A stretch of DNA of 34,107 bases, from contig JAKSBV010000027.1 of assembly GCA_022360955.1 (NCBI GenBank), positions 1 through 34,107 of the forward strand, written 5' to 3'. The notes under the pieces are model-generated. The model had not been told where the DNA came from and made no database searches. It worked only from the letters and a program-made list of their open reading frames with translations. Source of the stretch: Bacillota bacterium. GTDB taxonomy: Bacteria; Bacillota; Clostridia; SK-Y3. Shown piece after piece: positions 1-34,107 of the stretch. How positions within the stretch are numbered: position 1 is the stretch's first letter; every line of letters begins with the position of its first letter. Both the position numbers and the translations under genes were made by a program.

Positions 1-190
1 AATTCTTTGAATCAACCCCCCATATTTTTACTTCTCCCGAAGTTGATTCTAATTGTCCCGTAATGATATTTATTAGGGGCGTTTTTTCTGATCCAGATGG
101 CCCAAGCGAGCCAAATATCTCACCTTTTTATTTTTTTGGCCACCGAAAGATGGCTTGTTTGCTATACCCTTAAATACATGGGCAATCTCT
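1..190 (-). pseudogene. Decayed ABC-transporter ATP-binding protein fragment
   Basis: Read on the minus strand, bases about 188-125 encode an ABC-ATPase-like start (EIAHVFKG). After a frameshift, bases 123-1 continue as GEIFGSLGPSGSEKTPLINI followed by GQLESTSGEVKIWG. This matches the Walker A neighbourhood of ABC-2/drug-export type ATPases (normally GEIFGLLGPSGAGKTT). The P-loop is damaged: the expected G-K-T-T reads E-K-T-P. The two halves are in different frames and no usable start codon is in frame with the first half, so this is a relic. It runs off the left edge of the window, so its remaining length is unknown. The frame comparison is read directly from the sequence; the family assignment rests on motif recognition. 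Confidence 0.7.
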
Positions 191-302
191 ATTATTCTTT
201 TTCAACCTTTTCTTCACCTCCACTAAATACGCCATAGATTAATAATTGTATTGAAAATAAGTAAATTAATGTATATATTGCTTAAAGAAGGCAGGTGATG
301 TA

Positions 303-377
303 GTGTTTGAGTTAAAGGAAACAGAAAATATGGAATTCAAAAGAGAATTGAATGAATCTTTAAAAAAAGATATATAG
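303..377 (+). pseudogene. 24-codon stub of an AlbA_2 (Schlafen-like) domain protein
   Basis: A GTG-initiated reading frame encodes VFELKETENMEFKREL and then NESLKKDI before a TAG. This matches the start of AlbA_2/divergent AAA-4 'putative DNA-binding' proteins, which typically begin with E-x-x-x-x-E-F-K-x-x-L and continue for several hundred residues. Here the frame stops after 24 codons, and the repeat copy at 383-407 begins six bases downstream. It is therefore probably a remnant cut off at or near the repeat. It is too short for certainty: the identification depends on about 20 residues. Confidence 0.5.
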
Positions 378-382
378 AGCGT

Positions 383-407
383 AGAACGGAGAACCGTCCC
401 CTGTTCT
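383..407. repeat. AGAAC...GTTCT palindromic repeat, copy A (25 bp)
   Basis: This imperfect palindrome begins AGAACGGAGAACC and ends CCCCTGTTCT; AGAAC/GTTCT and GGA(G)AACC/GTCCCC-like arms face each other. The same 25 bp occur identically at 1326-1350, and a degraded version lies at 656-680. Copy A lacks the 40-bp upstream arm seen in the other two. It lies just after the truncated AlbA_2-like reading frame. Short palindromes of this kind resemble REP-type repeats mobilised by Y1/RAYT transposases, but no such transposase is present here. Confidence 0.75.
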
Positions 408-438
408 GCGTAAATCTAATGAGAGAGGGGTTGATTAA

Positions 439-609
439 ATGGCAATAGGTGCTGGTATAGGAACTTTATTTTATCTTATCTTCTTTGGAGGACTTTTAAT
501 ATTCAATATATATATATTTGCTTTATTTATCAAATTTATGAAATTAGGTATTGAAGCATTTCAGCTATATATTAGTAAAAACAGGCATAAAAGTTTTGAG
601 GATCAGTAA
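439..609 (+). CDS. Small hydrophobic protein (56 aa), unknown
   Basis: ATG at 439 follows a GAGAGAGGGG Shine-Dalgarno at 421-430 with an 8-base gap. The product begins MAIGAGIGTLFYLIFFGG and has one or two hydrophobic stretches (about residues 5-36), followed by a short charged tail ending KNRHKSFEDQ. I do not recognise a family. It may be a small membrane peptide or the residue of a larger gene. The next repeat copy starts 5 bases after its stop codon. The good ribosome binding site is the main support for expression. Confidence 0.5.
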   Translation: MAIGAGIGTLFYLIFFGGLLIFNIYIFALFIKFMKLGIEAFQLYISKNRHKSFEDQ

Positions 610-614
610 CGGCT

Positions 615-680
615 GAGACTGGCGGAATTTACCGTCAATAAGCTATACAGCATGTAGAGCAAAGAGCTGTCCGCTGTTCT
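615..680. repeat. 66-bp repeat copy B (degenerate)
   Basis: Bases 615-680 align without gaps to 1285-1350. Both start GAGACTGGCGGA(A/G)TTTA, continue GTCAATAAG..ATACAG, and end in the AGA..C...CTGTTCT palindrome. Copy B has several substitutions in the palindrome (AGAGCAAAGAGCTG versus AGAACGGAGAACCG). It follows the 56-aa ORF directly. Confidence 0.75.
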
Positions 681-717
681 ATGATGAGAAAATTAAATTA
701 AGAGAGGAGATATTATC

Positions 718-987
718 ATGGAACTTTTATGGATAATAGTTATTGCATTAGGGTTGATTTATATTTATAAGAATTATAAAGTCGATGAAGAAGATATGTT
801 AGGGCTTAAGCTTGTTGGATATTATTTACTTGGAGCATTCCGTTTAAACCTAGGGGCATTACCAATACCTTTAGGCTTTATAATATATCTAATTGCTTTT
901 AGACCAACATTAAATACAAATGCTAAAAAATATTCTGCATATTTAGGCATTGCTGCATTTATAGTAGGCGTATTATCAAATATATAA
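718..987 (+). CDS. Small membrane protein (89 aa), unknown
   Basis: ATG at 718 is preceded by AGAGAGGAGA at 701-710, a good ribosome binding site. The product has an N-terminal hydrophobic helix (about residues 1-19), a short acidic linker (KVDEEDMLG), then two further hydrophobic segments (about 45-63 and 72-88) separated by a basic loop (RPTLNTNAKKYS). It looks like a three-helix membrane protein. I do not recognise a family and propose no function. It lies among decayed genes and repeats, and a perfect 14-bp inverted repeat overlaps its stop codon. A stem-loop terminator candidate lies 133 bases downstream. Confidence 0.6.
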   Translation: MELLWIIVIALGLIYIYKNYKVDEEDMLGLKLVGYYLLGAFRLNLGALPIPLGFIIYLIAFRPTLNTNAKKYSAYLGIAAFIVGVLSNI

Positions 988-1011
988 CAAAATTGAAATA
1001 TATTTGATAAT
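972..1011. repeat. Perfect 14-bp inverted repeat across a stop codon
   Basis: ATTATCAAATATAT (972-985) and ATATATTTGATAAT (998-1011) are exact reverse complements around a 12-base loop. The left arm contains the last codons of the 89-aa membrane protein. An RNA hairpin here could protect the 3' end or weakly terminate transcription, but no U-tract follows, so its role is open. Confidence 0.7.
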
Positions 1012-1119
1012 GGGATACAGAAAAAACCTTCATTGATAACATAAGGGCAAAAGAAATTATATAGTATTTGAAAAATTCCCAATTTTAAGTAATGGCATAT
1101 TAGCTTTGAGTAAGAATAT

Positions 1120-1152
1120 CAAGGATAAGACTTAGGTTTTATCCTTGTTTTG
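1120..1152 (+). terminator. Candidate rho-independent terminator
   Basis: CAAGGATAA (1120-1128) pairs with TTATCCTTG (1139-1147) around a 10-base loop, followed by TTTTG. The stem is AT-rich, so it is only moderately convincing. It would end transcription of the 89-aa membrane protein gene. Confidence 0.5.
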
Positions 1153-1284
1153 TATTACATTAACGTATTACTTCGCAACCTTCGCCTAAGGACCTAAGTT
1201 TTGTTCAATGAATCACCAAAGATTTAGAAGCGTTTTAAAATATGTTAAAAAATTGGAGGGAAACGTCTTAAAGCAGTGGCCATC

Positions 1285-1350
1285 GAGACTGGCGGAGTTT
1301 AATGTCAATAAGGCATACAGAATATAGAACGGAGAACCGTCCCCTGTTCT
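1285..1350. repeat. 66-bp repeat copy C (intact palindrome)
   Basis: This is the better preserved partner of 615-680. It starts GAGACTGGCGGAGTTTA, then AATAAGGCATACAG, and ends with the 25-bp palindrome at 1326-1350, identical to copy A at 383-407. It ends 2 bp before the -35 box of the toxin-antitoxin promoter, so it forms the upstream boundary of that operon. Confidence 0.8.
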
Positions 1351-1352
1351 AT

Positions 1353-1392
1353 TTGAAATTACGACATAGTTATGCTATAATTATGCTATAAT
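1353..1392 (+). promoter_or_regulatory. Toxin-antitoxin promoter with tandem -10 boxes
   Basis: TTGAAA (1353-1358) lies 17 bp before TATAAT (1376-1381), which is preceded by TG at 1373-1374 (extended -10). The 11-mer TATGCTATAAT occurs twice without a gap, at 1371-1381 and 1382-1392. Its 11-bp period puts both copies on nearly the same face of the helix. Phd/YefM antitoxins usually repress their own promoter by binding short repeats over the -10, so the tandem 11-mer is a reasonable operator candidate. The Shine-Dalgarno AAGGGAG follows at 1399-1405. Confidence 0.7.
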
Positions 1393-1413
1393 TAGAGTAA
1401 GGGAGTTGAGTAT

Positions 1414-1677
1414 ATGCCCCAGATAAGACCCATTGCTGAGTTAAGGAATACAAGTAAAATTTCAGAGATTTGCCACAGTCAATCGGAACCTGTGTTTATT
1501 ACCAAAAACGGGTATGGTGATTTAGTCATCATGAGCATGGAAACCTATGAAAGACAGCTGGCACTTGTAGAGATATATAAAAAACTGGGTGAAGCCGAAA
1601 AACAGATTGCAGACGGAGTTCCTCTGTTGGAGGGAGAGCAGGTGTTTAAACGTTTGAGGGAAAAATATGCAAAATAG
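1414..1677 (+). CDS. Phd/YefM-family antitoxin
   Basis: This 87-residue protein begins MPQIRPIAELRNTSKISEIC and has the YefM/Phd pattern: an N-terminal DNA-binding region (P-I-A-E-L-R-N..I..IC), the strand-turn ITKNGYGDLVIMSMETYER typical of the family core, and a charged C-terminal tail (about residues 50-87) that would wrap the toxin. It neutralises the RelE/ParE-type toxin encoded next and probably represses the operon. ATG at 1414 follows GGGAG with an 8-base gap. Its 3' end overlaps the toxin gene by 11 bases, indicating translational coupling. Family call is firm; the toxin class is less so. Confidence 0.88.
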   Translation: MPQIRPIAELRNTSKISEICHSQSEPVFITKNGYGDLVIMSMETYERQLALVEIYKKLGEAEKQIADGVPLLEGEQVFKRLREKYAK

Positions 1678-1984
1678 TTATCAGCTAAAAGTTACACCAA
1701 TCGCCGAGGCTGACTTAGAAGCCATATACCTGTATATTTCAAAACACCTGGTTGCTCCGAAAGCCGCTAATGAACTGATGAACGAAATTGAAAACGCTAT
1801 TATGCGTCTCACGGCATTTCCCTATTCGGGCAGTCCGGTGAAGGATGATATCTTAAGAAGCCGTGGATACCGCAGGCTGATTGTCAAAAATTATATTGTC
1901 TTTTATATGATGGACGAGGCGGAAAAACAGGTTGTTGTAATGCGTGTACGCTATAGTGGGCAAAAGTATGAGAACATCCTGTAA
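1667..1984 (+). CDS. RelE/ParE-family toxin
   Basis: This 105-residue protein begins YQLKVTPIAEADLEAIYLYI and ends YIVFYMMDEAEKQVVVMRVRYSGQKYENIL, the classic RelE/ParE fold signature: T-x-x-A..DL..I..YI, then R..GYRRL.V.NYIVFY..D, then V.V.RV.Y..Q.Y. The R-R-L-I-V-K-N-Y-I-V-F-Y strand is well preserved. RelE-type members cleave mRNA on the ribosome, while ParE-type members poison gyrase; the sequence alone does not decide which. Its start overlaps the antitoxin stop by 11 bases, and GAGGG at 1656-1660 serves as ribosome binding site. The ORF appears intact. Confidence 0.88.
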   Translation: MQNSYQLKVTPIAEADLEAIYLYISKHLVAPKAANELMNEIENAIMRLTAFPYSGSPVKDDILRSRGYRRLIVKNYIVFYMMDEAEKQVVVMRVRYSGQKYENIL

Positions 1985-1991
1985 ATCGTAA

Positions 1992-2066
1992 AACGGGGAG
2001 ACAGTTGGAAAGTACTGAAAAATAGGGTTTTCAGTGCTTTCCAACCGTCTCCTCGTTCTATTTTTC
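1992..2066 (+). terminator. Very long near-perfect hairpin, likely terminator of the toxin-antitoxin operon
   Basis: Starting 8 bases after the toxin stop, bases 1992-2021 fold back on 2028-2057. Paired blocks are AACG/CGTT, GGAGAC/GTCTCC, TTGGAAAG/CTTTCCAA and ACTGAAAA/TTTTCAGT. There are two G-T wobbles, one 2x2 mismatch (AG/CC) and a 6-base loop (ATAGGG). About 28 pairs is much longer than a normal intrinsic terminator. A TATTTTTC tail follows and the padR -35 box comes immediately after, so it separates the two operons. Confidence 0.8.
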
Positions 2067-2116
2067 TTGACATATATAGATGGTCTATATATAATGATGT
2101 ATAGATCATCTATATA
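2067..2116 (+). promoter_or_regulatory. padR promoter with twin PadR-like operators
   Basis: A consensus promoter, TTGACA (2067-2072) and TATAAT (2090-2095) with a 17-bp spacer, is flanked by two 15-bp palindromes. These are TATAGATGGTCTATA at 2075-2089 in the spacer and TATAGATCATCTATA at 2100-2114 at the start point, with centres 25 bp apart. They extend into 17-bp arms that are also inverted repeats of each other (2073-2089 and 2100-2116). Two matching dyads bracketing the -10 box strongly suggest autorepression by the PadR protein encoded just downstream. The ribosome binding site AGGAGGG overlaps the end of the second arm. Confidence 0.85.
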
Positions 2117-2127
2117 GGAGGGATGTT

Positions 2128-2472
2128 ATGAAGATTGATAAAAGTCTGATGACCGGCAGTACAACGATGTTAATTTTAAAATTGTTAAGTATGGAGGATA
2201 TGTATGGCTATCAAATGATCGAACAGCTGGAAAAACGTTCGGAGAATGTTTTTACCCTTAAAGCAGGCACCTTGTATCCTCTGCTTCACAAGTTGGAGCA
2301 ACAAGGAATTTTGACTTCCTGTGAAGAACAATCGGAAAATCAAAAAATGCGAAAATATTATCGTATCACCGAAGAGGGCAGGAGAATTTTTGATGAAAAA
2401 CAAAAAGAGTGGTCTACGTATACCTCTGTCGTAAACAAAATATTGGGAGGGTTCGGTTTCAATGAAGGGTAA
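2128..2472 (+). CDS. PadR-family transcriptional regulator
   Basis: This is a 114-residue PadR_N-type winged helix protein. It begins KIDKSLMTGSTTMLILKLLS and continues through MYGYQMIEQLEKRSENVFTL, then AGTLYPLLHKLEQQGIL and YYRITEEGRR. These are the usual helix 1, recognition helix (GTLYPLLHKLE) and wing (RKYYRIT) elements. PadR proteins of this small class repress a linked membrane-protein gene and their own promoter, usually until an inducer or membrane stress relieves them. It is the first gene of a two-gene operon and overlaps the next gene by 11 bases. The twin dyads in its promoter are the probable binding sites. The inducer is unknown. Confidence 0.93.
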   Translation: MKIDKSLMTGSTTMLILKLLSMEDMYGYQMIEQLEKRSENVFTLKAGTLYPLLHKLEQQGILTSCEEQSENQKMRKYYRITEEGRRIFDEKQKEWSTYTSVVNKILGGFGFNEG

Positions 2473-3850
2473 TCATCATGAAAACACATTTCTTGACGCA
2501 GTATGCAGTCTAATCAAAGTGAAAGCAGTTCACAAAAACATTAGAAAAGAACTGAGAGCGCATATTGATGATCAAAAACAGGCCTATAGGGCAAAGGGCA
2601 TAAGTGAAGAAGAAGCTGCCGCCAAAGCAATTGAACAGATGGGAGACCCCTTGCAAATAGGCAAAGAACTTAACGAAGCACACAAGCCTTTAGTAGAATG
2701 GCCGGTATTGTTTACCATAGCGATATTAACCGTAGTCAGCGGGGTGATGCAATATGTTTTCACGATGGTGGGTACTCATTCGGGAGATGATCTGTTAATG
2801 TCTCTATTTAGAAACTTTTTATTATATGCTCCTATTGGTGTCCTCGTTTTTACCGTGGCTTACTTTTTTGACTATACGTTAATCAAAAAACATGCGTGGA
2901 AATGCTATATGGCATATCTTCTGGTTATGGCCGTCATTTTTGGCACATCACCTGCTATCAACGGTGCTTTAGCGGATGCAAAATATGCCGCGTTATTATT
3001 TGTCCCTGTATATGCCGGTTTGGTTTACGATTTTAGAAATAAAGGGTATTCTGGGATTATTTTTTCAGGGATTGTATTGGTGCCTGCTGTTGTTTTTACA
3101 ATCCTTATACCCTCTGCAAGCACTGTATTACTGATCATCTGTACCTGTTTGGCGATATTAACTTCTGCTATCAAAAAAGGCTATTTTTCTTGTAATATTA
3201 TAGTGGGCCTGGCGATTGTTTATGTACCTGCCATCATGACAATAATGTTGTTGCTGTTGACCCTGCGCTCCTATCAAACAGCGAGATTGGTGTCTATGTT
3301 AACCCAGTACGCCGACCCTATGGGTGCGGGATACTTACCTGAACTGCTAAGGACCATCGTTACAAACGCTAAGCCTTTCGGTGAAATCTTAATAGAGAAT
3401 CAACCGTTGGAGCAGTTGATGCCTGCGCCGCATGTCGACCTTTCATTTGCTTTTATGATAGGAAAGTTAGGCTATATTCCTGCTTTAGCAGCAGTGGCCT
3501 TAATATTTTTTCTTCTGTATAAATTGTACCGGTTTACCAAACATCAGCGAAATAGTTTCGGGCGATTAGTGTCATTAGGCGGTCTATGCATTATTTTTAT
3601 GCAAGTCATTTCTGCGCTGCTCTTCAACACAGGCGTATATACGATTGTTTTTGGCATTCCGCCGTTTTTATCCTATGGGGCTAAGCAGTTTGCGTTTACT
3701 ATGGGGCTTTTGGGGCTGATCCTTTCGGTCCGCAGGAGGACGAATATAGTGGAGGATACCTTCACAAAAACCCATCGCACCACATTTATAACTTTTGAAC
3801 AGGGTAAAATAATCATTGACAGAGGCAGCGGCCTCTCTAAAAAACCATAA
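2462..3850 (+). CDS. HAAS-domain / FtsW-RodA-like membrane protein
   Basis: This 462-residue protein joins two modules. Residues about 8-75 form a HAAS-type helical domain (KAVHKNIRKELRAHIDDQKQ..A.AKAIEQMGDPLQIGKELN), the module that commonly accompanies PadR-controlled membrane proteins. Residues about 78-430 are a polytopic membrane domain of about ten helices ending in an SEDS/FtsW-RodA pattern: PHVDLSFAFMIGKLGYIPA, SFGRLVSLGG, Q-V-I-S-A-L-L-F-N-T-G, and FLSYGAKQFAFTMGLLG. Asp326 in P-H-V-D aligns with the Asp of the FtsW/RodA motif (H-T-D-F-I) implicated in peptidoglycan polymerisation, so it may be active. Length is somewhat above the 370-400 usual for RodA/FtsW because of the HAAS extension. 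It is translationally coupled to padR. A substrate-inducible or stress-inducible cell-wall role is inference. Confidence 0.82.
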   Translation: MKGNHHENTFLDAVCSLIKVKAVHKNIRKELRAHIDDQKQAYRAKGISEEEAAAKAIEQMGDPLQIGKELNEAHKPLVEWPVLFTIAILTVVSGVMQYVFTMVGTHSGDDLLMSLFRNFLLYAPIGVLVFTVAYFFDYTLIKKHAWKCYMAYLLVMAVIFGTSPAINGALADAKYAALLFVPVYAGLVYDFRNKGYSGIIFSGIVLVPAVVFTILIPSASTVLLIICTCLAILTSAIKKGYFSCNIIVGLAIVYVPAIMTIMLLLLTLRSYQTARLVSMLTQYADPMGAGYLPELLRTIVTNAKPFGEILIENQPLEQLMPAPHVDLSFAFMIGKLGYIPALAAVALIFFLLYKLYRFTKHQRNSFGRLVSLGGLCIIFMQVISALLFNTGVYTIVFGIPPFLSYGAKQFAFTMGLLGLILSVRRRTNIVEDTFTKTHRTTFITFEQGKIIIDRGSGLSKKP

Positions 3851-3978
3851 GACAATAGGGCCATTATACATGACGCCATCTCATTAATTATTCAAAAGAT
3901 TTTTTGAAAGGGTTGCAAAAAAATAAAAAAAGTGAGAGAATAGAAACGGCAAAAAAATAACAAGGATGGTGTTATGTT

Positions 3979-5355
3979 GTGGAAGAATTATCCGCAATTG
4001 TTTTAGCTGCCGGTGAAGGGAAGCGGATGAGGTCAAATCAACCCAAGGTCTTGCATCAAGTATGCGGAAAAGCATTGGTAGAATGGGTCTGTGATGCCGC
4101 TTTCGAGGCAGGTATACAAAAATGTATAACGGTAGTAGGTCATAAAGCCGAAGAAGTGATGGCGTATATGGGACAAAAAGTACAGTTTGCTTTACAAAAG
4201 GAGCAGCTGGGAACAGGGCATGCAGTTATGCAGGCACAACCCTTGATAAAGGACGCACAAGGATATGTCATTATACTTTGCGGCGATACCCCTCTCATCA
4301 AAGGAAGTACGGTTAAGAAGGCACTTGATTACCATATTTCCTCCGGAAATGCGGCAACCGTCATTACTACGGAATTGGAGGACGCAACGGGATATGGCAG
4401 AATCATAAGAGATGCCTCCGGTCAAGTCAAAAAAATCGTTGAACACAGAGATACCAATGAACAGGAAAAAGCAGTCCGGGAGATTAATTCCGGCATCTAT
4501 TGCTTTACGGTAAAGCATTTATTGGATGCTCTCAATCAATTAAATAACCACAACTCTCAAGGAGAGTACTATCTTACGGACACTATTGAGATACTCATCG
4601 CAGAACAATTCAAAGTCGGAGCGCTAAAGATTGATGATTCCACAGAATTGCTGGGCATCAATAATCGCATACAGCTTTCACAAGCCGAAGCAATCATGCA
4701 GAAAAACATTGTCAATAAACATATGGAAAATGGTGTAACGATTATGGCCCCGGCTACTACCTTGATTCATTCTAATGTAGAAATCGGCGGAGATACCATT
4801 ATCTACCCCGGGTGTATCATAGAAGGAGACACAAAAATTCAAGAAAATTGTATGATAGGTCCTAACAGTCGCATTATAAACAGTATTGTCGAAGATAATG
4901 TCGAAATACAATATTCCGTAGTGGTGGACAGCTATGTCGGTCGGGATACCCATATAGGTCCGTTTGCGTATTTGCGCCCCGGAAGCAAAATCGGTAAGGA
5001 AGTCAAAATCGGTGATTTTGTAGAGGTTAAAAATGCTGTCATCGGGGACAAGTCCAAGGTCTCGCATCTTACATATATTGGAGATGCGGAAGTTGGCAAA
5101 AATGTAAATATGGGTTGCGGTACGGTTGTTGTCAATTATGATGGTCAAAAGAAGCATAAAACCATTATTGGTGACAATGCTTTTGTAGGGTGCAATACCA
5201 ATTTGGTTTCACCGGTTGTGGTGAACGAAAACGCATATATTGCAGCCGGTTCAACGATTACCGATGAAGTACCCAAGGATTCGCTAGCGATTGCAAGACA
5301 AAGACAAATCATAAAACAAGATTGGGTAAAGAAAAGGAGAGGGCTTAATGATTAG
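3979..5355 (+). CDS. glmU: Bifunctional UDP-N-acetylglucosamine pyrophosphorylase / glucosamine-1-phosphate acetyltransferase
   Basis: GlmU acetylates glucosamine-1-phosphate and couples it to UTP, giving UDP-GlcNAc for peptidoglycan and teichoic acid synthesis in the cytosol. The N-terminal uridylyltransferase domain (about 1-230) carries [11 protein letters not shown] and QPKVLHQV, then CGDTPL and ATGYGRI. The C-terminal left-handed beta-helix (about 250-440) shows hexapeptide repeats, [21 protein letters not shown] and [11 protein letters not shown]. At 458 residues it is full length. GTG at 3979 is chosen because AAGGATGG lies 9 bases upstream and the protein begins at the normal place; the ATG at 3974 is out of frame. 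A weak -35/-10 pair (TTGCAA at 3913, GAGAAT at 3936) is the only promoter-like signal upstream. The gene overlaps prs by 8 bases. Confidence 0.97.
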
Positions 5356-6301
5356 TTATGAACGGAATATTAAAATATTTACAGGCAATGCGAATACTCC
5401 ACTGGCCAAAGCGATAGCAGATAATGTGGGCATATCTGTGGGCAATTCTGAGGTGGGTGTTTTCAGTGACGGTGAAATATTTGTGAATACGGCGGAAACG
5501 GTAAGAGGTGCTGATGTCTATGTTGTCCAATCTACCTGCGAACCGGTAAATGATCATTTGATGGAGCTGCTCATTATAATAGACGCGTTTAAGAGGGCTT
5601 CCGCAGGCAGAATAACGGCGGTGATGCCTTACTATGGCTATGCACGCCAGGACCGTAAATCAAAGGCAAGGGACCCCATTTCCGCTAAACTGGTAGCAGA
5701 CCTTATTGCTACGGCGGGAGCGGATAGAGTCTTGACCATGGACCTTCACGCACCTCAGATTCAAGGTTTTTTTAATATTCCTGTAGACCATTTATTGGGC
5801 AATCCGATTCTTTACCGATATTATGCATCAAAATTTGAACACGATCAGGACGTTGTTGTTGTTTCCCCGGACTTGGGGAGCGTAACCAGGGTCAGAAATT
5901 TTGCGGCCTATTTGGATGCACCCTTAGCGATTATTGATAAAAGAAGACCTAAAGCAAATGTGTCCGAAGTTATGAATATTATAGGTAATATTGAAGGAAA
6001 AAAGGTTATCCTTGTGGATGATATGATTGATACGGCGGGTACGATTAGCCAAGGTGCCAATGCCTTAATGGAGAGAGGGGCAAAGGAAGTTCACGCTTGC
6101 TGTACCCATGGTGTGCTTTCCGGACCGGCCATTGAAAGAATCAGAGCATCGGTCATTAAGGAATTGGTTGTGCTGGATACCATTCCCCTGCCGGAAGAGA
6201 AAAGGCTGGACAAGATCAAGGTGCTGTCCGTTGCACCTGTATTTGCCGAAGCCATTGAAAGAATTCATGATAATCTTTCCGTCAGCACCCTTTTTGTTTA
6301 G
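5348..6301 (+). CDS. prs: Ribose-phosphate pyrophosphokinase (PRPP synthetase)
   Basis: Prs makes 5-phosphoribosyl-1-pyrophosphate from ribose-5-phosphate and ATP, supplying purine, pyrimidine, His, Trp and NAD synthesis. The 317-residue length is standard. Visible motifs are the N-terminal [14 protein letters not shown] region, the flexible catalytic loop [20 protein letters not shown], the metal/ATP site [18 protein letters not shown], and the PRPP-binding loop [21 protein letters not shown] at 5348 lies inside the end of glmU (8-base overlap), with GGAGAGGG just upstream, so the two are coupled as in B. subtilis. A ctc gene, which follows prs in B. subtilis, is absent here. Confidence 0.97.
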
Positions 6302-6398
6302 TGTGGGAAGGGGTAAAAGGGAGAAATATATCGTAAGCGCTCATAAAAGCAGCTATACGGCAAAATTTGTCATAATCGGTCGGCAATGTGGACTAACT

Positions 6399-6432
6399 TA
6401 TAAGGTCAGGTATGCATATATCTGGCCTTATA
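6399..6432. other. Hairpin in the prs-pth gap
   Basis: TATAAGGTCAG (6399-6409) pairs with CTGGCCTTATA (6422-6432), one pair being a G-T wobble, around a 12-base loop. No U-tract follows and the pth start is 38 bases further on, so it is more likely an mRNA processing or stability element than a terminator. The remainder of this 168-base gap holds no ORF I can support. Confidence 0.5.
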
Positions 6433-6469
6433 GGTATTGTCCATTTTATAGGAAGGTGGTGTAGATGAT

Positions 6470-7036
6470 ATGTACCTGATTGCAGGTTTGGGAAATCCGG
6501 GGAATAGATTTGCGGGAACCAGACATAATGTGGGTTTTGAAGCAGTAGACTATCTTGCGGCGCTATACCGTGTCAACGTAACCAGATTAAAGCATAAAGC
6601 GTTGATCGGTGAAGGCATGATACAAGGACACAAAGTCGTATTGATAAAGCCGCAGACATATATGAATCTCAGCGGAGAAAGCATAAGAGAGATAAAAAAT
6701 TGGTATAAGATTGACAATGAGCATATAATTGTAATATATGATGATGTCAGCCTTGATATCGGAAGAATCAGAATCCGTCCAAAAGGCAGTGCGGGAGGTA
6801 ATAATGGTATTAAGTCTATTATATATCAATTGAATTCGGATGTTTTTCCAAGGATCAAGATTGGTATAGGACAACCCGTACACCCGGAATATGATTTAGC
6901 AGATTTTGTGATAAGTAAATTTGACGAAAAAGAGAAAAAATATATCATAGAAGCCGTCAAAAAGGCGGCTGATGCCGTACCTATCATAATGCAGGCGGGC
7001 ATCTGTGAAGCAATGAACAGATTTAACGGCAGTTAG
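6470..7036 (+). CDS. pth: Peptidyl-tRNA hydrolase
   Basis: Pth releases peptides from drop-off peptidyl-tRNAs so the tRNA can be recycled; it is cytosolic and usually essential. The 188 residues match the family length. Conserved features are MYLIAGLGNPGNRFAGTRHN with catalytic His19 and substrate-binding Asn9, PQTYMNLSGE, the Asp pair in VIYDDVSLDIGRIRIR (Asp91/92, the catalytic acidic position), and GSAGGNNGIKSII. The start ATG at 6470 follows AGGAAGGTGG. In B. subtilis, fin (yabK) lies between pth and mfd; here there is only a 56-base gap. Confidence 0.96.
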   Translation: MYLIAGLGNPGNRFAGTRHNVGFEAVDYLAALYRVNVTRLKHKALIGEGMIQGHKVVLIKPQTYMNLSGESIREIKNWYKIDNEHIIVIYDDVSLDIGRIRIRPKGSAGGNNGIKSIIYQLNSDVFPRIKIGIGQPVHPEYDLADFVISKFDEKEKKYIIEAVKKAADAVPIIMQAGICEAMNRFNGS

Positions 7037-7092
7037 TTCACAATAATAAAACCCATATAGATGTTTCTCGCAAAATATATTAGGAGGGTAAA

Positions 7093-10000
7093 ATGAGAGG
7101 TTTTGCAGATTTTCTTTTGGATATGGTAGAATATAACAGATTGTTGTCAGGTATAAAGGAAGGCGCCAGTCCTATCAATATCACCGGGGTGTCCGAATCT
7201 CAAAAAGCACATTTAATTTATTCTACTTGTATGCACAGCCGAAAGCCCGGTTTTATCATAACATACAGCGCTTTGCAGGCCAGAAAAATTTATGAGGATA
7301 TGCGGCTTTTTGCCGGCGAGTGCGTAAAATTGTTTACGGGGAAAGAATTTATTTTTTATGAAGTGGAAGCTTATAGTACGGAGCTTGTTCAACAGCGATT
7401 GAAAGTCCTGGATGCTCTACATCAAGATCCGGAAGGAACCATTGTCGTTACATCATTACAAGCAGTAACACAGGTTACGATTCCCCATGAGGTTTACATA
7501 AAACACAGAAAGACATTTGAAGTAGGTATGCAATATGATTTGCAGCAAATGATTGAGGACTTTATGGTTATGGGGTATGAGCGTGTTGATATGATAGAAG
7601 GGCGGGGCCAGTTCAGCGTAAGAGGAGGCATCGTAGATTTTTATCCCCTTATTTCCGACTATGCCTACAGGCTGGAGTTTTTTGATGATGAAATAGATTC
7701 TATCAGAGAACTGGATGTGATGACGCAAAGGTCTGTTGATAAAGTAACTAAGGTGCATGTAAGCACAGCCGGAGAAGTGTTGTTCGATAAAGCGCAGGCA
7801 AAGGATATTACGGACAAGATGCATGAAATAGTAAAGCACCTTGAAGAAAAAATAGCCGTGGGCAAACAAAAGGAAATCCTTATGTCGGCTGTTGCCCATT
7901 TGAAAGCGGATATGGAAAAAGTGAAGCAGGCGCACTATTTTCCTTCCATAGATAAATATCTGCCTCTTATTTATGACGGAACCCCCAGTATTTTGGAATA
8001 TGTAAGTGATAATGCCGTTATTTTTTTGGATGAACCTTTAAAGATCAAAGAGCATGCCGAGACAATGACGTTTGAATTTAATGAAACCATTCGAGGGATG
8101 ATGGAGAAGGGGCTGGCTATAAAAGAAACCAGTCGATTAATGATGGATTATACGGAGTTTATTACGGAGATAACGGCCCGGCATCTTGTGGGGTTAAATG
8201 CTTTTTCCCGTTCGAACCCCGATTTTCGGCCCCAGTATAACCTCAATATTGTTGCGAAGATATTGCATTCCTTTCACGGTAAAATGGAGTTTTTGTACGA
8301 TGATTTGGAGATATGGAAAAAAAAGAAATATCGTATTGTGATTTTAGCGGGTACGAAAAGTCGTGGTGAAGAGCTGGTGAAGCTGTTGAATGACAAGGAT
8401 TTTAACAGTATCTATGTTGACAATTTAGAGAAGGTCACGCCGGCAGGCCAGGTTGTGGTGACACAAGGTGTTTTGAACAAAGGCTTCGAATACCCGCTGA
8501 TTCGTTTTGTGCTGATTAGTGACAAGGAAATATTTAAACAGCAGAAGAAAGCCAATAAAGCCAAAAAAAGAAAACCTGCCAATGCGGTCAAAGCATTTAC
8601 GGACCTTCATGTAGGGGATTATGTTGTTCACCAAGGCCATGGGATAGGACAATATATGGGGATCGAAAAGCTGGTTGTGGAAGGGGCCACAAAGGATTAC
8701 CTCAAGCTCAAGTATCACGGAGAGGACTTTTTATATGTGCCTACCAATCAACTGGACCTTGTTCAAAAATATATCGGTGCGGAAGGCAAGAGTCCCAGAC
8801 TGCATAAAATGGGCGGTGCCGAATGGACGAAAACAAAAGCAAGGGTCAAAAAATCCGTACAGGATCTTGCAAAAGGCCTGTTAAAGCTTTATGCAGCACG
8901 CCAGACCCTGAAAGGACATGCGTTTTCTGCCGATATGCCCTGGCAGCGTCAGTTTGAAGATGCTTTCCCCTATGAGGAGACCGGCGACCAATTAAGGTGT
9001 ATAGAGGAAGTCAAAAAAGATATGGAGCTCTCCAGACCTATGGAACGTTTGCTTTGCGGGGATGTGGGATACGGCAAGACGGAGGTTGCCATTCGGGCGG
9101 CATTTAAAGCGGTGATGGATGGCAAGCAAGTGGCTTATCTGGTGCCGACAACGATATTGGCGCAGCAGCATTATAGCAACTTTACGCAGAGGATGAGCAA
9201 TTTTCCTGTGGAAGTGGAGATGTTAAGCAGGTTCCGAAATACGGCAGAACAAAAAAAGATTTTAAAGCAACTCAAGACCGGAGAAGTGGATGTGATCATA
9301 GGGACACATCGGATTCTGCAAAAGGATTTGAATTTTAAAAATTTAGGACTCCTCATTGTAGATGAGGAACAGCGATTTGGTGTGACCCATAAGGAAAAGC
9401 TGAAGGATTTGCAAAAGAGTATAGATGTGCTCACCTTAACGGCAACGCCTATACCCAGAACATTGCATATGTCGATGATAGGGGTACGGGATATGAGCGT
9501 ACTGGAAGAACCGCCGGAAGATAGACATCCTGTACAGACCTATGTGTTGGAATATAATGATGCGCTGATTCAGGACGCAATTATACGCGAAGTCGGCCGA
9601 GGAGGACAGGTGTATTACCTGTATAACAGGGTAAAAGGCATCTATAAGGTGGCGCAGCATATCAAGAATTTGGTGCCCGAGGCACGTGTAGCGGTAGGAC
9701 ATGGGCAGATGAATGAAAAAGAACTGGAAGATGTGATGTTTAAAGTCCTCAACGGAGAAATCGATGTGTTGGTATGTACGACCATTATTGAAACGGGGCT
9801 GGACATTTCCAATGTCAATACCATTATTATCGAAGATGCCGATAGAATGGGACTATCCCAGCTCTATCAATTGAGAGGCCGGGTAGGGCGGTCCAACAGG
9901 TTTGCCTATGCCTATATTACTTATCGGAAGAACAAAGTATTGCAGGAAAGTGCGGAGAAAAGACTGCATGCGATCAAGGAATTTACGGAGTTTGGCTCGG

Positions 10001-10614
10001 GATTTAAGATTGCAATGCGTGATTTGGAGATCAGAGGGGCCGGGAATCTGTTGGGTCCTGAACAGCACGGACATATGGAAGCGGTTGGTTATGATACATA
10101 TTGCAAATTGTTGGAACAATCGGTGAGGGAATTGAAAGGCGAGACAGTAGAGGAGAATATAGAGACAACTGTGGACTTGAATGCCAATGCCTATATTCCT
10201 GACAGCTATATCGGAAATCCTAATCACAGGGTGGATATATACAAAAAGATTGCTTCTATACAAAATTTGCAGGATTTATATGATGTTGAGGAAGAAATAG
10301 AAGACCGGTATGGGGATTTGCCCGCGGTCGTCAGGAACCTTACGAAAATTGCATTCATCAAAAGTATGGCAAGTGAATTGAAGATATGCAGTCTTCAACA
10401 AAAGGGCAATACCGTCTTAATGCAGTTTTTAAGTGTTCAAAATATCAATATGAGAGCAATTTTTGAGGTGATAGATGAATACAAAAACCAACTATTGTTC
10501 AACGCCAGTGACAAGCCCTATCTGGCTTATAAGGTTACGGATAAGTATAAAATCGGGATATTGGAGAATGTTAAAATTGTATTACAAAAACTGAAAGAAT
10601 TGCAGACAAGCTGA
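7093..10614 (+). CDS. mfd: Transcription-repair coupling factor Mfd
   Basis: Mfd pushes stalled RNA polymerase off damaged DNA and recruits the UvrA/UvrB excision machinery. The 1173-residue product is full length. In order it has a UvrB-like N-terminal module (YSTELVQQRLKVLDAL, GRGQFSVRGGIVDFYP), the RNA-polymerase interaction domain at about 500-570 (LHVGDYVVHQGHGIGQYMGI), and a RecG-like translocase: Walker A GDVGYGKTEVA with Lys662, Walker B DEEQRFGV from residue 757, motif III LTATPIPRTLHMS, motif VI QLRGRVGRSNR. The C-terminal TRCF domain follows. Start ATG has GGAGGG 6 bases upstream. An F1 repeat begins 33 bases after the stop. Confidence 0.98.
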   Translation: MRGFADFLLDMVEYNRLLSGIKEGASPINITGVSESQKAHLIYSTCMHSRKPGFIITYSALQARKIYEDMRLFAGECVKLFTGKEFIFYEVEAYSTELVQQRLKVLDALHQDPEGTIVVTSLQAVTQVTIPHEVYIKHRKTFEVGMQYDLQQMIEDFMVMGYERVDMIEGRGQFSVRGGIVDFYPLISDYAYRLEFFDDEIDSIRELDVMTQRSVDKVTKVHVSTAGEVLFDKAQAKDITDKMHEIVKHLEEKIAVGKQKEILMSAVAHLKADMEKVKQAHYFPSIDKYLPLIYDGTPSILEYVSDNAVIFLDEPLKIKEHAETMTFEFNETIRGMMEKGLAIKETSRLMMDYTEFITEITARHLVGLNAFSRSNPDFRPQYNLNIVAKILHSFHGKMEFLYDDLEIWKKKKYRIVILAGTKSRGEELVKLLNDKDFNSIYVDNLEKVTPAGQVVVTQGVLNKGFEYPLIRFVLISDKEIFKQQKKANKAKKRKPANAVKAFTDLHVGDYVVHQGHGIGQYMGIEKLVVEGATKDYLKLKYHGEDFLYVPTNQLDLVQKYIGAEGKSPRLHKMGGAEWTKTKARVKKSVQDLAKGLLKLYAARQTLKGHAFSADMPWQRQFEDAFPYEETGDQLRCIEEVKKDMELSRPMERLLCGDVGYGKTEVAIRAAFKAVMDGKQVAYLVPTTILAQQHYSNFTQRMSNFPVEVEMLSRFRNTAEQKKILKQLKTGEVDVIIGTHRILQKDLNFKNLGLLIVDEEQRFGVTHKEKLKDLQKSIDVLTLTATPIPRTLHMSMIGVRDMSVLEEPPEDRHPVQTYVLEYNDALIQDAIIREVGRGGQVYYLYNRVKGIYKVAQHIKNLVPEARVAVGHGQMNEKELEDVMFKVLNGEIDVLVCTTIIETGLDISNVNTIIIEDADRMGLSQLYQLRGRVGRSNRFAYAYITYRKNKVLQESAEKRLHAIKEFTEFGSGFKIAMRDLEIRGAGNLLGPEQHGHMEAVGYDTYCKLLEQSVRELKGETVEENIETTVDLNANAYIPDSYIGNPNHRVDIYKKIASIQNLQDLYDVEEEIEDRYGDLPAVVRNLTKIAFIKSMASELKICSLQQKGNTVLMQFLSVQNINMRAIFEVIDEYKNQLLFNASDKPYLAYKVTDKYKIGILENVKIVLQKLKELQTS

Positions 10615-10627
10615 ATTTTAAGTATAA

Positions 10628-10645
10628 TTGATATGAGAATATCAA
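10628..10645. other. Small perfect GNRA hairpin after mfd
   Basis: TTGATAT (10628-10634) and ATATCAA (10639-10645) pair perfectly around a GAGA tetraloop. There is no U-tract, and an F1 repeat begins 2 bases later, so the two may act together as a 3' barrier for the mfd message. That role is inferred. Confidence 0.45.
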
Positions 10646-10646
10646 A

Positions 10647-10741
10647 GATATCGTACGTTAAACGTTAAAATGCATTTGGACAAAATAGTGACGCTTCTGC
10701 GTTTTCGTTCAAATATGCATTAGATCTTAAAGTGCGATATC
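10647..10741 (-). repeat. F1 interspersed palindromic repeat, copy 1
   Basis: This 95-bp element lies in the mfd-prsA gap and is bounded by GATATC at both ends (10647-10652 and 10736-10741). The two halves are imperfect inverted repeats: GATATCGTACGTTAA and TTAAAGTGCGATATC at the ends, GCATTTGGACAAAA and TTCGTTCAAATATGC near the centre. It is in the opposite orientation to copies 3-6. It contains no ORF. The right end lies 5 bp before the prsA ribosome binding site, so a transcript through it would carry the hairpin into the prsA leader. Confidence 0.8.
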
Positions 10742-10762
10742 TATATAGAAGGGGTTGTTATA

Positions 10763-11803
10763 TTGAGAGCAAAAAGAATAGCACTACTCTTAAGTACTAT
10801 CTTGGTTTTTGGATTTATTGCAGCCGGGTGCAGCGGTATCAATGGAAATAAAGAAGTTGCAAATGTAAATGGAGAAAAAATTACCATACAGGAATTTGAA
10901 TTCCTGCTGCAGAGTGCGAGGGTACAGATGGAAGCTGAAGCGCAAGCGAAAGAAGAAGATGTGGAGAAGCTGTGGGATACGGAGGAAGCCGTTAATCTGG
11001 CAAAAGAGAAAGCGCTGGAAGCGGCTGTAATGAGTAAAGTAGAATTGTTAAAAGCGAAAGAATTGGGATTAAGTCTGACGGAAGATGAATTAAAACAGAT
11101 CACCGAGTCCAAGAAAGCTTATAGGGACAGGGTAGGCGGAGCTGAAAGCTATAAAAAGCAATTGGCTGAAATAGGGCTGGATGACAAAAGCTTTACGACG
11201 CTTTTGAAGAATGATAAGTTATCCGAAAAGCTTTATGAGAAGATAACCAGCGAAGGCACGGAATATAATATTTCCGAACAGCAAGTGAAAGCTTACTATG
11301 ATGAACAGTATGAAAAGTTTAAAATAGAGCCGACAGTACAAACAAAACATATTCTTTTGAGTACGGTTGATGAAAATAGACAGCCGCTTCCTCAAGATAA
11401 GCAGGATGAGGTCAAGAGAAAAGCCCAGGACGTTTATGCTAGAGTGAAGGCCGGAGAAGATTTTGATACATTAATGAACGAATACTCGGAAGACCCCGGC
11501 TTACAGCATAGCCCGGACGGATATGCCGTAACGGAAACCAGCAACTATGTGCAAGCCTTTAAAGATAATGCTTTTGCCCTTGAAGTAGGGGAAATCAGTG
11601 AAATTGTAGAGACGGAGTTTGGGTATCATATCCTCAAAGCGGAAGATAAATATGACCACATGCCTTTTGAGCAGGTGAAAGACTGGATCGAGCAGACATT
11701 AGTCAGGGAGAAATACGCCGAAACGGTCAAAGAGTGGAAAAAGGATGTCACCGTTCATAAAAATGAGGAAGTATTAAAAAAAATGAAAGTAAAAACCGAA
11801 TAA
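10763..11803 (+). CDS. prsA: PrsA/SurA-like peptidyl-prolyl isomerase lipoprotein
   Basis: The protein is an extracytoplasmic foldase that should help exported proteins fold at the membrane-wall interface. It has a lipoprotein signal peptide (MRAKRIALLLSTILVFGFIAAGCSG; lipobox A-A-G-C, Cys23), a SurA_N-like helical region (about 30-185), and a PpiC rotamase domain (about 190-290) with QTKHILLS, AGEDFDTLMNEYSEDPG and VGEISEIVETEFGYHILKA. The 346-residue length is typical. TTG at 10763 is chosen because AGAAGGGG ends 8 bases upstream. It sits between mfd and spoVT, a position where clostridial genomes often have such a gene. The symbol follows the B. subtilis homologue; true orthology is uncertain. 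Confidence 0.85.
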   Translation: MRAKRIALLLSTILVFGFIAAGCSGINGNKEVANVNGEKITIQEFEFLLQSARVQMEAEAQAKEEDVEKLWDTEEAVNLAKEKALEAAVMSKVELLKAKELGLSLTEDELKQITESKKAYRDRVGGAESYKKQLAEIGLDDKSFTTLLKNDKLSEKLYEKITSEGTEYNISEQQVKAYYDEQYEKFKIEPTVQTKHILLSTVDENRQPLPQDKQDEVKRKAQDVYARVKAGEDFDTLMNEYSEDPGLQHSPDGYAVTETSNYVQAFKDNAFALEVGEISEIVETEFGYHILKAEDKYDHMPFEQVKDWIEQTLVREKYAETVKEWKKDVTVHKNEEVLKKMKVKTE

Positions 11804-11811
11804 TCTTTTTC

Positions 11812-11850
11812 AAAAGCCACCGGATGTGATAGACGTCCGGTGGCTTTTTT
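11812..11850 (+). terminator. Strong rho-independent terminator after prsA
   Basis: AAAAGCCACCGGA (11812-11824) pairs perfectly with TCCGGTGGCTTTT (11836-11848) around an 11-base loop, followed by further T residues. It separates the prsA transcript from spoVT, which has its own candidate sporulation promoter. Confidence 0.92.
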
Positions 11851-11889
11851 GGCATCATTACGCCATAGTATGCAGAGAGTGCAAATACA

Positions 11890-11920
11890 TGTATAAAACA
11901 CCAAAAAAGTATGAATACTA
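11890..11920 (+). promoter_or_regulatory. Candidate sigma-G-type promoter of spoVT
   Basis: TGTATA (11890-11895) fits the forespore sigma-G -35 pattern (gHATR). AATACTA (11914-11920), after an 18-bp spacer, is one base from the -10 pattern CATACTA. The predicted start near 11927 would leave the full ribosome binding site AGGAGG (11944-11949) in the message. In B. subtilis spoVT is transcribed by sigma-G, so the match is biologically sensible, but short degenerate boxes occur by chance. Confidence 0.55.
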
Positions 11921-11957
11921 AAAATGTAAAATAAAAATATTAGAGGAGGTAATATAC

Positions 11958-12503
11958 TTGAAAGCAACAGGAATCGTCAGACGGATAGATGATCTTGGCA
12001 GAGTTGTTATTCCGAAGGAAATCAGGAGAACAATGAGAATAAGAGAAGGAGATCCTTTAGAAATATTTACGGATAGAGAAGGGGAAGTCATATTAAAGAA
12101 ATATTCTCCTATAGGCGAATTAGGTGATTTTGCGCTGCAATATGCCGAGACCCTTTCTAAAACAAGTGGACATATTATTTGTATTACAGATAAAGATTCC
12201 GTAATTGCCGTATCCGGGGCCCCGAAAAGAGAGTTTGCTCAAAAAAGAGTAAGCGAAGACCTGGAAAAAGTAATGGAAGATAAAACTACTTTCATGATGC
12301 AGCCCGGAGACAATCGAAAAATGGCTGTTGTGGAAGGTGCGGATAAATATACGGCAGGTGTTGTTGTTCCCATCCTTTCAGAGGGGGATACGATCGGAAC
12401 GGTAGTCTTTTTGAGTACGGACCCCGGTGCGCAAATGGGCGAAGTAGAAAACAAGCTTGCCCAATCGGCTGCAGGTTTTCTTGGAAAGCAAATGGAACAA
12501 TAG
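11958..12503 (+). CDS. spoVT: Stage V sporulation transcriptional regulator SpoVT
   Basis: SpoVT is the forespore DNA-binding protein that adjusts sigma-G-dependent genes during late sporulation. Residues 1-52 form the AbrB-type swapped-hairpin DNA-binding domain (MKATGIVRRIDDLGRVVIPK, IRRTMRIREGDPLEIF). Residues about 56-178 form the GAF-like domain (FALQYAETLSKTSGHIICIT, VVVPILSEGDTIGTVVFLS). The 181 residues and the near-invariant N-terminus make the call secure. TTG at 11958 is used because GAGGAGGT ends 7-8 bases upstream. The presence of this gene indicates that the organism, or its recent ancestor, forms spores. Confidence 0.96.
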   Translation: MKATGIVRRIDDLGRVVIPKEIRRTMRIREGDPLEIFTDREGEVILKKYSPIGELGDFALQYAETLSKTSGHIICITDKDSVIAVSGAPKREFAQKRVSEDLEKVMEDKTTFMMQPGDNRKMAVVEGADKYTAGVVVPILSEGDTIGTVVFLSTDPGAQMGEVENKLAQSAAGFLGKQMEQ

Positions 12504-12565
12504 GATAGGAGACAGTGTATAGTGGGCAGTTAAAGCCGTAAGCAATATACATGAACAATCAATAG

Positions 12566-12645
12566 AATAAGACCGGAGGACGGTTTTTTTGACTTACATC
12601 GTTTGAGTGGGTTTGAAAAACGGTTCTGCGGTCTTATTTTTTGTT
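12566..12645 (+). terminator. Long-loop hairpin downstream of spoVT, likely terminator
   Basis: AATAAGACCG (12566-12575) and CGGTCTTATT (12629-12638) are exact reverse complements, followed by TTTTG. The 53-base interval contains its own small hairpin (ACCG-GAGGA-CGGT with a seven-T run, 12572-12590). The inner structure alone could terminate; the outer one could form instead, which gives an attenuator-like layout. No leader peptide is evident. Confidence 0.6.
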
Positions 12646-12664
12646 TATAGGTAACGCACTGCAA

Positions 12665-12872
12665 AGGTTGAAATATAATAGTACTCCAGCAACTGGTATT
12701 CCAAGGTTAAAAAGCAGTTGAGGGCTGAGAGATGAGAGTTGAGAATGTCCCCAGTATTGTACCACACCTCGTTACTATTTTACTCTCTGCCCCTGTTTAG
12801 TCATTTTCCGACCTCCGCCCTCTGATCTCCGATCTCCGGGTTATCCATACTATTATATTTATGATTCTGGTG
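12665..12872 (+). repeat. F2 interspersed repeat, copy a (about 208 bp)
   Basis: This is a non-coding element in the 680-base spoVT-spoVB gap. Its end regions contain an exact 13-bp inverted repeat, AAATATAATAGTA at 12671-12683 and TACTATTATATTT at 12848-12860. Internal landmarks shared with the other copies are CCAGCAACTGGTATTCCAAG, GAGGGCTGAGAGATGAGAGT and a CCTCCGCCCTCTGATCTCCG tract. The F1 copy 3 starts only 4 bp after its right end. The segment between 12504 and 12565 holds nothing I can identify. Confidence 0.8.
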
Positions 12873-12875
12873 ATA

Positions 12876-12965
12876 GATACCCAACTTTAAAATGGTATTT
12901 ATAGTTGCACAAAAAACGTAGCATCATCGTTGTGTGTATAATTTTTAAGTTTAAAGCTGGTTATC
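12876..12965 (+). repeat. F1 interspersed palindromic repeat, copy 3
   Basis: Starts GATACCCAACTTTAAAATGG, has the central ACAAAAAACGTAGCATCATC common to the family, and ends AAGTTTAAAGCTGGTTATC. The reverse complement of copy 2 aligns closely over the first 55 bases. It lies immediately right of F2 copy a, upstream of the spoVB-type gene. Confidence 0.78.
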
Positions 12966-12997
12966 TTTAATTTAACCTTTCTTTTGTCAGGAATGAT

Positions 12998-13006
12998 TGG
13001 TATAAT
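12998..13006 (+). promoter_or_regulatory. Possible extended -10 promoter upstream of the spoVB-type gene
   Basis: TGGTATAAT is an extended -10 (TGn followed by TATAAT at 13001-13006). No good -35 is seen at 17 bp (TTTCTT at 12978). The leader to the TTG start at 13184 would be about 170 bases and contains no clear structure. Confidence 0.35.
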
Positions 13007-13183
13007 ATTGTAAGTCGAGGTAATATAATAGTGGGGAGCAAAACGGTGTATAACGGACAACCGGGAGCGGACAGGGAACATTGTTTAGAATTGAGCGTTT
13101 ATATAAACTTTAACGAATCGATGCGATTTTTAAAATGATTTACGGCACGAGGCGTTAATCTGATAAAAAGGGGCGGGAAGATA

Positions 13184-14791
13184 TTGAGTACATTACGTAA
13201 ACAGACATTTTGGCAGGGTGCGATGATTTTAGTAGTTGCTAATGCGATAGTAAAGGTTATTGGGGCTATATTCAAGATTCCCTTGACATATTTAATTCAT
13301 GAAGACGGAATGGGGATTTTTAATACTGCATATATTATGTATACATGGATGTTCGTCATAGCGACGGCCGGATTGCCTATTGCCATATCCAAAATGGTTT
13401 CGGAAAGTATTGCGCGGAACAACAGAGAGGAAGCCCATAAGGTTTTTAAAGTTGCGTTTTATCTTTTAACTGTCATCGGTATCATAGGAACAGCGGTCTT
13501 ATTTTTAGGGGCCGGATTTTTTGCAGATCTTTTAAATAATCCTCGTGCGAATCTTGCTATTATGGCCGTATCACCGGCTCTTTTATTTGTAGCTTTGATG
13601 TCGGCTTACAGGGGATATTTTCAAGGGTTGCAAAACATGATACCCACTGCGGTTTCAGAGGTCATAGAGGCATTGGGAAAGCTGATTATAGGGTATCTGT
13701 TAGCTTTTCTATGGTTAAATAGAGGCGTAGAATATGCCGCAGCAGGCGCTGTGTTGGGGGTTTCCACAGGGGCTTTTCTGGGAGCCGTAGGTCTTTATGG
13801 TATTTATCAGGTTTTTCGGGGAAGATTATTTAGTAAAAAAGCGCCTATAGAAAGCGGCAAGCGGCAAAGCAGAACAGTGAGAGAGATTCTTTCCGAGCTT
13901 GTACGCATTGCCATACCGATTACAATTGGTGCTTCGGTATTCAGCCTTACGAATGTCATAGACTTGGTAATGATTATGGGGCGTTTAAAATCAATAGGGT
14001 TTGACGAGATTGAGGTAAGTAGCTTATACGGGTCTTATTCCGGGTATGCGGTCCCCTTATTCAATTTGCCTTCGACAATTATTGTCGCCATCGTGATAAG
14101 TATTGTGCCGGCTATTGCAAGTGCTTATGCGGTCAACAGGCATATGAAGGTTCAGCAAACCACCGAATCGGCTCTAAGGATCACTGTTTTATTTGCACTG
14201 CCTTCTGCGGCAGGCTTGTCAGTGCTTGCAAAACCCATTTTACAATTGGTATATCGCAATGACGGGGCTGAGCAATTGCTTAGCATTCTGGGTCTGGCCG
14301 TGGCATTTGTTTGTATTGTTTTAGTGACCAACGCAATACTGCAGGCTACCGGAAGAGTGATGGTGCCGGTCAGAAATATGTTAATTGGCGGCGTCGTCAA
14401 AATCATTGTGAATTATATCCTAGTAGGAATCCCCGATATTAACATAAGCGGTGCCCCCATAGGAACCAACCTGTGTTATTTTATTATTGTCGTATTAAAC
14501 TTAATAGAAGTTAAAAAAGTTACAAATGTACGGTACAAACTGTTTGACTTTTTAATCAAACCTATGGTTGCGGTCGGATCTATGATTATTGCGGTCCTAT
14601 TTACATACAACAGGCTGATGCTGTATACTCAAAGCAATAACCAGGCTACTTTGGGGGCCATAGTGGTGGGAGCCGCGATTTACGGATTGATGCTGATTGC
14701 GATTGGCGCGATCAAAAAAGAAGACCTGGAGATGATGCCCAAAGGAGAGCTGCTGCTTAGATTTTTAAATAAATTGGGATTGATGAAATAG
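13184..14791 (+). CDS. SpoVB/YabM-family polysaccharide flippase (MOP superfamily)
   Basis: This 535-residue polytopic membrane protein has about 14 predicted helices (for example FWQGAMILVVANAIVKVIGA at the start and FNLPSTIIVAIVISIVPAIA centrally). Signature stretches include IFKIPLTYLIHEDGMGIFN, SAYRGYFQGLQNMIPTAVSE and LVYRNDGAEQLLSILG. These belong to the SpoVB/MurJ-like family that moves lipid-linked cell-wall or spore-cortex precursors across the membrane. Its location between spoVT and mazG equals that of B. subtilis yabM, so a sporulation role is likely but a general cell-envelope role cannot be excluded. TTG at 13184 follows AAGGGGCGGG. Confidence 0.9.
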   Translation: MSTLRKQTFWQGAMILVVANAIVKVIGAIFKIPLTYLIHEDGMGIFNTAYIMYTWMFVIATAGLPIAISKMVSESIARNNREEAHKVFKVAFYLLTVIGIIGTAVLFLGAGFFADLLNNPRANLAIMAVSPALLFVALMSAYRGYFQGLQNMIPTAVSEVIEALGKLIIGYLLAFLWLNRGVEYAAAGAVLGVSTGAFLGAVGLYGIYQVFRGRLFSKKAPIESGKRQSRTVREILSELVRIAIPITIGASVFSLTNVIDLVMIMGRLKSIGFDEIEVSSLYGSYSGYAVPLFNLPSTIIVAIVISIVPAIASAYAVNRHMKVQQTTESALRITVLFALPSAAGLSVLAKPILQLVYRNDGAEQLLSILGLAVAFVCIVLVTNAILQATGRVMVPVRNMLIGGVVKIIVNYILVGIPDINISGAPIGTNLCYFIIVVLNLIEVKKVTNVRYKLFDFLIKPMVAVGSMIIAVLFTYNRLMLYTQSNNQATLGAIVVGAAIYGLMLIAIGAIKKEDLEMMPKGELLLRFLNKLGLMK

Positions 14792-14835
14792 AATATGCTG
14801 CAGTCACTATCAACGAATCAATGGGAGGTGTACAA

Positions 14836-15648
14836 ATGACGAAGAAAAAGTATTGTTTTGAAGATTTATTGGAAATCATGGAAATCCTGCGAAGCGAGAA
14901 GGGTTGTCCGTGGGATCGGGAACAGACCCATGAAAGCATGAAAAGATACCTTATTGAAGAGACCTATGAAGCATTGGAAGCCCTTGATTCCGGGGATAAA
15001 AGGAAATTTGCCGATGAATTGGGGGATCTGTTGCTGCAAGTTGTATTCCATGCGCAGATCGGGAAGGAAGAGGGCACCTTTACGATTGAAGATGTCATAT
15101 CACTTATATGTCAAAAAATGATTGAGCGGCATACCCATGTCTTCGGACAAGCTCATGCAGATACGGCCGACCAGGTACTGGATAACTGGGAAGAGATCAA
15201 GAAGAAGGAAAAAAGGCTGGAAAGCCATACCCAGGTGCTTAAAGACGTATCTTCTTACCTTCCGGCTTTGATGAGAAGCTATAAAGTTCAGGGCAAGGCA
15301 GCCAAGGTTGGATTTGATTGGGATAATGTGGACGGAGCCATGGAAAAGGTGCATGAAGAAATAAATGAGCTCAAAGAGGTATATAAATCGAAAAATATGG
15401 AAAAAATGCAAGAAGAGATAGGAGATCTCCTCTTTGCAGTTGTAAATGTTGCTCGTTTTTTAAAGGTTCAGCCGGAATTAGCGCTTACGCAAACAATTGA
15501 AAAATTTATTAACCGGTTTGAATATATAGAAGAAAATGGCAGTAAATACAACAAAAAAATGGAAGAAATGACAGTGGAAGAGATGGACAGGCTATGGAAT
15601 GAGGCAAAAACACATATTTTTTTAAAAAAAGTTAAAAACTATAACTAA
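14836..15648 (+). CDS. mazG: Nucleoside triphosphate pyrophosphohydrolase MazG
   Basis: MazG hydrolyses (d)NTPs to monophosphates plus pyrophosphate, clearing abnormal nucleotides. This 270-residue protein has two tandem MazG modules. The first (about 8-120) has CPWDREQTHESMKRYLIEET and LGDLLLQVVFHAQ. The second (about 145-250) has VGFDWDNVDGAMEKVHEEIN and EEIGDLLFAVVNVARFL. The metal-binding E-E-x-x-E and E-x-x-D pairs are intact in both. It lacks the N-terminal methylase domain fused to MazG in B. subtilis YabN. ATG at 14836 is preferred over the in-frame ATG at 14821 because GGGAGGTG (14823-14830) is correctly spaced for it. Confidence 0.94.
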   Translation: MTKKKYCFEDLLEIMEILRSEKGCPWDREQTHESMKRYLIEETYEALEALDSGDKRKFADELGDLLLQVVFHAQIGKEEGTFTIEDVISLICQKMIERHTHVFGQAHADTADQVLDNWEEIKKKEKRLESHTQVLKDVSSYLPALMRSYKVQGKAAKVGFDWDNVDGAMEKVHEEINELKEVYKSKNMEKMQEEIGDLLFAVVNVARFLKVQPELALTQTIEKFINRFEYIEENGSKYNKKMEEMTVEEMDRLWNEAKTHIFLKKVKNYN

Positions 15649-15660
15649 AAAAGAAGGATT

Positions 15661-15689
15661 TTTAAAAACTTTAGCGAATATGCTAATAT
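15661..15689 (+). promoter_or_regulatory. Candidate promoter of the HU gene
   Basis: TTTAAA (15661-15666) and TAATAT (15684-15689) are 17 bp apart, and TGC precedes the -10 (extended -10). HU genes are usually expressed strongly and independently, which fits an extra promoter in this short gap. Confidence 0.45.
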
Positions 15690-15721
15690 GTAACAATTTA
15701 TTACAGTAGGAGGTGCAGAAC

Positions 15722-15994
15722 ATGAACAAAGCGGAATTGGTCACTAGTATGGCTGAAAAGAGTGAACTTTCTAAGAAAGATGCGGAAAAAGCGTTGAACT
15801 CTTTTATTGAAAGCGTTCAAGGAGCATTATCGAAAGGTGAAAAGGTTCAATTGGTAGGATTTGGATCTTTCGAGGTTCGAGAAAGAGCTGAAAGAAAAGG
15901 AAGAAATCCTCAAACTAGAGAAGAAATTGTTATTCCCGCATCAAAGGTTCCGGTTTTTAAAGTAGGAAAAGCCTTAAAGGATGCAATCAAATAA
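15722..15994 (+). CDS. hup: HU-family DNA-binding protein
   Basis: This 90-residue histone-like protein binds and bends DNA non-specifically and compacts the nucleoid. It has the full HU pattern: [20 protein letters not shown] at the start, [20 protein letters not shown] (beta-arm base) and [20 protein letters not shown] with the DNA-contact R-N-P tip, then [12 protein letters not shown] at 15722 is selected because AGGAGGTG ends 6 bases upstream; an in-frame GTG at 15713 lies within that site. The gene stands between mazG and rqcP, an arrangement I recall from clostridia but not from B. subtilis. Confidence 0.96.
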
Positions 15995-16007
15995 TGAATC
16001 CTGAAGA

Positions 16008-16038
16008 AGAAAAATCAGGCTTATGCCTGATTTTTTCT
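16008..16038 (+). terminator. Terminator after the HU gene
   Basis: AGAAAAATCAGGC pairs with GCCTGATTTTTTCT around a TTAT loop, giving a compact stem with a long T-run on the 3' side. The A-run on the 5' side would also permit termination from the other strand. Confidence 0.9.
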
Positions 16039-16086
16039 TTTGTGGCAGCGGGAATAGGGTAAGTATGTCCGGAAGGGGGAGTGTTG

Positions 16087-16329
16087 ATGAGATTAGATAA
16101 GTTTTTAAAGAATGCGCGGTTGATTAAAAGGCGGACAGTTGCTAATGAAGCTTGTACCCAAGGCAGAGTAAAGTTAAATGAAAAAAGTGCAAAAGCCGGT
16201 GCCGAGGTCAAAATAGGAGATAAGATTGAAATACAATTTGGAGAGAGAACCGTAAAGGTAGAAGTACTCAGTATCTCGGACCATGTCCCCAAGGGAGATG
16301 CGTCAGGACTGTATCGTGTGATAGAGTAA
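16087..16329 (+). CDS. rqcP: S4-domain RNA-binding protein RqcP (YabO)
   Basis: RqcP stabilises the P-site tRNA on 50S ribosomes during bacterial ribosome-associated quality control, working with RqcH in C-terminal alanine tailing. The 80-residue product is almost only an S4 domain: MRLDKFLKNARLIKRRTVAN, then ACTQGRVKLNEKSAKAGAEV and KIGDKIEIQFGER. The first half is very close to B. subtilis YabO (MRLDKFLKVSRLIKRRT). ATG at 16087 is chosen over upstream in-frame GTG (16081) and TTG (16084) because the GGAAGGGGGAG ribosome binding site ends at 16081. Position before yabP agrees with synteny. Confidence 0.94.
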   Translation: MRLDKFLKNARLIKRRTVANEACTQGRVKLNEKSAKAGAEVKIGDKIEIQFGERTVKVEVLSISDHVPKGDASGLYRVIE

Positions 16330-16343
16330 GGTAAGAATCAGGG

Positions 16344-16391
16344 AATAAAAAACGCCTGCAGGCAATAGATGCCTAGCGGCGTTTTTTTATT
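16344..16391 (+). terminator. Terminator after rqcP, with inner stem
   Basis: AATAAAAAACGCC (16344-16356) pairs with GGCGTTTTTTTATT (16378-16391), and an inner stem AGGC/GCCT sits inside. The T-run is strong. Thus rqcP and yabP are separated by a terminator plus a repeat. Confidence 0.88.
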
Positions 16392-16413
16392 ACCCTATCC
16401 AATCATACAGTAA

Positions 16414-16597
16414 CGTTGGAAATATAATCGTACTCCAGCAACAGGTATTCTAAGGCTAAAAAGTAGTTGAGGGCTGAGAGATGAGGGTTGGAAATGAACT
16501 GCCTGCCGTTTATAATACCTTGCTGCTGATTATTTTGTGCTCCTGTTGGGTCATATTCCGCCCTCCGATTCATACCATCATATTTCTAATGCCAGTG
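16414..16597 (+). repeat. F2 interspersed repeat, copy b (about 184 bp)
   Basis: In the same orientation as copy a. Shared landmarks are GGAAATATAATCGTACTCCA, GGTATTCTAAGGCTAAAAAG, GTTGAGGGCTGAGAGATGAG, then TCCTGTTGGGTCATATTCCG and a final CATACCATCATATTTCTAAT that is an imperfect inverted copy of its start. It occupies most of the rqcP-yabP gap. A short palindrome GCCATAT/ATATGGC follows at 16599-16614. No gene is supported between 16330 and 16701. Confidence 0.78.
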
Positions 16598-16701
16598 GGC
16601 CATATCTATATGGCTTGTCATATTTTCCTTTCCCTCTGCATATCTATGTTAATAGGGTTAGAATGTCAGTCCTAATCTTACGGATACGGAGGTATGATGA
16701 T

Positions 16702-17004
16702 ATGGTTGAAGATAAAAGGAATCTAAAGGCAGGATCAAAGCCTGCAACCCAGAACATTATTATAGAGAATAGGGAAAAATTAAATGTTTCAGGCGTATTG
16801 GACGTAGAGAGCTTTGACGATGAAAATGTGATATTGCATACGGATCTGGGAGTACTGGTTGTCAAAGGGACGGAATTGCATATTAATAAGTTGAGCATTG
16901 AAAGCGGGGAATTGGTTATAGAAGGGGATATAAGCAGCTGCACCTATACGGACGATGACATAAGTTCCAAAAAGTTAGGATTTTTAGGTAAATTGTTCAG
17001 ATAG
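16702..17004 (+). CDS. yabP: Sporulation protein YabP
   Basis: YabP is a small protein required at a late stage of spore formation and acts with YabQ in cortex/coat assembly; the molecular role is unknown. The 100-residue product shows the YabP/YqfC pattern: IIIENREKLNVSGVLDVESF, then DDENVILHTDLGVLVVKGTE and LHINKLSIESGELVIEGDIS. ATG at 16702 is chosen since GGAGG (16688-16692) is 9 bases upstream; the longer reading frame reaching back to 16537 runs into the F2 repeat and lacks a ribosome binding site. It is followed by yabQ and divIC as in B. subtilis. Confidence 0.93.
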   Translation: MVEDKRNLKAGSKPATQNIIIENREKLNVSGVLDVESFDDENVILHTDLGVLVVKGTELHINKLSIESGELVIEGDISSCTYTDDDISSKKLGFLGKLFR

Positions 17005-17078
17005 AAAATTGTCAAAAAACAACCGATCAAAGGACATCTTCAAAATGTGAATATATTAGGATTGTTGAGGTGAAGAGT

Positions 17079-17588
17079 TTGGAGGTATCGGTAACGAATC
17101 AGGCATATATTTTTCTAAGTTCGGTTGTAGGAGGGCTGATAATCGGGTTTGTCTTTGATATTTTTAGAATATTGAGAAAAGTAGTTAAAACGGCTAATTT
17201 TATTACGTATTTGGAAGACATACTATTTTGGATACTGGCGGCAATCATCATTTTTGCGTTGGTTTTTATTACGAATAACGGAGAATTGCGATGGTATGAG
17301 TTTTTAGGCGTATTATTGGGCGTAATATTTTATAATTTGATATTCAGTTCTTATGTGATTAAAATATCGGTGACCGTTGTAAATTTTATCAAAAAAATTG
17401 TGGCGTGGCTGATCAAAGTTATTTTGTTCCCCGTTGCTTTCATCTATAGAATATTTAAAAGGCCCTGCAGAGCTTTCCGTCGCTTTATCAAAAGGATAGC
17501 TAAGAAATGTGTTCGCATGTTTCGGAAGATTGGCAGGAAAGTAGGCAGCAGCCTGAAAAATGTAAAAGTTTTATTGAAAAAGACATAG
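17079..17588 (+). CDS. yabQ: Sporulation membrane protein YabQ
   Basis: YabQ is needed for spore cortex formation and localises to membranes around the forespore in B. subtilis. This product (169 residues from the TTG at 17079) has about four hydrophobic helices (VGGLIIGFVFDIFRILRKVV; FWILAAIIIFALVFI; EFLGVLLGVIFYNLIF; IVAWLIKVILFPVAFIYRIF) and a very basic C-terminal tail of about 45 residues. GAGGTG (17067-17072) gives ideal spacing to TTG 17079. A GTG at 17070, with AGGA 8 bases upstream, is an alternative that adds three residues. The call depends strongly on synteny with yabP and divIC, since YabQ is poorly conserved. Confidence 0.85.
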   Translation: MEVSVTNQAYIFLSSVVGGLIIGFVFDIFRILRKVVKTANFITYLEDILFWILAAIIIFALVFITNNGELRWYEFLGVLLGVIFYNLIFSSYVIKISVTVVNFIKKIVAWLIKVILFPVAFIYRIFKRPCRAFRRFIKRIAKKCVRMFRKIGRKVGSSLKNVKVLLKKT

Positions 17589-17725
17589 CACCGGCAGGAT
17601 TTTTTCATTTTGTGCAGAATACTATATGTATAAATGGGAAGTAAGAGATAGGGGGGGCAGGGAACAGCTCCTATATATTACAACCCACCGGATACTCAAA
17701 ATACGTATAGTGTGGTGTTGATGAG

Positions 17726-18022
17726 ATGAGCAAGAAAGGAACCAAAGTGGGAATAAAATCGCTGTTAAAGAAGTTGTTATTGGGTGCTGCAGTGATTTAT
17801 ACGGCGTATATACTGATACAACAGCAGATTTCCTTAAATGCTTATAAAACCCAGACAAAATATTATCAAGGGAAGATAGCCGAAGAACATAAAAAGCAGG
17901 AAAAGCTGGAACGCCTCGAAATGTTGTACAATACGGATATGTTTATTGAAAGAATTGCCAGAGACAAATTGGGTCTTGTGAAACAGGGGGAAAGAGTATT
18001 TATAGATATATCCGAGCAATGA
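17726..18022 (+). CDS. divIC: Septum formation initiator DivIC/FtsB
   Basis: DivIC is a bitopic division protein that forms a complex with FtsL and DivIB and helps activate septal wall synthesis. The 98-residue product has a basic cytoplasmic start, one transmembrane helix (about 18-36, LLLGAAVIYTAYILIQQ), a coiled-coil (about 40-75, YYQGKIAEEHKKQEKLERLE) and the family's C-terminal motif IARDKLGLVKQGERVFID. The ATG at 17726 has only a weak upstream site (GGTG at 17712). The gap before it (17589-17725) has a G-rich run at 17652-17658 but no gene. Confidence 0.92.
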   Translation: MSKKGTKVGIKSLLKKLLLGAAVIYTAYILIQQQISLNAYKTQTKYYQGKIAEEHKKQEKLERLEMLYNTDMFIERIARDKLGLVKQGERVFIDISEQ

Positions 18023-18102
18023 TTTTTATGTGTTCCATATTTTTTGGGACAGCGCTTTTACATGGGTTTCATTAAGGATGTCTGATGCCGTAAAGTCGGA
18101 CA

Positions 18103-18148
18103 CGTCTCAGCCCTCAATTGCTTTTCAGCCCTGCAATATCAGTTATTG
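18103..18148 (-). repeat. F2 fragment, copy e
   Basis: CTCAGCCCTCAATTGCTTTT and AATATCAGTTATTGG match the left-end region of F2 in inverse orientation (compare CTCAGCCCTCAACTACTTTT at 29630). Only about 46 bp remain. F1 copy 4 starts at its last base, so the same F2-F1 neighbourhood seen at 12872-12876 exists here. Confidence 0.65.
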
Positions 18149-18242
18149 GATACCGAGCTTTAAAATCGAATTCATACTTGAACAAAAAATGTACGAACGG
18201 TATTATTTGTTCAGATGTAGTTTTAGGCTGAAGCTTGTGATC
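18149..18242 (+). repeat. F1 interspersed palindromic repeat, copy 4
   Basis: Starts GATACCGAGCTTTAAAATCG, has AACAAAAAATGTACG centrally and TTTGTTCAGATGTAGTTTTA in the right half, and ends GCTTGTGATCC. TGAACAAAAAA and TTTGTTCA are the paired inner arms. It lies between divIC and yabR, upstream of the yabR promoter. Confidence 0.78.
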
Positions 18243-18297
18243 CTTGTTGGAATCCTTTTTTACAATTAAAGTTTGGGTACCTGTGATAGTAAATTTC

Positions 18298-18326
18298 TTG
18301 ACAGTTAGTGTGAACAGATATATAAT
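18298..18326 (+). promoter_or_regulatory. Consensus sigma-A promoter of yabR
   Basis: TTGACA (18298-18303) and TATAAT (18321-18326) are separated by exactly 17 bp. This gives yabR its own vegetative promoter, independent of the sporulation genes upstream, with a leader of about 55 bases before GGAGG at 18371. Confidence 0.88.
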
Positions 18327-18387
18327 TAGCGTAGGTAGTTGTAGTGTATAAGCACTACTTAAAGTTAAAAGGAGGAATTTTTGGTAT

Positions 18388-18822
18388 ATGCTAATTGAAG
18401 TTGGAAAAGTAGTTGAAGGAAAAGTGTCGGGTATTACCGGATTTGGGGCTTTCATTCAGCTACCGGAAGGTAAGACGGGCTTGGTGCACATTTCGGAAGT
18501 AGCGGTGGAATATGTGAAAAATATCAGAGACTACCTTAAAGAAAATCAAGTTGTTAAGGTAAAAATACTATCGGTGGACGGAAATGGGAAAATCAGTCTG
18601 TCAATTAAAAAAGCTGTTGAGAATAATACTCCAAAAGCTAACAAGCCTTCCTCAAGGCCTGTGGATGTTGATTGGTCAAAGAAAGACCGTGCCGGCAGTC
18701 TATCGTTTGAGGACAAATTGTCAAAATTCAAGCAAGATAGCGATGAAAGAATGTCGGACCTCAAAAGGAATATGGAATCCAAAAGAGGTGGAGGATATCG
18801 GAAATCGGTTAACATATATTAA
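18388..18822 (+). CDS. yabR: S1-domain RNA-binding protein YabR
   Basis: A 144-residue protein with one N-terminal S1 domain (about 1-72): LIEVGKVVEGKVSGITGFGA, then FIQLPEGKTGLVHISEVA and VVKVKILSVDGNGKISLSIK. The second half is a low-complexity basic tail (about 75-144; K-P-S-S-R-P, then F-E-D-K-L-S-K-F-K-Q and SKRGGGYRKSVNIY). It is probably an RNA or ribosome-associated general stress/translation factor; its exact task is not known. ATG at 18388 has GGAGGA 11 bases upstream, slightly long. It sits after divIC as in B. subtilis. F1 copy 2 begins 1 base after the stop codon. Confidence 0.92.
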   Translation: MLIEVGKVVEGKVSGITGFGAFIQLPEGKTGLVHISEVAVEYVKNIRDYLKENQVVKVKILSVDGNGKISLSIKKAVENNTPKANKPSSRPVDVDWSKKDRAGSLSFEDKLSKFKQDSDERMSDLKRNMESKRGGGYRKSVNIY

Positions 18823-18823
18823 A

Positions 18824-18919
18824 GATAGCACACTTTAAGCCTAAAAATACATTTGGCTCAAACAGCTATGGTTCTGCGTTTTTTGTCCAAATATAAATGC
18901 CATTTTAAAGTGTGATATC
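18824..18919 (-). repeat. F1 interspersed palindromic repeat, copy 2
   Basis: This 96-bp element is bounded by GATAGCACACTTTAAG and TTTTAAAGTGTGATATC, which are near-perfect inverted repeats of each other. The inner arms ACATTTGGCTCAAA and TTTGTCCAAATATAAAT also pair. It is the best preserved palindrome of the family and is opposite in orientation to copies 3-6. In RNA it would fold into one long hairpin immediately after yabR and could serve as a 3' barrier. Confidence 0.82.
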
Positions 18920-18969
18920 TATAAAGAATTCGGGGATTGGAGTTTTGAAAAAACAAGATTGGATTGTAT

Positions 18970-18995
18970 GGGCAAACGTGTGGGTTTGCCCTTTC
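18970..18995 (+). terminator. Weak terminator candidate before the tRNA promoter
   Basis: GGGCAAAC (18970-18977) and GTTTGCCC (18984-18991) form a perfect 8-bp GC-rich stem with a 6-base loop, followed by TTTC. The short T-tract makes it less certain. Confidence 0.5.
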
Positions 18996-19039
18996 ATAAT
19001 ATAAAGTACAATTTCCCAAAAAATTCTTAAAAAAAAGTG

Positions 19040-19068
19040 TTGACAAATAAGTTCAAACCGTGTAAAAT
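19040..19068 (+). promoter_or_regulatory. tRNA operon promoter
   Basis: TTGACA (19040-19045), a 17-bp spacer ending in TG, then TAAAAT (19063-19068). The two tRNA genes start 59 bases after the -10, leaving a short 5' leader to be removed by RNase P. Confidence 0.85.
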
Positions 19069-19126
19069 GGTACTTGTCGCTGAAATGGCGCAACCGGAAA
19101 CAGGCACATTCAGGCATATGATATGT

Positions 19127-19215
19127 GCCGGAGTGGCGGAACTGGCAGACGCACAGGACTTAAAATCCTGCGGTCCTAAAAGACCGTACCGGTTCGATTC
19201 CGGTCTCCGGCACCA
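19127..19215 (+). tRNA. tRNA-Leu (anticodon UAA)
   Basis: This is an 89-base class II tRNA gene with CCA encoded. Acceptor arms are GCCGGAG (19127-19133) and CTCCGGC (19205-19211), with discriminator A. The anticodon stem is CAGGA/TCCTG with loop CTTAAAA and anticodon TAA at 19161-19163. A long variable arm (CGGTCCTAAAAGACCG region) and the T loop GGTTCGATTCC are present. It reads UUA/UUG leucine codons. Confidence 0.96.
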
Positions 19216-19232
19216 CAAACATATGCATATAT

Positions 19233-19308
<76 letters not shown>

Positions 19309-19318
19309 TCGATAATTC

Positions 19319-19350
19319 AAGCTCCCAGGAGATAAACCTGGGGGCTTTTT
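19319..19350 (+). terminator. Terminator of the tRNA operon
   Basis: GCTCCCAGG (19321-19329) pairs with CCTGGGGGC (19337-19345), one G-T pair, with a 7-base loop and a TTTTT tail. It closes the tRNA transcript and marks the start of the carbohydrate locus. Confidence 0.9.
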
Positions 19351-19460
19351 GATAATTGCTTTGTATTCGCCTTCAACTTTTTAGGCCCTGCAGGTAAATC
19401 CATTTCTATATCATACTTTGAAATGATGCAAGCATCAGTCAAACATATATCCCCTTACCC

Positions 19461-19489
19461 TTGACACAAAGCCATTTATGAAAAATAAT
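19461..19489 (+). promoter_or_regulatory. Promoter of the two-component system
   Basis: TTGACA (19461-19466) and AATAAT (19484-19489) with a 17-bp spacer. The leader to the kinase ATG at 19568 is about 70 bases and carries AAAGGAGAG. Confidence 0.7.
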
Positions 19490-19567
19490 GCGTAAAGACT
19501 TTTTTGAAATAATTATTCTTTGAGGTTTAAACAGGTAGAAAGCTGCTTTGAAAGGAGAGAGTATACG

Positions 19568-21421
19568 ATGGTGCCTCAAAATAGTACGGATACACGTATA
19601 AAATCCCTATTTACCCCCCTTGCATTCAAAAAACTTAGTCTGAAAAATAAATTACTCGTAACCTATCTCATCATGGCCGTCATTCCCATTATCATTATTG
19701 GCACGATCTCGTATATGAAATCCTCTCGTACCATCATTCGCCAGACCGAAGCATATGCGTCCCTGATGATTGGACAAATTAACAAAGACATTGATGCCTA
19801 TATTGACAAATTTGATCGGATCACCTATTTTGCCTATTCCAATATTGAAGTACAGCAAATTCTTGAGTCCAACCATTTGCAGCCCTATCGCCGGCAATTG
19901 GATAACCGCGATAAAATGCATCAATTCCTGCTTGGCATCTGCGTCATTGACCTGAATATTGACGGTGTTTATATTTATACTAAAGAGGGTGAATTGTTTC
20001 ACAAGAATATTTCGGAAGACAGCAGCATCCATGAACACTATACCTTTCAGGCCGAACCATGGTATGATGAAATCACGAAAGAAGATGCAAAAACCATGTT
20101 AATCCCCATTCACCTTGAGCAAAAGTATCATAATCAAAGAGGTGTGATGAACCTATCTTATATAAGGGCTATCAAAAATATCTATAACGGTCGTTATCTG
20201 GGCTTCATTCTCGTTGATATCAATAAAAAAGCAATTGATGAAATCATAGGGGAGACCAGTTCAAAGATGGATGGCAGGATACTGATTATTGATGAAAACG
20301 ACACAATTATATATGATTCGGAAGATCGTCTGTTTGGCATTCATTTTAAAAACAGCGGTTTAAGGTTCGAGAAAAATCTTAAGGATTACGATACAAGCTA
20401 TAGCAATATGAATGATAATCATATTATGCTAACCAATCGATCCAAGCAGACAGGGTGGACGGTAATGTTTATCACCCCTACTTCGCAGATCAGACAAAAG
20501 GTATATGAAATCGGAACCTTTACCATATTTGCTGCAATATTTTGCGCCCTCATATTTCTCATCATATCCACAGTGATCTCCTTGAGTATCAGCAGGCCTG
20601 TCAATAAGCTCAAGAAGGCTATTAGCTCAGTAGAAGGCGGAGACTTGGACGTCATTGCAGATATCGGCAGCAATGACGAGATAGGACAGCTCAGCAGGAG
20701 CTTTAATAAAATGGTATTGAATATAAAGGGTCTTGTCAAAGAAGTCTATGAAACCCAGCTGAAGAAGAAAGAAGCGGAGCTAAGCGCCTTGCAAAGTCAA
20801 ATAAACCCCCATTTTATGTACAATACTTTGGAAACCGTCAATATGATGGCCATTCTTGAGGGCAACTTTGAGATATCCGATGTATTAACCTCTTTTAGCA
20901 GTATTTTAAGATTTAATTTGGATAATAAAAGTCATATCATTTCCATTGAAAAAGAAATGAAATATGTTTCGGACTATTTAAACATACAAAAGGTGCGGTA
21001 TAAGAAAAAGTTCAATGTGCGCATAGAGATGGAGCCGGAGATAGAAAAATACCGGATATTGAAGCTGACCGTTCAGCCTTTGGTGGAAAATGCATTGTAC
21101 CATGGTATTACGGAGAAGGAAGGGACAGGGACCATAAACATTGTATTGAAGAAAGAAAAAGATAGGATCAGGATTGTTGTCGCCGATGACGGGATAGGCA
21201 TGACGGAGCAGCGCTTGGAAGATGTAACCCACTCCCTGGAGATGGAAGAGGCGTTAAGTAAAAAAGGCAGTATTGGCTTAAATAACATTAATGAAAGAAT
21301 CAAGCTTTATTTTGGCAGCCAATACGGATTGAAGATATCCGGTCAATACGGAGTCGGCACCAGATGTGAATTACTGATTCCTGCAAATCTTTTTGAAAAA
21401 GGAGATGAAATGCATGTATAG
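19568..21421 (+). CDS. YesM-type sensor histidine kinase
   Basis: Membrane kinase of the LytS/YesM class that senses an extracellular carbohydrate or a sugar-loaded binding protein and phosphorylates the AraC-type regulator next to it. From ATG 19568 it has 617 residues: transmembrane helix 1 (about 29-50), an extracytoplasmic Cache-like sensor region (about 52-300), helix 2 (about 303-327), HAMP (about 328-385, S-R-P-V-N-K-L-K..D-E-I-G-Q-L-S-R-S-F), His_kinase domain with QSQINPHFMYNTLETVNMMA and phospho-acceptor His415, and HATPase_c (QPLVENALYHGI; VADDGIGM). ATG 19568 is preferred because AAAGGAGAG precedes it; an in-frame TTG at 19520 lacks a site. It overlaps the regulator gene by 8 bases. 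Confidence 0.93.
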   Translation: MVPQNSTDTRIKSLFTPLAFKKLSLKNKLLVTYLIMAVIPIIIIGTISYMKSSRTIIRQTEAYASLMIGQINKDIDAYIDKFDRITYFAYSNIEVQQILESNHLQPYRRQLDNRDKMHQFLLGICVIDLNIDGVYIYTKEGELFHKNISEDSSIHEHYTFQAEPWYDEITKEDAKTMLIPIHLEQKYHNQRGVMNLSYIRAIKNIYNGRYLGFILVDINKKAIDEIIGETSSKMDGRILIIDENDTIIYDSEDRLFGIHFKNSGLRFEKNLKDYDTSYSNMNDNHIMLTNRSKQTGWTVMFITPTSQIRQKVYEIGTFTIFAAIFCALIFLIISTVISLSISRPVNKLKKAISSVEGGDLDVIADIGSNDEIGQLSRSFNKMVLNIKGLVKEVYETQLKKKEAELSALQSQINPHFMYNTLETVNMMAILEGNFEISDVLTSFSSILRFNLDNKSHIISIEKEMKYVSDYLNIQKVRYKKKFNVRIEMEPEIEKYRILKLTVQPLVENALYHGITEKEGTGTINIVLKKEKDRIRIVVADDGIGMTEQRLEDVTHSLEMEEALSKKGSIGLNNINERIKLYFGSQYGLKISGQYGVGTRCELLIPANLFEKGDEMHV

Positions 21422-22178
21422 ACTGGTCATTGTAGATGATGAAGAAATTATTAGAGAAGGCTTGGCCCGAATTGTCGCGTTAAGCGGTCTGGATTTTGAG
21501 GTGGTGGGAGAAGCGGAAAACGGAAAAACGGGGTTTGAACTGGTATGCCAATTAAGTCCTGAGATAGTGATCGCCGATGTAAAAATGCCTGTCATGAACG
21601 GTCTGGAGATGATTGACGAAATCAAACAGCTCAAATGCGATATTCGCTTTATTATCTTAAGTGCCTATACGGATTTTAATTATACGCGGCATGCCATTAA
21701 AAGCGGTGTGATAGATTATCTGATGAAGCCTGTGAATCGGCTGGAATTAATAGCGTTATTAAAAAAAATAAAGGAAGAGCTGGACCTGGAAAAAGTGCAA
21801 AGCGACGAGAGAAAGTGCGGGGATGTGCCGGAAGGAAAGATACGTACCGAAAGAAATGAGAGGAAAACAATTGAAATCGCCAAAAGGTATATTCAAGTAA
21901 GGTATTTTAAAGACATCAGTCTTGAAAGCGTTGCAAAGCATGTTCACATGAATAGCAATTATTTTAGTACGCTTTTTAAGAACGAAACAGGGGAAAACTT
22001 CATTGAATATGTAACCCGGGTACGGATTTACAATGCCAAAGAGCTGTTAAGAGATCCTAATCTAAAGATATACAAGGTTTGTACGATGGTCGGCTATTAC
22101 AGCCCTAAGCACTTTTCCAAATTGTTTAAGAATTTGGTGGGTGTTACACCCACGCAATACAGGGAAAAGATCATGTGA
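21414..22178 (+). CDS. AraC-type response regulator (YesN-like)
   Basis: This 254-residue regulator has an N-terminal receiver domain (about 1-120; acidic VDDEE, phospho-acceptor Asp55 in VIADVKMPVMNG, Lys in YLMKPVNR) and a C-terminal AraC/XylS double helix-turn-helix (about 150-254; SLESVAKHVHMNSNYFSTLF and VGYYSPKHFSKLFKNLVGVT). ATG at 21414 overlaps the kinase stop (ATGTATAG), with GGAG at 21401 giving proper spacing; the earlier TTG at 21393 precedes the ribosome binding site. It presumably activates the importer and hydrolase genes that follow. No direct repeats could be recognised confidently as its binding sites. Confidence 0.94.
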   Translation: MYRLVIVDDEEIIREGLARIVALSGLDFEVVGEAENGKTGFELVCQLSPEIVIADVKMPVMNGLEMIDEIKQLKCDIRFIILSAYTDFNYTRHAIKSGVIDYLMKPVNRLELIALLKKIKEELDLEKVQSDERKCGDVPEGKIRTERNERKTIEIAKRYIQVRYFKDISLESVAKHVHMNSNYFSTLFKNETGENFIEYVTRVRIYNAKELLRDPNLKIYKVCTMVGYYSPKHFSKLFKNLVGVTPTQYREKIM

Positions 22179-22232
22179 AAAAAGAGCACCCTTTCTAAAT
22201 TTTATGCCGTTTCACGACTACAAGAGACGAGA

Positions 22233-22238
22233 TATAAT
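22233..22238 (+). promoter_or_regulatory. TATAAT -10 of the importer operon, poor -35
   Basis: TATAAT lies 34 bases before the lipoprotein ATG, but the -35 position holds TTTCAC or weaker. A good -10 without a -35 is what an activator-dependent promoter looks like, which agrees with the AraC-type regulator encoded directly upstream. Confidence 0.45.
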
Positions 22239-22271
22239 AAATATAAATTGAAATTTGAGGAGGAGAGAAAG

Positions 22272-23627
22272 ATGTTTAAAAAGAGCCTGTCAATATTATT
22301 GGTCTTAGTCGTGATGATCAGCCTAGTGCTGGTCGGATGCGGGCAAACGACGGAACAAAACGACGGAGGAGAAACGGACAACGCAAAACAGGCAGAGGAC
22401 AAACAGGCAGAAGACAAGCAGCCGGAAAAGGCTAAAATCACAATGACCAGTTGGTTGGAGGTAGAACAATCGGTTGAAGCTATTTTTAAAGAAATGATTG
22501 ATGCTTTTAGAAGTGCGAACCCGGATATAGAGGTAGAAACAATAGGGCTGCCTTTTAACCAGTACAAGGATCAACTTCTGGTTATGTCAACATCGGGAAA
22601 TGCACCGGATGTCGTCATGGGAAATTCTCAGATGATGGTCGGTTTCAATGGGGCCGGCATTCTGGCGCCTTTAGAAGATTTAATCAGTAAAGAAAAACAG
22701 GCGGATATTTTTGATAATAATCTTGCCGGCGGTACATTTGACGGTAAATTGGTTGCTATACCATGGATTACGCATCCCATCGGGTTGTTTTATAATAAGG
22801 AGTTATTTGAAAAGGCGGGATTAGATCCGGAGAAGGCGCCTGAAACATGGGATGAAATGGTGCAAGCCGCAAAGAAAGTAGCGGCATTAAAACAGGACAA
22901 AGACGGCAATAGGATTTATGGTATCGGACACTCCATCGGAAAGGTTGCACATGCAGGTTCCGTATTTAACGGCATCATCTATTCTCATGGCGGGCATTTT
23001 CTGGATGCAGAGGGCAAGGTTGATTTTGATAATGCCGGTACCCGGGAAGCCATGCAATATATAAAAGACATGGTGGACGCAGGCGTTATGCCTGCCGGTG
23101 TGAACCAAAAGGAAATCAGGGGACTTTTTGCAAACGAGCAATTGGGCATCATGTTTGACGGTGATATGGGCAGAGCCGTATTTAGAAAATTAAGCGGTAA
23201 GGGCAAAGAGTTTGATAAGATCATGGGTGTGGCCCTGATTCCGACCGGTAAGACGGGCAAGAGTGAAACGGTGTATACGGAGCATCAGCTGGGTATTGCG
23301 AAAGAATCTAACGATCAGGAAGCTGCGGCTAAACTGATAGAACATTTGTTGAGCAAAGAGATGATTGTAAGGTACCACGAAACAAATTCCGTATTGGCGC
23401 CAAGCAAGTCTATCGGAAAGCTGCCCGAAATGAACGAAGATTATTATATGGAAGTATTTAATAAGCAATTAGAAAGGGCAAGACCCCTGCCTGCTACGCA
23501 TCCGATGTTTGACAATGCAATGCTTGAAGTGACGAAGGCACTTGAGAGGGTATCCGTAGGCAAAGAAGACGTAGATCCTGTTGTAAAAGAAACACAGCAG
23601 AAGATTGAGTCCCTCTATTCAAAATAA
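22272..23627 (+). CDS. Sugar ABC transporter substrate-binding lipoprotein
   Basis: Family 1 extracellular solute-binding protein that captures an oligosaccharide at the membrane surface and delivers it to the two permeases. From ATG 22272 (GAGGAGGAGAG directly upstream) it has 451 residues, a lipoprotein signal (FKKSLSILLVLVVMISLVLV then G-C, Cys23), a charged linker rich in Q-A-E-D-K, and a typical SBP_bac_1 body: PFNQYKDQLLVMSTSGNAPD, WITHPIGLFYNKELFEKAGL, PETWDEMVQAAKKV, and IMFDGDMGRAVF. Sugar specificity cannot be read from this. It is separated from the permease genes by a hairpin. Confidence 0.94.
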   Translation: MFKKSLSILLVLVVMISLVLVGCGQTTEQNDGGETDNAKQAEDKQAEDKQPEKAKITMTSWLEVEQSVEAIFKEMIDAFRSANPDIEVETIGLPFNQYKDQLLVMSTSGNAPDVVMGNSQMMVGFNGAGILAPLEDLISKEKQADIFDNNLAGGTFDGKLVAIPWITHPIGLFYNKELFEKAGLDPEKAPETWDEMVQAAKKVAALKQDKDGNRIYGIGHSIGKVAHAGSVFNGIIYSHGGHFLDAEGKVDFDNAGTREAMQYIKDMVDAGVMPAGVNQKEIRGLFANEQLGIMFDGDMGRAVFRKLSGKGKEFDKIMGVALIPTGKTGKSETVYTEHQLGIAKESNDQEAAAKLIEHLLSKEMIVRYHETNSVLAPSKSIGKLPEMNEDYYMEVFNKQLERARPLPATHPMFDNAMLEVTKALERVSVGKEDVDPVVKETQQKIESLYSK

Positions 23628-23643
23628 TCATTGATGAATTAAA

Positions 23644-23680
23644 AAAACTGGTGATAGGTAAAAGTATCACCAGTTTTAAT
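23644..23680 (+). terminator. Hairpin between binding-protein and permease genes
   Basis: AAAACTGGTGATA (23644-23656) pairs perfectly with TATCACCAGTTTT (23665-23677) around an 8-base loop, then AATAAA. This partial terminator or mRNA-stabilising hairpin would give more binding protein than permease, a known pattern in binding-protein-dependent import operons. Confidence 0.75.
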
Positions 23681-23707
23681 AAAATATAACAAATAGGTGT
23701 GATGAAT

Positions 23708-24646
23708 ATGAAGCTAGCATCCGTATTGAATAACCGAATCAATGGGAACAGATATCGTTCGAAGGTGATGAAAGACAAAGCGTTTGCAGTAAGCCTGGTG
23801 GTTCCTGCCTTAATAATGCTTATTCTTACCATTATCATTCCCGTTATAAGTGTTGTGCGCATGAGTTTTTTTGAGTATAATTTGCTGCATATGGATAAGG
23901 CCCCATGGAATAATTTTGATAATTATATCAGTGTATTAAAAGATAAGGAATTTTATTTGTCCTTTCTCAGAACCATTACATACGTCTTTTCTACGGTTGG
24001 CCTGGCGTTCATAACAGGTTTGATCTTTGCGCTGCTTTTGAATACGGAAATAAAGGGAAAAAACCTGTTTAGAGGCGCATTGTTTTTACCGTGGACGATG
24101 CCCCAGGTCATTATCGCCATTGTGTGGATGTGGATGCTCCAAACAGATTACGGCATTATGAATTATGTCTTAAAGAGTCTGCATCTGATCCAAGAGAATA
24201 TTAACTGGGTAGGGGACCCCAAAACGGCGATGCTGTCCGTTATTATCGCTACGGTATGGAAGCAGATGTCCATCATGATGGTAATAATACTGGCAGGCCT
24301 TCAAACAGTGCCCGCAGAATTGAAAGAAGCGGCATTGATGGACGGTGCAAATGCATTTCAAAGGTTTTGGAATGTGATCCTGCCTTCAATCATGAGTGTG
24401 ATCAAAACGGTGACCCTTACGCAGATTATTATAAATTTCCAGATGTTCGGGCTGTTTTACACCATGACGGGAGGTGGTCCGGTGGATGCCACTTCCGTAT
24501 TATCGATCTATACCCATGAGGCCGCTTTTATGAGCTTTAACATGGGTAAAGGGGCAGCGGTAGGTGTCACATGGCTGTTGTTCTTGATAGGCTTCGCCGC
24601 ACTTTACAACAAAGTTTTGAGCCGGAAAGAAATTTATGCGGATTGA
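23708..24646 (+). CDS. Sugar ABC transporter permease, MalF/UgpA type
   Basis: Integral membrane subunit with six predicted helices. Its first helix region (AVSLVVPALIMLILTIIIPV) and the EAA loop EAALMDGANAFQRFWNVILP, which docks the ATPase, identify a carbohydrate uptake transporter-1 permease. The start is uncertain: GTG 23699, ATG 23702 and ATG 23708 are in frame. AGGTG (23695-23699) has a normal gap only to 23708 (312 residues). Family length is about 290-315. It pairs with the next gene. Confidence 0.92.
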   Translation: MKLASVLNNRINGNRYRSKVMKDKAFAVSLVVPALIMLILTIIIPVISVVRMSFFEYNLLHMDKAPWNNFDNYISVLKDKEFYLSFLRTITYVFSTVGLAFITGLIFALLLNTEIKGKNLFRGALFLPWTMPQVIIAIVWMWMLQTDYGIMNYVLKSLHLIQENINWVGDPKTAMLSVIIATVWKQMSIMMVIILAGLQTVPAELKEAALMDGANAFQRFWNVILPSIMSVIKTVTLTQIIINFQMFGLFYTMTGGGPVDATSVLSIYTHEAAFMSFNMGKGAAVGVTWLLFLIGFAALYNKVLSRKEIYAD

Positions 24647-24673
24647 TTTCGGAGAAAGGGGCTGAATAACAGC

Positions 24674-25501
24674 ATGAAACAAAAAAATACCGTTTTATCT
24701 TATGTGTTGATCATTGCGTTTTGCATATTGTTTTTATTTCCGATTTATTGGATGCTTTCTACATCGTTTAAAACCAATGATGTTATTATGAAATTGCCTC
24801 CCCAATGGATTCCCAGGGCACCCACCTTACAAAATTATCTGAATGTATTTGGAGATAATAAATTTCTCACTTTTTATAAAAACTCTATCATTGTTTCGTT
24901 AAGCACTACCGTTACAAGCCTGATACTGGCTGTACTGGCCAGTTATTCGTTTTCAAGGTTTAAATTTTTCGGCAGTAATGCTATTCAGATGGTGTTCTTG
25001 TCCACGCAGATGTTTCCGGCGATGGTATTATTAATTGCCATGTATACGATGTACAGGCAATTAAATTTAATCAATACGTATACCGCGCTGGTGCTGGCGT
25101 GTACAACCAAGGCGCTGCCCCTGAGCGTATGGGTCTTAAAAGGCTTTTATGACGGTATTCCGAGGGATTTGGAAGAGGCGGCTTCCATTGATGGGTGCGG
25201 ACGGTACGAAACCTTGTTCAAGGTTATTCTGCCGTTGATTAAGCCCGGTGCGCTTGCCGTAGCTATTTATGCTTTTCTGGTCTCCTGGGATGACTTTTTG
25301 TGGGGCCTGACCCTTGTGAATAAATTGGAGATGAGGACCTTAACACCGGGGATTTCCCTCACTTATCTGGGTGAATTCTCCTATGATTGGGCAAAAGTAA
25401 TGACGGCAGCAGTAGGGGCCTCGGTGCCGGTTCTCACCGCTTTCATATTTATGCAGAAATATATGATCAGCGGATTAACGGTGGGTGCGGTAAAAGGGTG
25501 A
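24674..25501 (+). CDS. Sugar ABC transporter permease, MalG/UgpE type
   Basis: Second membrane subunit, 275 residues with six helices and the typical start YVLIIAFCILFLFPIYWMLS plus SFKTNDVIMKLP. The EAA loop is LEEAASIDGCGRYETLFKVI. The C-terminal Q-K-Y-M-I-S-G-L-T-V-G-A-V-K-G is a hallmark of this subunit. AAAGGGG lies 12 bases upstream. No ATP-binding subunit gene follows, so a shared MsmX-type ATPase elsewhere in the genome is probably used. Confidence 0.94.
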   Translation: MKQKNTVLSYVLIIAFCILFLFPIYWMLSTSFKTNDVIMKLPPQWIPRAPTLQNYLNVFGDNKFLTFYKNSIIVSLSTTVTSLILAVLASYSFSRFKFFGSNAIQMVFLSTQMFPAMVLLIAMYTMYRQLNLINTYTALVLACTTKALPLSVWVLKGFYDGIPRDLEEAASIDGCGRYETLFKVILPLIKPGALAVAIYAFLVSWDDFLWGLTLVNKLEMRTLTPGISLTYLGEFSYDWAKVMTAAVGASVPVLTAFIFMQKYMISGLTVGAVKG

Positions 25502-25547
25502 GATATTGGATGCATTGACAACTTGTTAATTGAAGGGAGAGGACATT

Positions 25548-28500
25548 ATGGGAAAACTCAAATCATTCATGGCCGTTATGGCATGTATGGCGTTATTATT
25601 GTCAAGCTTTTCGGTAAAAGCTGCATTTGTTGTGCCTGACCCCGGTGCGTGTATGGGACATTGGCTTCTCAATGACGACCCTTCGGACGGGGTGCTGGAC
25701 AGCAGTGGTTCAAACCATCCAAGCAGTGTGGAAAGTGCAGGGGGTGTTGCCTTAGACAATACCAAGGGTGTTAATGACGGCAGCGGTATGACAGCCAGTT
25801 ATGCGTTTAATGGAGCAGGCCGCATTAACTTGATTCCCAATGCGCCTATACCGAAAGATTTTAGCATGTCTATGTGGGTCCGTACCACGTCTACAGGTAC
25901 GACACAAAATTTGATGGGGATGAATGGTAAAACTAAGGGATGGTTGTACCGGAAAATAGATAAAAGATTTGTGATTGCAAATCTGAGTACGGCGGTTACC
26001 TCGGAAACTTTCATTGAGGAAAACAAATGGTATTTTATCGGTTTTTCTCATGATGCAAGCAATCGCTATACCATATATCTTCAAGCAGAGGATGCGCCGC
26101 AGCCTGAGGTGATTACGGGCAATGGGGCAATGAAACAGCATATTTTTACCGATTTGCTTTTGGGTACCAAGCATGAAAGTACCCCCGGGTGGATAGGAAA
26201 TGTGGATGATATAAGAATGTACACCGGTCTTGCATTTAACAGGGCAACCTTTGCATCCTTATATCATACCACTCATCCCAACGCCGAACCGATATCCGAT
26301 GAGCATCCTCCGACTTGGCCGCAAGACGCATCTATTTCAACACAGATAGTGGATGCAGCCTCTGTAAGACTTTCATGGCCTTCTGCAATTGATGACATAG
26401 GTATATTACAATACAATATATACAAGAGATTAGCTCATGAACCGGTATCGGCAAACAAACTTGCAGCTATCGCCGGCGGCTCGGAGGTGTCTGCCATTGT
26501 CACAGCACTTGCCGCAGATACGGAATACATATTCGCGGTTGAAGCGGTAGACAAGGGATTAAACGCAGCTATAGGCCCTAGCGTGACTTTCAAAACACCG
26601 AAGATAGTTGAAAAGTATACACCGGTTGAGGTAAACACAGTGTTAAAATCCGGTACCAGAAAGCTCATGAGTCTTGACGGTATATATAAGTTTAAGGATG
26701 ATCCCGGCGATGTGGGCTCTGGCCGGCAATGGTATTTAGACAGCTTCGATTTTGGTACGGACACTATTGCTGTGCCCGGTAATATGATGACGGCAGGCTA
26801 TAGAGATAATATGGCAAATGCTGCTTCTGTAAAAAGTGCCAAAGATCGATTTGCAGCCCTAGAAAAAAATCCGTATTCTCCGGCATGGTATAAGAGGAAT
26901 TTTGAAGTACCGCAAGACTTTGATACCACGAAGCCGATATTTATTAAATTCGGCGGTGTTATGCCCGCCTGTGAGGTCTGGGTTAATGGGAACTATTTGG
27001 GCTATCATGAGGGAGCCACCGTGCCCTTTGCTTACAAGGTGGACGATTTATTGACCGATGGTACAAATACGCTTGTGGTCAAAATAATCGATGATATCAC
27101 TGCGCGTATTATGGCCGGCGGCTACAGCAGAATGAATTTCTTCTCAGGCATATTCAGAAGTGTGGAGCTTGAACAGACAGAAGACGTAAGAACGCTGCGC
27201 TTTCTCATGGAGCCGGATATTGATCGTGACAGCGTGATCGTGCATGTGTGGGTTAAAAATCATAGTGATGTCCCAAAAAGCATTGGGATCAAGTCGGATA
27301 TTTTTGATGCAAAAGGCCTGCCATTTGCTGCAGGACAATTGGAAGGTCAAACGGTTTCAGCCAATGGAGAAGAAAAGTTCACTTTTTCCGTACCGATGCA
27401 GAATGCACGACTATGGTCTACCGATGACCCCTATTTGTATAGTGCAAATATTCAAATATTAGAAAGCGATACCTTAAAGGATTCGTTAAAATCCCATTTC
27501 GGCATGAGAAAGCTGCATGTTGCGGACGGCAAGATATATGTTAATAACAAGCCCTTTTATTTGAGAGGCGCAGGATACTTATGTGTGAATGCACACACCC
27601 TCTCGCCGAATGTAGACAGGGAACAGATTAAGGCAGAGCTCCAACAGATTAAGGATTACGGCTATAATCATCTAAGGCTTCACAGCACAACGCCGCCGCC
27701 GGAATTCCTTGAGGCTGCCGATGAAGTAGGTATATTCTTACAGACAGAGGCAGCGGTACAGGGCACCTATACAAGGATTAAACAATATGCCCAAACTCAA
27801 AAAGCGTATATCTGGACGAATCTTGTGATGCGGGATCTAAATAATCCCTCGCTCATGATAAGATGTATGGGGAATGAAGGCCATTATAACAGGGCAGGCA
27901 ATGTTACCGAGGATGGGATCACACAGAATCTTATGGATTGGGGGTATGCCAAAGCGAAAGAAATAGATCCCACAAGATTTGTTTTAGCTACGGCGCATTT
28001 TGAAAGCGCTAAATCTATTAATGCGTCCGATGTCATTGAAACAAACAAAGATTATCCCGATTCAAACGGTAAGCCCTATTACAGGCATGAATTCGGACAT
28101 TTCTCCGCATATCCCGATATTACATTGGAGGCAAAATACCTTAACAGTGCATTGTATCCGTGGCAGATTCAAAGAACCAAGCAAAGTGCGGAGGAAAACG
28201 GATTAACCGAGCTGCTTCCCACCTTTAGAGAAAAATCTTTGGCCAGTCAAAAGGATAGTACCAAATACGGCTTTGAATGGTTTAGACGTGAAAAGCTTGA
28301 TGGAGACGGATATTCCCATTGGCTTGCGCAAGATAATGTTCAGCTGCAGATGGGTGTGTTTGACGATTTCTTCGATCCGAAAACCAATGGATTTACAGCT
28401 CGGGAAATGCAGCAGTTTAATGGAGATACGGTCGTACTGCCGAAATCTACAATCTACGAAAGAGTCTTTGAAAGCGGGGGTACATTTACCGAAGCATTAC

Positions 28501-29447
28501 TGATTCATCATACGAATCAAGAAGCCTTGCAAGACGGCACACTGAACTGGATGTTTAAGAATATTGAGACAGGCGCAGTGTTAGATACGGGAACCTTTGA
28601 CAAGTTATCCGTTGCCGGAAACGGCAGATTGGATGCGGGTATTGTTACTGTGATGCTTCCGGTTGAGGTCAATCCCGCAAGGTATGAGCTATCCGTATCA
28701 TTGGTATATGACGGAAAAACCGTAACCAATCAATGGATTTACTGGGTATATCCTGTACAGACTGTCAGCGCGGACCAAGCAACTCATCGTATCATAGTTG
28801 ATATGGATAATAGTGTACTAAAAGATCAAATTCTATCCCATTATCCCTTTGCTGTGACAGGAACAACGCCGCAAGCGGCAGATATCCTTATCACTGATAA
28901 AAAAACAGCGGCTGTAAATCATGTTGATAGCGGCGGGAAGGTATTGGTGATGGCAGGAAATATTTCGCAGCCGGCCTCTCAGAAGCCGATTTTTCCTAGT
29001 CAGACCAATGATTGGGGGGATCGTTCAAAGCGGGTGCCCGAAAAGTGGGTTACCTATTTTACCATATCCGGATATTACTACGGGAATTTCTGGGGAAGTG
29101 TCATAGATAAGACCCATCCTATTACAAAAAACCTTGCAAGCGACGGGTATATAGATTGGGGTCTTGCACATTTGTACCATGATGAAAAGATAGGCAGTAA
29201 AAACTACTGCTATGCGGTGAGAATAGATGATCCCCAGTGGTCAAGTTATAGAATCAATCCGCTTATCAGAGCGATTGACTACTATGGCGAAAACGATCCC
29301 CTTGCCTTTATGTTTGAGGCATCAAAAAGCAATGGGGTAATGCTGGTCAGCGGTTTATATTATGATTTAGACAGGCATATGAATGGTCTGTATATGTTTG
29401 ACCAATCTCTGCGGTATTTGCTGAGCAGTGATATGGCAAAACAGTAA
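25548..29447 (+). CDS. Secreted multidomain GH2-type glycoside hydrolase
   Basis: A 1299-residue exported enzyme. Signal peptide MGKLKSFMAVMACMALLLSS...VKA-AF; LamG/concanavalin-like module (about 37-235; CMGHWLLNDDPSDGVLDSSG, SMSMWVRTT, IGNVDDIRMYTG); fibronectin-III-like module (about 248-345); then the GH2 sugar-binding jelly roll (WYKRNFEVP, GGVMPACEVWVNGNYLGYHE), Ig-like domain (MRKLHVADGKIYVNNKPFYL) and TIM barrel. Catalytic candidates are Glu777 in M-G-N-E-G (acid/base) and Glu848 in R-H-E-F-G (nucleophile). Residues about 950-1060 look Ig-like. Residues about 1079-1299 form a further domain with a GATase-like look (VDSGGKVLVMAGN). ATG 25548 follows GGGAGAGG. The enzyme might be a beta-galactosidase or beta-glucuronidase; substrate not determined. 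Confidence 0.88.
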   Translation: MGKLKSFMAVMACMALLLSSFSVKAAFVVPDPGACMGHWLLNDDPSDGVLDSSGSNHPSSVESAGGVALDNTKGVNDGSGMTASYAFNGAGRINLIPNAPIPKDFSMSMWVRTTSTGTTQNLMGMNGKTKGWLYRKIDKRFVIANLSTAVTSETFIEENKWYFIGFSHDASNRYTIYLQAEDAPQPEVITGNGAMKQHIFTDLLLGTKHESTPGWIGNVDDIRMYTGLAFNRATFASLYHTTHPNAEPISDEHPPTWPQDASISTQIVDAASVRLSWPSAIDDIGILQYNIYKRLAHEPVSANKLAAIAGGSEVSAIVTALAADTEYIFAVEAVDKGLNAAIGPSVTFKTPKIVEKYTPVEVNTVLKSGTRKLMSLDGIYKFKDDPGDVGSGRQWYLDSFDFGTDTIAVPGNMMTAGYRDNMANAASVKSAKDRFAALEKNPYSPAWYKRNFEVPQDFDTTKPIFIKFGGVMPACEVWVNGNYLGYHEGATVPFAYKVDDLLTDGTNTLVVKIIDDITARIMAGGYSRMNFFSGIFRSVELEQTEDVRTLRFLMEPDIDRDSVIVHVWVKNHSDVPKSIGIKSDIFDAKGLPFAAGQLEGQTVSANGEEKFTFSVPMQNARLWSTDDPYLYSANIQILESDTLKDSLKSHFGMRKLHVADGKIYVNNKPFYLRGAGYLCVNAHTLSPNVDREQIKAELQQIKDYGYNHLRLHSTTPPPEFLEAADEVGIFLQTEAAVQGTYTRIKQYAQTQKAYIWTNLVMRDLNNPSLMIRCMGNEGHYNRAGNVTEDGITQNLMDWGYAKAKEIDPTRFVLATAHFESAKSINASDVIETNKDYPDSNGKPYYRHEFGHFSAYPDITLEAKYLNSALYPWQIQRTKQSAEENGLTELLPTFREKSLASQKDSTKYGFEWFRREKLDGDGYSHWLAQDNVQLQMGVFDDFFDPKTNGFTAREMQQFNGDTVVLPKSTIYERVFESGGTFTEALLIHHTNQEALQDGTLNWMFKNIETGAVLDTGTFDKLSVAGNGRLDAGIVTVMLPVEVNPARYELSVSLVYDGKTVTNQWIYWVYPVQTVSADQATHRIIVDMDNSVLKDQILSHYPFAVTGTTPQAADILITDKKTAAVNHVDSGGKVLVMAGNISQPASQKPIFPSQTNDWGDRSKRVPEKWVTYFTISGYYYGNFWGSVIDKTHPITKNLASDGYIDWGLAHLYHDEKIGSKNYCYAVRIDDPQWSSYRINPLIRAIDYYGENDPLAFMFEASKSNGVMLVSGLYYDLDRHMNGLYMFDQSLRYLLSSDMAKQ

Positions 29448-29485
29448 CCCTCATCTATCTTTGCCTTGGGGGTGCATTTAGTGTA

Positions 29486-29688
29486 GGTGAAGAAAATTAT
29501 GGAAATGACCTTATGTGCCAGAGGTCGGATATCAGAGGGCGGAAGTCGGAATATAACCAAACAGGGGCCAAAGTAATCAGCGACAAGCGTATCGTAAATG
29601 GTGGATGGTCCATTCTCAACCCTCATCTCTCAGCCCTCAACTACTTTTTAGCCTTGGAATACCAGTTGTTGGAATAATTTTCTTCACC
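29486..29688 (-). repeat. F2 interspersed repeat, copy c, with exact 15-bp terminal inverted repeats
   Basis: GGTGAAGAAAATTAT (29486-29500) and ATAATTTTCTTCACC (29674-29688) are exact reverse complements bounding a 203-bp element. Inside, in inverse orientation to copies a and b, are TCAGAGGGCGGAAGTCGG, AACCAAACAGGGGC, CAACCCTCATCTCTCAGCCC and GCCTTGGAATACCAGTTGTT. It contains no ORF. It lies 39 bases after the GH2-type gene. No target-site duplication is obvious. Confidence 0.85.
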
Positions 29689-29725
29689 CAGAATTTCTAC
29701 ACCCTTGCCTTGGATATCGGTTGCA

Positions 29726-29824
29726 GATACCGGACTTTAAAATCAAATGTATACTTGACCAAAAAAACGCAGGACAGTCATTCCGGTTCAAATGTAGTCT
29801 TAGGGTATAGTTGGGTGCTTTATC
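29726..29824 (+). repeat. F1 interspersed palindromic repeat, copy 5
   Basis: Starts GATACCGGACTTTAAAATCA, has TTGACCAAAAAAACGCAG and GGTTCAAATGTAGTCTTAGG, and ends near CTTTATC. It lies 37 bp to the right of F2 copy c in the same relative order as at 18103-18242. Confidence 0.75.
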
Positions 29825-30010
29825 GCAACTAGTTTCTTCAACCGCAATTTAAAAAGTTTGGTGTAAAGAATTAAGAAAACTCACAATATTACAGGGGCAA
29901 TTCGTTCAAGAATATTTCGAATTATCATTCCTTATATCATTTCTGCATATGTATATTAATATATTCAATTCAAAAGAATCAGGCCTTAAATTATTCACTT
30001 ATCATATAAA

Positions 30011-30103
30011 TATCATGCTTTAAAAATGAGTTAATATTTAAACAAAAAACATAGAAGTATCGTTATTTGTTCAAATGTATTTTTGGGCTGTAATTTGTTA
30101 TAT
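30011..30103 (+). repeat. F1 interspersed palindromic repeat, copy 6 (diverged)
   Basis: TATCATGCTTTAAAAATGAG, AAACAAAAAACATAGAAGTA and GTTATTTGTTCAAATGTATT, then GGGCTG, follow the F1 order. The end is worn down. Between copies 5 and 6 (29825-30010) I see only AT-rich sequence without genes. Confidence 0.72.
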
Positions 30104-30189
30104 TTACCGCCCTTTTGCCGGGTATACTTTGTGAGGTCTTAAAATGACAAGAAATCCACATAAGCAGGAGATCAATGAAAGGCAATTAG

Positions 30190-30250
30190 TGAGACTCTCA
30201 GGCGTAAAGCCTTGAGATATAAGCGGCTGCAAAGAAATGCAATCGCTAAA
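30190..30250 (+). ncRNA. Structured leader of the GH-A gene (two hairpins), class unknown
   Basis: TCTCAGGC (30196-30203) pairs with GCC-T-TGAGA (30209-30217) around GTAAA with one bulged T. Four bases later AGCG/CGCT and TGCA/TGCA (30222-30247) stack across a 2x2 internal loop with a 6-base loop. The pair lies 29 bases before the start codon, and the ribosome binding site TAAGGAGGG lies outside them. It resembles a riboswitch-like or RNA-stability leader, but I cannot match it to a named class. Confidence 0.4.
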
Positions 30251-30276
30251 CTAATTTTTATATAAGGAGGGCAAGT

Positions 30277-33200
30277 ATGAAGATCAGAAAATGGACCAAA
30301 AGGATTGCGGTATTGATGGTGATGTTAATCCTTTTCTCACCGTTCTGCGCCGGATTAATGACACCGATCCAAGCAAGTGAAATATCCATAAGCCGTCGGG
30401 TAACGGATGAGAGGACAGTTGGTCAAGCTGCTGATTTATTGGCGGCCGGTGAGGGTACGGCAAAAGGTGAACCGGCAGCCACCGGTGTTGAGGACGGCAG
30501 GATATTGGCCGATTCGGAAGCTGAGCGTTCCTATGAGCCATTTGCGGTGAATCCTCCGCCGGGAGAAGTGACATCCTTGACAGCCACTCCCGGAGATAGC
30601 CAGGCCGGTATTCATTGGATTGACCCTGTCGATGAAGATTTAAAGCTAATTAAAATAGCAGAGGAAACAGGCGCCGTGGCAGATGCGGTGTATGCACAGC
30701 CCGGACAGCAGGCTGTTACCATAACCGGGCTGACCAATGGCATGCTGTACACATTCCGGGTGACAACCATTGACACTTCCGATAACGAGTCGGAGGGCGT
30801 AACGATTGGTGTAATGCCTGCCCCTGACAGTTCGGTTGAAAACGGGCTTATTGGCGCATGGGATTTTGAAAATGTGAGCGGGAACACAGTGCCCGATGAG
30901 TCGGTCAACAGCAATGATGGTGTCCTTCGCGGAAAGGCAGGGGTTGTTGCTACGGAAATGGGGCAATCCTTAAACCTTACCGGTGAAAAAGGTACGTTTA
31001 TGTACACGCCGTTGAACGTTAATACGGCGACGCAAGACATGACGGTCTCCATCTGGTATAAGGTTGACGCTTCTTTATTTGATGGGCAGACTGCACCTTC
31101 AGGCAACCTCATGCTCTTCCAGCAAGAAGGAAAAGGCAGATCCCTGCTGTACGTGCTTCCGAACCAGCATATGGCCTCGTTCATCGGCGGAAGCACAATA
31201 AGATCTAAAAAGCCTATCGGCACGGGAAGCTGGCAGCATGTTGTGATGACGATTGACAGTGCCGCAACTAAGCTGGCTATGTATTTTGACGGTGTGAAGG
31301 ACAGCGAGGTTAAATCCTCTAATTTTGCAAATGAGCCGAATGCGGGATTTAGAATAGGGGACCATAAATCTAGCCATAATCTAGCATTTAACGGTTTAGT
31401 GGATCAAGTAAAGATCTATAACCGTGTACTTTCCGATCAAGAAATCAAAGCGCTGTTTGACCACGGCATTACGGAGGCGGTGGCCAAAGAAAAAGCGACC
31501 ACAGCCATCGGAGAATGGGAAGAACTCAAGCGCACCTATCCAAACGTGAACGCTGCGCTTTACGGTGAACTTGAAGCGTTGGCGGCGGAAATGGGTGAAT
31601 ACCTGCAAGGCCCGAACTTTACCGTCGGCGGATGTATGGCCTATGTGGAGCGATTTAATGCACTTCTTGCCGATTACAGATGCTATGTGACATTTGCTGA
31701 TGTGCTCTCGGAGGCTGAAAACGTATATAACAGGGCGAAGCATATTGAGACCTATGTTGACACCCAGGATTTTCCGACACAGCTTTGTGCAGAATTTAAA
31801 GCGTTGATTGACCAAGGGAAAGCCGTTAACTTGAACGATACCGATGTGCAGACCATTCGTACAATGACCGATACACTGATTGCTAAACAAAATGAATTGG
31901 ATGCTGCAATAACATTGTTGAATATTGTTTTCGTGGACGTTGATATCAACAATGTGATAAACACGACGAGCAAGGATAATTTCGGTTCAAACCACAGGTA
32001 CGGAGGTCACGGCTATGGCATGTGGGATCCGGAGAACAGGCAGGCCTACCCGGAATTCGATGCACTTTACAGGGAAGCCGGATTAGGGTCCCTCAGGTAT
32101 CCCGGCGGCACAATCGCTAACCTATTTGAATGGAAGCGTTCCATTGGCCCTGTTGAGCAGAGAAAGCGGACGATACACGGCAAGCCCTATGGCAATCCGC
32201 CGCAGGATACGGATTTTGGTCTGGATGAGGCGGTGAGATATGCTCAATCGGTAGATTCAACCTTGGTATATGTCTACAATATAGGCAATGGCAGTGCCGC
32301 AGATGCAGCCGACCTCATAGAATATCTCAATGCAGAGGCAGGGACCAATCCTAACGGCGGGATTGCTTGGGCAGATGTCAGAGCGGCAAACGGGCATCCG
32401 GAACCCTATAATGTGTTTAATTTTGAAATCGGTAATGAGGTTTATCTGAGTTATCAAAGGTATTGGATAAACGGAAGCGGTGAAGGCAGCTATCAATACA
32501 GGTATGTAAACGGAGGAGAATTTTCCTTCACAAAACAAAATGTAGTGGCTGAGGAGGACTGGAGAAAGGAAACCGCATTGAGTGACGGTACGGCCAATCA
32601 GGAAAAATACATCCAGTATGTACCCCTGAAGCTGGGGACTGCGGAAGTATTTGTAGATGATGTGAAGTGGGATAGGGTTGACAGTCTTGAGGGGCATGGT
32701 GCTGCCAATGTATATACACTGAGCTACGAAACAGGTAAAATTACATTTGGAGATGGCGTCAACGGCAATATTCCTTTGACAGGAGCAAAGATTACGGCCA
32801 GCTATACCTGCATCAAAGACGGTTTTAAGGATTACGTGACCGCCATGAAGGCAGTAGACCCGCGTGTCAAGGTTTACAGCTGCTTACACGACAACACATT
32901 TTTTAAGGAAATGGGTAATTTTAAATATGCCGGCGTTGCTATACACCCCTATGGTGTAAATAACGGCAAGGCAAACATGGAAGAATACCACGATCATATT
33001 ATGACAACAGCCGAACAAAGAGTAAACCCGGTGAGAAATTTGATAAACAAGGTGAAATCCATAGACAGCAATATGAATGTTATTGTAAGTGAATACGGCA
33101 TTTTGGGGGGATCTTCACAATACAGAAAATATTGTAATTCCACCGGCGACGCACTGTATGTTGCCAAAACCTTGATGAGGTACTCGAAGCTTCCCATTCC

Positions 33201-33726
33201 CTATGCCAATAAGCATTGCACCATCGATACGGTGGGCAGGAGAGATACGGTGGGTGTCGGTGAAATGGCGCTGATCCAGCGCTATGCGGATGAAAACGAT
33301 AACTTGATTGATTTCGTTCTATCACCAACGGCCCTTGTATTGCAAATGTTCAGCAAAAACTTTGGCAGGCATACGCTTAAGACCTTTGTTGCCAATAATC
33401 CTGCCATGAATGGCAATCCGTCGGTGAAAAAACTGGATGTGTTGTCGTCTAAAGATGAAACCGGCAATATGTATGTTATGATTGCCAACACGGACCGACT
33501 CGATGATGTGACTGCGGTTATTTCCCTTGAGGGTATGACAGTGGCGAATACGGCCCAGGTTGTTACGCTGGAAAGCCCGGCATTTAATTCACAGAACACA
33601 CCGCAGAGTCCTCATACGGTTAAGCTGGTAGAAAGCAGTATCGGGGGACTGGAAGGGAAAAGTGAGATTATATACACATTCCCCAAACATTCGGTGGTAG
33701 TGATTAAGCTTTCTCCAAAAGCTTAA
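30277..33726 (+). CDS. Secreted multidomain clan GH-A glycoside hydrolase, GH51-like
   Basis: A 1149-residue exported protein. Signal peptide (MKIRKWTKRIAVLMVMLILF...IQA-SE), linker, fibronectin-III-like module (about 90-185; TSLTATPGDSQAGIHWIDP), LamG (about 190-395; LIGAWDFENVSGNTVPDESV, DQVKIYNRVLSDQEI), a helical FIVAR-like region (about 400-545), then a TIM barrel: LGSLRYPGGTIANLFEWKRS, Glu721 in F-E-I-G-N-E as likely acid/base, and Glu939 in I-V-S-E-Y-G as likely nucleophile. The R-x-P-G-G-T motif resembles alpha-L-arabinofuranosidases of GH51, but the nucleophile motif S-E-Y-G differs from the usual D-E-W, so the exact family is unsettled. A beta-rich insert (about 735-848) interrupts the barrel. 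ATG follows AAGGAGGG. No cell-wall anchor is seen, so it is probably released. Confidence 0.85.
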   Translation: MKIRKWTKRIAVLMVMLILFSPFCAGLMTPIQASEISISRRVTDERTVGQAADLLAAGEGTAKGEPAATGVEDGRILADSEAERSYEPFAVNPPPGEVTSLTATPGDSQAGIHWIDPVDEDLKLIKIAEETGAVADAVYAQPGQQAVTITGLTNGMLYTFRVTTIDTSDNESEGVTIGVMPAPDSSVENGLIGAWDFENVSGNTVPDESVNSNDGVLRGKAGVVATEMGQSLNLTGEKGTFMYTPLNVNTATQDMTVSIWYKVDASLFDGQTAPSGNLMLFQQEGKGRSLLYVLPNQHMASFIGGSTIRSKKPIGTGSWQHVVMTIDSAATKLAMYFDGVKDSEVKSSNFANEPNAGFRIGDHKSSHNLAFNGLVDQVKIYNRVLSDQEIKALFDHGITEAVAKEKATTAIGEWEELKRTYPNVNAALYGELEALAAEMGEYLQGPNFTVGGCMAYVERFNALLADYRCYVTFADVLSEAENVYNRAKHIETYVDTQDFPTQLCAEFKALIDQGKAVNLNDTDVQTIRTMTDTLIAKQNELDAAITLLNIVFVDVDINNVINTTSKDNFGSNHRYGGHGYGMWDPENRQAYPEFDALYREAGLGSLRYPGGTIANLFEWKRSIGPVEQRKRTIHGKPYGNPPQDTDFGLDEAVRYAQSVDSTLVYVYNIGNGSAADAADLIEYLNAEAGTNPNGGIAWADVRAANGHPEPYNVFNFEIGNEVYLSYQRYWINGSGEGSYQYRYVNGGEFSFTKQNVVAEEDWRKETALSDGTANQEKYIQYVPLKLGTAEVFVDDVKWDRVDSLEGHGAANVYTLSYETGKITFGDGVNGNIPLTGAKITASYTCIKDGFKDYVTAMKAVDPRVKVYSCLHDNTFFKEMGNFKYAGVAIHPYGVNNGKANMEEYHDHIMTTAEQRVNPVRNLINKVKSIDSNMNVIVSEYGILGGSSQYRKYCNSTGDALYVAKTLMRYSKLPIPYANKHCTIDTVGRRDTVGVGEMALIQRYADENDNLIDFVLSPTALVLQMFSKNFGRHTLKTFVANNPAMNGNPSVKKLDVLSSKDETGNMYVMIANTDRLDDVTAVISLEGMTVANTAQVVTLESPAFNSQNTPQSPHTVKLVESSIGGLEGKSEIIYTFPKHSVVVIKLSPKA

Positions 33727-33752
33727 ACGGAAGACGGCAGCGTGGAGTACGT

Positions 33753-33797
33753 AATTAAGAATTAAGAATGAAGAATGAAGAATTAGATTTGGGGGGG
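33753..33797. repeat. Short tandem AATTAAGAAT/GAAGAAT repeat plus G-run
   Basis: AATTAAGA is followed by ATTAAGAATG, AAGAATGAAG and AATTAG in imperfect tandem, then GATTTGGGGGGGCGG. This low-complexity tract lies 26 bases after the GH-A gene. A similar G-run occurs at 17652-17658. Confidence 0.6.
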
Positions 33798-33835
33798 CGG
33801 GGGATTGTAACTTAGTGCAGCATTCTATAGATAAC

Positions 33836-34035
33836 GCACACTGGCATTAGGAAATATAGTGGTATGAACCGGAAATCGGAGGTCAGAGGGCGGAGGTGGG
33901 ATAGCCAAACAGGAGTACAAAGTAATCAGCAGCAAGTTATCATGAACGATGGGTGGTTCATTTTCAACCCTCATCTCTCAGCCCTCACCTACTTTTTAGC
34001 CTGGGAATATCAGTTGTTGGAATAATTTTCTTCAC
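33836..34035 (-). repeat. F2 interspersed repeat, copy d (about 200 bp)
   Basis: Same orientation as copy c. Shared blocks are GGAGGTCAGAGGGCGGAGGT, AGCCAAACAGGAG, CAACCCTCATCTCTCAGCCC and GTTGTTGGAATAATTTTCTT. Its left end (CACTGGCATTAGGAAATATA) matches the inverted right end of copy b, while its right end matches copy c, so end sequences vary between copies. It fills most of the 381-base tail of the window, which has no gene. Confidence 0.8.
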
Positions 34036-34068
34036 TTAAAATTTATGTACCCGTATGTAAAGAATCGA

Positions 34069-34097
34069 TTTTAAAAGATTTACGCTTGTGTTATAAT
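34069..34097 (+). promoter_or_regulatory. Possible promoter at the right edge
   Basis: TATAAT (34092-34097) preceded by TGT (extended -10); the -35 position has TTTTAA at 34069. It would drive a gene outside the window. Moderate sequence match only. Confidence 0.35.
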
Positions 34098-34107
34098 ATA
34101 AGCTAAG

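Follow-up and report, generated by a model that had tools for sequence, protein, structure and literature searches.

The operon and its surroundings

The window analysed here, a stretch of 34,107 nucleotides from a clostridial genome, contains a two-gene operon on the plus strand. A sequence-only reading had described it as a PadR-controlled operon encoding a HAAS domain fused to an FtsW/RodA-like (SEDS) protein, and the open reading frames, domain scans, promoter and near-palindromes bear this out. The first gene, padR (2128-2472), encodes a PadR-family transcriptional repressor of 114 aa (PF03551, 7e-25). The second (2462-3850) overlaps it by 11 bp in the ORF list and encodes a membrane protein of 462 aa, hereafter HAAS-SEDS. 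Residues 83-427 of this protein (2708-3742) matched FTSW_RODA_SPOVE (PF01098, 1.5e-21; 77 bits against a cut-off of 26.4). Residues 17-71 (2510-2674) matched the HAAS-type 'permease prefix domain 1' profile NF038403 (2.7e-14; 52.7 bits, cut-off 30). The Pfam HAAS model gave 18.5 bits with the window protein, under its cut-off of 27.

Upstream of padR lies a sigma-A promoter (2067-2095, plus strand) with TTGACA at 2067-2072, a spacer of 17 nt and TATAAT at 2090-2095, which agrees with the consensus at 12 of 12 positions. A ribosome-binding site, GGAGGG, was read from the sequence at 2117-2122. Two near-palindromes, to which no strand applies, are putative PadR operators: O1 (TATAGATGGTCTATA, 2075-2089) lies inside the -35/-10 spacer, and O2 (TATAGATCATCTATA, 2100-2114) follows the -10 box, ahead of the ribosome-binding site.

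A neighbouring toxin-antitoxin pair had also been pointed out. The pair is real and consists of overlapping genes for a Phd/YefM antitoxin (1414-1677) and a ParE/RelE toxin (1667-1984), but its linkage to the operon is probably incidental. A terminator-like hairpin followed by U's (about 1992-2057, plus strand; MFE -45.9 kcal/mol, z -11) lies 3' of the pair, which is therefore probably a separate unit, and an operon link was rejected. Downstream, the gene order is glmU-prs-pth-mfd-...-spoVT-...-mazG-yabP-yabQ, where glmU, spoVT, mazG, yabP and yabQ were identified by profile, and prs, pth and mfd were named from their translations. This order is common in Firmicutes. Further along, the window carries a glycan-use cluster (19520-33726) with an AraC-type two-component system, a sugar ABC transporter, a large GH2-like protein and an arabinofuranosidase-like protein.

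An AlphaFold2 model of HAAS-SEDS, computed from an 81-sequence alignment, reached a pLDDT of 92 and a pTM of 0.90. The model predicts a SEDS fold for residues 71-430, which superpose on solved FtsW and RodA structures (VIA Z 26-33); the next match after the SEDS structures was WaaL (Z 16.2). When the protein was aligned to E. coli RodA, Asp326 (codon 3437-3439), Arg275 (3284-3286) and Pro321 corresponded to Asp262, Arg210 and Pro257. In RodA, Asp262 and Pro257 are catalytic, and Arg210, a pyrophosphate contact, lies in cavity A (PMC10449877). The SEDS-like fold and the active-site position of Asp326, both predicted before, thus hold for the full protein, and the idea of a synthase is not refuted by the structure.

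The combination of PadR with HAAS-SEDS, and the idea that it forms a system, have already been published (PMC6624303, PMC11237479). Ravi and colleagues (2024) named HAAS and suggested that HAAS and PadR form a dyad which can take the place of a two-component system; their paper explicitly lists a fusion of FtsW/RodA/SpoVE to HAAS, with CAC98500.1 as the example, and credits it to a Listeria paper, PMC6624303 (PMC11237479). The window operon resembles that dyad in having an N-terminal HAAS on a multi-TM protein and an adjoining stand-alone PadR. To the part of that account available to us, the present analysis adds an operator, the loss of SEDS residues and a variant with an ECF sigma factor.

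Family survey, operators and the link to PadR

The survey of the family covered 163 distinct HAAS-SEDS proteins, with 27 SEDS proteins for comparison, taken from GTDB contigs, whole-genome searches and fetched stretches. Since 77 of the 163 were retrieved via an MGDP peptide pattern, conservation is inflated there; the remaining 86 sequences gave similar figures, except for D62 and P63. HAAS-SEDS proteins formed a single clade in the FastTree phylogeny (support 95), to which one of the comparison proteins, L198, also belongs. At this locus (2000-3595), PadR and the operator region are intact, and the HAAS coding part has been destroyed, apparently by a short repeated stretch.

The neighbourhood seen in the window recurs throughout the family, with a PadR gene adjoining HAAS-SEDS in 158 of the 163 relatives. 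For two of the five exceptions the contig ends beside the gene, another two are tandem paralogues preceded by a single PadR gene, and the last has no PadR in the stretch read. Pairs of tandem HAAS-SEDS paralogues with a single PadR were observed in L091 (2974-5953) and L070 (1244-4371). A strong HAAS-SEDS match was found in 50 of 300 sampled genomes of Bacilli (17%) and, by a hand count from the search table, in about 35 of 398 sampled genomes of the window's phylum (~9%).

The new element is a conserved operator, TATAGATNATCTATA, which fills the -35/-10 spacer of the consensus sigma-A promoter and has a second copy 25 bp downstream. In the accessible parts of the related literature, no prior description of TATAGATNATCTATA was found. 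With up to two mismatches, it occurred in 68 of 116 related padR upstream regions (1.4 expected from shuffles), and over all loci 117 of 125 such sites fell within 160 bp upstream of padR. The same spacer register was found in 53 of the 116 related promoters, and 63 of the upstream regions contained two or more sites with up to three mismatches. Loci sharing the operator are mostly clostridial; in the sample of Bacilli, it was present in only 2 of 34.

A perfect copy of the operator occurs only once in the window's genome, as O2, and the sites listed included no other pair. Operator-like sites numbered 66, against 37 for a reversed-pattern control. A wider regulon was considered and rejected: the one-mismatch sites, read on the contigs other than C398 and C460, occur singly, either at the start of a coding sequence or within a gene. 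Judging from the operators, tight autoregulation of the operon is plausible. Two further observations concern the same genome. L213 and L214 (G000, contigs C135 and C145) encode repeated Cys/Pro-rich coat-like proteins with the motif CPPAAPICADCGPPKHPCPQGVIFNCCTGAG, and their start regions show one operator-like site, probably by chance. A second PadR-HAAS pair, L035 (G000, contig C126; 842-1862, minus strand), has no SEDS domain and no TATAGATNATCTATA operator; its HAAS gene is followed by a gene for a DUF4825 protein.

In Listeria monocytogenes, the sigC operon encodes SigC, the PadR protein LstR and Lmo0421, and is repressed about 140-fold by LstR (Hauf et al. 2019, PMC6624303). This operon includes an ECF sigma gene and a SigC-dependent promoter, whereas the window operon lacks such a gene and carries two palindromes at a sigma-A promoter of perfect consensus. 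An ECF query taken from L005 found almost nothing, but a second one identified 16 Bacillales loci in which an ECF sigma gene immediately precedes those for PadR and HAAS-SEDS (L057, L089, L098, L106, L114, L140, L142, L143, L156, L162, L166, L171, L177, L179, L193 and L204), indicating that the arrangement of the Listeria sigC operon extends more widely in Bacillales. In 14 of the 16, CGTCTA, an ECF-like -10 element, was read by eye upstream of the sigma gene.

Conservation within the membrane protein is highest in HAAS, where the mean column entropy is 2.04 bits compared to 2.72 bits for the SEDS part. E30, H34, G61 and G67 are conserved in 162-163 of the 163 relatives, and in 85-86 of the 86 found without the MGDP pattern. 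We also compared divergence in 138 non-redundant pairs of PadR and HAAS-SEDS. PadR distance correlated with HAAS distance at r 0.66 and, on average, at 0.50 with SEDS distance from random samples of 70 columns, values that are confounded by relatedness; HAAS exceeded the SEDS samples in 200 of 200 draws. This indirect comparison agrees with the earlier suggestion that HAAS connects the two proteins, and from these alignments HAAS is likely the link between the membrane protein and PadR.

The same results bear on another explanation, according to which the ligand is a small amphipathic drug bound by PadR itself, as in known PadRs, HAAS-SEDS is only an induced protective effector, and the role of HAAS may be to tether or titrate PadR with no signal passed on. 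Many PadR structures are related to the window PadR, as this explanation would have it, but the conservation of HAAS and the way PadR divergence tracks it suggest more than a passive partner, and we consider the explanation unlikely.

Active-site residues of the HAAS-SEDS clade

The window protein shares with canonical RodA, FtsW and SpoVE the fold and the Asp, Arg and Pro positions of cavity A. It differs from them in its N-terminal HAAS, its PadR operon and its placement in a separate clade, and also in the absence of QPxExxK, a motif of PL2 and TM4, and a shortened PL2 segment (28 residues vs 36-40 in canonical SEDS), with about ten residues of this catalytic loop missing. Its Asp326 corresponds to the catalytic Asp of PL4. 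RodA Trp102, Gln111, Glu114 and Lys117 are placed around loop PL2 and cavity B (PMC10449877). At the SEDS position, QPxExxK was found in none of the 163 HAAS-SEDS proteins but in 26 of the 27 comparison proteins, the lone exception being the clade member L198. Three regular-expression matches within the clade were discarded as chance occurrences at protein termini. The equivalent of Trp102, an invariant residue of canonical SEDS polymerases, is kept in 27 of 163 and is absent in the window protein, and the second Glu (E270 position) is lost in the clade.

On the other side of the active site, the Arg210 equivalent is Arg in 149 of 163 (rank 8 of 340 SEDS columns), and Gly273 is kept in all 163. 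At the Asp262 position, 108 of the 163 keep D, while E and N occur in 18 each, S in 8 and P in 7; 41 relatives have no D within four residues of this position. The tree implies at least 34 gains or losses of D, yet the column is still among the better conserved (rank 34 of 340). The window protein retains Asp326, Arg275 and Pro321; L040, among its eight nearest relatives, has Asn at the catalytic Asp position.

In E. coli FtsW, the changes W138A, Q147E and D297A abolished septal synthesis and left lipid II binding intact (PMC8765783). Since these mutants bind lipid II without synthesis, the pattern of loss in HAAS-SEDS fits a non-polymerising binder. RodA E114A and K117N caused only modest impairment in vitro; in SpoVE, the effect was severe in vivo (PMC10449877). 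Taken over the clade, HAAS-SEDS lost most of the parts needed for wall building, and sensing or binding of a precursor is more likely than wall making.

The retained donor side could also belong to an active glycosyltransferase or ligase that uses another acceptor, as WaaL does for O-antigen. The intact Arg275, Pro321 and Asp326 of the window protein and the WaaL fold match would suit such an enzyme. We nevertheless think it quite improbable, given that a third of the clade, L040 included, has another residue (E, N, S, P and others) in place of the catalytic Asp, and that no glycopolymer gene cluster recurs among the neighbours of HAAS-SEDS in the relatives.

The inducible peptidoglycan synthase of the sequence-only reading, a back-up polymerase for times when the housekeeping SEDS is blocked, could draw on the fold, on the intact Asp326, Arg275 and Pro321, on the position of the operon directly upstream of glmU (in the relatives, the neighbouring genes showed no evident glmU cluster) and on the conditional possibility retained by Hauf et al. 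(PMC6624303), but is very unlikely because QPxExxK is absent throughout the clade, PL2 is shortened in this protein and the Asp is not conserved in the clade, and because overproduced Lmo0421 failed to replace FtsW1 or the RodAs (PMC6624303). A class B PBP matched near HAAS-SEDS at 1 of 161 loci, which counts weakly against a polymerase and is not discriminating, as canonical loci gave only 2 of 27.

A putative envelope sensor and its implications

The reading that we prefer, to which we give an even chance, is that a degenerate SEDS domain binds an undecaprenyl-linked ligand and, via HAAS, lifts the repression that PadR exerts on their common operon. The operon would then encode a one-component envelope system of the HAAS-PadR type, with a probably non-polymerising SEDS as its membrane part. 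PadR dimers on the two palindromes, one in the -35/-10 spacer and the other in the start region, would hold the operon off. The SEDS domain has kept its fold and the Arg that would hold the pyrophosphate of the ligand, and has lost the side for the second substrate. When lipid II or Und-PP accumulates or is withheld, for example by antibiotics, the cytoplasmic HAAS would change, and the changed HAAS would relieve repression by PadR. In Listeria, several antibiotics gave no induction of the three PadR promoters tested (PMC6624303). As the operon's own operator pair is the only good one in the genome among the sites listed, the HAAS-SEDS protein itself would have to be the effector, presumably acting within an autogenous loop as a membrane protein for ligand binding or shielding. 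Beyond the computed anatomy, fold, motif loss, operators and linkage, we infer ligand binding, the contact between HAAS and PadR, the direction of signalling and a benefit to the cell.

Against this reading speak the odd design of a sensor that targets only itself, the Asp326, Arg275 and Pro321 retained by the window protein, the still fairly well conserved Asp column, the modest effects of RodA E114A and K117N in vitro and the lack of induction by antibiotics in Listeria. For the family as a whole, we tentatively propose, at somewhat less than an even chance, that the large HAAS-SEDS clade consists of pseudo-SEDS receptors, in which the polymerase function was lost, the undecaprenyl-pyrophosphate side was kept and HAAS provides the coupling to a PadR switch, so that a wall synthase would have become a direct sensor of its own substrate.

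With its operator and promoter defined, the operon offers a simple reporter for an inducer search, and the known roles of SEDS residues make the receptor idea directly testable. The clade also advises caution, in that not every match to FtsW/RodA is a wall polymerase. If HAAS-SEDS proteins are indeed pseudoenzyme receptors, these bacteria would sense the status of lipid II by means of a converted synthase.
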